The notes beneath the pieces are model-generated. The model was not told the DNA's origin. It worked only from the letters and a program-made list of their open reading frames with translations, and made no database searches. Both the position numbers and the translations under genes were made by a program. From contig NZ_JACHDO010000001.1 of the NCBI RefSeq assembly GCF_014201115.1, forward strand, positions 6,758,001 through 6,822,000: 64,000 nucleotides of DNA, written 5' to 3'. Positions 1 to 64,000 of the stretch are shown here, piece by piece; position 1 is the stretch's first letter; each line of letters opens with the position of its first letter. Source of the DNA: Nocardiopsis metallicus (GTDB lineage: Bacteria > Actinomycetota > Actinomycetes > Streptosporangiales > Streptosporangiaceae).

Positions 1-824
1 CGCCATCATCACGGTCAGGACCAGGTCGCCCACGCCGCCGGCCCCGGTGGCGGCCCGGTACACGACCAGCGCGATCGCCCCGGCGAAGGCGGACACGAAC
101 ACCGCCCACCCGGCGGCGTTCCACAGAGCGGCGCCGACCCGGGCCCGAAACCGGATCCGGACCGCCTCGTCCCAGGCCTGTTCCTGGAGCTCGATGAGCC
201 GGTCGGCGGCCCCGGCCACACGGACCTCCTTACCGCCCTCGGCCGAGGCCACCGTCTCGAACAGGTGCTGCTGCGACCGGTAGGACTCCGCACCGCCCAC
301 CAGGCGTACTGGAGGAGGATCGCGCAGGTCACCACCGCCCCAAGCAGCCCGCACACCCACTTGAGCACGGCGACCGCGCCGTCGCCCGGGGTGGTCTCCA
401 CGCCGTGGTCGGGGTCGGCGCGCACCTCACGCAAAAGCTTCCGGACCTCGGGGGACTCCAGAGCGGCGATACCGGGCGCCGAGGCGGCCATCCGGGCCAC
501 CCGGGAACGATGGGCGCCGTCCACCCGGGACTTGACCAGGTACTCCAGCGGAGCGGCCGCGGACTCGCCCAGGTGCCCGGCCAACAGCACCAGGGCGAGC
601 AGGAGGATCGGCACGAGGGCCGCGGTGAACAGCTCCGGGGAGACGGGCGGGGAGATCTCGGTGACCAGGGCGGCCAGGGCCAGCGCGGTCAGCGGTGGCA
701 CCAGTCGTTCGGCCAGCCGGACGGCGAACAGGGCCGGGACCAGTACCGGTCCTGCGTCTGTCAGGGGTCTGAGCGATCGGGCACGGTTTCGGACGAATCC
801 CATGCGGCTCCTCAGCACGGACAC
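1..824 (-). pseudogene. ABC exporter membrane domain, frameshifted and cut by the window edge
   Basis: On the minus strand a reading frame opens near 824 (an internal Met at about 803 is an alternative). It encodes about 170 residues typical of the N-terminal membrane part of an ABC exporter, with several hydrophobic helices and basic and acidic loops. Around 285-300 this frame turns into an Arg/Pro/Ser-rich shadow that stops at 15. The coherent reading continues in another frame down to base 1, with 'EGGKEVRVAGAADRL' and 'GGVGDLVLTVMMA', the coupling-helix and TM5 region of such exporters. About 20 residues expected between TM3 and the coupling helix also seem to be missing, so a small frame-changing deletion is likelier than one miscalled base. 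The ATPase domain lies outside the window. Family assignment is from motifs; substrate unknown. Confidence 0.6.
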
Positions 825-958
825 GGGCCCTCGCGCCGGGAGGTCCGGTGGGGCCGGACGGGTGGGGGCGCACCCGCGTCAGGGTGTGACGCGGACGAAG
901 AGCGCGTGGTTCGCCGCGCGCGGCCGAATGCCGTGCGGGATCCCGGGCCCTCCGGGGG

Positions 959-1567
959 TTACGGCGCCTCCGGCCCGCCGAGGTTCGTGCGCCAGGGGCC
1001 GCTGGCCACGAGCCAGTGCGGGACGAACTTGACGGGGAAGGGGAGCTCGGTCTCGAAGAGCTCCTCGTCCTGGGTCTGCCCGACCTCCTCGTAGGCTCCG
1101 TCCACCAGACGGAACTCGATGATGCCCGGCTTGTCAGGATGCGGGTTGATGATCCAGTAGGAGGGGATGCCGAAGGCGGCGTACTCGTATCGCTTGGTGT
1201 GGTTGTCGCGAAGCACGCTCTCCGGGGAGACGATCTCCACAGCGAGGAGCGGCGGGACGGTGTAGTAGCCCTCCTCCGGGGGTTCCTGGTCGAAGACGGC
1301 CAGGTCGGGGATGCGGTGCTTTCCTGGATCCCCGCCGAGGACCACGCCGGGGCCCTCACCGATCTCCAAGTCATCCGACGCGTGGTTGCCGAGGTGGAAG
1401 CCCAGACGGTAGGCCACACGCGTGTGCAGTGGTTTGGGTACGGGAGACACGTGAAGCCGCCCGTCGGCCAGTTCGTACCGGCGTCCGTCGTCCGGGGTGT
1501 TCTCCAGGTCGTCCACGGTCAGCCGTCGTTCGGGTACGTCGGGGTACCTGGTAGCCATGACAGGCAT
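959..1567 (-). CDS. Uma2 family (DUF820) restriction-endonuclease-fold protein
   Basis: The protein (about 202 residues) has the layout of the Uma2/DUF820 family, which has a PD-(D/E)XK nuclease-like fold and is very common in actinomycetes. Visible marks are 'DDGRRYELADGRLHVSP' near the N-terminus, 'PDLAVFDQE' (catalytic-type Asp), 'LAVEIVSPES' (Glu of the core), then 'KRYEYAAFGIPSYWIINP'. The frame opens at 1705, but the extra residues do not look like the family. I choose ATG 1567 because AGAGGAGG lies four bases upstream; ATG 1558 is also possible. It is transcribed away from the VOC gene at 1704. The cellular role of this family is not established. Confidence 0.85.
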   Translation of the reverse strand: MPVMATRYPDVPERRLTVDDLENTPDDGRRYELADGRLHVSPVPKPLHTRVAYRLGFHLGNHASDDLEIGEGPGVVLGGDPGKHRIPDLAVFDQEPPEEGYYTVPPLLAVEIVSPESVLRDNHTKRYEYAAFGIPSYWIINPHPDKPGIIEFRLVDGAYEEVGQTQDEELFETELPFPVKFVPHWLVASGPWRTNLGGPEAP

Positions 1568-1703
1568 ACTGCCTCCTCTGGTGCACGAAGACCAGTATTC
1601 AGAGCCATGCTGGGTTACTGGCGAGTTTCCACAGGCTCGAACGCGCGGGCGCGCGGAGGTGGGCCATCCGGAGAATGTCAGTGGCGCGTGCCACACTCGG
1701 GCC

Positions 1704-2072
1704 ATGCTTGATCACCTCGGTATCCAGGTCGCCGACCCCGAAGCCAGTGCCGCCTTCTACGATGCCGTCCTCGCCGCTTTGGGGCACCGTCGCATGCTCC
1801 AGTACGGGCCGGTGATCGGCTACGGCACCGACCACCCCCGGTTCTGGATCTCGCCCAGCGAGACGGAGGGCCCGGCCCGGGAGTCGCACATCGCGTTCGG
1901 AACCCCCGACCGGGCGACGGTCGACGCCTTCTTCCAGGCCGCCGTCGCCGCGGGGGCGGCGGTCCTGCACGAGCCGAAGGTCTGGCCCGAGTACCACGAG
2001 CACTACTACGGGGCGTTCGTGCGCGATCCCGACGGAAACAACGTCGAGGCGGTCAGCCACGTCCCCGGCTGA
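1704..2072 (+). CDS. VOC family protein (glyoxalase/dioxygenase fold)
   Basis: A 122-residue single-domain vicinal-oxygen-chelate protein. It starts 'MLDHLGIQVADPEASAAFYDAVL', the usual first beta-alpha unit with a metal-binding His, and ends 'GAFVRDPDGNNVEAVSH', the classic last strand with the metal-binding Glu. The open frame extends upstream to 1497, but homology starts at ATG 1704. Such proteins include lyases, dioxygenases and antibiotic-binding proteins; nothing here fixes the substrate. It stands alone, between the divergent Uma2-type gene and the convergent sigma-factor gene. Confidence 0.85.
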   Translation: MLDHLGIQVADPEASAAFYDAVLAALGHRRMLQYGPVIGYGTDHPRFWISPSETEGPARESHIAFGTPDRATVDAFFQAAVAAGAAVLHEPKVWPEYHEHYYGAFVRDPDGNNVEAVSHVPG

Positions 2073-2188
2073 TCGGGCCCGGCCGCCCGGGGCGCGGTGG
2101 GCTTGCGGCAGGGTCGTGCGCGCCGGGTCCGGCGGCGGCCGCACCCAGGCTGGCGGGGCCGTCGCCCACAACGGTGACGTCCATGCAC

Positions 2189-3097
2189 CTAGGACGGCCC
2201 GGCCACCCGCAGACGTGACATCTTGTCCGGGTTGACCAACAGGTACACGTGCTGGACCCGGTCCTCGAACACGTCCAGCGCCAGCAGGATCAGCGGGGTC
2301 CCCGACGCGGAGACCACCGCGGCCGGACCGCCGTTCACCTCGGTGACCTCCGTGTTCAGGTCCGACGCGTCCTCCAGGCCCACGGACTCCATGAAACTCG
2401 TGATGTTGCGCTCCTGGGAGAGCGAGGCCAGGAACCGGCCCACCTTGTGTGAGGTGCGCAGCACCCGCAGCGGGGACCGCGCCCTGCCGCCGCTGTCGCT
2501 GACCAGGGTGGCGTCGTCGGCGAGCAGCCCCTTGAGCCCGTCCAGGTCGCCCTCCAGACAGGCCTGGAGGAAGCGCTCGGTCATCCGGCGGCGCTTGGCC
2601 TGGTCGGCCTCGAACCTCGGGCGGCGCTCCCGCACGTGGTCCCGGGCCCGCCGGGCCAGCTGTCGGGTGGCCTGCTCGCTACGGCCGATCACCTGGGCGA
2701 TCTGCGCGTAGGGCAGCTGGAAGGCCTCGTGCAGGACGAACACGGCCCGCTCCAGGGGGCTGAGCGTCTCCAGCACCACCATGAGCGCGAACTCCACCGA
2801 ATCGGCGAGCTCGGCCCGCTCGGCGCCGTCGGGCAGGTCGCTGACCGGCTCGGGCAGCCACTCGCCCACGTAGGACTCGCGCTGGGAACTGGCCTTGCGC
2901 AGCCGGTCGATGGCCAGCCGGGAGACCACCGTGACCAGGTAGGCGCGCGGGTTGTCGACCTCGCCCCCGGCGACCCGGTCCCAGCGCAGCCACGCCTCCT
3001 GGACCACGTCCTCGGCGTCGGCGGCCGTCCCGAGGATGCGGTAGGCGACCCCGTTCAGCAGGGAGCGGTGCTCCTCGAAGACCTCTGTCGTCGTCAT
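2189..3097 (-). CDS. ECF41-type RNA polymerase sigma factor (SigJ-like) with SnoaL-like C-terminal domain
   Basis: 302 residues. Sigma-70 region 2 occupies about 1-75 ('AEDVVQEAWLRW', 'RAYLVTVVSRLAIDRLR'). The linker carries 'YVGEWLPEP', a motif diagnostic for ECF41. Region 4 is about 110-160 ('LSPLERAVFVLHEAFQLPYAQIAQVIGRSEQATRQLARRAR'-type helix-turn-helix). The C-terminal ~125 residues form the SnoaL/NTF2-like extension and end with 'NPDKMSRL', the conserved ECF41 NPDK motif. In this family the extension replaces an anti-sigma factor and tunes activity. ECF41 genes usually neighbour an oxidoreductase/decarboxylase/epimerase (COE) gene they activate; none is adjacent here, although an SDR-type gene lies about 2.5 kb away at 5555. 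Confidence 0.92.
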   Translation of the reverse strand: MTTTEVFEEHRSLLNGVAYRILGTAADAEDVVQEAWLRWDRVAGGEVDNPRAYLVTVVSRLAIDRLRKASSQRESYVGEWLPEPVSDLPDGAERAELADSVEFALMVVLETLSPLERAVFVLHEAFQLPYAQIAQVIGRSEQATRQLARRARDHVRERRPRFEADQAKRRRMTERFLQACLEGDLDGLKGLLADDATLVSDSGGRARSPLRVLRTSHKVGRFLASLSQERNITSFMESVGLEDASDLNTEVTEVNGGPAAVVSASGTPLILLALDVFEDRVQHVYLLVNPDKMSRLRVAGPS

Positions 3098-3242
3098 GTC
3101 AGGGAAGACGTATCACACCGGCCCGTCCGTGACACGTCCGTGCATCCCCCCTTTTCCACCCGCGGCGCGGGAAAGGACTTGTCTGGGCCCGGCGACGGTT
3201 CTAGGTTGGCGCGATCGGGACCGTCGGTGAGAGGGGTTGTGG

Positions 3243-3779
3243 TTGTACCGCGTACGTGAGTGGAACCGGGGCGACGTCGACCGGCTGCTGGAGGCCTTCC
3301 GCTGGGACGAACTGGCCTGGCAGGAGTCGGACGTGCCGCACACACCGGACGAGGCGCTGGACTGGATCGCGCGACGGGAGATCCTGGCCAAGGAGAAGGA
3401 CGTGCACGGGTTCGTGGTGGTCGACGGCACGGACCGGGCGCTGGGCCACGTCCAGGTCTCGGTCTCCAGTCGCAGACACGACTTCGGTTGGCTGTCCTAC
3501 TGGACGCACCCCGCCGAGCAGGGCCGGGGCGTGGCCTCGGCCGGGGCCCGGCTGGCCACGGAGTTCGCCTTCGCCGAGCTGGACCTGTACCGGGTGGAGA
3601 CGGGGCACCGGATCAACAACCCGGGGTCGTGCGTGGCCGCGCGGCGGGCGGGTTTCCGGCCCGAGGGGATCGAGCGGGCCAAGCTCCGCTACGGGACCTC
3701 GCGCTATGACACGGCGGCCCACGCGCGGCTGGTGACGGACCCCGTGGAGGGTGTCGCAGAGGGCGTCTGCGGAGCCTGA
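3243..3779 (+). CDS. GNAT family N-acetyltransferase (RimJ/RimL-like)
   Basis: About 178 residues with the GNAT fold. 'REWNRGDVDRLLEAF' is the first strand-helix. 'GFVVVDGTDRALGHVQVSV' forms the central strands. 'WTHPAEQGRGVASAGARLATEFAF' contains the acetyl-CoA pyrophosphate loop (Q/R-x-x-G-x-G/A). 'NNPGSCVAARRAGFRPEGI' is the RimJ/RimL-like C-terminal signature seen in ribosomal-protein and small-molecule acetyltransferases. No ATG is available. TTG 3243 follows GAGAGGGG by six bases, a better fit than TTG 3237, which touches the ribosome-binding site. Substrate unknown. Convergent with the small secreted genes, separated by a strong hairpin. Confidence 0.85.
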   Translation: MYRVREWNRGDVDRLLEAFRWDELAWQESDVPHTPDEALDWIARREILAKEKDVHGFVVVDGTDRALGHVQVSVSSRRHDFGWLSYWTHPAEQGRGVASAGARLATEFAFAELDLYRVETGHRINNPGSCVAARRAGFRPEGIERAKLRYGTSRYDTAAHARLVTDPVEGVAEGVCGA

Positions 3780-3831
3780 CCCCCGTTCGGGGGTTCCGCT
3801 CCGGGCGCTCGCCCCCGGGGAACACGGAAGA

Positions 3832-3863
3832 GCGGGGCACGGTGCCGTGGCACCGTGCCCCGC
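3832..3863. terminator. Bidirectional hairpin between convergent genes
   Basis: A 15-bp perfect stem (GCGGGGCACGGTGCC and its complement) closed over two unpaired bases. It lies between the GNAT gene ending at 3779 and the minus-strand small secreted gene ending at 3889. There is no long T-run on either side, which is common for actinomycete terminators. Confidence 0.75.
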
Positions 3864-3888
3864 GTCATCCGCGCTCTGGGAGTGTGGA

Positions 3889-4104
3889 CTACCAGTTCTT
3901 GATGGAGATGCCGGTGGTCTCGGTGATGCTGGTGACGTTGCAGCCCTTGGAGCTGAAGCCCGCGAAGGAGATGACGTCGGCGCAGATCGGCACGGTCACG
4001 TTCTGGATGTTGGCGTTGTTGTCCGCGGCGGCGGTGCCGGTCATGGCGCCCAGGGCGAGGCCGGTGGCGAGGACGAGGCCGGAGACGGCGGTGATGCGCT
4101 TCAT
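3889..4104 (-). CDS. Small secreted protein, paralogue 1 (chaplin-like candidate)
   Basis: 71 residues. It has a Sec signal peptide (basic start, hydrophobic 'VSGLVLATGLALGAM', cleavage after 'AAA') and a mature part of only about 45 residues beginning 'DNNANIQNVTVPIC'. The mature part has two cysteines and alternating hydrophobic residues. It is clearly related to the next gene (4216-4428), which shares the 'DNNAxIQN' and 'VxxPICxDV' pattern. The N-Q-hydrophobic-P-hydrophobic-Cys core and short length recall chaplin units and the four genes at 13807-14899, but I cannot assign a named family with certainty. Its own start has GGAAG upstream. Confidence 0.75.
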   Translation of the reverse strand: MKRITAVSGLVLATGLALGAMTGTAAADNNANIQNVTVPICADVISFAGFSSKGCNVTSITETTGISIKNW

Positions 4105-4215
4105 GGTGTGCTTCCTTTTCGGGTCGTGCTGTTCGAGTGCTACTGGAAGGTCTGATGAGGCGTGTCGCGAGGACCCGGGGGTGTGTCGCGACGGCTCGGC
4201 TGCCTGTCGCGACGA

Positions 4216-4428
4216 CTAGTCGTGGACGGCGATGCCCGTGGCGGAGTCCCAGTCGACGACGTTGCAGCCGCTGGCGCTGATGCCGGAGGCCTTGAGGACG
4301 TCCACGCAGATCGGGATCGTGATGTTCTGGATCTTGGCGTTGTTGTCGGCCGCGGCGGTCCCGCTCAGGGCGCCGAAGGCGAGGCCAGCGGCCAGGACGA
4401 ATCCGGAAACCTTGGCGATACGGGTCAT
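4216..4428 (-). CDS. Small secreted protein, paralogue 2 (chaplin-like candidate)
   Basis: 70 residues from ATG 4428 (AAAGG upstream; the frame opens earlier at 4452 but that adds no signal-like sequence). Signal peptide 'KVSGFVLAAGLAFGALSGTAAA', mature 'DNNAKIQNITIPICVDV', and a second Cys in 'ASGCNVVDW'. A tandem duplicate of the downstream gene at 3889-4104, with a 111-bp gap. Likely exported and surface-associated; a disulfide between the two cysteines is possible. Function not recognised. Confidence 0.75.
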   Translation of the reverse strand: MTRIAKVSGFVLAAGLAFGALSGTAAADNNAKIQNITIPICVDVLKASGISASGCNVVDWDSATGIAVHD

Positions 4429-4777
4429 GGTGGTTACCTTTCGGAAGTGCAAAACAGGTTGGCTGCGGCCGCCGGAATTAACTTAGCGTAGCCAGGCCCG
4501 TGCTCGAAGTAGTTTCGAGGAAGAATCCAGAGTTTCCCCGGATTTTCTTCAGCTTCGGGGGCGACATGACCGTTATTTCGCTGCTTTGTGGACGTCCGCG
4601 TTACACAACCGAAAGCGTGGCCAGAGAAGACTTCTGGCGAATGCATCGGAATACTTCACTGTCCGACATCGCACGCCGTGAGGGCACAAAGGCGGGCACA
4701 AGTCGGACACCAGGGATACAGAGAAGGGCCCGCACGGTCACACCGTGCGGGCCCTGCTGTCGGAAAAGCGGGTTCGG
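4429..4777. other. Intergenic region upstream of the small secreted pair
   Basis: No credible gene. This stretch is noticeably less GC-rich than its surroundings (for example around 4480-4580) and should hold the promoter of the minus-strand pair. An 8-bp inverted repeat TGTCCGAC (4660-4667) and GTCGGACA (4702-4709) and a short AGAAG-A-CTTCT palindrome near 4625 could be operators. The end of the region is the terminator of the gene at 4778. Confidence 0.5.
4725..4755 (-). terminator. Terminator of the QQPGYG-repeat gene
   Basis: A 14-bp perfect stem AGGGCCCGCACGGT with a 3-base loop, lying 23 bp beyond the stop codon of the minus-strand gene at 4778-5314. There is only a weak pyrimidine run after it. 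Confidence 0.75.
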
Positions 4778-5314
4778 CTACCAGCCCTGCTGCTGTCCGT
4801 AACCCGGGTACTGCTGACCATAGCCGGGCTGCTGCCCGTACCCCGGCTGCTGCTGGCCGTATCCCGGGTACTGCTGCTGGTCGTAACCGGGGTAACCCTG
4901 CTGCGGCTGCTGCCCGTAGCCGGGCTGCTGGCCGTAACCCGCGTACGGGTCCTGCTGCTGGGCGCCCGTGGGGTGCTGCTGGTAAGCCTGCTGCTGCCCG
5001 CTCTGGTCCTGCTGCGGGGCCTGCTGCTGGGCCTCGGCCTGCTCCGGCTCCTTCTTGGAGTCGGTGTCCGGGCGGAAGATGAACAGCCGCGCGGCCGCGG
5101 ACTCGCCGGACTCGCTCGGGGTGATCAGCTCAAGGCGCCACCCGGCCTCCTCGATGCCCTCGAGGATGCGGGTCAGCCCCGGGCGCAGCTTGCTGGAGGC
5201 CTCGTCGTAGGCGTTGACCTCGAGCTGGATGATGAACATCCGGCGCTTCTGCTGCGCGGCGACCTTGGCGTGCTCGACGACCGTGCTGTCCCTCACGACC
5301 TGTGTGACGCTCAT
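4778..5314 (-). CDS. Protein with small folded N-terminal domain and Q/G/Y/P-rich repeat tail
   Basis: 178 residues from ATG 5314; the frame extends to 5446 but the extension is unlike protein sequence. Residues 1-95 look folded ('MFIIQLEVNAYDEASSKLRPG', 'GWRLELITPSE', 'RLFIFRP'). From about residue 100 the chain is low-complexity: first Q/E/A-rich, then roughly ten copies of units such as 'GYGQQPGYGQQ' and 'QQYPGYG' to the C-terminus. Such tails are prion-like or phase-separating in composition and common in actinomycete proteins of unknown function. No membrane segment or signal peptide is seen. Function not recognised; neighbours give no hint. Confidence 0.75.
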   Translation of the reverse strand: MSVTQVVRDSTVVEHAKVAAQQKRRMFIIQLEVNAYDEASSKLRPGLTRILEGIEEAGWRLELITPSESGESAAARLFIFRPDTDSKKEPEQAEAQQQAPQQDQSGQQQAYQQHPTGAQQQDPYAGYGQQPGYGQQPQQGYPGYDQQQYPGYGQQQPGYGQQPGYGQQYPGYGQQQGW

Positions 5315-5554
5315 GAATAACCGTACCCATCTGCTCTGCGGAGCTGCTTCACCCGTCGGGGTCGTTCCCGGTCGTCCGCGTCCACCGTGACGGGATTCCG
5401 CCGGGCTCCGCCCACCATCATGCCTTCTATGAGGGCATCTGGCCACAGAGGGCCGGAACCGCCAGGGAAGACGGGAACCGCCGAGGACCTCCCGGGGCTC
5501 CGGTCCTCGGGACCCCCGAGGACCGGAGCCCCGGGCCCTGCGGCCCGGAACCGC

Positions 5555-6217
5555 TTATCCGGCGACGGCGCGGACGGCCTCGAGGACGGGTGTCCTACCG
5601 TTCACCAGGTTGAGAACCTTCTTGGCCGTACCTGGTTCGTCCAGAAGCGCGACGATCACCGCGGCCACGTCGTCACGGGTCACGTCATGGCGCTCCACGG
5701 CCTCGCCCAGGTCCACCTGGCCGGTTCCGGCCTCGTCGGTCAGCCGCCCGGGACGCAGGATGGTCCAGTCCAGGTCGAGGTCGTGCTCCTTGAGGTCGTC
5801 ATCGGCGGCCTTCTTCGCCGCCACGTAGGCGGCCCAGACCTCGTCGGCGCCCTCCGGCACCGGCTGGTCCACGTTGATCGCGGAGATCTGCACCAGGCGC
5901 CGCACCCCGGCCAGGGCGGCGGCGTTTGCGGTCAGGGACGCGGCCTTGTGGTCCACGGTGGACTTGCGGGCGGCGCCGCTGCCCGGCCCGGCGCCGGCGG
6001 CGAACACCACGGCGTCCGCGCCCATGATCTTCTCGGTCAGCTCGGTGACCGAGGCCTGCTCCAGGTCGATGACGACCGGCTCGGCCCCGGCGTCGACGAC
6101 GTCCTGGGTGTGGTCGGGGTTGCGGATGAGGGCGACGGGCCGGTCACCGCGGGCGGCCAGAAGCCTGGCCAGCCGCAGCGCGATCTTCCCGTGTCCTCCG
6201 GCGATGACGATACGCAT
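5555..6217 (-). CDS. NAD(P)-binding Rossmann-fold protein (atypical SDR / NmrA-like)
   Basis: 220 residues. 'MRIVIAGGHGKIALRLARLL' is the nucleotide-binding GxxGxxG-type loop. 'PVALIRNPDH' follows strand 2 and 'ADAVVFAAGAGPGSG' strand 4. 'LVQISAINVDQP' and 'YVAAKKAADDDL' give the Tyr-x-x-x-Lys region in modified form, and 'WTILRPGRLTDEAGTG' is characteristic of the SDR_a5/NAD(P)H-binding group. I use ATG 6217 because the family begins there; no clear Shine-Dalgarno precedes it, so the mRNA may be leaderless. Possible flavin reductase/epimerase-like activity; substrate unknown. Confidence 0.87.
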   Translation of the reverse strand: MRIVIAGGHGKIALRLARLLAARGDRPVALIRNPDHTQDVVDAGAEPVVIDLEQASVTELTEKIMGADAVVFAAGAGPGSGAARKSTVDHKAASLTANAAALAGVRRLVQISAINVDQPVPEGADEVWAAYVAAKKAADDDLKEHDLDLDWTILRPGRLTDEAGTGQVDLGEAVERHDVTRDDVAAVIVALLDEPGTAKKVLNLVNGRTPVLEAVRAVAG

Positions 6218-6360
6218 GGGGGAAGCGTATTGCCTGGGGGCCCGGCTCTCGTGTGCGCAGAGCCGGGCGGCGCCGGTGAACTTCCCGACGCCGCCCGGGG
6301 GAATACCTGAGGGGGCCACCGACGCCGTCCGGGGGGACTACGCGAGGGGCCCGTGTCCGG

Positions 6361-7467
6361 TCAGTCGACCGTCCAGGTGTCCCCGCTGGCCAGCAGCGCC
6401 GCCAGCTCACCGTCGCCGCGCTCGGCCCGCGCGTCCTCCACCTGCTCATTCAGCAGGTCGTCGTAGGTGGGCCGCCGCACGTTCCGGAACACGCCGATCG
6501 GTACGTGCTCGAACGCTGGCTGGTCAAGCCTGGACAGCGCGAACGCGTACCCCGGGTCCCGGCGGTGCGCGTCGTGCCGGATCAGCCGGTCCTCGCCGAC
6601 CGAGTCCACGTCCACGACCTCCAGACCGCCGAACTCGCCCGAGACCACACCCCGGTCCGGGCCCAGCCGCAGCGGCTCGCCCTGCTCCATCCGCAGCAGC
6701 CGCAGGTCCCGCGCGGCCGGGTCCTTCAACGGCTCGAAGGCGTCGTCGTTGAAGATCGGGCAGTTCTGGTAGATCTCCACGAACGACGCGCCGGGGTGGT
6801 CCGCCGCGGCCCGCAGCACCGAGGTCAGGTGCTTGCGGTCCGAGTCCACGGTCCGCGCCACGAAACCCGCCTCCGCGCCCAGCGCCAGCGACACCGGGTT
6901 GAACGGGTGGTCCAGCGAACCCACCGGCGAGGACTTGGTGATCTTCCCGGCCTCGGAGGTGGGGGAGTACTGGCCCTTGGTCAGCCCGTAGATGCGGTTG
7001 TTGAACAGCAGCACGTTGATGTTGACGTTGCGGCGCAGCGCGTGGATCAGGTGGTTGCCGCCGATGGACAGCCCGTCGCCGTCCCCGGTGATGACCCACA
7101 CCGAGAGGTCGGGTCGGCTGGTCGCCAGCCCGGTCGCGATCGCCGGGGCGCGCCCGTGGATCGAGTGCACGCCGTAGGTGCTCAGGTAGTACGGGAACCG
7201 CGACGAGCAGCCGATCCCGGACACCATCACGATGTTCTCGCGCGGCACGCCCAGCTGCGGCAGGAAGGACTGGAAGGCGGCCAGGATCGCGTAGTCACCG
7301 CAGCCGGGGCACCAGCGCACCTCCTGGTCGGACTTGAAGTCCTTCGCCTTGTACCCGGTGTCGGTCTTGGGCACCAGCCGCAGTCCGGCCAGCCCCTCGC
7401 CGTGCGCGGCGCCGTTCGGTCCCGCGGTCCCGTTCCGGTGCGAGGCGCCGTTGAGGTTCTCAGTCAC
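6361..7467 (-). CDS. korB: 2-oxoacid:ferredoxin oxidoreductase, beta subunit
   Basis: 368 residues. This subunit binds thiamine diphosphate and an iron-sulfur cluster and works with the fused gamma/alpha subunit encoded next to it, most likely converting 2-oxoglutarate to succinyl-CoA with ferredoxin reduction. 'WCPGCGDY' (Cys 53-56) begins the cluster-binding set. 'GIGCSSRFPYY' and 'HGRAPAIATGLA' are conserved, and 'ITGDGDGLSIGGNH' (about 129-142) is the TPP/Mg motif with 'NNRIYGLTKGQ' after it. The first ~35 residues are a Gly/Ala/Asn-rich extension. Its start overlaps the end of korA by 8 bp, so the two are translationally coupled. Confidence 0.95.
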   Translation of the reverse strand: MTENLNGASHRNGTAGPNGAAHGEGLAGLRLVPKTDTGYKAKDFKSDQEVRWCPGCGDYAILAAFQSFLPQLGVPRENIVMVSGIGCSSRFPYYLSTYGVHSIHGRAPAIATGLATSRPDLSVWVITGDGDGLSIGGNHLIHALRRNVNINVLLFNNRIYGLTKGQYSPTSEAGKITKSSPVGSLDHPFNPVSLALGAEAGFVARTVDSDRKHLTSVLRAAADHPGASFVEIYQNCPIFNDDAFEPLKDPAARDLRLLRMEQGEPLRLGPDRGVVSGEFGGLEVVDVDSVGEDRLIRHDAHRRDPGYAFALSRLDQPAFEHVPIGVFRNVRRPTYDDLLNEQVEDARAERGDGELAALLASGDTWTVD

Positions 7468-9310
7468 GGTCGATGACCTCCTGCAGCACGTCCGCGAGCT
7501 CTTCGGCCTTGAAGGGCAGTCCGCGGACCTTGTTGTAGCCGATGACGTCCACCAGGAAGCGGCCGCGCAGCAGCAGCGACAGCTGGCCCAGGTTGATCTC
7601 CGGGACCACGACCCGGTCGTAGCTCCGCAGTACCTCGCCGAGGTTGGCGGGGAAGGGGTTGAGGTGGCGCAGGTGCGCCTGGGCCACCCGGCCGCCCGCG
7701 CGCCGCACCCGGCGCACCCCGGCGGTGATGGACCCGTAGGTTCCGCCCCAGCCCAGCACGAGAACCTTCGCGTCGCCGGTGGGGTCGGACACCTCCAGCT
7801 CGGGAATGTCCCGGGCGATGGCGTCCACCTTGGCCTGGCGGGTGCGGACCATCAGGTCGTGGTTGTCGGGCGTGTACGAGATGTCGCCGCTCTCGGCGTG
7901 TTTCTCGATCCCGCCGATGCGGTGTTCCAGCCCCGCCGTACCCGGTACCGCCCAGGGGCGGGCCAGCGTCTCCTCGTCGCGCAGGTAGGGGAGGAACTCG
8001 CCGTCGGGCCCGTTGGGCCCGGTGGCGAACGCCGGCTCGATCTTCGGCAGCTCCGACACCTGCGGCAGCCGCCAGGGCTCCGAACCGTTGGCCAGGTAGC
8101 CGTCGGAGAGCATGATCACCGGGGTCCGGTACTTGACCGCCAGCCGGGTCGCCTCCACCGCCGCGTCGAAGCAGTCCGCGGGGGAGGACGGCGCCACCAC
8201 CGGCAGCGGGGACTCGCCGTTGCGCCCGTAGAGGGCCATCAGCAGGTCCGTCTGCTCGGTCTTGGTGGGCATGCCGGTACTGGGGCCGGCCCGCTGGACG
8301 TCGATGATGACCAGCGGGAGCTCGGTCATCACCGCCAGGCCCACGGCCTCCTGCTTGAGCACCATGCCCGGGCCCGAGGTGGTGGTCACCCCGAGCGAGC
8401 CGCCGAACGAGGCGCCCAGGGCCGCGCCGACCCCCGCGATCTCGTCCTCCGCCTGGAAGGTGCGCACGCCGAACCTCTTGTGCCGGGACAGCTCGTGCAG
8501 GATGTCCGAGGCCGGGGTGATCGGGTACGAACCCAGGAAGAGGGGCAGCCCCGACTGCTGGGACCCGGCGATCAGCCCGTAGGCGGTGGCCAGGTTCCCG
8601 GTGATGTTGCGGTAGGTGCCAGCCGGGAGCTTCGCGGGTTTGATCTCGTAGGAGACCGCGAAGTCCTCCGTGGTCTCACCGAAGTTCCACCCGGCCTGGA
8701 AGGCCGTGAGGTTGGCGGCGAGGATGTCCGGCTTGCTCGCGAACTTGGACTTCAGGAACGACGTCGTCCCCTCCGTCGGCCGGTTGTACATCCAGGACAG
8801 CAGCCCCAGTGCGAACATGTTCTTCGCGCGCTGGGCGTCCTTCTTGGAGATGTCGGAGTCGGCCAGGGCCGCCACCGTCATCGAGGTGAGGCCCACCGCG
8901 CTGACGTGGAACGCGTCCAGGGTGCCGTCGGTGAGCGGGTCGACCGCGTAGCCGACCTTGGCCAGGCTGCGCTTGGTGAACTCGTCGGTGTTGACGATGA
9001 TCGTGGCGCCCCGTGGCAGGTCGCCGAGGTTGGCCCTGAGCGCGGCGGGGTTCATCGCGACCAGCACGTCCGGGGCGTCCCCCGGGGTCATGATGTCGTG
9101 GTCGGCGAAGTGCAACTGGAAGCTGGAGACCCCGGGGAGGGTGCCCGCGGGGGCGCGGATCTCGGCGGGGAAGTTCGGCAGTGTCGACAGGTCGTTGCCG
9201 AACGACGCGGTCTCCTGGGTGAAACGGTCACCGGTCAACTGCATCCCGTCGCCGGAGTCCCCGGCGAACCGGATGATGACCCGGTCGAGCTGTTCGATCT
9301 GTTTGGCCAC
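7460..9310 (-). CDS. korA: 2-oxoacid:ferredoxin oxidoreductase, fused gamma/alpha subunit
   Basis: 616 residues. The N-terminal ~200 are the gamma domain ('RVIIRFAGDSGDGMQLTGDRF', 'FPAEIRAPAGT', 'SSFQLHF'). From about 230 comes the alpha pyrimidine-binding domain ('GSYPITPASDILHELS', 'TTTSGPGMVLKQEA', 'QRAGPSTGMPTKTEQTDL'). A C-terminal domain has 'VLGWGGTYGSI' and 'HLRHLNPFP'. The YPITPASD motif is typical of 2-oxoglutarate rather than pyruvate enzymes. In actinomycetes KorAB supplements or replaces the 2-oxoglutarate dehydrogenase step of the TCA cycle. First gene of a two-gene operon; the upstream 470 bp is non-coding. Confidence 0.95.
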   Translation of the reverse strand: MAKQIEQLDRVIIRFAGDSGDGMQLTGDRFTQETASFGNDLSTLPNFPAEIRAPAGTLPGVSSFQLHFADHDIMTPGDAPDVLVAMNPAALRANLGDLPRGATIIVNTDEFTKRSLAKVGYAVDPLTDGTLDAFHVSAVGLTSMTVAALADSDISKKDAQRAKNMFALGLLSWMYNRPTEGTTSFLKSKFASKPDILAANLTAFQAGWNFGETTEDFAVSYEIKPAKLPAGTYRNITGNLATAYGLIAGSQQSGLPLFLGSYPITPASDILHELSRHKRFGVRTFQAEDEIAGVGAALGASFGGSLGVTTTSGPGMVLKQEAVGLAVMTELPLVIIDVQRAGPSTGMPTKTEQTDLLMALYGRNGESPLPVVAPSSPADCFDAAVEATRLAVKYRTPVIMLSDGYLANGSEPWRLPQVSELPKIEPAFATGPNGPDGEFLPYLRDEETLARPWAVPGTAGLEHRIGGIEKHAESGDISYTPDNHDLMVRTRQAKVDAIARDIPELEVSDPTGDAKVLVLGWGGTYGSITAGVRRVRRAGGRVAQAHLRHLNPFPANLGEVLRSYDRVVVPEINLGQLSLLLRGRFLVDVIGYNKVRGLPFKAEELADVLQEVIDRD

Positions 9311-9783
9311 TGAGATCGACGACCTCCTCGGTGAGCCGCCGGTCGTGACGGGCGGCGGCGCTCGGGTGTCTGCCCCCGACCGGGCACCGTCACGGGCCGG
9401 GTGTCTGGATCAGGGGCAATACGGACAACACGGCCCTCCGCTCGCCCTGGGTGCGCCAACCCAGCGCGGCGTTCGACGGTACGAAACCGCGACCGGGTCG
9501 CCTCGGCTGCCAACCTCCGACGACTCGGCCCTCCGCTCACCTGGCTGAGGGGTTCTCCCGCATCCTCGGTGCCCGGAGTGACAAGGGCCACGTTCGCACT
9601 ATAGGTCGTCGGCCGAGCTCGGGGGCGGCCCGGGTGGCCTTTGTCACAGGCTTCCGGATCCTGGCAGGAAGGGGGATGTGACCGACAGCTGGTCACATGG
9701 GGAACGCAAGACGCCGACCCGCACGTTTGTCACCATGTACGCATCAAATGCCGGGCGGCGGCGAACAGCGGAAGGGAGAGCGC
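9311..9783. other. Divergent intergenic region between korAB and the M48 protease gene
   Basis: 473 bp without a credible gene, carrying the promoters of two divergent units. It contains near-duplicate segments reading 'CGGCCCTCCGCTC' at about 9431 and 9529. GTGACAAGGG near 9578 and CCTTTGTCAC near 9640 form an imperfect inverted pair, and a clean operator-like inverted repeat lies at 9676-9698. Confidence 0.5.
9676..9698. promoter_or_regulatory. Operator-like inverted repeat ATGTGACC-N7-GGTCACAT
   Basis: Two perfect 8-bp arms separated by seven bases, 85 bp upstream of the start chosen for the M48 protease gene. The size and spacing suit binding by a dimeric helix-turn-helix regulator. Regulator not identifiable from the window. 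Confidence 0.55.
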
Positions 9784-10644
9784 GTGCACGTCAACGCGAT
9801 CCGCGCGGTCGGACTGTTCGTCGGGGCCGCGGTGCTCGCCGTGGTGGTCGGCTGGCTGTGCGGCGCGGAGAAGGGCGCACAGCTCTCCATCGCGCTGGTG
9901 GTCTGCGCGGGGGTCCTGGTCTACCTGTTCGGGAACTCCCTGGCGCTGCGCGCGATGCGGGCCCGGCCGGTCAGCGAGATCGAACGCCCCGAGCTCTACC
10001 GGATCGTGCGGGAACTGGCCACGGCCGCCCGGCAGCCGATGCCCAAGCTCTACCTGTCGCCGGTGCGCTCGCCCAACGCCTTCGCCACCGGCAGCACCCC
10101 GCGCCGGGCCGCCCTGTGCTGCACCACCGGCCTGCTGCGCACCCTCGACGAACGCGAACTACGCGGGGTCCTGGCGCACGAACTCGCGCACATCCGCTCC
10201 AACGACACCCTGATCAGCGCGGTGGCGGCGACGCTGACCACGCTCATCACGGCGCTCACCGCGATCTCCTTCCTGATCCCGCTGGGTGACTCGGAGGAGA
10301 CGGACCTGCCCAACCTGCTGGGCGGGCTGATGGTGGCCCTACTCGCCCCGCTGGCGGCGGTGGTCATCTACTTCGGGGTGGGCCGGGCCAGGGAGTTCCG
10401 GGCCGACGAGAAGGCGGCCGAGCTCACCGGGGACCCGATCGGCCTGGCCGACGCGCTGCGCAAGCTGGAGACCGGCAACCGGGCCTACCCGCTGCCCAGG
10501 GAACGCGTCCTGCTGGCCACCTCGCACCTGATGACCACCAACCCCTTCCCGGACACCATCGGGCGCCTCTTCTCCGCGCACCCGCCGGTCCAGGAGAGGA
10601 TCCGCCGTCTGCGCGCGCTGCGCCGCAAGTGGGACCTGGGCTGA
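9784..10644 (+). CDS. htpX: M48 family membrane metalloprotease (HtpX-like)
   Basis: 286 residues from GTG 9784 (AAGGGAGAG upstream; the frame opens at 9697 but the added residues are not membrane-like). HtpX is a zinc endopeptidase that removes damaged membrane proteins. Two membrane helices lie at about 5-45. 'PNAFATG' is the conserved stretch before the active site. 'AHELAHIRSND' gives the HExxH zinc motif (His132, Glu133, His136), with two more helices after it. 'EFRADEKAAEL' supplies the third ligand (Glu204). The C-terminal 'SAHPPVQERIRRL' is also typical. Length matches the family. The gene name is by family similarity. Confidence 0.92.
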   Translation: MHVNAIRAVGLFVGAAVLAVVVGWLCGAEKGAQLSIALVVCAGVLVYLFGNSLALRAMRARPVSEIERPELYRIVRELATAARQPMPKLYLSPVRSPNAFATGSTPRRAALCCTTGLLRTLDERELRGVLAHELAHIRSNDTLISAVAATLTTLITALTAISFLIPLGDSEETDLPNLLGGLMVALLAPLAAVVIYFGVGRAREFRADEKAAELTGDPIGLADALRKLETGNRAYPLPRERVLLATSHLMTTNPFPDTIGRLFSAHPPVQERIRRLRALRRKWDLG

Positions 10645-10650
10645 AGCACG

Positions 10651-10685
10651 ACGGCCGCCCGACCCCTGACGGGGCGGGCGGCCGT
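10651..10685. terminator. Bidirectional terminator between htpX and yajQ
   Basis: An 11-bp stem ACGGCCGCCCG with its complement, enclosing an inner CCCC/GGGG pair, between two convergent genes. Confidence 0.75.
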
Positions 10686-10701
10686 TCGGCGCTCCGGATG
10701 G

Positions 10702-11199
10702 CTACCGGTAGTTCACGAACTGCAGCGCCAGGTCGAAGTCCTTCTCCTTGATGAGGTTCATGACGCTCTGGAGGTCGTCCTTCTTCTTGGAGCTGACCCG
10801 CAGTTCCTCGCCCTGGATCTGCGCCTTGACGCCCTTGGGGCCCTCGTCCCGGATGAGCTTGGAGATCTTCTTGGCGTCCTCGGAGGAGATGCCCTCCTTG
10901 AGGCTGATCGGCAGGCGGTACTCCTTGCCGGAGATCTTCGCCTCCTCCGCCGCGTCGAGGATCTTCAGGGAGAGCTTGCGCTTGACCAGCTTCTCCTTGA
11001 AGACTTCCAGAGCGGCGGCGGCGCGCTCCTCGGAGCCGCTCTTGATCTCGATGCCGTCCTCGCCCTGCCAGGCGATGGTGGTCCCGGTGCCCTTGAAGTC
11101 GAACCGCTGGGACAGTTCCTTGCCCGTCTGGTTCAGCGCGTTGTCGACCTCCTGCCGGTCGAGCTTGGACACCACGTCGAAACTGGATTCGGCGGCCAC
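10702..11199 (-). CDS. YajQ family (UPF0234) nucleotide-binding protein
   Basis: 165 residues, full length for the family. The N-terminus '[21 protein letters not shown]', then 'RFDFKGT' and '[20 protein letters not shown]', and the end '[20 protein letters not shown]' are near-invariant YajQ segments. Members have two ferredoxin-like domains, and a Xanthomonas homologue binds cyclic di-GMP and a transcription factor. The role in actinomycetes is unclear. Single gene, convergent with htpX, upstream of tRNA-Tyr on the other strand. Confidence 0.93.
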
Positions 11200-11420
11200 G
11201 TACTCTCACACCCCGCTACGTCTGATGGTCCACGGGGCCCAGGGCACCCGTGCACGTCTCCTTCGGCCCGGTCCGGGCCGGGTCCCGAGCTTAGCCGCGG
11301 CGAGACCGCCCCCGCCGGACGAGCCCGCCCGGGACGCGCCCGCGAAACCGATTTCAGGTTCAGGGCCATCATCCGCTATTGTCGTTCATGCGCGGCGACG
11401 CACAGCGTCGCAGCAGCCCA

Positions 11421-11502
11421 GGCAGGTTGCCCGAGCGGCCAATGGGAGCGGACTGTAAATCCGTCGGCTTTGCCTTCGAAGGTTCGAATCCTTCACCTGC
11501 CA
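11421..11502 (+). tRNA. tRNA-Tyr (anticodon GTA)
   Basis: 82 nt. The acceptor GGCAGGT pairs with ACCTGCC. The anticodon stem GCGGA/TCCGT encloses loop CTGTAAA with anticodon GTA. The variable arm is long, as expected for bacterial tRNA-Tyr, and the T-arm has GGTTCGAATCC. The CCA end is not encoded intact (ACA follows). Confidence 0.95.
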
Positions 11503-11510
11503 CAGGGGAA

Positions 11511-11545
11511 CGAAGCCCCCGGTACCAACGGTGCCGGGGGCTTCG
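11511..11545 (+). terminator. Terminator hairpin behind tRNA-Tyr, likely intron target
   Basis: The stem CGAAGCCCCCGGTACC pairs with GGTGCCGGGGGCTTCG (one G-T pair) over a three-base loop, 8 bp after the tRNA. The group II intron begins about 5 bp beyond the hairpin, the placement typical of introns that recognise terminator stem-loops. Confidence 0.85.
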
Positions 11546-11550
11546 TCGTG

Positions 11551-13461
11551 GTGTGCCCAGCATGGGCAGTTGCTTGGAGGTGGAAGTCCTCTAGAGGAAG
11601 CGGCAGTGCTAACTCTGAGCCGGAGGCAACGGCGTCACCGCGAGGTGGGGTCGGGAGGAAGCCCGAGGCGAAACCCTGCACTGAGGAACACGAACCGCAT
11701 ACAAGGCAGTCCGGTCGGGGTGAGCCAGCCATGGATGGCGAAGCCCGTCACTGCCAAGACGGCCGGGGTGTAGATGCGGCAGGCGTAGGGGGAAAGTAGC
11801 TGTTCTTACCTGGGGAGGTCTGTCCGGGTGTCGGTTGTGCTGAGTATGTCGCCGCGCCGACGGCCGCGACCGCAAGGGAGCGGCTGACCGGGCAGAAGTC
11901 AGCAGAGGTCGTAGTACCAGCCGGGATCGCTCGTGGGCTGGGAAGGGCCGAACGTCAAATGGGACAGAGGAACCGGTGCCGCTCGTGCTGGTCACACAGA
12001 TCGCAGCCACCCCGCCGAAGGCGGGCCTGCGGTGGGAGGGGACGGTGCATTTCCGTTGAGTACCGCCGTAGAGCGTAGTGACCTGTCGGCGCGGCCTGGA
12101 GACGATGTCCACCACGGCCAGGGGGATCTGTGGCAGCGAATGCTGTCCAGCGCGAACCTGGCCGCGGCGCTCGAACGGGTCGAGACCAACCGGGGTGCCC
12201 CGGGTGTGGATGGAGTCACTACCGCTGATCTGCGGGGATGGCTGCGCGAGCACTGGGAGGGCGTTCGGGAAGAACTCGACGCGGGGAGATACCGGCCCTC
12301 GCCGGTCCGCCGGGTGATGATCCCCAAGCCCGGGGGCGGCGAGCGGATGCTGGGTGTTCCCACGGTGCTGGACCGTTTGATCCAGCAGGCCATCGCGCAG
12401 GTCCTCACCCCGATCTTCGACCCGGAGTTCTCCGGGTCTTCGTTCGGGTTCCGTCCCGGCCGGTCCGCCCATCAGGCGGTGCGGGTCGCGCGGCGGGCTA
12501 TTGAGGACGGCCACCGATGGGTCGTGGACATCGACCTGGACCGGTTCTTCGACCGGGTCCAGCACGATGTGTTGATGGCCCGGGTGGCGCGCAGGGTTGA
12601 CGACCGCAGGGTGCTGCGACTGATCCGGTCCTTTCTGGAAGCCGGGATCATGGCGGACGGGGTCAAGATGCCGAGCGCGCAGGGGACCCCGCAGGGGTCT
12701 CCGCTTTCGCCGGTCCTGTCCAACATCATGCTCGACGACCTGGATCGGGAGCTGTGGCGTCGCGGTCACCGGTTCGTGCGCTACGCCGATGACATCCGTG
12801 TCTTCACGCGTAGCAGGCGGGCCGCTCACAGGGTGCTCGACTCGATCACGGTCGTGGTCGAGCAGCGGTTGAAGCTGAAGGTGAACCGGGAGAAGTCGAA
12901 GGTGGTTCCGGCATCCGTCGCGACGTTGCTGGGGTTCGGTTTCTACTTCACCCGGGCCGGGGTGCGTATCCGGGTCGATCCCAAGGCGCTCAGGCGCTGG
13001 AAGGTGCGGATCCGGGAGCTGACCTCGCGCCGGTGGTCGGTTGCGATGGAGTATCGCATCGGCCGGTTGAACCGGTTCATCGTCGGGTGGATGGGTTACT
13101 TCCGGCTCGCGGACACCCCCAGGGTGTTCCAGGGGTTGGATGAATGGCTCCGCCGCAGGATGCGGCAGGTCCGTTGGAAGGAATGGAAGCGGGCCAGGAC
13201 CCGCCGCCGGATGTTGCGCTCGCTCGGTATCTCGGATCGTGTGGCCCGGGACTGGGCGATCAGCAGCAAGGGGTACTGGCGGATCGGTGGCTCGGTCGTC
13301 CTTCAGCAGGCGCTGCCCAACTCCTACTGGGAGGGCTTTGGTCTGCGGATGCTCAAGCCGACCTGGCAGCGGTTGAGATCAGTTTGACGAACCGCCGGAT
13401 GCGGGCCCGCATGTCCGGTGGTGTGGGGGGAGGGCCGGGCGACCCGGCCCTCCTACCCGAT
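11551..13461 (+). mobile_element. Group II intron with internal reverse transcriptase/maturase
   Basis: The 5' boundary is GTGTGCCCAGCATGGGCA at 11551, a close match to group II intron starts. Typical domain I segments follow ('GGAAGTCCTCTAGAGGAAGC', 'GGCAGTGCTAAC'). After the reverse transcriptase gene, domain V is visible as a hairpin at 13391-13422 with its GCCGGATGC...GCATGTCCGG core. Domain VI follows (a long GC stem from about 13426), ending CCTACCCGAT at 13461 with a candidate branch-point A seven bases from the end. Total about 1.9 kb. Insertion just after a terminator hairpin suggests the class C-like targeting mode, though I do not fix the class. Both ribozyme ends look intact, so it may still splice and move. 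Confidence 0.88.
11933..13387 (+). CDS. ltrA: Group II intron reverse transcriptase/maturase, no HNH domain
   Basis: Up to 484 residues. The frame opens at 11933, but the conserved part begins near ATG 12140 ('MLSSANLAAALERVETNRGAPGVDG'-like RT0/RT1 start), so the first ~69 residues may be intron RNA rather than protein. RT motifs follow: 'RRVMIPKPGGGERMLGVPTV', 'FGFRPGRSAHQAV', 'VDIDLDRFFDRVQHD', 'GTPQGSPLSPVLSNIMLDDLD', and the catalytic 'RYADDIRVF'. Then come the maturase (X) region and a short DNA-binding end ('SSKGYWRIGGS'). No HNH endonuclease follows, so second-strand priming probably relies on host replication. It supports splicing and retrohoming of the surrounding intron. Confidence 0.93.
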   Translation: MGWEGPNVKWDRGTGAARAGHTDRSHPAEGGPAVGGDGAFPLSTAVERSDLSARPGDDVHHGQGDLWQRMLSSANLAAALERVETNRGAPGVDGVTTADLRGWLREHWEGVREELDAGRYRPSPVRRVMIPKPGGGERMLGVPTVLDRLIQQAIAQVLTPIFDPEFSGSSFGFRPGRSAHQAVRVARRAIEDGHRWVVDIDLDRFFDRVQHDVLMARVARRVDDRRVLRLIRSFLEAGIMADGVKMPSAQGTPQGSPLSPVLSNIMLDDLDRELWRRGHRFVRYADDIRVFTRSRRAAHRVLDSITVVVEQRLKLKVNREKSKVVPASVATLLGFGFYFTRAGVRIRVDPKALRRWKVRIRELTSRRWSVAMEYRIGRLNRFIVGWMGYFRLADTPRVFQGLDEWLRRRMRQVRWKEWKRARTRRRMLRSLGISDRVARDWAISSKGYWRIGGSVVLQQALPNSYWEGFGLRMLKPTWQRLRSV

Positions 13462-13806
13462 TCCGGGGGCGCCCCGAGGGTGGAGTCACCCTGGGTAGCA
13501 GGTGTCACTGAGGGGCAAGTGATTCGGGCAGTTGCGAGGTGGTCACGCTCCGAGCACGGTGTGATCACTCTGGGTGATCTTTCGGGGGCGGGTCGCGCTC
13601 CGGGCATGCGGAAAAATCAGTGCATTGTCCCATTTGTTTTGTTGGGCGAAAGGAATTCGTCCGGCAATCTGGACAAATTGCCTCCCGAGTTTCGGCGTTG
13701 ACAAAAACTGAGGGCCGGATGATGATTGCACCAGTCCACCGCGACACAGGTGCAAAAGCGCCTGCGTCTTTTTCTGTCAATGCCTCGCTGATTTCCCGGG
13801 GGAAAC
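13462..13806. other. Intergenic region between the intron and the small secreted cluster
   Basis: 345 bp with no credible gene. The right half is relatively AT-rich and should hold the promoter of the four-gene cluster. TTGACA at 13698-13703 is a good -35, with a weak TGATGA 16 bp later. Just upstream, GGCAAT-N8-ATTGCC at 13663-13682 is an inverted repeat that could be an operator. Confidence 0.55.
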
Positions 13807-14052
13807 ATGATCAAGAAGCTGACCGCTGCTGGCCTGGTCGCCGGTGCCGCGATGGGCGCGCTCCTCATGGGAGCTCCCGCTCACGCCTCGCACGGCGGTG
13901 ACCAGCAGTTCAACCAGAACCTCCAGCTCGTCCCGGTGCAGTCCTGCAACCTGACGGGCAGCGTCGGCCTGGTCGCCGTCACCGTGCCGATCCTGTCGCC
14001 GCAGACCACGGGCGACTGCGTGAACGGCCCTGTCGGCACCAACATCAGCTAG
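13807..14052 (+). CDS. Small secreted chaplin-like protein, copy A
   Basis: 81 residues. Signal peptide 'KLTAAGLVAGAAMGALLMGAPAHA', then mature 'SHGGDQQFNQNLQLVPVQSC'. There are two cysteines, the second in 'TTGDCVNGP'. The core order N-x-Q-L-V-P-V-x-x-C, a hydrophobic 'VGLVAV' stretch, then S-P and C-V-N resembles the chaplin unit (QVPV..VC.N..VIG....P...C.N), but a short insert separates it from the Pfam pattern. The first of four tandem copies; GGGGGAAA ribosome site. Copy A differs most (SCNLTG instead of LCNTEL). Predicted surface or aerial-hypha protein; not proven. Confidence 0.78.
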   Translation: MIKKLTAAGLVAGAAMGALLMGAPAHASHGGDQQFNQNLQLVPVQSCNLTGSVGLVAVTVPILSPQTTGDCVNGPVGTNIS

Positions 14053-14108
14053 TTCCGGCAATCAGTTCAACCGAGACGATATCTCAAACTTTTTCGAAGG
14101 GTAATTCA

Positions 14109-14354
14109 ATGCTGCGTAAGCTCGGTGTTGCCGGCCTCGTCGCTGGTGCTGCTTTCTCTGCCATTCTGGCCGCCACCCCGGCCTCCGCCTCGCACGGCGG
14201 CGACCAGCAGTACAACCAGAACCTCCAGGGCATCCCGGTCCAGCTGTGCAACACCAGTGCGGCCGTCGGCCTGGTCGCTGTGAACGTGCCGGTCCTGTCG
14301 CCGCAGACCACGGGCGACTGCGTCAACGGCCCCGTCAGCACCAACATCCAGTAG
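14109..14354 (+). CDS. Small secreted chaplin-like protein, copy B
   Basis: 81 residues with signal peptide ending 'ATPASA' and mature 'SHGGDQQYNQNLQGIPVQLC', then 'VGLVAVNVPVLSPQTTGDC'. Tyr replaces Phe and Gly-Ile replaces Leu-Val compared with the other copies. AAGGG precedes ATG 14109. It lies 56 bp after copy A and 12 bp before copy C. Copies B-D are tightly packed and likely one transcript. Confidence 0.78.
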   Translation: MLRKLGVAGLVAGAAFSAILAATPASASHGGDQQYNQNLQGIPVQLCNTSAAVGLVAVNVPVLSPQTTGDCVNGPVSTNIQ

Positions 14355-14366
14355 GAGAGTCCCAGA

Positions 14367-14612
14367 ATGCGTAAGTTCACCGCCGCCACCGCTATCGCCG
14401 GTGTCGCCCTGGGCGCCATTCTGGCGGCCGCTCCCGCGTCCGCCTCCCACGGTGGCGACCAGCAGTTCAACCAGAACCTGCAGCTGGTTCCGGTTCAGCT
14501 GTGCAACACCGAGCTGGCCGTCGGCCTGCTCGCCGGTGTCAACGTGCCGATCCTGTCGCCGCAGACCACCGGTGACTGCGTCAACGGCCCGGTCAGCACC
14601 AACATCCAGTAG
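14367..14612 (+). CDS. Small secreted chaplin-like protein, copy C
   Basis: 81 residues. Signal 'KFTAATAIAGVALGAILAAAPASA', almost identical to copy D. Mature 'SHGGDQQFNQNLQLVPVQLC', then 'LAVGLLAGVNVPILSPQ'. It has a one-residue insertion (AG) compared with copy D. GGAGAG lies upstream. The near-identity with copy D points to recent duplication or gene conversion. Confidence 0.78.
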   Translation: MRKFTAATAIAGVALGAILAAAPASASHGGDQQFNQNLQLVPVQLCNTELAVGLLAGVNVPILSPQTTGDCVNGPVSTNIQ

Positions 14613-14623
14613 GGGGACCGCAG

Positions 14624-14899
14624 ATGCTGCGCAAGTTCACCGCCGCCACGGCGATCGCCGGTGTCGCGCTCGGCGCGATGCTCGCGGCCGCTCCGGCCTC
14701 AGCGTCGCACGGTGGCGACCAGCAGTTCAACCAGAACCTGCAGCTGGTTCCGGTTCAGCTGTGCAACACCGAGCTGGCCGTCGGCCTGGTCGGCGCGAAC
14801 GTGCCGATCCTGTCGCCGCAGACCACCGGTGACTGCGTCAACGGTCCGGCTGGTACGAACATCAGCCACGACAAGGGCGAGAAGCCCGGCTACCACTAA
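14624..14899 (+). CDS. Small secreted chaplin-like protein, copy D with longer tail
   Basis: 91 residues. It shares signal peptide and mature core with copy C, but the end is extended by a charged tail ('SHDKGEKPGYH') absent from the others. It starts 11 bp after copy C with GGGGGA upstream. As the last gene of the set, it is followed by a terminator at 14959-14988. Confidence 0.78.
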   Translation: MLRKFTAATAIAGVALGAMLAAAPASASHGGDQQFNQNLQLVPVQLCNTELAVGLVGANVPILSPQTTGDCVNGPAGTNISHDKGEKPGYH

Positions 14900-14958
14900 C
14901 CACGGCGTGGTTGGTTGACGGAGTCCCAGGACTCCGGTGACGGAACAGAGCGGGTACG

Positions 14959-14988
14959 AGGCCCCTCGGCGTGTGCCGAGGGGCCTTG
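14959..14988 (+). terminator. Terminator of the small secreted gene cluster
   Basis: A 12-bp perfect stem AGGCCCCTCGGC with loop GTGT, followed by TT, 60 bp after the last copy and 43 bp before the lipoprotein start. Confidence 0.85.
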
Positions 14989-15030
14989 CCGCTGTCCGCG
15001 GCCATGATGGTCGCGATCTGAGGAGGCGAC

Positions 15031-15579
15031 ATGCAGCGCACACCCTTGACCCGAACCCTCCTGGTCGGGGCGGCCCTGACGCTGGCGGTCTCGGCCTGCG
15101 GTCAGGCGGAGGAGCCCGGTGAGGACGGCAGCGAGTACGGCGGAGGCGGCCAGGAGACGGCCGCCCCGGACGCGGAGCACACCCCGGGGGAGGACGGCAG
15201 CGAGTACGGCGGGGGCAACGCCGGTGACGTCCACGTCCTCAACCTGTACGGCGACGAGGAGGGGTTCGACGACCAGCGCCCGACGGACTACGTCGCCACC
15301 GAGTTCACCACCTTCTCCGACATGGAGTGGGACGAGTGGGGCGAGAACCGCGCCCGGGGCGAGGGCGAGGTCCTGGGCACCTGGTGCATGGACGTGGGCT
15401 GCCAGGACGACCCCTATGACGTGGAGATCGAACTCGGGGACCCGGTGGAGGTGGACGGCGTCCGGTACTTCTCCACGTACACGGTCACCGAGTACGACGA
15501 CGACATGGCCGGGGAACAGCGGGAGGCCCTGGAGCAGGCCGACGACGGTCAGCTCAACGTGCCCGTGTCCGCGGAGTAG
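15031..15579 (+). CDS. Secreted lipoprotein with duplicated acidic/glycine motif
   Basis: 182 residues. The signal peptide has lipobox 'VSAC' (Cys about 22), predicting a lipid-anchored surface protein. Residues 25-65 are acidic and flexible and contain 'PGEDGSEYGGG' twice. The rest looks folded, rich in Asp, Glu and aromatic residues, with two cysteines ('TWCMDVGCQD') likely forming a disulfide, and ends 'DDGQLNVPVSAE'. GAGGAGG precedes ATG 15031. No family recognised. It sits between the small secreted cluster and the SMC operon and may belong to neither. Confidence 0.82.
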   Translation: MQRTPLTRTLLVGAALTLAVSACGQAEEPGEDGSEYGGGGQETAAPDAEHTPGEDGSEYGGGNAGDVHVLNLYGDEEGFDDQRPTDYVATEFTTFSDMEWDEWGENRARGEGEVLGTWCMDVGCQDDPYDVEIELGDPVEVDGVRYFSTYTVTEYDDDMAGEQREALEQADDGQLNVPVSAE

Positions 15580-15760
15580 CCGGCGGGGCCGGGTCCGACC
15601 GGGCGGCCCGGGAGCGAACGTGAGCTTCGCCTCCGCCCGGTCTTCTCGTAATCCTTACAAAGTTCAGAAAATACACAAAATCGCTGGTCAGGGCAGACAG
15701 TCGGTCGCGTTCTCCGGGGTCTGAGGGGGCCGAACCGGGCGTGGCGAGCCCCGGAGGTCT

Positions 15761-15778
15761 CTAGTCTGCTGAGTTGTG
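15761..15778 (+). promoter_or_regulatory. Candidate -10 for leaderless SMC operon transcript
   Basis: TAGTCT at 15761-15766 ends ten bases before GTG 15776, and no Shine-Dalgarno sequence stands at normal distance from that GTG. This fits a leaderless mRNA beginning at or just before the start codon. No convincing -35 is seen. Confidence 0.4.
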
Positions 15779-16861
15779 GGACTCAACCAGCGGGCGGACG
15801 ACAGCGCGGACGACGGACAGGGCACCGGCGAGCGGCCGGTGCCAAGGCACGGCCGCGCCGCTCTGCTGCGCCTGGCCGCCTGGTTCGAGGAAGCCGAACC
15901 GGACCGGGCCGACGCCCTGGCCGGCGCCGCCTTCGCACTCCACCCCGCCCGCCACCTGGAGGGACGGGTCGACGACAGCGTCGCGGCGACCACCAGTTGG
16001 TGGCGGGCCGAGCCCGACCGCAGCACCGTCACCGAACACCCCGGCACCCGTCTTCCCGAACCCGTGCGCGACCACCGCGCCCAGCAGGCCCGTCTGCGCG
16101 ACGCCGCGGAGTCCTCCGCCCACTGGCGCCGCGCCGGCGCGGAGCAGATCCGCTCCCTGCTCACCGAACCCACCGGGGACCGCGCCCGTCTGGACCTGTC
16201 CGGCGCCGGGATGGAGGTTCTCATGGAGCTCCTCACCGCCGCGCTGGGCTCCGGTGACGCCTCCCGCCGCCCCACATCCGCCGGGGACCTGGAGTTCGGT
16301 CTGCGCCTGCACGTCTACGCGGCACCCGGGGCCGAGGTCACGGCCCGCGGTGAGGGCGGGGACCTGACCCTGGAAGGGCTGCGCCTGCGGGTGACCTCCT
16401 ACGAGCAGCACACCGTGGACACCGCGACCCCGGCCGGGCCTTCGGAGATTCCCGACCCCTCGGCGCCCCTGGAGGCCGCCGGGCCCTCGGAGGTTCCGGT
16501 ACCACCGGAGCCCGTGACCGGCCCCGAACCCCTCGCCGGGCCTTCCGCCGAACCCCTCGCCGGGCCTTCCACCGAACCCCCCGCCGCGAACTCCGCGGAG
16601 TCTCCGGACACGCCCCCGGACGACCCGCTGGACGGGCCGCTGGACGGGCCCGGCGGCACCCCCGCGGACGTTCTCACGGACACCCCCTCGGACGAGTCCG
16701 GGCAGGGGCCCGAAGACGGCTCCACCGGTTTCGCCGACTCCGACGCCCCCGCCGCCGAACCCGAACCCACCGGTACCCTCCCCGGATCGGACCCCGACGT
16801 GGAGACCACCGGTCCCATCGACATAGTGACGCACACTCCCTGGACGCGGAGGTGGGGGTAA
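15776..16861 (+). CDS. DUF2397/TIGR02677-like protein, N-terminally short (JetA-like)
   Basis: 361 residues. Residues 25-70 ('ALLRLAAWFEEAEPDRADALAGA', 'FALHPARHLEG') and the following ~140 match what I recall of the C-terminal half of DUF2397 (TIGR02677) proteins, which are normally near 500 residues. In Wadjet/Mks-like systems this protein is the kleisin-like subunit (JetA). The usual N-terminal winged-helix half is absent, and no frame upstream encodes it. From about residue 215 the chain becomes a Pro/Ser/Glu/Asp-rich disordered tail with near-repeats ('PLAGPSAEP', 'PLAGPSTEP'). GTG start, probably leaderless. The stop codon overlaps the next start. Family call by pattern, moderately sure. 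Confidence 0.65.
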   Translation: MGLNQRADDSADDGQGTGERPVPRHGRAALLRLAAWFEEAEPDRADALAGAAFALHPARHLEGRVDDSVAATTSWWRAEPDRSTVTEHPGTRLPEPVRDHRAQQARLRDAAESSAHWRRAGAEQIRSLLTEPTGDRARLDLSGAGMEVLMELLTAALGSGDASRRPTSAGDLEFGLRLHVYAAPGAEVTARGEGGDLTLEGLRLRVTSYEQHTVDTATPAGPSEIPDPSAPLEAAGPSEVPVPPEPVTGPEPLAGPSAEPLAGPSTEPPAANSAESPDTPPDDPLDGPLDGPGGTPADVLTDTPSDESGQGPEDGSTGFADSDAPAAEPEPTGTLPGSDPDVETTGPIDIVTHTPWTRRWG

Positions 16862-18249
16862 TGGAGACGAACGCCCACTTGGAGGACGCCGCCCTCATCG
16901 GTGAGCGGCAGGCCGCCGCGCGCGCCCTCATGTCCCGGCCCCTGCTCGCCCAGCGCACCCACCCGGTCGAGTTCTCCCTCGTGCGCGCACACGCCGAGTG
17001 GCTCGTCCAGCGCTTCCAGCGGGTCCTCGGCTACCGCCTCACGGTGGCCGACGACCACGCCCGCCTGGTCAAACGCGGTCTGGTCGACGAGGTGGTCAGT
17101 CCCACCGGCCGGGCCACCGGAGTCCGTTTCACCCCCCGCACCCACACCTACCTCGCGCTCGCGCTCGCGGTCCTTGTCGAGGGGACCGGCCCCACCACGG
17201 CCCGTACCCTCGCCGCCAAGGTCCGCTCCGCCGCACGTGAGGCCGGGATCGACGCCGACCCCGCGCGCGGCCTCGGTGAACGCCGCGCCTACTGCGCCGC
17301 CCTGTCCCACCTGGTCGGTCTCGGCGTGCTCGCCGAGACCTCCGGAACCGTGCGCGCCCACCAGGCCGACCCCGCCGCCGACGCCTCACTCACCCCGGAC
17401 ACCGAGGCACTGCGCTCGGTCGCCGCGCACCTGCCCAGGGCGGGCGACACCCCGGACTCCTTCCTCGCCGACGCCGCCGACCCGGACCCGGAGAGCGACC
17501 AGGCGGGCGAGGTCGCCCTGCGCCGCCTGCTCGCCGAAACCGCCGTCGTCTACCGCGAACACCTCTCCGACCGCCAACGCGACCGCCTCGCCGCCCACCA
17601 GTGGCGGGCCGCCGCGGCGCTCGGGAACCTGCTCGGCTGCGACACCGAGATCCGCGCCGAGGGTGTGGCGCTCGTCATGCCGGACGAGGCTGCGGCGACC
17701 CCGCGCTTCCCCTCGGACGACCCCGTCGGACACACGGCCCTGGCCCTGGTCCGCCACCTCTCCGGCCGCCTGCACCCCGGTCGCCCCGCCACCTCCGTCC
17801 CTGTTCCCGACCGGGAACTGACTACGGCACTGGAGATCCTGGGCGGATCGGACGCCCCGGTCCGGGCCGACTGGGCGCGCACCGCGGGCCCCGAGATCCC
17901 CGACCCGGAGCGGCTGTCCGCGCTCGTGCTGGAGCTCCTCACCGGTCTGGGCCTGCTCACGGGCGGCCCCGGAGCGTGGGAGCTCACCGCCGCGGCGGCC
18001 AGGTTCGGCGCCGACGCGGACGAGCGCGTCCCCCTGATCCAGGACAATGACGAAGACAGCCGGACACACCCCACACAACCGCGTGGATCCGGTCAGGACG
18101 AAACCGAGGGCGGGGCCGCTCCCCAGGCCGATCCCCGCGGCGACCTCGACCGGGTGGCGTCCGTGCTGCAAGCGGTGGCGAACGAGAAGGTGAGCGCGAC
18201 CAGTGGTGACACAGGAGACGACCGAGGCCCCCGGAACAACTCCGGCTGA
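16861..18249 (+). CDS. DUF2398/TIGR02678 family protein (JetB-like)
   Basis: 462 residues from ATG 16861, which shares its A with the preceding TAA, behind a GGAGGTGGGGG ribosome site. 'ERQAAARALMSRPLLAQRTHPVEFSLVRAHAEWLVQRF' followed by 'LGYRLTVADDHARLVKRG' is the characteristic N-terminus of DUF2398. 'FTPRTHTYLALALAVLVE' and 'RAYCAALSHLVGLGVLAETSG' follow. In SMC-type defence operons of this class it is the KITE-like subunit bridging kleisin and SMC. The final ~60 residues are polar and disordered and overlap the next gene by 47 bp, so the genes are co-translated. Confidence 0.85.
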   Translation: METNAHLEDAALIGERQAAARALMSRPLLAQRTHPVEFSLVRAHAEWLVQRFQRVLGYRLTVADDHARLVKRGLVDEVVSPTGRATGVRFTPRTHTYLALALAVLVEGTGPTTARTLAAKVRSAAREAGIDADPARGLGERRAYCAALSHLVGLGVLAETSGTVRAHQADPAADASLTPDTEALRSVAAHLPRAGDTPDSFLADAADPDPESDQAGEVALRRLLAETAVVYREHLSDRQRDRLAAHQWRAAAALGNLLGCDTEIRAEGVALVMPDEAAATPRFPSDDPVGHTALALVRHLSGRLHPGRPATSVPVPDRELTTALEILGGSDAPVRADWARTAGPEIPDPERLSALVLELLTGLGLLTGGPGAWELTAAAARFGADADERVPLIQDNDEDSRTHPTQPRGSGQDETEGGAAPQADPRGDLDRVASVLQAVANEKVSATSGDTGDDRGPRNNSG

Positions 18250-21200
18250 CCCTGCCGACACCCCCCGTTACCGCCTCGAACGCGCGGGCATCCGGAACGT
18301 CTGGCAGTACGACGACCACGTCCTGGACTTCGCCGAGGGGCGGCTGCTGCTGCGCGGCCGCAACGGCGCGGGCAAGTCCAAGGCGCTGGAGATGCTGCTC
18401 CCCTTCCTGCTGGACGGGGACATGCGACGCCTGGACACCACCGGCACCAACCGCACCAGCCTGCGCTGGCTCATGGCCGACGACCCCCGTGCCGCGCGCC
18501 CCGTCGAGGAGGGCACCGGCCCCGACCTGCTGGGCGGACCCGCCGAACCGGAGCCCGCACCCGAGGCAGGGCAGGGGGCCGGGCAGGACGCGACCGCCGG
18601 GGCCCCTGGCGGCTCCGCTGACTCCGACGGTTCGGCCGACTCCGGTCCCGGCACCCGACTGGGCTACCTGTGGGTCGAGTTCACCACCGCCCGGGGCGAC
18701 CGCGGCCTCGACTCCGCGACCCCGGCCCACCGCACCCCCACCGGCCCCAACACCGCCTCCGCGCTGCTCGCCGCCTCCGCTACCGAGTCCCCGGGAAACA
18801 CGGAGACCCTGGAAGAAGAGCCCGCTCCCGGTGCCCAGCCCCGGCACCTCACCCTCGGTGCGGCCGTCATGGCGGTGGGCGAGGCCGACCCCCGCTGCGT
18901 GTTCTTCGTGACCGACCGCCGCGTCGGCCACGACCTCGAACTGGTCACCGACGGCCGACCCAAACCCGTGGACCGGCTCCGCTCTGAGGTCGGCGCCGAC
19001 AACTGCTTCACCAGCGCCGTCCCCTACCGCGCCCGGGTGATGCGCGACCTGTTCGGCATCGACGACTCCGTCCGCTACCGCAACCTCATCCACCTGCTCT
19101 ACCGCCTGCGCCGCCCCACCATCGGCGACCGCCTGGAGGCGGGCGAGCTGGTCGGCGTCCTGTCCGAGGCCCTCCCGCCGATGGACGAGTCCGTCCTGGA
19201 CGCGGTCGCCCGCAACATCGCCGACCTCGAACAGGCCCGCACCGACAAGAACCAGCTCACCGAGGCCGGCGCCGGGGTCAGCGCCTTCCTCGCCGACTAC
19301 CACGGCTACCTCCTGCACGTCCTGCGCGCCCGCTCCGCCGAGGTCCGCGAACAGCTCGACTCGTGCACCCGCCGCACAGAGGAGACCGACCGCCTGCGCG
19401 CCGAGCTGGACGAGCTCATCACCGCCGAGAGCCAGATCGCCGAGGAGCGCGACCAGGCCCGCCGCACCCGCGACACCGCCGAGGCCGACGACGGCACCCT
19501 CGCCGCCGCCCAGAGCAACGCCGCCACGGCCACCACCAACGAACGCCGTGCCTACGACGCCGCCGTCGGCGCCTACATCCGCGCCGCCGAGGCCGCCTGG
19601 GCCGCCGCCGAACACGCCGCCACCACCGAGACCCACGCGGTGGAGCGCCTGGCCGAGGACACCGCCGCCATCGAGCGCGCCCTCGAAGTCCTGCGCCAGA
19701 CCCACCTGGAGGCCTCCCGCGCCGCCACCGCCGCCGGGCTCGACCCCCAGGCGCTCGGCCAGATCCCCGACGCACGCACCGCCGTGCACGCGCCCCGGGA
19801 GAACACCACCCGGGTCGACCTCCAAGGCCTCGAACAGGCGGTGGAGCGCGCCCCGGTCCACGGCATCGACCTCGCCGACCTGCGCGCACACCTCGGACGC
19901 CTGCACGACCGCCTCACCAGCGCCGCCAACGCAGCGGCCGACCGCACCGACCTCGCCGCCCGGCTCACCGGCCTGACCACCGCCGAGGCCGCCGCCGACC
20001 GCCGCCTGGTCGCCCTGACCAGCGAGGCCGAGAGCGCCGAGGCCACCCTGGAGCACACCCACACCCGCGAACAGGAGGCCATCGCCGCCCTGCGCGCCGA
20101 AAGCGCCGCCTACGCCGACGGCGTCCGTACCTGGGTGGCGGGCCTGCGCGACTCCAGTCACGCCCACGCCCTCGGCGAGGCCATCCACGAGCTGGAGGGC
20201 AGCGTCGAACTGCCCATCACCGAAGCCCTGCGCGTGCTGGACCCGGAGGTCCCGGCCACCGTCGCCCGCCTCGCCCACACCGCCGTCGACCCCCTGCTCG
20301 AAGAACTGCGCGCCCGCCGCGACGTCGCCGTCAACGAGGAGGGCCAGCTCTCCGACGAACTCGCCGACCTGGCCGCCCGCCGCGCCAAGAACCCCGACAG
20401 CGCCCCCGAGCGCCCCGGCTGGGCCACCTACCCTCGCCCGGACGGCGACGGCGTCCCCTTCCACCTGGCGGTGGACTTCGCCGACGGCCTCACCTCCCGC
20501 GAACAGGCCGGGCTGGAAGCGGCCCTGGAGGCCAGCGGCCTGCTCTCCGGCTGGATCCGCGCCGACGGCACCCTCTACGACCCCAACACCCGCGACCTCA
20601 TGGTCACCCCGGCCCGCCCGGCCAAGGGCCGTACCCTCCTCGACGTGCTCGTTCCCGTGGCCATCCCCGACCGCGGCGTGCACAACGACAACCTCCGCGC
20701 CCTGCTCTCCTCCATCGCCCTGCGCTCGGAGGCCCCCGACAGCGCCGAGGACACCGACGCCAAACACCGTCGCGACAGCTCCGTGGCCACCGTCAGCTCC
20801 ATGTCGCTCTCCGGCGGCTGGCGCCTGGGCGTGGCCTCCGGCGCCCACTACAAGAGCGAACCCGAGTACATCGGCGAGGCCGCCCGCAAACGCGCCCGCG
20901 ATCGCCAGTCCGCCAACACCGACCGTCGCATGGCCATCGCCGAGGCGCTCCTGGCCGAGGCCGGGGAACGCCGCTGGGCGGTCGAGCACTCCTACTCCGA
21001 GCTGCTGGAGGTCTCTCGCGACCTCCCCGACCCCGCCCCGCTCATCCGCGCCTGGGCCGTCCTCGACGTCGCCCGGGCCGACGTCGCCGCGGCCCGCCGC
21101 GCGCACGAGACCGCCCAGTCCGCCGCCGAGTCCGCGCGGTCCGAACTCCTCGGCATCCGCACCCGCCTGGCCGACGCCGCCGGGGAGCAGGACCTGCCCA

Positions 21201-22873
21201 CCACCCGAGCCGGACTCGACAGCGCCCTGCGCGCCCTGGACCACCTGCGGGTCCTGATCGCCGCGGCCCTGCGCGACCTCGACGTCCTCGCCTGGGAACT
21301 CGCCGACCACGAACGCCACTCCGCAGCCTGGTCCCGCACCCGCGCCGCCCGGCTCCTGGCCGAGGACGCCCGCGCCGCCGCGATCGACGACATGATCACC
21401 GTGCGCCGCCAGTTCGAGCTCGGCGACCGCGCCCGCGGTGTGGCCTCCGAACAGATCGACGCCGCCCGCGCCCAGGTCCGGGAGCGCGCGGAGGAAGCCG
21501 CCCAACGCCTGCCCGAACTCGAACGCGACGCTCAGCGCGCCCGCGACGAGCGCGTCAGCGCCGAGGCCCGCCTGGAGGTCGCCACCGCCGAACGCGCCGA
21601 ACAGGTCCGCCGCACCCTCGCGGTGGGGCAGACCCTGGTCCAGTCGGTCACCACCGTCGGCGACCCCGACAGCAAGGCCGTCACCGGGACCGAGGACACC
21701 GTCCCCGACGCGGTCCTGCTCCGCGCCGCCGGGCTGCGGGACTGCGCCGCGGACGAGGCGCCGCTGGCCCGCTACCTGGAGGCGGTCAACGGCCGCCCGG
21801 ACGCCGAGACCGGAGCGGCCGAGCCCGCCGGACCGGACGAGCGCCTGGCTCTGCTGGCCTCCTTCGTGGACCAGTTGGAGGAGGGCCTGACCGCGCAGGA
21901 GGACGTCGCCGACGTCGACGACAGCGCCATCCTCGGCAGCCGCGAGGAGCTGCACCGCCTGCTCGGCTCGGCGGGCTGGGCCCAGACCCGCACCGAGCTC
22001 ACCGAGCCGCGCGGGGTCAAGCGCCTCACCGTGCACGACGAGGACGGCTCCCACGACGTCACCGCCTATGCCGAACGCGTCGCCGAGGCCGTCACCCGCG
22101 CCGAGGAGACCGTCGCCATCGCCGAGGAGGAGGCCTTCGAACGCCACCTGCTGGGCGAGCTCGCCGGGCACCTGTCCCGCCAGATCGACGAGGCGCGGGC
22201 CCTCATCGCGACCATGAACGACGTCCTCAAGGACGTCACCACCTCCGCCGGTCTCGGCGTGCGCCTGGACTGGAGCCTGGCGCCCGACGCCGGGGCCGAC
22301 GTCGAGGCGGTCGTGCCGCTGCTGGCCACCCCGGCCGAGGAGCGCACCCGTGTCCAGACCACCCGCCTGCGCGATGCCCTGCGCCGCTGCATCGAGGCCA
22401 TCCGCCGCCTGGACCCGACCGCCACCGGCGGCGCCCAGCTGCGCGCCGCCCTCGACTACCGGTCCTGGTTCACCTTCACCGTCTACGTCACCGACTCGGC
22501 CGGGGACGAGCGCCGCCTGGGCCACCGAACCGCCCTCAGCCAGGGCGAACAGCGCGTGGTCGCCTACCTGGTGCTGTTCGCCGCGGCCGCCGCGCAGTTC
22601 GACGCCCTGGCCCAGCGGGCGCCGTGGGCGCCGCGCCTGATCCTGTTGGACGACGCCTTCGCCAAGGTCGACGAACCCACCCACGGGCGCCTGCTCGGGC
22701 TGCTGGTCGAACTCGACCTGGACTTCGTCCTGACGTCCGAACGCGTCTGGGGCTGCTTCGCGAGCGTGCCGAGCCTGAACATCTACGAGTGCCTGCGCGA
22801 CCCGAACGTCCCGGGGATCGCCACGCTGCACTTCACCTGGGACGGCAGTCGCAGGAGGCTCGTCGGCGTGTGA
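18203..22873 (+). CDS. TIGR02680 family SMC-like ATPase (JetC/MksB-like)
   Basis: 1556 residues. 'YRLERAGIRNVWQYDDHVLDF' and the Walker A 'GRNGAGKSK' (52-60) form the N-terminal head. The head has a Gly/Ala/Pro/Glu-rich insert at about 95-170. Long Ala/Glu/Arg coiled-coil arms fill most of 370-1290, interrupted near 740-900 by a globular part (hinge-like position). The C-terminal head has signature 'LSQGEQRVVAYL' (about 1445), Walker B 'RLILLDDAF' (about 1480) and D-loop 'AKVDEPTH'. Expected to use ATP to load on or extrude DNA with the two upstream proteins. In Wadjet systems such complexes cut circular plasmids through a JetD nuclease, which is not encoded here. GTG 18203 start. Confidence 0.9.
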   Translation: MVTQETTEAPGTTPADPADTPRYRLERAGIRNVWQYDDHVLDFAEGRLLLRGRNGAGKSKALEMLLPFLLDGDMRRLDTTGTNRTSLRWLMADDPRAARPVEEGTGPDLLGGPAEPEPAPEAGQGAGQDATAGAPGGSADSDGSADSGPGTRLGYLWVEFTTARGDRGLDSATPAHRTPTGPNTASALLAASATESPGNTETLEEEPAPGAQPRHLTLGAAVMAVGEADPRCVFFVTDRRVGHDLELVTDGRPKPVDRLRSEVGADNCFTSAVPYRARVMRDLFGIDDSVRYRNLIHLLYRLRRPTIGDRLEAGELVGVLSEALPPMDESVLDAVARNIADLEQARTDKNQLTEAGAGVSAFLADYHGYLLHVLRARSAEVREQLDSCTRRTEETDRLRAELDELITAESQIAEERDQARRTRDTAEADDGTLAAAQSNAATATTNERRAYDAAVGAYIRAAEAAWAAAEHAATTETHAVERLAEDTAAIERALEVLRQTHLEASRAATAAGLDPQALGQIPDARTAVHAPRENTTRVDLQGLEQAVERAPVHGIDLADLRAHLGRLHDRLTSAANAAADRTDLAARLTGLTTAEAAADRRLVALTSEAESAEATLEHTHTREQEAIAALRAESAAYADGVRTWVAGLRDSSHAHALGEAIHELEGSVELPITEALRVLDPEVPATVARLAHTAVDPLLEELRARRDVAVNEEGQLSDELADLAARRAKNPDSAPERPGWATYPRPDGDGVPFHLAVDFADGLTSREQAGLEAALEASGLLSGWIRADGTLYDPNTRDLMVTPARPAKGRTLLDVLVPVAIPDRGVHNDNLRALLSSIALRSEAPDSAEDTDAKHRRDSSVATVSSMSLSGGWRLGVASGAHYKSEPEYIGEAARKRARDRQSANTDRRMAIAEALLAEAGERRWAVEHSYSELLEVSRDLPDPAPLIRAWAVLDVARADVAAARRAHETAQSAAESARSELLGIRTRLADAAGEQDLPTTRAGLDSALRALDHLRVLIAAALRDLDVLAWELADHERHSAAWSRTRAARLLAEDARAAAIDDMITVRRQFELGDRARGVASEQIDAARAQVRERAEEAAQRLPELERDAQRARDERVSAEARLEVATAERAEQVRRTLAVGQTLVQSVTTVGDPDSKAVTGTEDTVPDAVLLRAAGLRDCAADEAPLARYLEAVNGRPDAETGAAEPAGPDERLALLASFVDQLEEGLTAQEDVADVDDSAILGSREELHRLLGSAGWAQTRTELTEPRGVKRLTVHDEDGSHDVTAYAERVAEAVTRAEETVAIAEEEAFERHLLGELAGHLSRQIDEARALIATMNDVLKDVTTSAGLGVRLDWSLAPDAGADVEAVVPLLATPAEERTRVQTTRLRDALRRCIEAIRRLDPTATGGAQLRAALDYRSWFTFTVYVTDSAGDERRLGHRTALSQGEQRVVAYLVLFAAAAAQFDALAQRAPWAPRLILLDDAFAKVDEPTHGRLLGLLVELDLDFVLTSERVWGCFASVPSLNIYECLRDPNVPGIATLHFTWDGSRRRLVGV

Positions 22874-23077
22874 CCGGCGGCGGAGCGGAGGGGCCGCTGG
22901 ATTTCCGAGGGCGGGGCGTCCCGGGCCCGAGTGTCCTGGGTCACCCCCGGGGCAGTGGGAAACCCGCGGTTCCGCCGAGGTGGAACGGGTTTCGGGTGCG
23001 TTCCGGTATCCGCATCACCAGCGCGCTTCCTCCCGTCCTGTCCTACTCTGCTGGTGCAGGTTCGAGAACGGAGCGGG

Positions 23078-25183
23078 GTGGCGAAGGTGACTCGGGGACC
23101 CGAGGCGGACACACGCGCAGGACGGGACGGCCACGAGGGCGCGCCCCAGACCGACGACCCCACCACCAAGGCCCTCCTCGACGCCTTGGCGCGCTCGGGG
23201 CTGCCCGAGGGGGTCCGGATCTGGGTGAGCGCCGCCCTGTGGGGAGAGGAGGCGCTGGAGGCCCTCCTGCGGGGCGAGCACCTCCCCGAGATCCTTCCCT
23301 CGGGGCCGCCGGGACCCCCGCCCGGGCGGGTGCGCCGCGCCTACCTCACCGGCATCCGCGTCCAGGGCTTCCGCGGCATCGGCCGCCCGGCCGACCTCAC
23401 CTTTTCCCCGGGGCCCGGCCTGACCGTCATCGTGGGCCGCAACGGCTCCGGAAAGTCCAGCTTCGCCGAGGCCGCCGAGGCCGCCCTGACCGGTCGCAAC
23501 CCCCGCTGGGACGCCATGCCCACCGGTTGGCGCGACGGCTGGCGCAACCTGCACTACGACGAGCGCACCGAGGCGACCGTGGACATCCACATCGCCGGGG
23601 ACAGCGGGCCCACCCGGATCAGCCGCCGCTGGACCGGCGAGAGCGTCCGCTCGGCCCGCGGCGAGGTGGTGCACCCCGGCGGCGAGGTGTCCCCGCTGCG
23701 CACCCTCGACTGGGGCGAGAACCTCGTCCGCTATCGGCCCTTCCTGTCCTACGACGAACTCGGCCGTACGGTCACCGGCCGCGCCGCCGAGCTCTACGAC
23801 ACGCTCACCGCCCTGCTCGGGCTCACCGGGCTGGCCGAGGCCGAACGCCGGCTGGCCAAGGTCTGCGACGGCCTGGTCCGACGCCGGGACCGCCCCTCCC
23901 GCGAGCTCCGCACCCTCCTGGACGCGCTCAGCGCCTCCGGCGACCCCCGGGCCGTCCAGGCCGTGAACCTGCTCTCCGCGCCGTCCATGGACCTGGAGGC
24001 GCTGCGCCGGGTGGCCGCCGACGACGGCCCCAGCGACCCCGCCCTGCACGTGGTGCTGCGCCGACTGCGCCGCCTGTCCGTCCCCGAGCGCACGCTCATC
24101 GCCGACGTCGTCAACGAGCTGCGCGGCGCAGCCATGGAACTGGCGATGGCGGCCGGGAGCAAGGGCGACCACGCGCACGGGGTGGTCCAGCTCCTGGAAC
24201 AGGCACTGGAGCACCACAAGCGCCACCCCACCGAGACCACCTGCCCCACCTGTTCGGCCACCGGGGCGCTCGGCGCCGACTGGGTGCGCCGGGCCAACGC
24301 GCAGCTGCGAGCGCTGCGGCCCCAGGCCGCCACCGCCTCGGCCGCCTACGAACGCGCCGAGGCCGCGCGCGACCAGGCCCGCTTCCTGCTCTCCCCGGCG
24401 CCGTCCTGGCTGCCGCCGGAGAGCGAGCTGGGCCAGGTGTGGGCGCTCTGGGAGTCCGGCACGACCATCGAGGACCTCGGCGAGCTCGCCGAGCACATCG
24501 AGTCGGTGGGCCGCAAGCTCCGGTCCGCGGCGGTCAGCGCCCGGCGGGACGCCTCCGAACGCCTGGAGGACCCCACCGACGGCTGGGGAGAGCTCGCCGA
24601 CCGCCTCTCCGGGTGGTTGGACGACGCACAGGAGGCCGTGGCCGCCAGCGAGACCCTGGGCGCCGCCGAGGCAGCCCTGAACTGGCTCGCCGAGCACGCG
24701 CGCGGGGTTCGGGCGGAGCGGCTGGGGCCGGTGGCCGCCCAGGCCGAGCAGGTGTGGTTCCGGCTGCGCCAGGAACGGCACATCGACCTCCAGGGCATGC
24801 GGCTGATCGGCCGCGGCGCCCGCCGCAGGGTCGAGGTCGACGTGGCCGTGGACGGCGTGGACGACCAGACCAGCGCCCCCGGTCTGCTCAGCCAGGGCGA
24901 GTTCCAGGCGCTGGCGCTGTCCATCTGCCTGCCGCGCGCGCTGGTGGAGGGGAACCCGTTCGGCTTCCTGCTGCTGGACGACCCGGTCCAGGCGATGGAC
25001 ACCGAGACGGTCGAGGGGCTGGCCGCGGTTCTGGCGGAGGTCGGGCGGCACCGGCAGCTGATCGTGTTCACCCACGACACCCGTCTGTCGGACGCCCTGC
25101 GCCGGCTGGGGCTGCCCGCGGACATCCGCACGATCAACCGTGACGCGATGTCCAACGTCTGGCTGGCCGAAGGGACCTCCTGA
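23078..25183 (+). CDS. Rad50/SbcC-like AAA ATPase with CxxC hook
   Basis: About 701 residues from GTG 23078 (GTG 23087 is equally possible; the open frame from 22931 is longer but not protein-like). Residues 1-75 are a separate small helical region. 'RRAYLTGIRVQGFRGIGRPADLTFSPG' and Walker A 'GRNGSGKSS' (about 120-128) begin the ATPase. A helical middle contains 'TCPTC' (about 388-392), like a zinc hook. The end has signature 'LLSQGEFQALALS' (about 603), Walker B 'FLLLDDPVQAMD' (about 631-642) and H-loop 'IVFTHD'. No Mre11/SbcD-type nuclease gene is adjacent. It follows the SMC operon by about 200 bp on the same strand, with a possible TACTCT -10 at 23044. Probably DNA repair or defence; exact family not identified. 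Confidence 0.8.
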   Translation: MAKVTRGPEADTRAGRDGHEGAPQTDDPTTKALLDALARSGLPEGVRIWVSAALWGEEALEALLRGEHLPEILPSGPPGPPPGRVRRAYLTGIRVQGFRGIGRPADLTFSPGPGLTVIVGRNGSGKSSFAEAAEAALTGRNPRWDAMPTGWRDGWRNLHYDERTEATVDIHIAGDSGPTRISRRWTGESVRSARGEVVHPGGEVSPLRTLDWGENLVRYRPFLSYDELGRTVTGRAAELYDTLTALLGLTGLAEAERRLAKVCDGLVRRRDRPSRELRTLLDALSASGDPRAVQAVNLLSAPSMDLEALRRVAADDGPSDPALHVVLRRLRRLSVPERTLIADVVNELRGAAMELAMAAGSKGDHAHGVVQLLEQALEHHKRHPTETTCPTCSATGALGADWVRRANAQLRALRPQAATASAAYERAEAARDQARFLLSPAPSWLPPESELGQVWALWESGTTIEDLGELAEHIESVGRKLRSAAVSARRDASERLEDPTDGWGELADRLSGWLDDAQEAVAASETLGAAEAALNWLAEHARGVRAERLGPVAAQAEQVWFRLRQERHIDLQGMRLIGRGARRRVEVDVAVDGVDDQTSAPGLLSQGEFQALALSICLPRALVEGNPFGFLLLDDPVQAMDTETVEGLAAVLAEVGRHRQLIVFTHDTRLSDALRRLGLPADIRTINRDAMSNVWLAEGTS

Positions 25184-25353
25184 GCTCTCCTGCGCCCTCC
25201 TGGGCGTTCCAGGGCTTCCAGGGCTTCCCGGGGTCGCCTGGTCTCCTGGGGGGATCTCGGGTCCGGCGGGCTCCTCCCGGACGCCTTTCGAGGAGTGCAC
25301 GGCGTCACATTCGGGCTCGTTCCGAGGCCTTGCCGGAGCGGCCACGAGAGCGC

Positions 25354-25378
25354 AAGACCCCGCTGCCAGCGGGGTTTT
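25354..25378 (+). terminator. Rho-independent terminator after the SMC/Rad50-like locus
   Basis: A CCCCGCT/AGCGGGG-type stem with short loop GCC, preceded by AAGA and followed by TTTT, 170 bp beyond the Rad50-like gene. A canonical intrinsic terminator. Confidence 0.85.
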
Positions 25379-25455
25379 CGTGTGTTCGGAGGGGTGTGGG
25401 GGAGCGGCCCGCCAGGGGGGCCGAAGGGGTCTGGCGGGGGCGTGGGGCATTCGAT

Positions 25456-25486
25456 TTGGCAGACCACCCCCTGATCCCTGTATAGT
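25456..25486 (+). promoter_or_regulatory. Promoter of tRNA-Thr
   Basis: TTGGCA (25456-25461) and TATAGT (25481-25486), spacing 19 bp, with the tRNA starting about 58 bp after the -10. Confidence 0.6.
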
Positions 25487-25544
25487 CATGTTCAGCGCAA
25501 GGGGGCAACACCCCCGAGGCGGACGAGAGAAAGCCTCACAGCGC

Positions 25545-25617
25545 GCCCCTTTAGCTCAGTCGGCAGAGCGTCTCCATGGTAAGGAGAAGGTCTACGGTTC
25601 GATTCCGTAAAGGGGCT
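25545..25617 (+). tRNA. tRNA-Thr (anticodon GGT)
   Basis: Acceptor GCCCCTT pairs with AAGGGGC. The D-arm is TAGCTCAGTCGGCAGAGC. The anticodon stem TCTCC/GGAGA has loop ATGGTAA (anticodon GGT), and the T-arm contains GGTTCGATTCC. CCA is encoded at 25618-25620. Confidence 0.95.
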
Positions 25618-25722
25618 CCACCACTTGATGAGGTTCCGGTCCACTCAGGTGGGTGGCCGGTGAAACTTCGCCGGCCTCGACCGGGGGACATCCGCGATAG
25701 GATGTCCTTCCGTTCTGATCGG

Positions 25723-25795
25723 GGCGGGGTAGCTCAGTCGGTAGAGCAAGCGGCTCATAATCGCTGTGTCGTCGGTTCAAGTCCGGCCCCCGCTA
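25723..25795 (+). tRNA. tRNA-Met (anticodon CAT), elongator type
   Basis: Acceptor GGCGGGG with CCCCGCT (first pair G-T), D-arm GCTCAGTCGGTAGAGC, anticodon loop CTCATAA and T-arm with GGTTCAAGTCC. CCA is encoded at 25796-25798. The anticodon stem lacks the three G-C pairs of the initiator tRNA, so I call it elongator. Confidence 0.93.
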
Positions 25796-25805
25796 CCAAC
25801 CCGCT

Positions 25806-25833
25806 GACCCCTGAGAAACATCGCTCAGGGGTC
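25806..25833 (+). terminator. Terminator after tRNA-Met
   Basis: A 10-bp stem GACCCCTGAG with its complement and an 8-base loop, directly behind the tRNA and before rpmG. Confidence 0.75.
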
Positions 25834-25899
25834 GTCGTGGGTGTAGAGCAGTGTTCCACTGCGCCTAGGTAATGTCTCCAGCGAGAAAGGCACTCCGAA

Positions 25900-26064
25900 G
25901 TGGCTGCCACAGACGTGAGGCCGAAGATCACCCTGGCCTGCCAGGAGTGCAATCACCGGAACTACATCACGCGCAAGAACCGTCGGAACACCCCTGACCG
26001 TCTGACGGTCAAGAAGTTCTGCCCGAACTGCCGCAAGCACAACGACCACCGCGAGACCCGCTAG
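25900..26064 (+). CDS. rpmG: 50S ribosomal protein L33
   Basis: 54 residues from GTG 25900: '[18 protein letters not shown]', then '[15 protein letters not shown]' and '[17 protein letters not shown]'. Both CxxC pairs are present, so this is the zinc-binding form of L33. Actinomycetes often also carry a zinc-free copy elsewhere, induced under zinc limitation. A possible -10 TAATGT lies at 25870. Followed by a strong terminator; conserved placement between tRNA-Met and the MaoC pair. Confidence 0.97.
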
Positions 26065-26118
26065 GTCCTCGCAGGCCGTTCGTCCCAGGCAGGGATCGGT
26101 CTACTTCTCGTAGACTCC

Positions 26119-26153
26119 AGCCCGGTGAGCACATCGCTCACCGGGCTTTTTTT
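26119..26153 (+). terminator. Terminator after rpmG
   Basis: A 12-bp stem AGCCCGGTGAGC with its complement, five-base loop and a run of seven Ts: the clearest intrinsic terminator in the window. Confidence 0.93.
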
Positions 26154-26177
26154 GTTCAGGACCAGGAGAGGCAGAGC

Positions 26178-26621
26178 GTGGCGATCAACCCTGACTACCT
26201 CGGCCGGGAGTACCCCGCCCCCGAGGCCTACGAGGTGACCCGCGGCAAGATCCGCGAGTTCGCCGAGGCGATCAACGACCTCAACCCCGCCTACCTCGAC
26301 AAGGCCTCCGCCAAGGCCCTCGGGTACGCGGACGTCATCGCCCCGCCGACCTTCCCGGTGATCCTCGGCATGGCCGGTTCCGCGCTGGCCCTGGCCGATC
26401 CGGACCTCGGGGTGGACTTCTCCCGCGTCGTCCACGGCGACCAGAGCTTCAAGTACAGCCGACCGCTGCGCGCCGGCGACGTCCTGAGCACGGTCACCCG
26501 CATCACCGACATCAAGGCGCTGGGCGGCAACGAGCTCATCACCATGGAGACGGTGGCCGAGGCGGCCGACGGCGAGCACGTGGTGACGGCGGGCATGATG
26601 CTCGTCGTCCGGGGTTCCTAG
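26178..26621 (+). CDS. MaoC-like dehydratase, HadA-type subunit
   Basis: 147 residues, hot-dog fold, starting 'INPDYLGREYPAPEAYEVTRGKIREFAEAI'. It contains 'APPTFPVILG' and 'VVHGDQSFKYSRPLRAGDVL', typical of the N-terminal FAS1-like dehydratase group (mycobacterial HadA). This subunit usually lacks the catalytic hydratase motif and gives substrate binding, while the next gene provides catalysis. Together they would dehydrate a 3-hydroxyacyl thioester. The position next to rpmG and murB is conserved in actinobacteria. GTG start with AGGAGAGG upstream. The acyl substrate here is unknown. Confidence 0.9.
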   Translation: MAINPDYLGREYPAPEAYEVTRGKIREFAEAINDLNPAYLDKASAKALGYADVIAPPTFPVILGMAGSALALADPDLGVDFSRVVHGDQSFKYSRPLRAGDVLSTVTRITDIKALGGNELITMETVAEAADGEHVVTAGMMLVVRGS

Positions 26622-26638
26622 GAAGCGGGGAAGACGAC

Positions 26639-27067
26639 ATGAGCAGGATCAGCCACTCCGACGTCGAGGTCGGCACCCAGATCCCCGAGCAGACCTTCCC
26701 GGTCCGCCGCCTGGACCTGGTCCGCTACGCGGGCGCCTCGGGTGACTTCAACCCCATCCACTGGAACGAGCGCTTCGCCAAGTCCGTCGGACTGCCCGAC
26801 GTGATCGCGCACGGCATGTTCACCATGGCCGAGGCCGGCCGGGTGGTCACGGACTGGACCGGGGACCCCGGCAGCGTCGTCGACTACTCGGTACGCTTCT
26901 CCGCGCCCGTGGTCGTGCCCGACGACGACGAGGGCGCCGAGATCACCGTCGCCGGCAAGGTCAAGGCCAAGCACGACGACGGCACCGTCACCGTGCTGCT
27001 CACCGCCCGGTCCGGCGGCGCCAAGGTCCTGGCCAAGGCCTCCGCGGTCGTCCGCCTGCCGCGGTAG
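26639..27067 (+). CDS. MaoC-like dehydratase, HadB-type catalytic subunit
   Basis: 142 residues. The hydratase-2 motif is seen in 'RYAGASGDFNPIHWNERFAKSVGLPDVIAHGMFTMA'-type sequence (split here for length), with catalytic Asp and His in 'GDFNPIHW'. 'YSVRFSAPVVVPD' follows. Works as a heterodimer with the HadA-type protein 17 bp upstream. In mycobacteria the pair acts in long-chain acyl elongation, but this organism need not make mycolates. Confidence 0.9.
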   Translation: MSRISHSDVEVGTQIPEQTFPVRRLDLVRYAGASGDFNPIHWNERFAKSVGLPDVIAHGMFTMAEAGRVVTDWTGDPGSVVDYSVRFSAPVVVPDDDEGAEITVAGKVKAKHDDGTVTVLLTARSGGAKVLAKASAVVRLPR

Positions 27068-27117
27068 CCCAGCGCCGAGCCCACCCCACATCCGCGTTCG
27101 CTCCCTTCCCAAGAGGT

Positions 27118-28194
27118 ATGCCCGTGTCCACGATGCTCGCCGACCACACCACCCTCGGCCTGGGCGGTCCCGCCAAGGCCTTCCGGACCGCCGGCTCCAC
27201 CGAGGAGCTGGTCAGCCTGGTCACCGAGGCCGACCGCTCGGGTGAGCGCGTCCTCGTGCTCGGCGGCGGCAGCAACCTGGTCGTCGCCGACGACGGGTTC
27301 CCCGGCACTGTCATCCTGGTGGCCTCCCAGGGCGTCACCACGGCCGCGGCCGGGGCCGACCCGGAGACCGGCGAGGAGATCGTCCTGCTGCGGTCGGACG
27401 CGGGTGTGGAGTGGGACCCGCTGGTCGAGCGGACCGTGGCCGAGGGGCTCAACGGCGTGGAGTTCCTCTCCGGCATCCCCGGCCGGGTGGGCTCCACCCC
27501 GATTCAGAACGTGGGCGCCTACGGTCAGGACGTCAGCCAGACCATTCGCGAGGTGCTGGCCCTGGACCGCACCACCGGCGAGCTGGTCACGATGTCCAAC
27601 GCCGACTGCGGCTTCACCTACCGCGACAGCGCATTCAAGGGACACGACCGGTACGTGGTGTGCGAGGTCGTCTTCGAGCTGCGCCGGGGACCGCTCAGCC
27701 GCCCGGTCCGCTACGCCGAGGTCGCCCGCGCCATGGGCGTCGAGGCGGGGGAGCGGGTGCCGCTCGACCAGGCGCGCGAGGTGGTCCTGGGACTGCGCAA
27801 GGGCAAGGGCATGGTCCTGGACCCCGCCGACCCGGACACCCGCAGCGCGGGATCCTTCTTCACCAACCCGGTCCTGTCCCCCGAGCAGTACGCGGTCTTC
27901 CGCGAGCGCGCCGCCGCGCGCCTGGGCGCGGACACCGAGATCCCCGGGCACCCGGACGAGGCGGGCAACGTGAAGCTCTCCGCCGCCTGGCTGATCGACC
28001 GGGCGGGGTTCACCAAGGGCTACGGCGACGGCCCCGCGCGGATCTCGGGCAAGCACACCCTCGCCCTGACCAATCCGGGCGGCGCGACCACCGCCGATCT
28101 GATCGACCTGGCCCGCGAGGTGCGCGCCGGGGTCGAGGAGGCCTTCGGGGTGCGCCTGGTCAACGAGCCGGTGATGCTCGGCGTGAGCCTGTGA
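27118..28194 (+). CDS. murB: UDP-N-acetylenolpyruvoylglucosamine reductase
   Basis: 358 residues. A cytoplasmic FAD enzyme that reduces enolpyruvyl-UDP-GlcNAc to UDP-MurNAc with NADPH in peptidoglycan synthesis. FAD domain: 'HTTLGLGGPAKAF', 'LVLGGGSNLVVADDG', 'LSGIPGRVGSTPIQNVGAYGQ'. Substrate domain: 'YRDSAFKG' (type I enzyme loop) and 'GSFFTNPV' with the catalytic Ser, ending with 'VNEPVMLG' carrying the conserved Glu. The frame's first ATG at 27118 has AAGAGG upstream. Third gene of the MaoC-MaoC-murB block. Confidence 0.96.
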   Translation: MPVSTMLADHTTLGLGGPAKAFRTAGSTEELVSLVTEADRSGERVLVLGGGSNLVVADDGFPGTVILVASQGVTTAAAGADPETGEEIVLLRSDAGVEWDPLVERTVAEGLNGVEFLSGIPGRVGSTPIQNVGAYGQDVSQTIREVLALDRTTGELVTMSNADCGFTYRDSAFKGHDRYVVCEVVFELRRGPLSRPVRYAEVARAMGVEAGERVPLDQAREVVLGLRKGKGMVLDPADPDTRSAGSFFTNPVLSPEQYAVFRERAAARLGADTEIPGHPDEAGNVKLSAAWLIDRAGFTKGYGDGPARISGKHTLALTNPGGATTADLIDLAREVRAGVEEAFGVRLVNEPVMLGVSL

Positions 28195-28220
28195 GCCTGT
28201 GAGCCAGCGGCGGGGTCCGG

Positions 28221-28544
28221 TCACCGACCGTACGGTTCGAGTGCCTCCTCGAACCCCTCCAGGCGTTCGGGGCACATCTGCTCCACAGCGATGACGAGGA
28301 GTCCCGCGTCGCCCTCGGAGTCCATGCAGCCGTTGGTGCAGGCGCCAGCGCTGGTGGCGTCGCAGGTCGACTCGGAGAACTCGGTCACGGCGTCCATGTC
28401 GTGGACCTCGAGCCCGTGCGCCTCGAGCAGGTCGCGGTGCGCGTCCTGGTCATAGCTCTGCGATGAGCAGCCGACCAGGAGTAGCGCGGCCAGTACCGCT
28501 CCCGCTGTGCGGGCCGGGGGCGGTGCATCCGGGGATCTCCTCAT
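28221..28544 (-). CDS. Small cysteine-rich lipoprotein, function unknown
   Basis: 107 residues from ATG 28544. Signal peptide 'TAGAVLAALLLVGC' with lipobox Cys. The mature part carries five more cysteines ('STCDATSAGACTNGCMDSEG', then 'EQMCPERLEG'), suggesting disulfides or metal binding in the cell envelope. The open frame runs up to 28667 but the added residues are not plausible. Convergent with murB. Its promoter region contains the 16-bp palindrome at 28657-28672. No family recognised. Confidence 0.75.
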   Translation of the reverse strand: MRRSPDAPPPARTAGAVLAALLLVGCSSQSYDQDAHRDLLEAHGLEVHDMDAVTEFSESTCDATSAGACTNGCMDSEGDAGLLVIAVEQMCPERLEGFEEALEPYGR

Positions 28545-28656
28545 GTCGGGGTGCGCGCGATTCCAGCCAGGTGCGAGTCCCGGCGCTGTGCCGTAAGAGC
28601 TCCCACTCGCGCGCCACTCGTGTAGTTCATCCCACGGCGGCATGGCGAAAAAATGA

Positions 28657-28672
28657 GTTAGGTGCACCTAAC
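28657..28672. promoter_or_regulatory. Perfect 16-bp palindrome GTTAGGTGCACCTAAC
   Basis: The palindrome lies between a divergently transcribed lipoprotein gene and a metal-exporter gene. The TTAGG...CCTAA arms resemble DtxR/MntR-type metal-regulator boxes but the length differs from the classic 19-bp box. It is followed by ACGTTTTTT, so a small intrinsic terminator on the plus strand is an alternative reading. Confidence 0.5.
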
Positions 28673-28718
28673 ACGTTTTTTGAGTAGGCCTCGTAAAGTA
28701 ATTCGACTCTTCAATGAA

Positions 28719-28746
28719 TTGCGGTGGAAAATAGTTCTGGTAATGT
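28719..28746 (+). promoter_or_regulatory. Promoter of the riboswitch-GDT1 transcript
   Basis: TTGCGG (28719-28724) and TAATGT (28741-28746) with 16-bp spacing, just upstream of the predicted riboswitch. Confidence 0.5.
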
Positions 28747-28751
28747 CTTGA

Positions 28752-28925
28752 GTGTCGAAGGGGAGTAGTCCCCAATGTGCGCGGTCGACATACTGGACGC
28801 AGTCGTCCCGGTCGTGCGAGCCCAGCTGAGAGGTGCGAAAGCCCCCAGTGTCAGGGCGGACGAGACCTTTGACCCGGTAGGAAACGACCGGGTTGAAGGG
28901 GCGTTCTCCGCCTCCTTCTGCCCAT
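28752..28925 (+). ncRNA. yybP-ykoY family (manganese) riboswitch
   Basis: The 5' part AAGGGGAGTAGTCCCC at 28758 matches the hallmark of yybP-ykoY RNAs. The 3' part has GACGAGACCTTTGACC and a GGTAGGAAACGACCGGG hairpin, followed by a GC-rich helix just before the gene. These RNAs sense Mn2+ and control metal exporters, and TMEM165/GDT1 family genes such as the one that follows are known partners. Boundaries are approximate. Confidence 0.8.
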
Positions 28926-28944
28926 CACGGACAGCAGGAGTGGT

Positions 28945-29538
28945 ATGTCAGGCTTTATGATTGCGCTCGTCGTGAGCACCGCAGCCATCTTCATCGCCGA
29001 AATGGGTGACAAGACCCAGTTGGTCGCGATGTCCCTGGCGACCCGTTACCGCGTGCTCACGGTGATCCTTGGCATCACCGTCGCCACCGCCGTGGTGCAC
29101 CTGGGCAGCGTTCTCATCGCCGAGGTCCTCGGCGCCGCCATTCCCACCGACTGGCTCACCCTCGCCGCCGGTCTCGCCTTCCTCGTCTTCGGTCTGTGGA
29201 CCCTGCGCGGCGACGAGATGACCGACAAGGACGAGGAGCGCGCCGCCTCCCGCCGTATTCGCTCCGGCTTCATGACCGTGGCCCTGGTCTTCTTCGTGGC
29301 GGAGCTCGGCGACAAGACGATGCTGGCCACCATCACCGTGGGCACCCAGTACCACTGGTTCCCGGTCTGGATCGGCTCCACCATCGGGATGGTCGCCGCC
29401 GACGCCATCGCCATCGCCATCGGAGCGGTCCTGGGAAAGAAGCTCCCCGAGCGGGTGATCCAGATCGGCGCCGCGGCCCTGTTCTTCGTCGCCGGAGCCG
29501 CGATGCTCGGCCAAGGCGCGTGGATGCTCCTCACCTGA
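28945..29538 (+). CDS. TMEM165/GDT1 (UPF0016) family metal exporter
   Basis: 197 residues, six predicted membrane helices in two homologous halves. Each half carries the family signature: 'FIAEMGDKTQLVAMSLA' near residue 20 and 'FVAELGDKTMLATITV' near 115 (E-x-G-D-K-T). The acidic residues bind Mn2+ or Ca2+, and bacterial homologues (MneA) export manganese. The halves are joined by a charged loop ('DEMTDKDEERAASRR'). Controlled by the manganese riboswitch directly upstream. GCAGGAG precedes ATG 28945. Confidence 0.93.
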   Translation: MSGFMIALVVSTAAIFIAEMGDKTQLVAMSLATRYRVLTVILGITVATAVVHLGSVLIAEVLGAAIPTDWLTLAAGLAFLVFGLWTLRGDEMTDKDEERAASRRIRSGFMTVALVFFVAELGDKTMLATITVGTQYHWFPVWIGSTIGMVAADAIAIAIGAVLGKKLPERVIQIGAAALFFVAGAAMLGQGAWMLLT

Positions 29539-30010
29539 GGCTCCCCGGGGCGCAGTGCCCCCCTCCTCCGCCAGTGCCCTCCCCGCCCAGGACGAGTCAG
29601 GTGCCCAGGCACTGACATCGGCTTCGAGGGTCCGGACGACACGACCAGCTACGACGAGGGCAGGCAGTCCCCGGGCCCGGTTTCGGCCCCTTTCCCAAAG
29701 ATGATCTTGCTACCAGGAGCAAGTTCGGCGCCGAACTTGCTCCTGGTAGCAAGATCATCGGGAATATGGGGGTTTCGGAAGCAGCGGACAGCCTCAGGCA
29801 CGGGTTACGGACGCCCTGGCTTGCCCAGGGCCGACACCACAGTGCTGAACCCACCCCTCGCCGCCGGGTGTCCGGTGGCACGCTTGACCGGCCGCGACAC
29901 GCCCCGCCGATCCGCTCCGGCCGGTGGAGGGCGCCCGCCAAAGGATGACCCGCGCGGGGCGTCCGGCCCCGTGACGGGGCCGGACTGATCGGCGCGCCAC
30001 GGGGTTCGGT
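29539..30010. other. Intergenic region with a perfect 60-bp palindrome
   Basis: 472 bp without a credible gene. Both flanking genes point into it (GDT1 from the left, adenosine deaminase from the right). Apart from the palindrome at 29700-29759 I see no recognised element. Short open frames here have atypical composition. Confidence 0.6.
29700..29759. repeat. Perfect 60-bp palindrome, two 30-bp arms with no loop
   Basis: The left arm GATGATCTTGCTACCAGGAG...CGGC (29700-29729) is exactly the reverse complement of the right arm (29730-29759). The arms are less GC-rich than the surroundings. It lies between two convergent genes, so it may act as a bidirectional terminator, but an exact 30-bp arm is more than a terminator needs. 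It could instead be a dispersed repeat unit or a protein-binding site. Confidence 0.9.
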
Positions 30011-31069
30011 TCAGTCCCGCTCCGACCAGTCTTCGGCGGGGTCGGAGGCCAGCCAGTCGTCGACTCCGGCGAGGAGCTCCTTCTTCAGGGAGTCCGGGGC
30101 CCCTGCGCCGCGGATGGACATCCTGGCGAGGTCGGCCAGCTCGGCATCGGAGAAGCCGAAGACCTCGCGGGCGATCCGGTACTGCTCGACGAGGCGGGGC
30201 CCGAAGAGCAGGGGGTCGTCGGTGCCCAGGGCGATCGGGGCGCCCGACTCGTAGAGCTTGCGCAGGGGGACGTGGTCGAGCTCCTCGAAGACGCCCAGGC
30301 TCACGTTGGAGGTCGGGCAGACCTCCAGGGTGACTTCCTGGGTGGCGATGCGTTCGAGGAGGTAGGGGTCCTCGATGGCGCGGACCCCGTGGCCGATGCG
30401 GTCGGCGGCGAGTTCGTCCAGGCACTCGCGGACGCTGCGGGGGCCGTTCAGTTCGCCGCCGTGGGGCGTGGAGAGCAGGCCGGCTCGTTTGGCGATGCGG
30501 AACGCGGCCTCGAACTCGCGGGCGCGGCCGCGGCGCTCGTCGTTGTTCAGGCCGAAGGACACCACTCCCTTGCCCGCGTACTGGCGTGCCAGGCGCGCGA
30601 GGGCTCGGGCGTCGAGGGGGTGGCGGGTCCGGTTGGCCGCGACCATCAGGCCGATGTGCACCCCGGTGTCGCGCTCGGCGGCGCGGGCGGCGTCCAGGAT
30701 CAGTTCCAGGGTCGCGGTCAGCCCGTCGAAGAGCGCCGCGTAGCCGCTGGGGTCGACCTGGATCTCCAACCAGGCGGAACCGGCGGCCTTCTCATCCTCG
30801 GCGGCTTCGAGGAGCAGTCGGTAGATGTCCTCGGGCTTGCGCAACACGGAGCGGGCGATGTCGTAGAGGCGCTGGAAGCGGAACCAGCCGCGTTCGTCGG
30901 TGGCGCGCAGTTTGGGCGGCCACTCCTTGGCCAGGGCCTGGGGGAGGTGGACCCCCCGCTCCCCGGCGAGCTCCACGAGGGTGTCGTGGCGCATCGAGCC
31001 GGTGAAGTGCAGGTGCAGGTGCGCTTTGGGCAGCCGGTCCAATCGGCGAGCGGTGGTCGGTGTCTCCAT
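30011..31069 (-). CDS. add: Adenosine deaminase
   Basis: 352 residues from ATG 31069 (the frame extends to 31096). Zinc hydrolase converting adenosine to inosine in purine salvage. 'PKAHLHLHFTGSM' has the first metal-binding HxH. 'FGLNNDERRG' precedes 'TPHGGE' (metal His and catalytic Glu region), then 'RIGHGVRAIED', and 'PIALGTDDPLLFG' carries the catalytic Asp pair. The usual 'DLAGDE' segment reads 'GLNNDE', and 'EVCPTSNV' is conserved. The 'LHLHFTGSM' form suggests the adenosine-deaminase-like subgroup; substrate could be a related aminopurine. Confidence 0.92.
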   Translation of the reverse strand: METPTTARRLDRLPKAHLHLHFTGSMRHDTLVELAGERGVHLPQALAKEWPPKLRATDERGWFRFQRLYDIARSVLRKPEDIYRLLLEAAEDEKAAGSAWLEIQVDPSGYAALFDGLTATLELILDAARAAERDTGVHIGLMVAANRTRHPLDARALARLARQYAGKGVVSFGLNNDERRGRAREFEAAFRIAKRAGLLSTPHGGELNGPRSVRECLDELAADRIGHGVRAIEDPYLLERIATQEVTLEVCPTSNVSLGVFEELDHVPLRKLYESGAPIALGTDDPLLFGPRLVEQYRIAREVFGFSDAELADLARMSIRGAGAPDSLKKELLAGVDDWLASDPAEDWSERD

Positions 31070-31193
31070 GACGTAAGCCTGCCGTATGGAGGGCACCGGG
31101 CGGGACCGGAATGGTCAACGCCACAGAAAACACGAACGTGCCCCGGGCCGTCGGCGCTGGCGGTCGGCCCGGGGCTCGCTGTTACGGGCAGGC

Positions 31194-32411
31194 CTACTCG
31201 GCCTCGGCCAGCAGCTTCTGGACGCGGCTCACGCCCTCGACCAGGTCCTCGTCGCTGAGCGCGTAGGACAGGCGCAGGTAGCCGGGGGTCCCGAAGGCCT
31301 CACCGGGCACCACGGCGACCTCTGCTTCTTCGAGGATGATCTCGGCGAGCTCGGTGGAGGTCTGCGGGGTCTTCCCGCGGATCTCCTTACCGAGGACGCC
31401 CTTCACGGAGGGGTAGGCGTAGAACGCGCCCTCGGGCACGGGGCACACGACGCCGTCGATCTCGTTGAGCATCCGCACGATGGTCCGGCGGCGGCGGTCG
31501 AAGGCCTTCTTCATCTCCTCGACGGCCGCGAGGTCGCCGGAGACGGCGGCCAGCGCGGCGGCCTGCGAGACGTTGGCGACGTTGGAGGTGGCGTGCGACT
31601 GCAGGTTGCTCGCCGCCTTGACGATGTCCTTCGGGCCGATGATCCACCCCACGCGCCAGCCGGTCATCGCGTACGTCTTGGCGACGCCGTTGACGATGAC
31701 GGTCCGGTCGGCGATCTCGGGGACCTCGACGGGCAGTGAGGAGAACTCGGCGTCGCCGTAGACCAGGTGCTCATAGATCTCGTCGGTCAGCACCCACAGC
31801 CCGTGCTCCTCGGCCCACCGGCCGACGGCGCGGACCTGCTCGCGCGGGTAGACGGCACCGGTCGGGTTGGACGGCGAGACGAAGACCAGGACCTTGGTGC
31901 GCTCGGTGCGCGCGGCCTCCAGCTGTTCCACACCGGCCATGTATCCGGTGCTCTCGTCGGTGACGACGAAGACCGGGACACCGCCCGCGAGCTTGATGGA
32001 CTCCGGGTAGGTGGTCCAGTACGGGGCGACCACGATGACCTCGTCACCCGGGTCCAGCATGGCGGCGAAGGCCTCGTAGATGGCCTGCTTGCCGCCGTTG
32101 GTCACCAGGATCTGCGCGGGCTCGACCTCGTAGCCGGAGTCGCGCAGGGTCTTCTCCGCGATGGCCCTCTTCAGCTCGGGGAGGCCGCCGGCGGGCGTAT
32201 AGCGGTGGAAACGCGGCTCACGTGCGGCGGCCACGGCGGCGTCCACGATGTAGTCGGGGGTCGGGAAGTCCGGTTCCCCCGCGCCGAAGCCGATGACGGG
32301 ACGGCCCTCCGCCTTCATGGCCTTGGCCTTGGCGTCCACCGCGAGGGTCGCGGACTCGGAGATGGCGCTGATACGTGCAGAGACACGGGGTCGGTCAGTC
32401 ATGTTTCCCAT
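31194..32411 (-). CDS. aspC: Aspartate aminotransferase (class I, PLP)
   Basis: 405 residues (ATG 32402 is an alternative start). Transfers the amino group between aspartate and 2-oxoglutarate; also prephenate in some homologues. '[15 protein letters not shown]' begins the fold. '[15 protein letters not shown]' binds the cofactor phosphate, 'APYWTTYPE' and '[13 protein letters not shown]' are conserved, and '[17 protein letters not shown]' holds the PLP lysine. The C-terminal '[13 protein letters not shown]' has the carboxylate-binding Arg. Subgroup Ib by its short N-terminus. In actinomycetes it commonly precedes tRNA-Trp-secE, as here. Confidence 0.94.
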
Positions 32412-32659
32412 GGTGTCACGTGCTCCCCGGACCCGCCGGGGGGAAAGTCACTTCTCCCGGCGGGCAAGGTCACCCGCGCGGTTCTCCCGGCGGGGAAGGC
32501 CACCTGCGCGGTGCCGGCTCCCCGGGAAACCGGTTTGGTTCGAGCTGCGGGAAGGGCGTACACTCATCGGCGTCGGCCGGTCGTTATGCGGGCGTCACAC
32601 CCCGCGGGGTGTGCGACAGCACTCCGGACCGGCTATGGTGGGGAACGCAGTTTCCGCTA

Positions 32660-32732
32660 AGGGCAGTGGCTCAATTGGCAGAGCACCGGTCTCCAAAACC
32701 GGCGGTTGGGGGTTCGAGTCCCTCCTGCCCTG
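32660..32732 (+). tRNA. tRNA-Trp (anticodon CCA)
   Basis: Acceptor AGGGCAG pairs with CTGCCCT. The D-arm is GGCTCAATTGGCAGAGC. The anticodon stem CCGGT/ACCGG holds loop CTCCAAA (anticodon CCA), and the T-arm has GGTTCGAGTCC. CCA is not encoded. Lies 106 bp before secE, a conserved position. Confidence 0.96.
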
Positions 32733-32838
32733 CAGGTCCGCGTGCGGTGTTCGGGACGACGATCAGTCGCCGTCCCGAACACGCCGGGGCAACGGAACTA
32801 CGGGGATACGAAGCAGCCCGCGACTCTAAGGACCCCAG

Positions 32839-33093
32839 GTGACTCAGACTGACGCCGACGCCAAGCCCGACAAGGAGCCGAAGCGTCGTACCGGTCCGGT
32901 GACGTTCACCAAGCAGGTCGTCGGAGAACTCCGCAAGGTCCGCTGGCCCACGCGCAAGGAACTGGTCACCTACACCATTGTCGTCATGGTGTTCGTCGTG
33001 ATCGTCCTCGCCTACGTCTCCCTGCTGGACTTCGCCTTCGGTGAGGCCGTGACCTGGCTCTACGCCAACTTCGGCCGTCCCGCTGGCGTCTAG
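32839..33093 (+). CDS. secE: Preprotein translocase subunit SecE
   Basis: 84 residues from GTG 32839. A polar N-terminus is followed by the conserved amphipathic stretch 'FTKQVVGELRKVRWPTRKELVTYTIVV' (here quoted in part: 'ELRKVRWPTRKELVTY') and one membrane helix 'VVMVFVVIVLAYVSLLD'. Stabilises SecY in the SecYEG channel. Sits between tRNA-Trp and nusG, as in nearly all actinobacteria. Confidence 0.97.
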   Translation: MTQTDADAKPDKEPKRRTGPVTFTKQVVGELRKVRWPTRKELVTYTIVVMVFVVIVLAYVSLLDFAFGEAVTWLYANFGRPAGV

Positions 33094-33318
33094 CCTCCCG
33101 CTTTCCGGCGCCTCCTGGCGCCGTTGACGATGGCGGTGGGCGCCATCACGAGAGCCTCCCGCTCGGCCCCCTGTGTTCGGCCACGCGAGGCTCCGCTCGT
33201 CCGCGCGTTGGTCCCGCGTCGCCCGGAGAGACCGTAAGCTGGCAGAACTGGGTTCGACGCACGGCCTTTTCGGTGTGCGTCGTACGCACTAGCGAATCCG
33301 ACGAGAGAAAGAGCAGCC

Positions 33319-34131
33319 GTGTCCGAGTCCCCACTGACCTCTGACGACTTCCCCGAAGAGGAGCCGGTTCAGCAGTCGGCGGAAGAGACCGGCCTGGCGG
33401 GTGAGCTGTCCGAGGAAACGGTCGAGCCGACCGACGCCGACAGCCCGGAGCCGGCCGAAGAGGCCGCCGAGAGCGCTGAAGGTACCGAGGGAGCCGAAGA
33501 GGCCGACGCGGAGCCCGAGCTGCCCCGTCTCGACCCCGTCGAGGAATTCAAGAACGAACTCGTCCTGCTGCCCGGCGACTGGTACGTCGTGCACACCTAC
33601 GCGGGTTACGAGAAGCGGGTCAAGGCCAACGTCGAGAGCCGTACCCAGTCCCTCAACATGGAGGAGTACATCTTCCAGGTCGAGGTGCCCGAGCACGAGG
33701 TCACCGAGGTCAAGAGCGGCAAGCGCCAGCAGGTCACCGAGAAGGTCCTGCCCGGCTACGTCCTCGTCCGCATGGACCTGACCGACGAGTCCTGGTCGGC
33801 CATCCGCAACACCCCCGGCGTCACCGGTTTCGTGGGCCTGTCCAACAAGCCCGCCCCGCTGAGCCTCACCGAGGTGGCCAAGCTCCTGGCGCCCGAGCCG
33901 GAGGAGGAGCCGGAGCAGGCCCAGCAGGCCAAGGCCGCCGGCGGCGAGACCCGCTCGGACGTGGCCTACGAGGTCGGCGAGTCCGTCACGGTCATGGAGG
34001 GTCCGTTCGCGACCCTGCCCGCCACCGTCAGCGAGATCAACGCCGACACCCAGAAGCTCAAGGTGCTGGTGTCGATCTTCGGTCGCGAGACCCCGGTCGA
34101 GCTCTCCTTCAACCAGGTCGCCAAGATCTGA
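33319..34131 (+). CDS. nusG: Transcription termination/antitermination factor NusG
   Basis: 270 residues, longer than the E. coli protein because of an acidic, Glu/Pro/Ala-rich N-terminal extension of about 80 residues, usual in actinomycetes. The NGN domain starts at '[20 protein letters not shown]' and includes '[16 protein letters not shown]' and '[10 protein letters not shown]'. A second acidic/Gln-Ala linker follows, then the KOW domain '[22 protein letters not shown]'. Binds RNA polymerase and couples transcription with Rho or ribosomes. GTG start after a 225-bp gap from secE, which may hold its own promoter. Confidence 0.97.
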
Positions 34132-34188
34132 CCCCGTGGGGGCTTCCCCACAAGCCGCCCGGACCACTGCCCGGGCGACGTAGACTTG

Positions 34189-34218
34189 GTAGGTCCGTCC
34201 TTCGCTGGACGGACCTAC
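34189..34218 (+). promoter_or_regulatory. Hairpin in the rplK leader
   Basis: A 12-bp perfect stem GTAGGTCCGTCC with loop TTCGCT, preceded by a smaller CGCCCGG hairpin at about 34156-34177. TAGACT at 34181-34186 could be a -10, in which case the hairpin is at the very start of the rplKA mRNA. Otherwise it terminates nusG. No T-run follows. Confidence 0.55.
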
Positions 34219-34425
34219 TGTCGCGTGTCCCACCCTGGTGCGAACCCGGGCGGAACGCGCTCCGGCCCGTCCGGTCCCGACGGGCCGTGACCCCGTGCCC
34301 AGGCTCCGTGCCCGGGCGCGGTCAGCCTCCTTCGGCAGCGGTTCCGCCGTGGTCCACGTGACCCTGTGGCGCCGTGGGGGGAGGCAGGGGCCGGCACACA
34401 ACGCAGATCAGGCAAAGGACCCGAT

Positions 34426-34854
34426 ATGCCTCCGAAGAAGAAACTTGCCGCACTCGTCAAGGTGCAGCTCCCCGCCGGTCAGGCGACCCCGGCGCCGCCC
34501 GTTGGTACCGCTCTCGGTCCGCACGGCGTCAACATCATGGACTTCTGCAAGCAGTACAACGCTGCTACGGAAGCCCAGCGCGGCAACGTCATCCCCGTAG
34601 AGATCTCCATCTACGAGGACCGTTCCTTCAGCTTCATCACCAAGACGCCCCCGGCGCCGCGGCTGATCCTGAAGGCCGCCGGTCTGGACAAGGCCGCCAC
34701 CGACCCGGGTCGCAGCACCGCCGGTTCGATCACCGCCGACCAGGTCCGTGAGATCGCGCAGACCAAGCTGCCCGACCTCAACACCGACGACATCGAGGCC
34801 GCGTCCAAGATCGTCGCCGGTACCGCCCGCTCGATGGGCATCGAGGTCAAGTAG
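34426..34854 (+). CDS. rplK: 50S ribosomal protein L11
   Basis: 142 residues from ATG 34426 (the frame opens at 34366). '[24 protein letters not shown]' has the conserved proline-rich loop bound by thiostrepton-class drugs, followed by '[16 protein letters not shown]' and a C-terminal rRNA-binding domain ending '[13 protein letters not shown]'. Part of the GTPase-associated centre with L10-L12. The Pro residues that give thiopeptide resistance when changed are intact. Followed by rplA. Confidence 0.97.
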
Positions 34855-34942
34855 CCCCCTCGCGGGACTGCTCGACGGTAAGAACCACCGTGGCAGGGCC
34901 AGGCGCTGGCCCTATGACCACACGTTCCCGTAGGAGAACAGC

Positions 34943-35620
34943 GTGAAGCGCAGCAAAAACCACCGCAATGCCAACAACCTGGTGGACCGTGACCGGCTCT
35001 ACGCCCCCGCCGAGGCTCTGAAGCTGGCCAAGGAGACCACCAAGGTCAAGTTCGACGCGACCGTCGAGGTCGCCCTGCGCCTGGGCGTCGACCCGCGCAA
35101 GGCCGACCAGATGGTCCGCGGCACCGTGAACCTGCCGAACGGCACCGGCAAGACCGCTCGGGTCCTGGTCTTCGCGACCGGTGAGCGTGCCGAGCAGGCT
35201 CGGGCCGCCGGCGCCGACATCGTCGGCGACGACGAGCTTGTCGAGAAGGTCCAGAACGGCTTCCTCGACTTCGACGCCGTTGTGGCCACCCCGGACCTCA
35301 TGGGCAAGGTCGGCCGCCTCGGCCGCGTGCTCGGTCCGCGTGGCCTCATGCCCAACCCCAAGACGGGCACCGTCACCCCGGACGTGGCCAAGGCCGTGAC
35401 CGAGATCAAGGGCGGCAAGATCGAGTTCCGCGTGGACCGCCACGGGAACCTGCACTTCATCGTCGGCAAGGTCTCGTTCGACGACACCAAGCTGCTGGAG
35501 AACTACCAGGCCGCGATCGACGAGGTCAACCGCCTCAAGCCGTCCGCCGCCAAGGGCCGCTACATCAAGAAGGCCGTGGTCACCACCACGATGGGTCCGA
35601 GCATCCCGCTCGACGCCTAA
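34943..35620 (+). CDS. rplA: 50S ribosomal protein L1
   Basis: 225 residues from GTG 34943 with TAGGAG upstream. '[20 protein letters not shown]' is a rather short N-terminus. Core motifs are '[20 protein letters not shown]', '[18 protein letters not shown]', and '[20 protein letters not shown]'. The end is '[13 protein letters not shown]'. Forms the L1 stalk and, in many bacteria, represses the L11-L1 operon. Ends 55 bp before the IS30 element. Confidence 0.97.
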
Positions 35621-35675
35621 GACCTTCGCGGTCCTCGTGTGACACACGAGCGGCCCCCGCCTCCTCCGGGGTGGA

Positions 35676-37139
35676 TTCAAGGGGTCATCGCAACACCTCG
35701 TTGATCACACGAGTGTATGCAAACGCTCGGCTGGAGTTTTCCAGCCGAGCGTTTTGCGTGGCCGACCGTTCAGCTTCTGAGCCACGTGCTCCAGGTCCAG
35801 CGGGCCGTGCACCGACAGATCGGTGCCCTTGGGAAAGTACTGGCGCAACAGCCCGTTGGTGTTCTCGTTCGACCCGCGCTGCCAGGGCGAGGCCGGGTCG
35901 CAGAAGAACACCGGCACCCCCGTATCCACCGAGAACCTTCTGTGACCGGCCATCTCGCTGCCCTGGTCCCAGGTCAAGGACCCGCGCAGATGCTCGGGCA
36001 GCGTCTGGACCAGAGCGCTCAGAACGCCTCCCACCGCCTCGGCGGTGTGCTCGCCGGGCAGGTGCCCGAGCATCACATACCTGCTCGACCGCTCGACCAA
36101 GGTGATGATCGCGGACTTGTTATGCGCCCCCGTGATCAAATCGCCCTCCCAATGCCCTGGAACAGCACGGTCTTCGACCTCGGCGGGGCGCTCGCTGATC
36201 ATCACCATCGGATCAACGAACCGGCTCTGCCTGTGCTCGGAGGAACGGCGGGGCTTGCGTCGGATGCGTCCGGTGCGCAGCGCGGCGGCGACCTCGCGTT
36301 TGAGCCCGCCCCGGGCCTGGACGTAGAGCGCCTGGTAGATCGTTTCGTGGCTCACACGCATGTCCTGGTCATCAGGATGGTCCTCAACGATCCGGTTGCT
36401 GATCTGCTCGGGGGACCATTGTTCCTCCAACCCTTGGGCGACGTAGTCGCGCAAGGGGCCGGGGCAGGCGAGCTTGGCGGGTTTGGGACGCGCCCGCTGT
36501 GCGATGGCCCGGCGTTGGGCCGTATAGGCGCCGTAGGAGCCGTCCTGGCCACGGTGGTGGTCGAGTTCACGCTTGATCGTCGAGGCGGGTCGCCCCAGGT
36601 CGCGGCCGATCGCTCGCAGGCTCCACCCGGCCCGGTGAAGGTCAGCGATCCTCTCCCGCTCGTGCAGGGTCAAAAAGCGTGGATGCACCTGCCGTTCGAG
36701 TGCGTCCAACGCTGGTTGGGGGCTGGTCATGGGCTCTATGGTGGTCTGTCCGGTGGAGTAGTTCACCCGGCGGCCATCGGCATAGATCCTTGAGTTGCCG
36801 GACTTGCGTACCCCGCGGTCCCAGTCTTTGGCGGTGCGCTCGTTGATCCCGACCCGCCGGGCGGCCTCTCGGCGGGGCACAGCGCTCTGACGCAGGCGGT
36901 GGTACTCGTCTCGTGCTGGGTGGCGGCGCTGCTGGCGCCTGGAGCGTAGTCCGGCTTTGCGTGCCCAGGTGAACGCGGTGTTGGGGTTGATACCGAGCTT
37001 TCGGGCTACCTCGGTGACGTTCCCGGACTCGGTCATCAGCTCCAGGAACCGCTCCCGCAGCCGGGCCAGTTCTTGCTTGGAAAACGACACGGTGGTCGCA
37101 ACCTCCCCAAAGTCAGGGTGTTGCGACCACCACTAGAAC
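35676..37139 (-). mobile_element. IS30 family insertion sequence
   Basis: About 1.46 kb holding one transposase gene. Imperfect terminal inverted repeats of about 22 bp: the left end TTCAAGGGGTCATCGCAACACC-like sequence (35676-35697, quoted in part: TCGCAACACC) matches the reverse complement at 37118-37139 in 18 of 22 positions. Exact ends and target duplication could not be fixed. It sits between rplA and the lipoprotein pair, without breaking either gene. Confidence 0.85.
35705..37090 (-). CDS. IS30 family transposase
   Basis: 461 residues. Two N-terminal helix-turn-helix segments bind the ends: 'MTESGNVTEVARKLGINPNTAF' type, and 'LTLHERERIADLHRAGWSLR' with 'IGRDLGRPASTIKRELDHHR'. The DDE catalytic core includes 'VPGHWEGDLITGAHNKSAI' (first Asp), 'LTWDQGSEMAGHRRF' (second Asp) and 'ASPWQRGSNENTNGLLRQYFPKG' (quoted in part 'QRGSNENTNGLLRQ', Glu). 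The C-terminal 'RPRKTLGWKTPAERL' is an IS30 hallmark. The frame is intact, so the element may be active. Confidence 0.95.
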   Translation of the reverse strand: MSFSKQELARLRERFLELMTESGNVTEVARKLGINPNTAFTWARKAGLRSRRQQRRHPARDEYHRLRQSAVPRREAARRVGINERTAKDWDRGVRKSGNSRIYADGRRVNYSTGQTTIEPMTSPQPALDALERQVHPRFLTLHERERIADLHRAGWSLRAIGRDLGRPASTIKRELDHHRGQDGSYGAYTAQRRAIAQRARPKPAKLACPGPLRDYVAQGLEEQWSPEQISNRIVEDHPDDQDMRVSHETIYQALYVQARGGLKREVAAALRTGRIRRKPRRSSEHRQSRFVDPMVMISERPAEVEDRAVPGHWEGDLITGAHNKSAIITLVERSSRYVMLGHLPGEHTAEAVGGVLSALVQTLPEHLRGSLTWDQGSEMAGHRRFSVDTGVPVFFCDPASPWQRGSNENTNGLLRQYFPKGTDLSVHGPLDLEHVAQKLNGRPRKTLGWKTPAERLHTLV

Positions 37140-37179
37140 CCAAGCGGGAGTGCGGGGGCCGCTCGCGTGTGCGCGGGGG

Positions 37180-38034
37180 TTACTGCTGGAAGGCGCCGAT
37201 CTCGTCCTCGGCGGGGACATCGAAGGAAGTCGAGTCGATGGCCGAGAACTCCATGGCGACGTCGGCTTCGTCGTCGGAGAACTCCATGCGCATCGGGAAG
37301 CCGTCCGCGTCGATCCACAGAGCGACGTCGAGGGATCCGGCGACGTCGCCGCCGATCAGCTCCTTGATCGCGTTGGCCTGCTCGGGCTTGAGCGCGTCCA
37401 TTTCCTCGCTGGTCATCGCACCCTCGACGACGGTGGTCTCGACACCGTCGATGCTCTCGCTCCCGGCCTCCTCGACCTGGTCGAGTGCGGCGAAGGCACC
37501 GGCCAGCTCGGGCAGCGACTCGACGTCGAAGACGTCGTCGGGGTTCTGGTCCATGTTGGACGCGTCGGTGCGGACCCAGGCGGTGTCACCGTAGAGGCCG
37601 TTCTGGTTGGCCATCAGCGGGTCCTGGCCCTCTTGGGCGATGACGATGATGGTGCCGAGGTCCTCGGCGGTGACGTCGGCGGGGAGCTCGCCTCCGATGG
37701 ACATCAGGTCGTACATCATCTCGCCGAGGAACGGCATGACCATGGTGGCCTGGACGGCCTCCGGGTCGTCCATCACCTCGGAGACCATGGTGACCTCGAA
37801 GTCGCCCAGATCCGGGTCTGGGACGGTCATGTCCAGGGTCAGGGTGTAGTTGGTGATGGCGTCGGTGTTGTCGCCCAGGCTGCTCAGCAGCTCGGCCAGG
37901 CCGCCCTTCTCCTCCTTCTCCTCGGACGCCTCGACGGCGGACTCCTCGTCGGCCGAGTCGTTGCCGCAGGCGGTGAGGGCGAGGGCCAGGGAAAGGGAAC
38001 CGGCGGCGAACACTGCCGGAGTGCGGGTCTTCAC
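37180..38034 (-). CDS. LppX/LprG-like lipoprotein 1
   Basis: 284 residues from GTG 38034; the frame runs upstream to 38301 without signal-like sequence. Signal peptide 'FAAGSLSLALALTAC' with lipobox Cys, then an acidic linker. The body has 'LLSSLGDNTDAITNYTLTLDM', '...MYDLMSIGG', 'WVRTDASNMDQNPDDVFD' and 'SLDVALWIDADGFPMRMEF', the half-barrel layout of LppX/LprAFG proteins that carry lipids across the envelope. Paralogue of the next upstream gene; both share the 'TSFDVP/TSFHVP' ending. As I recall, Streptomyces also has lipoproteins between rplA and rplJ. Confidence 0.85.
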   Translation of the reverse strand: MKTRTPAVFAAGSLSLALALTACGNDSADEESAVEASEEKEEKGGLAELLSSLGDNTDAITNYTLTLDMTVPDPDLGDFEVTMVSEVMDDPEAVQATMVMPFLGEMMYDLMSIGGELPADVTAEDLGTIIVIAQEGQDPLMANQNGLYGDTAWVRTDASNMDQNPDDVFDVESLPELAGAFAALDQVEEAGSESIDGVETTVVEGAMTSEEMDALKPEQANAIKELIGGDVAGSLDVALWIDADGFPMRMEFSDDEADVAMEFSAIDSTSFDVPAEDEIGAFQQ

Positions 38035-38219
38035 GGGGGAACTTTCACTTTCTGAAGGGAAGAGCCAGGGCGTTTCAGGGAGCGGGTGCGCCCGGCGTTT
38101 TGATACTTGCACCTTTGACGGACATTTCGGGCACTCGGTTCCCTCTGGTGCGATGATCGGAACCAGTTCCTCACCGGACGGTGACCTCGCCTCGGCGCCC
38201 GTCAGCTGGGCGCCCCCGT

Positions 38220-39011
38220 TCACGGACGCACGGGCTCGCTGACCTCGTCGCCGTTGGGGACGTGGAAGGAGGTCCGGTCGCGGTCGGAGAACTCCAGCCA
38301 CAGCGACGCCTGCTCACCGGAGGACTCCACGCGCACCGGGAAGCCCGACCGATCCACCCAGACGGACACGTCCAGGGCCCCGGAGGCGTCCTCGCCGAGC
38401 AGGGGCGCGACGGCGCCGCGCTCGGCGGCCGCGCCGTCCGACGCGGCGGGCAGGACCCCGGTCAGCGGGAGGACCTCGGTGCCACCGACGCTCTCGGCGG
38501 GGCCCGCCTCGACCTCCTCCATCCCGGCGATCAGGTCGACCAGCGCGGACAGGGAGGCGAGGTCGAACACCTCGGCGGGGGCGGGCTCGGGCAGCAGGGT
38601 GTCGCCGCGGACCCACTCGGTGGGGGCGCCCAGTAGGCCCCCGGTGTCGTGCAGCAGGGCCTCGCCGCCCTCCGGGTAGACCACGACCAGCTCCGATCCG
38701 TCGGCACGGGTCAGGGTGGCCCGTACCGCGGCGGGGGAGTCCGAGACCTCGTAGGACAGACGCGTCCCCGAACCGTCCGGTCCCTCGGAGCCTTCCGGCC
38801 CGCCCGGTGAGCCGGGGCCGAAGCCCATTTCCAGGGTGTAGTTGTCGGCCCGGTCGGCGGCGTCGGCCAGGGCCGAGAGCAGCGCCCCGGGGTCGGCGTC
38901 CTCGTGCCAGGGGCGGTCCGCGGCACCGAAGAGCACGCACCCGGACAGGGTGAGGACAGCGGCGAGGGCCGGGGCGCAGGCGAGGGCGGTGGTGGAACGG
39001 GGGGACTCCAC
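38220..39011 (-). CDS. LppX/LprG-like lipoprotein 2
   Basis: About 263 residues from GTG 39011 (AAGGAG 11 bp upstream; the open frame reaches 39077, ATG). Signal peptide with lipobox 'LSGC'. It is 'LLSALADAADRADNYTLEMGF' then a Gly/Pro/Glu loop, 'LSYEVSDSPAAVRATL', 'EWVRGDTLLPEPAPAEVFDL', 'ALDVSVWVDRSGFPVRVE' and 'RDRTSFHVPNGDEV'. Parallel to lipoprotein 1 along its whole length but strongly diverged. Probably an envelope lipid- or glycolipid-binding carrier; ligand unknown. Divergent from rplJ. Confidence 0.82.
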   Translation of the reverse strand: MESPRSTTALACAPALAAVLTLSGCVLFGAADRPWHEDADPGALLSALADAADRADNYTLEMGFGPGSPGGPEGSEGPDGSGTRLSYEVSDSPAAVRATLTRADGSELVVVYPEGGEALLHDTGGLLGAPTEWVRGDTLLPEPAPAEVFDLASLSALVDLIAGMEEVEAGPAESVGGTEVLPLTGVLPAASDGAAAERGAVAPLLGEDASGALDVSVWVDRSGFPVRVESSGEQASLWLEFSDRDRTSFHVPNGDEVSEPVRP

Positions 39012-39100
39012 GGGGCGACGGGCTCCTTCTGCGCGGGGGAGGTGGCGACGGTCATACGTATCCGTATCAGACCGCATGCCAAAGCACTCCCGCGGTCGGC

Positions 39101-39333
39101 TAGTATCGGTAATTGCCGAAGACCGCTGGTAGTCACCCGCTCGGGTGGCCTAAGGACCCATGGATGGGCGCCCGCGCAGGTGTCACCAGAGCTTTCCCGT
39201 TCCGGAGCGTGCCAGCCACGTACTGAGAACGCGGTCGTGCCCCGTGCGCCTCGCGCTCGGGGCTTTTTCTCGTGCTGACGCCGATCGTGGAGTCCTTGGG
39301 AGTCAACCAGCGTTCACTGTTGGAAGGAGTCCC
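39101..39333 (+). promoter_or_regulatory. rplJL promoter and L10-type leader with attenuator hairpin
   Basis: A -10 TAGTAT at 39101-39106 starts a leader of about 220 nt. The leader contains GCCGAAGACCGCTGGT and, further on, the attenuator-like hairpin GCCCCGTGCG...CGCTCGGGGC followed by TTTTTC (about 39239-39275). This fits the ribosomal protein L10 leader family, where L10(L12)4 binding shuts down synthesis. Boundaries approximate. Confidence 0.7.
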
Positions 39334-39861
39334 ATGGCGAGGCCGGACAAGGCAGCTGCGGTCGCCGAACTCACGGACGAGTTCCGTGAGTCGAACGGCG
39401 CCGTGCTGACCGAATACCGGGGGCTCACTGTCGCGCAGATCTCTGAACTGCGCCGCAGCCTCGGTCAGACAACGCGTTTTCGCATCGTCAAGAACACGCT
39501 GACCAAGATCGCGGTCAAGGAGGCCGGCGTCGACGAGCAGATCACCGATCTGCTCGAGGGCCCGTCCGCCATCGCCTTCGTCCACGGGGACGTTGTCGAG
39601 GCCGCCAAGGGTCTGCGTGACTTCTCGAAGGCGAACTCGCCCCTGGTGATCAAGGGCGGCATCATCGACGGCAAGTCGATGAGCGCCGAGGACGTCACCA
39701 AGCTGGCCGATCTGGAGTCCCGAGAGGTTCTCCTCTCGAAGCTGGCCGGTGCGCTCAAGGCCAAGCAGGGCCAGGCCGCCGCCGTCTTCCAGGCGCTCCC
39801 GTCCAAGACTGTGCGTCTCGCGCAGGCCCTGGCGGACAAGCGCAACGAGGAAGCCGCTTAA
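39334..39861 (+). CDS. rplJ: 50S ribosomal protein L10
   Basis: 175 residues from ATG 39334 with GGAAGGAG upstream (the frame opens at 39160 but that is leader). 'MARPDKAAAVAELTDEF', 'SNGAVLTEYRGLTVAQISELRR', 'RFRIVKNTLTKIAVKEAG' and 'GPSAIAFVHGDVVEAAK' are typical. The C-terminal helix 'LADKRNEEAA' binds L12 dimers. Forms the base of the ribosomal stalk. Confidence 0.97.
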   Translation: MARPDKAAAVAELTDEFRESNGAVLTEYRGLTVAQISELRRSLGQTTRFRIVKNTLTKIAVKEAGVDEQITDLLEGPSAIAFVHGDVVEAAKGLRDFSKANSPLVIKGGIIDGKSMSAEDVTKLADLESREVLLSKLAGALKAKQGQAAAVFQALPSKTVRLAQALADKRNEEAA

Positions 39862-39958
39862 ACCCCATGAACCACGGCGGGTGCCGACGGCGCCCGGCCA
39901 TTGGCTCGCACGATGCGCCGTCGGGCGCGCGTGTCGTTAGAGAAAGAGAGATCGCATC

Positions 39959-40342
39959 ATGGCGAAGCTCAGCAACGAGGACCTGCTTGCCGCGTTCGAG
40001 GAGATGACCCTCCTCGAGCTCTCCGAGTTCGTGAAGCTGTTCGAGGACAAGTTCGACGTCACCGCCGCCGCTCCGGCCGCCGTCGTCGCCGCCGGCCCCG
40101 CCGGCGCCGCCCCGGCCGCCGAGGAGGAGAAGGACGAGTTCGACGTCATCCTCGAGGGCCCCGGCGACAAGAAGATCCAGGTCATCAAGGAGGTCCGCGG
40201 CCTCACGAGCCTGGGCCTCAAGGAGGCCAAGGACCTCGTCGACAACGCTCCGAAGCCGCTCCTCGAGGGCGTCAACAAGGAGACCGCGGAGAAGGCCAAG
40301 GCCGCTCTTGAGGGCGCTGGCGCCTCCGTCACCCTCAAGTAG
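39959..40342 (+). CDS. rplL: 50S ribosomal protein L7/L12
   Basis: 127 residues. N-terminal dimerisation helix '[27 protein letters not shown]', then an Ala/Pro hinge '[19 protein letters not shown]', then C-terminal factor-binding domain '[22 protein letters not shown]', '[18 protein letters not shown]', ending 'AGASVTLK'. Recruits EF-G and EF-Tu. The gene is 97 bp after rplJ and followed by a terminator. Confidence 0.98.
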
Positions 40343-40378
40343 TCCTCCGCGGGCCTCAGACGCCCGCTGGTCTGCGTG

Positions 40379-40415
40379 AAGCGGCCGTTCCTCCTCCGGG
40401 AGGGGCGGCCGCTTT
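40379..40415 (+). terminator. Terminator after rplL
   Basis: Stem AAGCGGCCG with CGGCCGCTTT and an inner pyrimidine/purine stem, ending in TTTCC, 37 bp after rplL. Confidence 0.8.
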
Positions 40416-41126
40416 CCTGTGCCCTGGGGGCGCTGGAGCTTGTACTCGGCGGTAGCGGCCACGTGCGGTGGGCCCGCCACGGCCCCCCGGGATTCGGTCT
40501 GCCGGGAACCCCGCCGTTCCGGTCCGGCGCCCGGTGCCCGAACGTCCCCGCGCACCATGGTCCGACGTCCCGTTTGTCGTGAACGACGCCGTGTCTGAAC
40601 CGTCGTGACCTGGGTGATGTGCGAAGCTGGGGCGGTCCGAGCGGGGAACCCGGGGTGCGCGGGTGCGAACTGTCCCTTGGACGCGGTAATCTCCCGTCCC
40701 GGGAATCTTGACGGGCCCCGGGCAGAGTGTTTACCCGCCTTGGGCGGGGGAACCCTTCCGGGTGTCCGTTGGCTCACATCCCCCGTGGGGCCAGGGCAGG
40801 CGCGCTGTTTCACCTTGACGGTCCAGGGCTCCCTCCCGGGGAGCGGGCTTGACGGATCGCCCTTCAGGGGTGATCCTGCCGGTGTCGTGAGTGGCGCTGT
40901 GGACCGTGAGTGGACAGCGGTGTGGTGTTCGGCTACACTGCTCTTTTGCGCTGCCCTTTGGTGATCCCTGTGTCGGAGTTCGGCTTCCGCCATCCCATTC
41001 TTCTGGAATCCGGAAGGCCCGTTCCCGCTCGATGTGACCGTCTCAACCGCGTTGCGGCGGTCCTTCTCGTGACGGATCGTCTGGCGTGCGCGCTTCAACC
41101 GCCACAAGCCTTCGGAAGGACCCCTG
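40416..41126. other. Long untranslated region upstream of rpoB
   Basis: 711 bp with no credible gene. It holds the strong rpoBC promoter at 40911-40939 and a leader of about 180 nt. Several GC-rich hairpins occur between 40460 and 40880. Additional TTGAC-containing motifs near 40704, 40817 and 40849 may be further promoters. Confidence 0.6.
40911..40939 (+). promoter_or_regulatory. rpoBC promoter
   Basis: -35 TGGACA (40911-40916), 17-bp spacer, -10 TACACT (40934-40939): a near-consensus sigma-70/HrdB-type promoter. Predicted start near 40946. Confidence 0.75.
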
Positions 41127-44594
<3,468 letters not shown>

Positions 44595-44628
44595 CTTCCG
44601 CGGAATCCGAGAGCAGGGGACGAATTAA

Positions 44629-48507
<3,879 letters not shown>

Positions 48508-48535
48508 GCGCCAACCTGAACGTTGGCTGAGCTGA

Positions 48536-48584
48536 CGGCGGCGGTCAGCCACCCCCACTGCGGGGGTGGCCCCGCCGCCGTTTT
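48536..48584 (+). terminator. Terminator after rpoC
   Basis: A two-step hairpin: outer CGGCGGCGG with its complement and inner CCACCCCC/GGGGGTGG, followed by TTTT, 29 bp after rpoC. Confidence 0.9.
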
Positions 48585-48656
48585 CGTCGTTGTCGGTTCG
48601 TACACTGCGGTGCGGACGGGGAGAGGGCGCTACGGCGCCGGCGGGAGAGCAGGCAA

Positions 48657-51437
48657 GTGACTGAAAACGGGGGCGGAGCACCGGGCAACCGGAGCTCCGA
48701 AGCGGACGCGGACTCGTGGTTCAAGCCCAGTGAGAACTGCAACCGCACACAGTCGGAGTACCAGGATCCGCTGGAACAGGAGGGCGCGCCCGAGGGCGAC
48801 GCCCCCGAGGGGGGTGCGGTCTTCCCGGACAGCGGTGGGTACGCGGGGCTGAGCGCTTCGCGTCCGGCCATGGTCGAGCCCTACCCGGACCTGGGGGCTC
48901 CGCCCGCGACGCCTCCGGCGGCACCGCCCGCCACCGGGCAGCCCCCGTACGCCCCCGGCGCCATCTCCTACCCGGGCGCGGGCGCGTCCGCCTACCAGCC
49001 GGTCACCCGGATCCCGGGGGAGAGCGACCCGCTGGCGGCCCCGCAGGAGCGTCCGGTGCCCTGGGAGCCGCAGGCGCCCCGTGAGACCGGAGGGTTCCCC
49101 GCGGACGAGGGGCCGCGCACCCCCGAAGCTCCGGAAGCACAGGCGGCACCCCGGGCATACGAAGCACCCGCCTACGAAGCACCCGCTTACGAGGCGCCTC
49201 CGGCATCCGAGGAACCCGCCCCCACCGGCGGCTACCCGGGTATCGCCGCGAGCGCCGACGTGCCGCTGCCCCCGGAGGGTCCCCAGGGCCCCTCGGAACC
49301 GGCGCACGACAGCTGGGCGACCGGCACCACCGACTCGTGGACCCCCGAGCCCGCACCGGAGCGGTTCGAGGCCGAGCGGCCCGCCGAGGGGGAAGGCCGG
49401 GCCCCGCGGCCCGAGCGGCCTGAGGACACCTGGACCCCGGAGGCCCTCGCACCCCAGGCACCTCTCCCCGAGGCCGACACCTGGAGCCCGCGGCCCGAGC
49501 GGCCCGTCGTGGACGAGCCGTGGAGTCCGGGGCCCGTCGAGGCGGAGGCCTGGGCCCCGCGGCCCGAGCGGGCCGAAGAAGCGTGGGCACCGCCCGCCGA
49601 GGCCTCCTGGGCCCCGCAGGCGGCTCCGGAGCCCGCGGCGCCGGCCGTGGACGAGCCGTGGAGTCCGCGGCCCGCCCAGAGCGACTGGACGCCTCCGGCC
49701 GAGGAGCTCCGGCAGCCCGAACCGGACCGGGAGCGGCCGGACGAGTGGTCGGGCGCCGGCGGTCTGGACAGCTGGAGCCCCACCCCGGACAGCGGGGACG
49801 CCTGGAGGGGCGCGGGCACCACCGAGCCGTGGGCCGACTCGGCCGAGCAGCGGTGGTCCGAGCCCGCCCGCACCCCGCCCCCCACCGGTGACCGGTACGA
49901 CGACGAGCTCTCCCCGCGGCCCGCGCCGCGGGTCGACGAGCCGACCGCAGCCCCGTCCTACGGCACCGACCGCTACGACGACGAGCTTTCTCCCCCGGCC
50001 CCGGCTCCCTCCGACGCGGTGCCCGCCGACGAGGGCGGTCTGGGCAGCGGGAGCGGCAACACCTGGGCCTTCGACCGCGACGACCCGCGCCTGCCGGACG
50101 TCGTCCGCGACGCCGAGCGCCGCCGACGGGAGTCGGCCCCGGAGGAGCCCGCCTACGCCGACTGGGGCGTCGCGCCCGAGGGCGAGAACACCGCGCAGAG
50201 CGCTCCGGAGCGTGAGAGCGGCCCCGATACGGGCGAGCTGTCCGCCGCCGTGGCCACCTCCGACGACCCCCTGGCAGCCATCGCCGACATGCAGTCGCGG
50301 GCCAAGGCCAAGGAACCCCAGGAGGCGGGGGAGGCCGAAACCTGGCCCTCGCGGCCCGAGCGGACCGAGGCCGCCCCCGGGCCCGGGGGCGGGCAGCAGT
50401 GGGACGACCACTCCTGGGACGGGCCCGCCCGGGCCGAGGCGGCCTGGGACCAGGACCCGCTCCGGGATCCGCTCCAACAGCCCGAACCCGCCGCCTGGGG
50501 CGGGACGCCCGAGGAGGGCGACGAGTCCTGGCGGGGCGGCGAGGGTGCCACCCAGATGTTCACCGCGCCTTCGTTCGAGCAGGCCCCCGAGGCCGATGCT
50601 CGCGGTGCGCGGTCCCGGGACCACTCCGAATACGACGAGCTCGGCTTCGACGACCGCGGCCGCGGCGGGCGCGGTTACCCCGACCAGGGTTACGGCGAGC
50701 AGGATTACGGCGAGCAGGGCCTCGCCGGTCAGGGCTACACCGACCAGGACCACCGTGACCAGGGTTACGACGACCGCGGCTACGGCGGCTTCGACGGCCC
50801 GGACACCGGCCGGGGCTATGACGAGCAGGCCTACGACGACCGTGGCTACGACGACCGCGGCTACGGCGATCAGGGTTACGCCGATGACCAGGGTTACGAC
50901 CCACAGGGCTACGCCGACCGCGGTCACGAGTCCGACGCCGGTCCGTTCACCGGGGACCGCTTCGACGGGGACCCGGAGATCTCCGAAGCCCCTGAGCGTG
51001 CCGGCCGTCCGGCTGGGGATCGCTCCCCGGAAGGGGAGTCGGACTACGAGGACGGTTTCACCCCCGCGGACTACGGGATGCCGGAGCAGCCCAAGCCGGC
51101 CAAGCGCCGCCGGGACAAGATCGCCGAGGACTTCCCCGGTTTCGACGAGGCCCGCGACGACGGCGACTACCCCGGTTACGACAGCATCGACTTCCTGGCC
51201 GACACCGAGCCCGGGGCGAACGCGACCCTGTGGCTGGGGGTTGCCTCGGTGATCCCGGTCGTCGGCGTGATCACCGCGATCCTCGCGTTGTTCGTCACCG
51301 GTCCCAAGGCGAAGAAGGCGATCCGCGAGTCGCGGGGCACCCTCGACGGCCTGGGCCTGATCACCACCGGTACCGTCTTCGCGGTCATCGGTATCGTCGT
51401 GACGGTGATCTCCGTCGCGATCTGGTTCGTGGTGTAG
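48657..51437 (+). CDS. Large disordered repeat protein with C-terminal DUF4190-like membrane domain
   Basis: 926 residues from GTG 48657. Nearly all of it is low-complexity: Pro/Glu/Ala/Trp-rich with repeated 'W-x-P-R-P-E-R' and 'VDEPWSP' units (about 240-420), then Asp/Tyr/Gly-rich units such as 'GYDDRGYGDQGY' (about 660-770). The last ~80 residues have two membrane helices ('ATLWLGVASVIPVVGVITAIL' in part and 'GLITTGTVFAVIGIVVTVI') with 'GPKAKKAIRESRGTLDGLG' between them, the DUF4190 pattern. So a long cytoplasmic tail is probably anchored by a hairpin in the membrane. Function unknown. Lies between rpoC and rpsL. Confidence 0.8.
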   Translation: MTENGGGAPGNRSSEADADSWFKPSENCNRTQSEYQDPLEQEGAPEGDAPEGGAVFPDSGGYAGLSASRPAMVEPYPDLGAPPATPPAAPPATGQPPYAPGAISYPGAGASAYQPVTRIPGESDPLAAPQERPVPWEPQAPRETGGFPADEGPRTPEAPEAQAAPRAYEAPAYEAPAYEAPPASEEPAPTGGYPGIAASADVPLPPEGPQGPSEPAHDSWATGTTDSWTPEPAPERFEAERPAEGEGRAPRPERPEDTWTPEALAPQAPLPEADTWSPRPERPVVDEPWSPGPVEAEAWAPRPERAEEAWAPPAEASWAPQAAPEPAAPAVDEPWSPRPAQSDWTPPAEELRQPEPDRERPDEWSGAGGLDSWSPTPDSGDAWRGAGTTEPWADSAEQRWSEPARTPPPTGDRYDDELSPRPAPRVDEPTAAPSYGTDRYDDELSPPAPAPSDAVPADEGGLGSGSGNTWAFDRDDPRLPDVVRDAERRRRESAPEEPAYADWGVAPEGENTAQSAPERESGPDTGELSAAVATSDDPLAAIADMQSRAKAKEPQEAGEAETWPSRPERTEAAPGPGGGQQWDDHSWDGPARAEAAWDQDPLRDPLQQPEPAAWGGTPEEGDESWRGGEGATQMFTAPSFEQAPEADARGARSRDHSEYDELGFDDRGRGGRGYPDQGYGEQDYGEQGLAGQGYTDQDHRDQGYDDRGYGGFDGPDTGRGYDEQAYDDRGYDDRGYGDQGYADDQGYDPQGYADRGHESDAGPFTGDRFDGDPEISEAPERAGRPAGDRSPEGESDYEDGFTPADYGMPEQPKPAKRRRDKIAEDFPGFDEARDDGDYPGYDSIDFLADTEPGANATLWLGVASVIPVVGVITAILALFVTGPKAKKAIRESRGTLDGLGLITTGTVFAVIGIVVTVISVAIWFVV

Positions 51438-51908
51438 CTTCTCGGCCGCTTCCGGTGAACAATGGGTTGTCCGGGGGCGGCCGTTGACTGTTGACGGTCC
51501 TCCACCCGCCCTTCGGCGGGAATCTGGGGCGAAACGAGTCTGGAAGCGCGTAGACTGAGGTTGACCCACGGCTACGCGAGATCCGGTTCCGCTTGTCTCG
51601 CCATGTCGCACACCGTTTTGACCGCATGTTCGGTTAGCGGTAGCCTGTGTGATTGTGCCCGTGAGTCGACGGGTCACACGTGTGTGTGCGGCGCCCCAGT
51701 CCTCCACAGGACGGACAGAAGGCGCGCTGCGCACGTGAACCCCCTCCTGTGAATCGGCCTTCCGGCCGGGTGCGCACCCGTTCGCCATGCGTGGGAACGA
51801 GGGCGACACGCCCGACCTCGGGGGTCGGGGAGGTTCGGGAAATTCAGCAGGTCAATAGCGATATCGGCTACGAGAACCGGCGTAGGTCACGAGGAAGACG
51901 GAGACGCG
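51438..51908. other. Promoter and leader region of the str operon
   Basis: 471 bp without a gene. CCGCCC-TTC-GGGCGG-like hairpins near 51506-51522 may terminate the upstream gene. The main promoter is at 51618-51646, giving a leader of about 255 nt to rpsL. Confidence 0.6.
51618..51646 (+). promoter_or_regulatory. Promoter of rpsL-rpsG-fusA-tuf
   Basis: -35 TTGACC (51618-51623), 17-bp spacer, -10 TAGCCT (51641-51646); predicted start near 51653. Confidence 0.7.
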
Positions 51909-52280
51909 GTGCCCACCATCCAGCAGCTGGTCCGCAAGGGCCGACAGGACAAGGTCGCAAAGAACAAGACCCCGGCGCTGAAGGGGAGTCCGCAGCGTCG
52001 TGGTGTGTGCACGCGTGTCTACACCACTACGCCGAAGAAGCCGAACTCCGCTCTGCGTAAGGTCGCTCGCGTCAAGCTGAGCAGCGGCATCGAGGTCACG
52101 GCCTACATTCCCGGCATTGGTCACAACCTCCAGGAGCACAGCATCGTGCTGGTTCGTGGCGGTCGTGTGAAGGACCTGCCGGGCGTTCGCTACCGAATTG
52201 TCCGCGGTTCGCTCGACACCCAGGGTGTCCGAGGCCGCAAGCAGGCCCGTAGCCACTACGGCGCCAAGAAGGAGAAGTAA
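51909..52280 (+). CDS. rpsL: 30S ribosomal protein S12
   Basis: 123 residues from GTG 51909. '[23 protein letters not shown]', '[26 protein letters not shown]' and '[20 protein letters not shown]' are near-invariant. Lys in 'PKKPNS' (position 43) and in 'RVKDLP' (position 88) are the streptomycin-sensitive residues. Located in the decoding centre. First gene of the str operon. Confidence 0.98.
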
Positions 52281-52282
52281 GC

Positions 52283-52753
52283 ATGCCGCGCAAGGGCCCG
52301 GCGCCGAAGCGCCAGCTCATCACCGACCCGGTCTACGGCTCGCCGCTCGTCACCGCACTGATCAACAAGGTGCTCCTCGACGGCAAGCGCTCCATCGCTC
52401 AGGCGGTCGTGTACGACGCCCTCGAGGGTGCTCGCGAGAAGACCGGTCAGGACCCGCTCGTCGTTCTCAAGCGAGCCCTGGACAACGTCAAGCCCGCGCT
52501 GGAGGTCCGCAGCCGCCGTGTCGGTGGCGCGACCTACCAGGTGCCGGTCGAGGTTCGCGCCTCCCGGTCCACCACGCTGGCCCTGCGCTGGCTGGTCTCC
52601 TACTCGCGTCAGCGTCGTGAGAAGACCATGACCGAGCGTCTGATGAACGAGCTGGTTGACGCCAGCAACGGTCTGGGCGCGGCTGTCAAGAAGCGTGAGG
52701 ACACGCACAAGATGGCCGAGTCGAACAAGGCCTTCGCCCACTACCGCTGGTAA
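52283..52753 (+). CDS. rpsG: 30S ribosomal protein S7
   Basis: 156 residues. '[23 protein letters not shown]', '[20 protein letters not shown]', '[22 protein letters not shown]' and 'NKAFAHYRW' identify S7, the primary 16S rRNA 3'-domain binder. Starts 2 bp after rpsL. Confidence 0.98.
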
Positions 52754-52798
52754 TCCCGCGGCGAATCGATTCCTTGAGACCTAGGGAAGACGAGCCTC

Positions 52799-54910
52799 AT
52801 GGCTAAGACTTTGCTTGACCTGGCCAAGGTCCGCAACATCGGCATCATGGCCCACATCGACGCGGGCAAGACGACGACGACCGAGCGGATCCTCTACTAC
52901 ACCGGTGTGACCCACAAGGTGGGCGAGGTCCACGATGGCGCTGCCACCATGGACTGGATGAAGGAGGAGCAGGAGCGGGGTATCACCATTACCTCGGCTG
53001 CTACCACCACCCACTGGGACGACCACACCATCAACATCATCGACACGCCCGGCCACGTCGACTTCACGGTCGAGGTCGAGCGGTCGCTGCGTGTGCTCGA
53101 CGGTGCCGTCGCGGTCTTCGACGCCAAGGAAGGCGTGGAGCCCCAGTCGGAGCAGGTCTGGCGTCAGGCCGACCGTTACAAGGTCCCGCGGATCTGCTTC
53201 GTCAACAAGATGGACAAGATCGGCGCCGAGTTCCAGCGCTGTGTCGACATGTTCCGTGAGCGCCTCGGCGCGAACGCCATGCCGATCCAGCTGAACATCG
53301 GTGCCGAGAGCGACTTCAAGGGCGTCATCGACCTCGTGAAGATGAAGGCCTACGTCTGGAACGACGAGGCCGCGCTCGGCGAGATGTACGACACCGTCGA
53401 CATCCCCGAGACTCACACCGAGGCCGCCCGCGAGGCTCGCGACCAGTTCATCGAGACGCTGGCCGAGGCCGACGACGAGATCATGGAGCTGTACCTCGAG
53501 GGCAAGGAGCCCACCGAGGAGCAGCTGGTTCCCGCGATCCGTCGCGCCACCATCGCCGGCACCGCGATCCCGATCGTCTGCGGCACCGCGTTCAAGAACA
53601 AGGGCGTCCAGCCCCTGCTCGACGCGGTCACCGCCTACCTCCCCTCGCCCCTGGACGTGGACGCCATCGAGGGCCACGACCCCAAGGACGAGACCGAGGA
53701 GACGAAGCTCGAGCGCAAGCCGAGCGTCGACGAGCCGATGTCCGCTCTGGTCTTCAAGATCATGAGCGACCCGCACCTGGGCAAGCTCACCTACGTGCGC
53801 ATCTACTCGGGTGTCCTCACTGCCGGTACCCAGGTTCTGAACAGCCTGAAGGGCCGCAAGGAGCGCATCGGCAAGATCTACCGCATGCACTCCAACAAGC
53901 GTGAGGAGATCGCCGAGGCGGGCGCGGGCGACATCGTCGCGGTCATGGGTCTGAAGGACACCACGACCGGTGAGACGCTCTGCGACCAGTCGGCTCCGAT
54001 CGTCCTGGAGTCCATGACCTTCCCGGCTCCGGTCATCGAGGTGGCCATCGAGCCGAAGACCAAGAGCGACCAGGAGAAGCTGGGCATCGCGATCCAGCGT
54101 CTGGCCGACGAGGACCCCTCCTTCCAGGTGGCCTCGGACGAGCAGACCGGTCAGACCGTGATCTCCGGCATGGGCGAGCTGCACCTCGAGGTGCTGGTCA
54201 ACCGTATGCGCGACGAGTTCAAGGTCGAGGCGAACATCGGTAAGCCCCAGGTGGCCTACCGAGAGACCATTCGCAAGAAGGTCGAAGGCCACGTCTACAC
54301 CCACAAGAAGCAGACCGGTGGGTCGGGCCAGTTCGCCAAGGTCAAGATCGACCTTGAGCCGCTCGTGGCCGAAGAGGGCGACGCGTCCGGGTACGAGTTC
54401 GTCAACGCCGTCACCGGTGGCCGCATCCCCCGGGAGTACATCCCGTCGGTGGACGCCGGTTGCCAGGAGGCCGCTGAGCTGGGTGTGCTCGCGCACTACC
54501 CGCTCGTCGGCATCAAGGTGACGCTGCAGGACGGTCAGTACCACGACGTCGACTCCTCCGAGATGGCGTTCAAGACCGCTGGTTCGATGGCCTTCAAGGA
54601 GGCCGTCAAGCTCGCGAAGCCGACGCTGCTCGAGCCGGTCATGGCCGTCGAGGTCACGACGCCCGAGGAGTACATGGGCGACGTGATCGGTGACCTGAAC
54701 TCCCGTCGTGGACAGATCCAGTCCATGGACGAGCGTTCCGGGGTCCGGGTCGTCAAGGCCCAGGTGCCCCTTTCGGAAATGTTCGGCTACGTGGGTGACC
54801 TGCGCAGCCGTACGCAGGGTCGAGCCAACTACTCGATGGTGTTCGACTCCTACGCGGAAGTTCCGTCCGCTGTCGCCACCGAAATTGTGGCGAAGGTTCG
54901 CGGCGAATAG
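52799..54910 (+). CDS. fusA: Elongation factor G
   Basis: 703 residues. G domain: '[17 protein letters not shown]' (P-loop), '[12 protein letters not shown]' (switch I region), '[10 protein letters not shown]', '[12 protein letters not shown]'. Domain II has '[21 protein letters not shown]', and domains III-V include '[14 protein letters not shown]' and '[21 protein letters not shown]'. Promotes tRNA translocation with GTP. Full length; 45 bp after rpsG. Confidence 0.98.
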
Positions 54911-54993
54911 CCGCGAACACGAAACCAGGCTGTTCCCCGTGCCCGCGGGGTTGGACCACAGTCAGATAGATCTGTACGTCTAGGAGATTTCCA

Positions 54994-56187
54994 GTGGCGA
55001 AGGAAAAGTTCGAGCGGACTAAGCCGCACGTCAACATCGGCACCATCGGTCACATTGACCACGGCAAGACCACGCTGACCGCGGCCATCACCAAGGTGCT
55101 GCACGACGCGTACCCGGAGCTGAACCCGTTCACCCCGTTCGAGGACATCGACAACGCTCCTGAGGAGCGCGAGCGCGGCATCACCATCTCCGTCGCTCAC
55201 GTCGAGTACCAGACCGAGGCGCGTCACTACGCTCACGTCGACTGCCCCGGTCACGCTGACTACGTGAAGAACATGATCACGGGTGCCGCGCAGATGGACG
55301 GCGCGATCCTGGTCGTGGCCGCCACCGACGGCCCGATGCCGCAGACCAAGGAGCACGTCCTCCTTGCTCGCCAGGTCGGCGTCCCCGCCATCGTCGTCGC
55401 CCTGAACAAGGCCGACATGGTGGACGACGAGGAGATCTTCGAGCTCGTCGAGCTCGAGGTGCGTGAGCTCCTCAGCGAGTACGAGTTCCCCGGCGACGAC
55501 GTCCCGGTCACCAAGGTCTCGGCGCTCAAGGCGCTCGAGGGCGACGCCGAGTGGGGCAAGTCCGTCCTGGAGCTCATGGGCACGGTCGACAGCTTCATTC
55601 CGGAGCCCGAGCGTGACACCGAGAAGCCCTTCCTCATGCCGATCGAGGACGTCTTCTCGATCACCGGTCGCGGCACCGTCGTCACCGGTCGTATCGAGCG
55701 CGGCATCGTCAACGTCAACGAGACCGTTGACATCGTCGGCATCAAGGAAGAGAAGCAGACCACCACCGTCACCGGTGTTGAGATGTTCCGCAAGCTGCTC
55801 GACCAGGGCCAGGCCGGCGACAACGTCGGTCTGCTCCTGCGCGGCATCAAGCGCGAGGACGTCGAGCGCGGCCAGGTCGTGATCAAGCCCGGCACGACCA
55901 CCCCGCACACCGAGTTCGAGGGCCAGGTCGTCATCCTGTCCAAGGACGAGGGTGGCCGCCACACGCCGTTCTTCAACAACTACCGTCCGCAGTTCTACTT
56001 CCGCACCACCGACGTCACCGGCGTCGTGACGCTGCCGGAGGGCACGGAGATGGTCATGCCCGGTGACAACACCGAGATGACCGTCAACCTGATCCAGCCG
56101 GTCGCGATGGAAGAGGGCCTCAAGTTCGCCATCCGTGAGGGTGGCCGGACCGTGGGCGCGGGTCGCGTCACGAAGATCCTCAAGTAG
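54994..56187 (+). CDS. tuf: Elongation factor Tu
   Basis: 397 residues from GTG 54994 with TAGGAG upstream. G domain motifs '[12 protein letters not shown]', 'ERERGITIS', '[12 protein letters not shown]' and 'NKADMVDD', then beta-barrel domains ('[13 protein letters not shown]', '[13 protein letters not shown]', '[10 protein letters not shown]'). Delivers aminoacyl-tRNA to the ribosome. Lies 83 bp after fusA and is followed by a terminator-like hairpin. Confidence 0.98.
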
Positions 56188-56228
56188 CACACAAGTTGGG
56201 GTGGCCCCATTCGGAGCCGCCCCAGCGC

Positions 56229-56265
56229 GGTGGGTGGGCCGCTACGAGGCGGCCCGCCCACCCAC
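56229..56265 (+). terminator. Terminator after tuf
   Basis: A long GC stem from GGTGGGTGGGCCGC with the complementary GCGGCCCGCCCACC, loop TACGAG, 42 bp beyond tuf. Confidence 0.75.
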
Positions 56266-56444
56266 ACTCAAGACGTCATCGGGCTCTGTGACGGTGACGC
56301 ACCGCAGGGGCAAGCCCTGTTGCGGTTTCTCAAGGGAATAGGGGCTCACGGCCAACACGCCGGCGGATTTCGCCGACGGGCCTGGGCGTCTGTGCCCGGA
56401 CAGCTCACCGTTACGGACACTGAAGCGAAGGACGAACAGGCCAC

Positions 56445-56753
56445 ATGGCGGGACAGAAGATCCGCATTCGGCTAAAGGCCTATGACCACGAGGTCATCGA
56501 CAGCTCGGCGCGCAAGATCGTTGAGACTGTGACGCGAACTGGCGCACAGGTCGCGGGCCCGGTGCCGCTGCCGACGGAAAAGAACGTTTACTGCGTTATC
56601 CGATCGCCGCACAAGTACAAGGACTCGCGCGAGCACTTCGAGATGCGCACCCACAAGCGGCTGATCGACATCATCGACCCCACGCCGAAGACGGTCGACT
56701 CGCTCATGCGACTCGACCTCCCGGCTGGCGTTGACATCGAGATCAAGCTTTAA
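56445..56753 (+). CDS. rpsJ: 30S ribosomal protein S10
   Basis: 102 residues: '[20 protein letters not shown]', '[20 protein letters not shown]', '[20 protein letters not shown]', '[13 protein letters not shown]'. Also the NusE antitermination factor. First gene of the S10 operon. The 180 bp between the tuf terminator and this start should hold the promoter. Confidence 0.98.
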
Positions 56754-56765
56754 GGACGCACTGAC

Positions 56766-57416
56766 ATGGCCACCAAGCAGATCAAGGGAGTTCTGGGCGA
56801 AAAGCTCGGCATGACCCAGGTCTTCGACGACGCGGGCAAGATGGTGCCCGTGACCGTCCTGAAGGCCGGTCCGTGCGTCGTGAGCCGCATCCGGACTCCG
56901 GACACCGATGGCTACTCCGCCATCCAGCTCGGCTACGGGCAGATCAACCCGCGCAAGGTGAACAAGCCCCTGGGCGACTACCTCCGCGCGAACGACCTGA
57001 CCCCGCGCCGGCACTACGTCGAGGTGCGCACCACCGACGCCTCCGAGTACACGCTCGGCCAGGAGGTCGACGCCGCCGCGTTCGAGACCGGCCAGAAGGT
57101 CGACGTCACGGGCAAGAGCAAGGGCAAGGGTTTCGCCGGTGTGATGAAGCGCCACGGTTTCCGTGGTCTCTCCGCCTCGCACGGCACCCAGCGCAAGCAC
57201 CGCTCGCCCGGTTCCATCGGCGGCTGCGCCACACCCGGCCGCGTTTTCAAGGGCATGCGGATGGCCGGGCGCATGGGCAACGTGCGCAAGACCGTCCAGA
57301 ACCTGACCGTTCACTCTGTGGACGCGGAGAAGGGCCTCATCCTGGTCAAGGGTGCTGTCCCCGGTCCCAACGGCGGTCTGGTGCTCGTCCGCACCGCTGT
57401 GAAGGGGGACAAGTAA
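56766..57416 (+). CDS. rplC: 50S ribosomal protein L3
   Basis: 216 residues: '[19 protein letters not shown]', '[17 protein letters not shown]', '[16 protein letters not shown]', '[20 protein letters not shown]', '[13 protein letters not shown]'. Initiates 23S rRNA assembly; its loops reach the peptidyl transferase centre. 12 bp after rpsJ. Confidence 0.98.
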
Positions 57417-57419
57417 GTC

Positions 57420-58091
57420 ATGGCCCAGATCGAGGTCAAGAACCCCGAGGGCGGCTCCAAGGGCAGCGTTGAGCTCCCCGAGTCCGTCTTCGCCCAGCAG
57501 GTCAGCATTCCGCTGATCCACCAGGTCGTGAACGGCCAGCTGGCCGCCGGCCGGCAGGGCACGCACGCCACCAAGACCCGCGGCGAGGTTCGCGGCGGTG
57601 GCAAGAAGCCCTACCGCCAGAAGGGAACCGGTCGCGCCCGTCAGGGCTCGATCCGCGCCCCGCAGTACACCGGCGGTGGCACCGTTCACGGTCCCCAGCC
57701 GCGTGACTACAGCCAGCGGACCCCCAAGAAGATGAAGGCCGCCGCCCTGCGCGGTGCCCTCTCCGACCGGGCCAACCACGGCCGCATCCACGTCATCAGC
57801 ACGTTCATCGCTGAGGACGCGGAGAGCAAGTTCACGCAGACCGCTCTGAAGTCGCTGCGTCAGGTCACCGAGTCCGACAAGGTTCTCGTCGTCCTGGCCC
57901 GCGAGGACGAGCACAACCGGCGCGCCCTGCGCAACCTCGAAGAGGTCCACATCCTCGACGCGGACCAGGTGAACACCTACGACGTCCTGTACTCGGACGA
58001 CGTGGTCTTCACCGAGGCGGGCTACGCCGAGTTCCTGGCCCACGCGGCCGGTACCTCGAAGGCCGCTGAGTCCGAGGAGGACGACCAGTGA
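57420..58091 (+). CDS. rplD: 50S ribosomal protein L4
   Basis: 223 residues: '[23 protein letters not shown]', '[22 protein letters not shown]', '[23 protein letters not shown]'. The conserved basic loop lines the exit tunnel near the macrolide site. Overlaps rplW by 4 bp (ATGA-type coupling, GTG start of rplW). The last ~15 residues are acidic. Confidence 0.98.
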
Positions 58092-58378
58092 GGATCGCCG
58101 ACCACCGGGACATCATCGTCGAGCCGGTGATCTCCGAGAAGAGCTACGGGCTCATGGACGAGAACAAGTACACGTTCATCGTTCGCCCGGACGCCAACAA
58201 GACCCAGATCAAGATCGCGATCGAGAAGATCTTCGAGGTGAAGGTCACGAGCGTGAACACGATCAACCGGAAGGGTAAGCGCAAGCGCACCCGTTTCGGT
58301 TTCGGGAAGCGTCCCGACACCAAGCGCGCGATCGTCAGCGTGGCCGAGGGCCAGCGGATCGACATCTTCGGTGTCTAG
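58088..58378 (+). CDS. rplW: 50S ribosomal protein L23
   Basis: 96 residues: '[23 protein letters not shown]', '[22 protein letters not shown]', '[22 protein letters not shown]'. At the tunnel exit, docking site for trigger factor and SRP. GTG start inside the end of rplD. Confidence 0.98.
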
Positions 58379-58438
58379 GACCTCCCCGAGGTCTGACCGC
58401 TACATGTCAAGCAACACGTAAAGGAATGCGCGAAGAAG

Positions 58439-59278
58439 ATGGGCATTCGTAAGTACAAGCCGACGACGCCGGGTCGTCGCGGCTCCAGCGTGAGCGACTT
58501 CGTCGAGATCACGCGCTCGGAGCCGGAGAAGTCCCTGGTCCGTCCGCTTCACTCCAAGGGCGGTCGTAACGGCCACGGCCGGATCACCGCTCGTCACCAG
58601 GGTGGTGGCCACAAGCGCGCCTACCGCGTGATCGACTTCCGTCGTCACGACAAGGACGGCGTTCCGGCCAAGGTCGCTCACATCGAGTACGACCCCAACC
58701 GCACCGCTCGCATCGCTCTGCTGCACTACGTGGACGGTGAGAAGCGCTATATTCTGGCGCCCGCCGGCCTCAAGCAGGGCGACAAGATCGAGAACGGCCC
58801 CCAGTCCGACATCAAGCCGGGCAACTGCCTCCCGCTGCGCAACATCCCCACGGGTACGTTCGTGCACGCGGTCGAGCTGAAGCCCGGTGGCGGTGCCAAG
58901 CTGGGTCGTTCCGCGGGGTCGCAGATCCAGCTCCTCGCCAAGGAAGGCCGTTACGCCACGCTGCGTATGCCCTCCGGCGAGATGCGCATGGTCGAGATCT
59001 CGTGCCGCGCCACGGTTGGTCAGGTCGGCAACGCCGAGCAGTCCAACATCAACTGGGGCAAGGCCGGCCGCTCGCGGTGGAAGGGCAAGCGCCCGACCGT
59101 CCGTGGTGTGGTCATGAACCCGGTCGACCACCCGCACGGTGGTGGTGAGGGCAAGACCTCCGGTGGTCGTCACCCGGTCAGCCCCTGGGGCAAGAAGGAA
59201 GGCCGGACCCGGGCCAAGAACAAGGCCAGCGACAAGCTGATCGTGCGGCGTCGGCGTAGCGGTAAGAAGAAGCGGTAA
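58439..59278 (+). CDS. rplB: 50S ribosomal protein L2
   Basis: 279 residues: '[21 protein letters not shown]', '[19 protein letters not shown]', '[23 protein letters not shown]', '[21 protein letters not shown]' in part ('[18 protein letters not shown]', with the His needed for peptidyl transferase). Needed for subunit joining. 60 bp after rplW. Confidence 0.98.
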
Positions 59279-59290
59279 GGAGCACGTCTG

Positions 59291-59569
59291 ATGCCACGTA
59301 GCCTTAAGAAGGGTCCCTTCGTCGACGACCACCTCATCAAGAAGGTGGAAGTTCAGAACGAGAAGGGGACCAAGAACGTCATCAAGACGTGGTCCCGGCG
59401 ATCCATGATTGTCCCGGAGATGATCGGTCACACGATCGCCGTCCACGACGGCCGCAAGCACGTTCCGGTGTTCGTGTCGGAGTCGATGGTCGGCCACAAG
59501 CTCGGTGAGTTCGCTCCCACGCGTACTTTCCGTAGCCACGTCAAGGACGACCGCCGCAGCCGCCGCTAG
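59291..59569 (+). CDS. rpsS: 30S ribosomal protein S19
   Basis: 92 residues: '[19 protein letters not shown]', '[20 protein letters not shown]', '[24 protein letters not shown]', '[14 protein letters not shown]'. Binds 16S rRNA head with S13. 12 bp after rplB. Confidence 0.98.
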
Positions 59570-59643
59570 CGGTTGCAGCAGTTGTAAGAACCATTTTCTC
59601 CACGGTGAGTGGGGAAGGAATTTCCGTGAGCGAGGGAAAAGCG

Positions 59644-60011
59644 ATGGGAACGAGGGCACAGGCGCGGTTCGTCCGCGTTACGCCCCGAAAGGCTCGCCGG
59701 GTGGCGGACCTTATTCGCGGGTTGCCCGCTGACGAGGCACAGGCGGTGCTCCGGTTCGCGCCCCAGTCGGCGAGCGAGCCCGTTGGCAAGGTGCTGGCTA
59801 GCGCCATCGCCAACGCTGAGCACAACGACAAGCTGGACCGTGAGTCCCTGGTGGTCGAGCGCGTGTGGGTGGACGAGGGTCCGACCCTGAAGCGCATTCG
59901 CCCCCGAGGCTTCGGCCGGGCTTTCCGAGTCACGAAGCGCACGAGCCACATCACCGTGGTCGTCGCTGAGAACTCGGGCGCCTCGTCCAAGACGAAGGAA
60001 AGGACCCGATA

Positions 60012-60012
<1 letters not shown>
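59644..60012 (+). CDS. rplV: 50S ribosomal protein L22
   Basis: 122 residues from ATG 59644: '[20 protein letters not shown]', '[19 protein letters not shown]', '[17 protein letters not shown]', '[24 protein letters not shown]'. GTG 59626 (adds 'MSEGKA'; GGAAGGAA five bases upstream) is an equally possible start. Its hairpin lines the exit tunnel. The stop overlaps the rpsC start by one base. Confidence 0.95.
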
Positions 60013-60800
<788 letters not shown>

Positions 60801-60803
60801 CCG

Positions 60804-61217
60804 ATGCTTATTCCTCGTAAGGTGAAGTACCGGAAGCAGCACCACCCGGACCTTCGCGGCAAGGCCCAGCGCGGTACCACGGTCGCCTTCGGCGAGTTCG
60901 GTATCCAGGCGCTGGAGTCGGCCTACGTGACGAACCGTCAGATCGAGTCCGCTCGTATCGCCATGACGCGTCACATCAAGCGTGGCGGCAAGGTGTGGAT
61001 CAACATCTTCCCGGACCGTCCGCTGACGAAGAAGCCCGCCGAGGTCCGCATGGGCTCCGGTAAGGGTTCGCCCGAGTGGTGGGTCGCTCCGGTCAAGCCG
61101 GGTCGTGTGATGTTCGAGCTGTCGGGCGTGCCCGAGGCCATCGCGAAGGAAGCGATGCGCCGTGCGATGCACAAGCTCCCGATGAAGTGCAAGTTTGTTA
61201 AGCGGGAGGGGGAGTGA
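60804..61217 (+). CDS. rplP: 50S ribosomal protein L16
   Basis: 137 residues: '[24 protein letters not shown]', '[22 protein letters not shown]', '[35 protein letters not shown]' in part ('[16 protein letters not shown]'). Near the A-site tRNA; the site altered in evernimicin/avilamycin resistance. 3 bp after rpsC. Confidence 0.98.
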
Positions 61218-61471
61218 TGGCGAAGTCCGTGACTGCCCATGAGCTGCGCGACCAGTCCGTCGAGGACCTGGTCACCAAGCTCAAGGAAGCCAAGGAAGAG
61301 CTCTTCAACCTCCGCTTCCAGGCCGCTACCGGCCAGCTCGACAACCACAGCCGTCTTCGTACCGTCAAGCGCGAGATCGCGCGGATCTACACGGTGCTGC
61401 GCGAGCACGAGCTGGGCATCGTCCAGCTGTCTGGTGAGTCGGCTGAGGAGACGAAGGAAGCAGCCGAATGA
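61217..61471 (+). CDS. rpmC: 50S ribosomal protein L29
   Basis: 84 residues from ATG 61217 (TGATG overlap with rplP; GTG 61214 is an alternative). '[24 protein letters not shown]', '[27 protein letters not shown]'. Helical protein near the tunnel exit. The C-terminal tail after 'LREHELG' is acidic and longer than in E. coli. Confidence 0.96.
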
Positions 61472-61740
61472 GTGAGAACCAGACTGACACGCGCAACTAC
61501 CGCAAGGTGCGCGAGGGCTACGTCGTCAGCGACAAGATGGACAAGACCGTCGTTGTCGAGGTTGAGGACCGCGTCAAGCACGCCCTGTACGGAAAGGTCA
61601 TCCGTCGGACGACCAAGTACAAGGCGCATGACGAGGCGAACTCCGCTGGCGTCGGCGACCGGGTCCGCATGATGGAGACCCGGCCGCTCTCCGCGACGAA
61701 GCGTTGGCGCGTCGTGGAGATCCTGGAGAAGGCTAAGTAA
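61468..61740 (+). CDS. rpsQ: 30S ribosomal protein S17
   Basis: 90 residues: '[25 protein letters not shown]', '[21 protein letters not shown]', '[25 protein letters not shown]'. OB-fold primary 16S rRNA binder. Overlaps rpmC by 4 bp. Last gene of the S10 operon; a hairpin follows. Confidence 0.97.
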
Positions 61741-61752
61741 CCCCAGCCTGTT

Positions 61753-61779
61753 GGCGGCCGGCACGAGTTGTCGGCCGCC
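61753..61779 (+). promoter_or_regulatory. Hairpin between S10 and spc operons
   Basis: GGCGGCCG (61753-61760) pairs with CGGCCGCC (61772-61779), with flanking partial pairing, in the 104-bp rpsQ-rplN gap. It may partially terminate the S10 operon or act as a processing/regulatory stem. No T-run follows. Confidence 0.5.
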
Positions 61780-61844
61780 GACGCGAGGGGTGAGACCACC
61801 TAGCCGTGCGGCAGTGGACCGCACGCATCACATCAGGAGCAGAC

Positions 61845-62213
61845 GTGATTCAGCAGGAGTCGCGACTCAAGGTCGCTGACAACACGGGTGCCAAGGAGAT
61901 CCTTACCATCCGTGTTCTCGGTGGCTCGGGTCGGCGCTACGCCGGTATTGGTGACACCATCGTCGCCACGGTGAAGGACGCCCTGCCTGGCGCTGGAGTC
62001 AAGAAGGGCGACGTCGTCAAGGCCGTTGTCGTGCGCACCGTCAAGGAGCGCCGCCGGCCCGACGGCTCCTACATCCGCTTCGATGAGAACGCTGCCGTGC
62101 TCATCAAGGACGGTGGGGACCCGCGAGGCACCCGCATCTTCGGCCCGGTCGGCCGTGAGCTGCGTGACAAGAAGTACATGCGCATTATTTCGCTGGCGCC
62201 GGAGGTGCTCTAA
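61845..62213 (+). CDS. rplN: 50S ribosomal protein L14
   Basis: 122 residues from GTG 61845 with AGGAG upstream (the frame opens at 61806, but homology starts '[20 protein letters not shown]'). '[21 protein letters not shown]', '[27 protein letters not shown]', '[20 protein letters not shown]'. First gene of the spc operon. Confidence 0.97.
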
Positions 62214-62216
62214 GCG

Positions 62217-62522
62217 ATGAAGATCAAATCTGGCGACGAGGTCATCGTTCTCGCCGGCAAGGACAAGGGTGCCACCGGCAAGGTCGTCAAGGCCATGCCC
62301 AAGGAAGACCGTGTCATCGTCGAGGGCGTCAACCTGGTCAAGAAGCACAGGAAGGCCAACCCGGCCGGCGGCCAGCAGGGCGAGGTCGTCACCAAGGAGG
62401 CCCCCCTCCACGTGAGCAATGTCGCGCTCGCGGAGGACGGCAAGGCCACCCGGGTCGGCTACCGCTTCGAGGAAGACGGAACCAAGGTTCGCGTCTCCCG
62501 TCGCACCGGTAAGGACATCTGA
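62217..62522 (+). CDS. rplX: 50S ribosomal protein L24
   Basis: 101 residues: KOW motif '[22 protein letters not shown]', '[22 protein letters not shown]', '[21 protein letters not shown]'. Early 23S rRNA assembly protein. Stop overlaps rplE start by one base. Confidence 0.97.
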
Positions 62523-63097
62523 TGACGGTTACGAACGACATCACCGCCCCTCCGATGCCGCGACTCAAGGAGAAGTACCGCAACGAGATCGCTGCGGGCC
62601 TCAAGGACGAGTTCGACATCGCCAACGTCATGCAGATCCCCGGTCTCACGAAGATCGTGGTCAACATGGGCGTGGGCGAGGCGGCTCGTGACGCGAAGCT
62701 GATCCAGGGTGCTATCGCCGACATCACGGCGATCACCGGTCAGAAGCCCAAGGTCAACCGCGCCAAGAACTCCATCGCGCAGTTCAAGCTGCGCGAGGGT
62801 CAGCCGATCGGCGTCACTGTGACGCTGCGCGGCGACCGCATGTGGGAGTTCCTCGACCGGCTGCTCTCGCTGGCCCTGCCTCGGATCCGGGACTTCCGTG
62901 GTCTTTCCCCGAAGCAGTTCGACGGGAACGGCAACTACACGTTCGGTCTGACCGAGCAGGTCATGTTCCACGAGGTCGACCCGGACAAGGTCGACCGCCA
63001 GCGTGGGATGGACATCACGGTTGTCACGACGGCGACCACCAACGAACAGGGCCGCAGTCTGCTCAAGCGGCTCGGTTTCCCGTTCAAGGAAGCCTGA
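62522..63097 (+). CDS. rplE: 50S ribosomal protein L5
   Basis: 191 residues: '[19 protein letters not shown]', '[23 protein letters not shown]', '[23 protein letters not shown]', '[25 protein letters not shown]'. Binds 5S rRNA in the central protuberance. ATG 62522 within the TGATG overlap with rplX. Confidence 0.97.
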
Positions 63098-63110
63098 GGG
63101 GTTACCACAG

Positions 63111-63296
63111 ATGGCTAAGAAGTCCCTGATCGCGAAGTCGCAGCGGAAGCCGAAGTTCGGCGTTCGCGCGTATACTCGATGCTCCAGGTGCGGCCGCCCC
63201 CGCGCCGTCTTCCGGAAGTTCGGCCTGTGCCGTATCTGCTTCCGCGAGATGGCTCACAAGGGTGAGCTGCCCGGTATCACCAAGTCGAGCTGGTAG
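63111..63296 (+). CDS. rpsN: 30S ribosomal protein S14, zinc-binding (type Z)
   Basis: 61 residues: '[21 protein letters not shown]', '[30 protein letters not shown]' (CxxC...CxxC zinc ribbon, quoted in part 'CSRCGRP' and 'LCRICFRE'), '[10 protein letters not shown]'. The short zinc form; a longer zinc-free copy is often elsewhere in actinomycetes. 13 bp after rplE. Confidence 0.97.
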
Positions 63297-63304
63297 TTTC
63301 CGGT

Positions 63305-63338
63305 GGGGCCGATCATGCGCGCTAGCGCGGTCGGCCCC
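63305..63338 (+). terminator. Hairpin after rpsN
   Basis: GGGGCCGA pairs with TCGGCCCC around an inner GCGC-rich stem, 8 bp after rpsN. It may cause partial termination or mRNA processing within the spc operon. Confidence 0.55.
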
Positions 63339-63446
63339 CCGAAGCGCCGCCTCGGTTATTCGGTGGCTCTATAGCAGTGCCCGCGACCGCCTCCTCTGGT
63401 TTGTCTCCTGGAGGCGGGCCCGCGGTCCGGCAACATCCATTCATCA

Positions 63447-63480
63447 GGGCACGGCAGTCCCGGGAGGGACCGCGGTGCCC
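63447..63480 (+). promoter_or_regulatory. Leader hairpin upstream of rpsH
   Basis: GGGCAC pairs with GTGCCC and an inner GTCCC/GGGAC stem, about 112 bp before rpsH in an unusually long 295-bp gap. In E. coli S8 represses the spc operon through a site near L5; whether this stem is an S8 site is not clear. Confidence 0.45.
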
Positions 63481-63591
63481 ACGACCACGCCGTAGGTCCT
63501 GTTTGTGCACTCCCCGGGGGCGACCCCGCAGGGAGGCAGGCTCTGGGAAAGCCCGCACTCGGAAACCGCGGTGAGGAAGGGCCAGTCGGCC

Positions 63592-63990
63592 ATGACGATG
63601 ACCGACCCGATCGCAGACATGCTGACACGTCTGCGTAACGCGAATTCGGCATACCACGACACCGTGACGATGCCGTATTCCAAGATCAAGGCGCACATCG
63701 CCGAGATCCTCCAGCAGGAGGGCTTTATTCAGGGCTGGCGTGCCGAGGAGGCCCCTGTGGGCCAGAGCCTCGTCCTCGACCTGAAGTACGGCCCCACCCG
63801 TGAGCGTTCCATCGCGGGCATCCGCCGGGTCTCCAAGCCCGGCCTCCGCGTGTACGCGAAGAAGGAGAACCTTCCGCGTGTGCTGGGTGGCCTCGGTGTG
63901 GCGATCATTTCGACGTCCGGTGGCCTGATGACTGACAAGCAGGCCAAGAAGCGTGGCGTGGGCGGCGAAGTCCTCGCTTACGTCTGGTAA
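63592..63990 (+). CDS. rpsH: 30S ribosomal protein S8
   Basis: 132 residues from ATG 63592 (the frame opens at 63505; the true start matches '[18 protein letters not shown]'). '[18 protein letters not shown]', '[38 protein letters not shown]' in part ('[16 protein letters not shown]'), '[32 protein letters not shown]'-type end. Binds 16S rRNA central domain; last gene of the window, operon continues beyond. Confidence 0.97.
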
Positions 63991-64000
63991 CTAGGGAGAG

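Follow-up and report, generated by a model that had tools for sequence, protein, structure and literature searches.

Among described systems, the closest to the operon reported here include type II Wadjet (JetABCD) and MksBEF of Pseudomonas aeruginosa, which belongs to the type I/Mks lineage. MksBEF is a JetABCD-like SMC complex without a nuclease; a review (PMC10586767) considers it to have shed JetD and to act for the chromosome and, as far as its account goes, describes neither a half-kleisin nor an extra ATPase. MksBEFG of C. glutamicum bears a nuclease and targets plasmids, and not chromosome folding, according to PMC7083940. Dimerisation of JetABC goes through the N-terminus of the kleisin, as stated in a review (PMC10586767). 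A survey reports Wadjet in 42% of actinobacterial genomes; among Rhodococcus genomes, 73% are reported to combine Wadjet, an RM system and one of two further systems (PMC10482375).

The 64,000-nucleotide stretch of Nocardiopsis metallicus DNA that was analysed (the window) carries an operon that resembles type II Wadjet (Neobacillus vireti, PDB 9qe0/9qe1) in its JetB, JetC and JetA C-terminal domain and in the order jetA-jetB-jetC. Unlike type II Wadjet, it has no JetD, its JetA is short by about 320 N-terminal profile positions, it adjoins a gene for a Rad50/SMC-like ATPase, and it is present in all sampled clade genomes. The features are as follows.

15762..15771, + strand: TAGTCTGCTG element, with a putative -10 region (TAGTCT) before short jetA
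15776..16861, + strand: short jetA, C-terminal part of a DUF2397 kleisin, GTG start
16852..18249, + strand: jetB (DUF2398/TIGR02678), Pfam DUF2398 match
18203..22873, + strand: jetC (SMC subunit, TIGR02680), with NCBIfam, PADLOC and PDB matches and head motifs
23044..23053, + strand: TACTCTGCTG element upstream of the ATPase gene, of a 10-mer class common with the jetA element
23054..25183, + strand: Rad50/SMC-like ATPase, 709 aa from GTG 23054
24242..24253, + strand: CPTC motif of the ATPase, at a zinc-hook-like position between coiled-coil segments

The initial annotation had described three overlapping genes followed on the same strand by an SMC/Rad50-type gene. The gene order (DUF2397, DUF2398, TIGR02680, then the ATPase) and the overlaps were confirmed: the TAA stop of jetA overlaps a possible jetB ATG at 16861, which is a likely alternative start of jetB, and the jetB and jetC reading frames overlap. 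The DUF2397-like gene, however, is not a normal JetA, as it holds the C-terminal part only, which had gone unnoticed. JetB and JetC are complete. JetB matches Pfam DUF2398 over positions 1-361 of 363 (E 9.8e-81), as expected of a JetB, and scores 79.9 bits with TIGR02678, below the cut-off of 124.65. JetC is a JetC-type SMC protein by its score with TIGR02680 (750.9 bits, cut-off 462.85) and matches JetC of PDB 9qe0 (E 2.6e-58). It retains the Walker A, signature and Walker B motifs of the head. Compared with the nearest systems that bear JetD, these motifs are near-identical, with Walker A showing an Arg/Lys difference. Unlike MksBEF, it is not of the type I/Mks lineage: the PADLOC JetC2 model gives 1069 bits and the JetC1 models at most 31.

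The half-kleisin, missed in the initial annotation, is a more unusual feature than the loss of the nuclease. Short jetA codes for no more than the last ~190 residues of a type II Wadjet kleisin and is not the full-length kleisin expected of Wadjet: it covers positions 300-481 of 483 of DUF2397 in a Pfam search and positions 322-513 of 518 in a custom JetA profile, aligns with JetA of PDB 9qe0 over residues 310-379 and 388-495, and scores 31.9 bits with TIGR02677, under the cut-off of 165.85. In the alignment, residues ~27-217 are conserved and a low-complexity tail follows. The JetA match begins at profile positions 315-322 in 59 of 60 readable operon loci, the sole exception being Allonocardiopsis, in which JetA is full (match from profile position 17) and JetD is still absent.

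The JetD nuclease (DUF2399/TIGR02679), expected within a Wadjet cluster, was not found in this one. A JetD profile (E up to 0.01) matched neither the window nor any operon locus searched, and as a control it recovered 11 of 11 among the loci used to build it. These results support the earlier proposal that the effector nuclease has been lost, and the loss looks ancestral to the clade.

A family sample of 298 genomes was searched twice, for the ATPase and for JetB. Orthologues of the ATPase, 58-100% identical over the best stretch, are present in 72 genomes, comprising all 40 of the same genus and 32 others. JetB orthologues occur in the identical set of 72, at 47-100% identity in 70; in G060 and G063 the identity is only 41-42%, and gene order is the basis for calling orthology. 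The ATPase lies with jetC/jetB on one strand of one contig in 68 of the 72 genomes, counting one locus (L084) in which 5 kb separate jetC from the ATPase. In Allonocardiopsis the ATPase gene is inverted and converges with jetC, and in three genomes (G008, G049 and G159) jetB/jetC and the ATPase are on different contigs; in G159 (the N. endophytica contig of L178), no jetC was found in the 9.9 kb upstream of the ATPase. The listing of homologue neighbourhoods that had been recommended at the outset shows that the ATPase adjoins jet genes recurrently, with JetD absent throughout the loci searched.

In a JetC tree of 74 sequences, the 57 operon JetCs are monophyletic (support 1.0), Allonocardiopsis is sister to the other 56, and the nearest groups bear JetD. 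Pairwise distances of JetC and of the ATPase correlate at r = 0.975; the correlations of JetC or the ATPase with MurB or YajQ are 0.84-0.87, and that of MurB with YajQ is 0.79. By this correlation and the same-strand arrangement, the ATPase is not a chance neighbour. On these genome comparisons, the operon is fixed across Nocardiopsaceae and vertically inherited. In the phylum sample, one JetB query found relatives in only 27 of 395 other genomes, at most 42% identical, a single-query count that understates how common Wadjet is.

We favour the reading, at a probability of roughly 0.6, that type II Wadjet gave rise to this clade-fixed chromosomal operon, with the nuclease lost, the kleisin halved and an ATPase added, and with a role in chromosome upkeep or repair. 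A JetABCD ancestor would have lost the JetD nuclease and become associated with the Rad50/SMC-like ATPase, relatives of which form a two-gene actinobacterial system, and its kleisin JetA would have lost the N-terminal ~320 profile positions. JetC, JetB and the C-terminal domain of JetA may form an ATP-driven, head-capped SMC complex without the kleisin part for dimerising two motors and contacting the neck; as this part is missing, the complex should not act as a dimeric plasmid extruder-cutter. Its probable role would be in chromosome upkeep or repair, working with the ATPase on chromosomal DNA either as a lone motor or as a DNA clamp. The lost parts and the retention of a standard chromosomal operon across the clade suggest a plasmid weapon turned housekeeping tool. 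The function of the JetA N-terminal part might be supplied by another, unrecognised protein. The operon is not the sole condensin candidate, because the host genome has a separate 1187-aa SMC frame.

If true, a plasmid-defence SMC system would here clearly have become a fixed chromosomal complex, and Allonocardiopsis, which has a full JetA but lacks JetD, would be a possible living intermediate. The operon would also be a natural test of a kleisin's requirements, as its ATP motifs are kept and the dimerisation and neck-binding half is gone, and annotating its JetABC as Wadjet plasmid defence can mislead for a whole family.

It is possible, though not the reading we favour, that the operon still serves defence without cleavage, JetABC and the ATPase binding or compacting invading circular DNA so as to silence or sequester it. 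Such a mode would be analogous to that of Smc5/6, for which a review proposes that circular viral DNA could be compacted and its expression shut off (PMC10586767). The relatives of the operon are plasmid-defence systems, and the ATPase matches PADLOC models of defence ATPases (mad3, 79.5 bits; LmuB, 56.7 bits). The latter match is a likeness to Lamassu, but at the locus no effector of that system was identified; LmuA does not appear among the PADLOC matches listed for the four operon proteins (for the ATPase, the best 25 of 36). Wadjet can itself be widespread in one actinobacterial genus, as reported in PMC10482375, so genus-wide retention is not proof of a non-defence role. Two observations argue against defence: the operon is present in all sampled clade members, nearly always syntenic and vertically inherited, and JetA lacks the region by which two motors are joined in the extrusion model that has been published (PMC10586767).

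The structure model of the ATPase combines an ABC head with a coiled coil and, at the N-terminus, a small helical region, with the CPTC motif between helices 411-431 and 449-486. Walker A, CxxC (C438, C441), signature and Walker B are invariant across 51 aligned homologues, which take in paralogues at 34-40% identity, bearing out the SMC/Rad50-type assignment made at first reading. The ABC head with a CxxC hook is shared with Rad50/SbcC; unlike there, the coiled coil is short. By eye, no Mre11/SbcD-like ORF was seen next to the gene in the window. NCBIfam matches are far under the family cut-offs. The initial annotation had raised the idea that this ATPase functionally replaces the nuclease; this is not supported, given the parts seen in the structure model and a Pfam search of the protein that found no nuclease domain.

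The longest ATPase ORF is 750 aa from 22931. That position was not upheld as the start, which is probably GTG 23054 or GTG 23078, after the promoter-like TACTCTGCTG; the ATPase is therefore not translationally coupled to jetC. The sequence class TA[GC]TCTGCTG occurs twice in the window and five times in the 7.78 Mb genome. Of 56 operon loci in which jetA could be read, 49 have it no more than 300 bp ahead of the jetA core; for the ATPase core and a limit of 700 bp upstream, only 19 of 61 loci do. TAGTCTGCTG may contain the -10 region of jetA: the GTG start of short jetA follows the end of the putative hexamer by 8 nt, a spacing that fits a leaderless transcript.

This apparent promoter of its own, the inversion in Allonocardiopsis and the company kept by its paralogues would fit an ATPase that acts independently of a domesticated SMC complex and is joined to it only by synteny. 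Paralogous ATPases, 35-43% identical and with the same head motifs, occur in Pseudonocardia, Geodermatophilus and others. In 45 of 46 loci a different, small gene (~130 aa, DUF4145/HEPN-like) lies 3' of the paralogue on the same strand, and the paralogue frame usually extends about 100-150 residues beyond the match to the operon ATPase. The operon ATPase has neither this extension nor the partner; a profile of the partner matched nothing in the window or the searched operon loci. This absence and the strict co-occurrence (72/72) count against two unrelated products. With JetD and part of JetA gone and the small partner absent, the operon therefore holds two adjoining motors, each without its usual partner. 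Tentatively, they could form a hybrid SMC-KITE motor with a head-cap half-kleisin only and no kleisin ring closure or dimerisation, in which the Rad50-like ATPase replaces the absent half or regulates loading; two motors of defence type, each having lost its usual partner, would then have merged into a core Nocardiopsaceae chromosome-maintenance complex.

The initial annotation had also considered an effector encoded elsewhere, and had held that a JetD-type gene elsewhere in the genome would count against its proposal. A genome-wide search did find such a gene (309.7 bits, C1:816533-817663), but within a different, complete system with its own JetA, JetB and JetC, ~5.96 Mb from the operon in contig coordinates. 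It is very improbable that this jetABCD cluster lends its nuclease to the operon: the two JetCs match only in pieces at 30-37% identity, which makes cross-talk doubtful, and whereas 38 of the 72 operon-bearing genomes have some DUF2399 match, a DUF2399 search gave none in the other 34, so JetD in trans is not a general rule. A very divergent nuclease could escape this search.

Least credible is a decaying Wadjet remnant with the ATPase as a chance neighbour, which the loss of JetD and of the N-terminal two thirds of JetA and the broken frames in a few genomes (L047, L052, L082 and L083) might suggest, because the operon is conserved clade-wide with a common JetA cut point (59/60 loci), no stops within the aligned cores, retained ATP motifs, same-strand neighbours and purifying selection (median dN/dS 0.27 for the JetA core, 0.39 for JetB, 0.39 for JetC and 0.24 for the ATPase, with a wide spread whose 5-95% range reaches 0.74-0.85 for the jet genes). 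Sequencing errors seem to account for the breaks in L082 and L083, as the MurB or MaoC2 frame is disrupted there as well. On the 3' side of the ATPase, the window holds tRNA-Thr, tRNA-Met and MaoC-like gene(s), named by eye. Thermobifida fusca has the operon (L176), which makes it testable in a laboratory species.

The JetD-less operon comprises four genes in the window and is preceded by a small lipoprotein-like gene, which gave no match in Pfam and NCBIfam searches:

15031–15579, small lipoprotein-like gene, just before jetA in most operon loci
15776–16861, short jetA, encoding only the C-terminal part of the kleisin JetA (DUF2397)
16852–18249, jetB (DUF2398)
18203–22873, jetC, encoding the SMC subunit (TIGR02680)
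end at 25183, Rad50/SMC-like ATPase gene

ATPase and JetB searches of the same 298-genome family sample (counts taken from the listings) identified orthologues of both proteins in 40 of 40 same-genus genomes and in 32 others; JetB in two genomes (G060 and G063) is only 41–42% identical, its orthologue status coming from gene order. For the other 226 genomes, long matches among those listed reach at most 43–44% identity for the ATPase and 45% for JetB, with two short ATPase fragments at 50–52% and one 97-residue JetB fragment at 47%; JetD is present in all seven loci fetched for JetB matches from these genomes (L125–L130 and L133). At best-segment identities of 56–94%, the ATPase is found on contigs named Nocardiopsis, Streptomonospora, Thermobifida fusca, Marinactinospora, Murinocardiopsis, Allonocardiopsis and allies, and on a contig labelled Glycomyces fuscus, which by identity falls among Nocardiopsis. 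In the phylum sample, a single JetB query, blind to part of the Wadjet types, detects relatives in 27 of 395 other genomes at up to 42% identity; a survey reports Wadjet in 42% of actinobacterial genomes (PMC10482375).

Gene order is also conserved. JetC/JetB and ATPase genes share one contig and one strand in 68 of the 72 genomes, as read from the window, all 60 fetched loci L045–L104 and L142, with six genomes (G018, G040, G043, G073, G102 and G124) placed from JetB and ATPase coordinates only. The ATPase gene is convergent with jetC/jetB in Allonocardiopsis and on a separate contig in three genomes (G008, G049 and G159); in the last, Nocardiopsis endophytica (L178/L144), 9.9 kb 5' of the ATPase gene contains no jetC. 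In one locus (L084), jetC and the ATPase gene are separated by a 5 kb gap. Where the fetched stretch is long enough, the common flanks are the lipoprotein-like gene 5' (most loci) and two MaoC-like genes and MurB 3'. Further upstream in the window, a group II intron reverse transcriptase/maturase (11933–13387) is located 3' of tRNA-Tyr, with no match in the fetched stretches of relatives.

A JetD profile built from 11 JetD loci recovers all 11, and has no match in the window or any operon locus searched (L045–L104, L124, L141–L144 and those among L173–L196). The N. metallicus genome encodes one TIGR02679 protein, inside a separate jetABCD cluster, and has a weak DUF2399 match at another place. 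Counted from the family-sample listing, the 72 genomes with the operon divide into 38 with a DUF2399 match of some kind and 34 without any.

A tree of 74 JetC sequences places the 57 from the operon in one clade (support 1.0), in which Allonocardiopsis, with full JetA, is the sister of the remaining 56 (0.986); when rooted on L042, another JetABC set of the N. metallicus genome, the groups nearest to the operon clade are JetD-bearing systems. The most economical order is that JetD was lost and the ATPase joined at the clade base, and that JetA was truncated later, after the Allonocardiopsis split. Pairwise distances of JetC and ATPase correlate at r = 0.975 (47 loci), those of MurB and YajQ with JetC or ATPase at 0.84–0.87, and MurB with YajQ at 0.79, the largest value in 999 permutations being 0.364. 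The JetC/ATPase correlations agree with common vertical descent.

The genes appear to be under constraint: no internal stops interrupt the cores aligned from the window and 60 loci, and median dN/dS, from pairs with dS of 0.1–0.6 and with a wide spread (JetB reaching about 1), is 0.27 for the JetA core, 0.39 for JetB, 0.39 for JetC and 0.24 for the ATPase. In JetC, the Walker A, signature and Walker B motifs and the motif after Walker B match those of the nearest canonical JetCs, barring small changes such as an Arg/Lys change in Walker A.

MukF dimerises and binds the MukB neck through its N-terminal part, and binds the head cap through its C-terminal domain; either domain on its own gives about half of maximal ATPase activity, and disturbance of the MukF–MukB contact releases MukBEF from chromosomes (PMC5812716). 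JetABC dimerisation is described as occurring via the kleisin N-terminus (PMC10586767), and nvJetABC stoichiometry is given as (JetC2 JetB1 JetA1)2 (PMC12647877). A complex with the short JetA would be expected to form a single motor or clamp whose neck is free and that does not cut DNA. Because of clade-wide vertical retention and the MksBEF precedent, we infer that the operon complex is used on the chromosome. Caution comes from C. glutamicum MksBEFG, a system that keeps its nuclease and is reported to act on plasmids but not on chromosome folding (PMC7083940). The N. metallicus genome also contains a separate 1187-aa SMC frame.

The promoter-like element TA[GC]TCTGCTG, a putative -10 region, occurs in the window only at 15762 and 23044, before short jetA and the ATPase gene; these are two of five copies in the 7.78 Mb genome. 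Across 1.135 Mb, both strands, there are 68 matches in total. Copies 5' of jetA are present in 49 of 56 loci, and copies no more than 700 bp 5' of the ATPase core in 19 of 61; among the latter, the L066 copy is too distant upstream for an ATPase promoter. In Allonocardiopsis, no copy was seen ahead of the full jetA. Since a third TACTCTGCTG copy in the N. metallicus genome (C1:4094110-4094119, minus strand) likewise lies immediately before an ORF of 199 aa that starts with GTG, the element may be a leaderless -10 form in general use in the genus rather than a private regulon.

Other JetABC sets were also seen. The L042 set (C1:2268000-2286000) has no TIGR02679 match and is followed by a 117-aa ORF and an ORF that by eye is transposase-like. 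Whole-genome loci of Streptomonospora-like and related genera (L134–L140) carry another kind of JetABC, in which JetA is full-length; of these seven, only L136 matches the JetD profile, the L134 stretch stopping inside jetC, and a superoxide-dismutase-like ORF, recognised by eye, lies 3' of JetABC in L135, L137 and L139. In Pseudonocardia, Geodermatophilus, Blastococcus and others (L105–L123, L195 and L197–L222), a Rad50-like ATPase is paired with a DUF4145/HEPN-like partner of about 130 aa, which matches no PADLOC model; this two-gene system may be an undescribed defence system.
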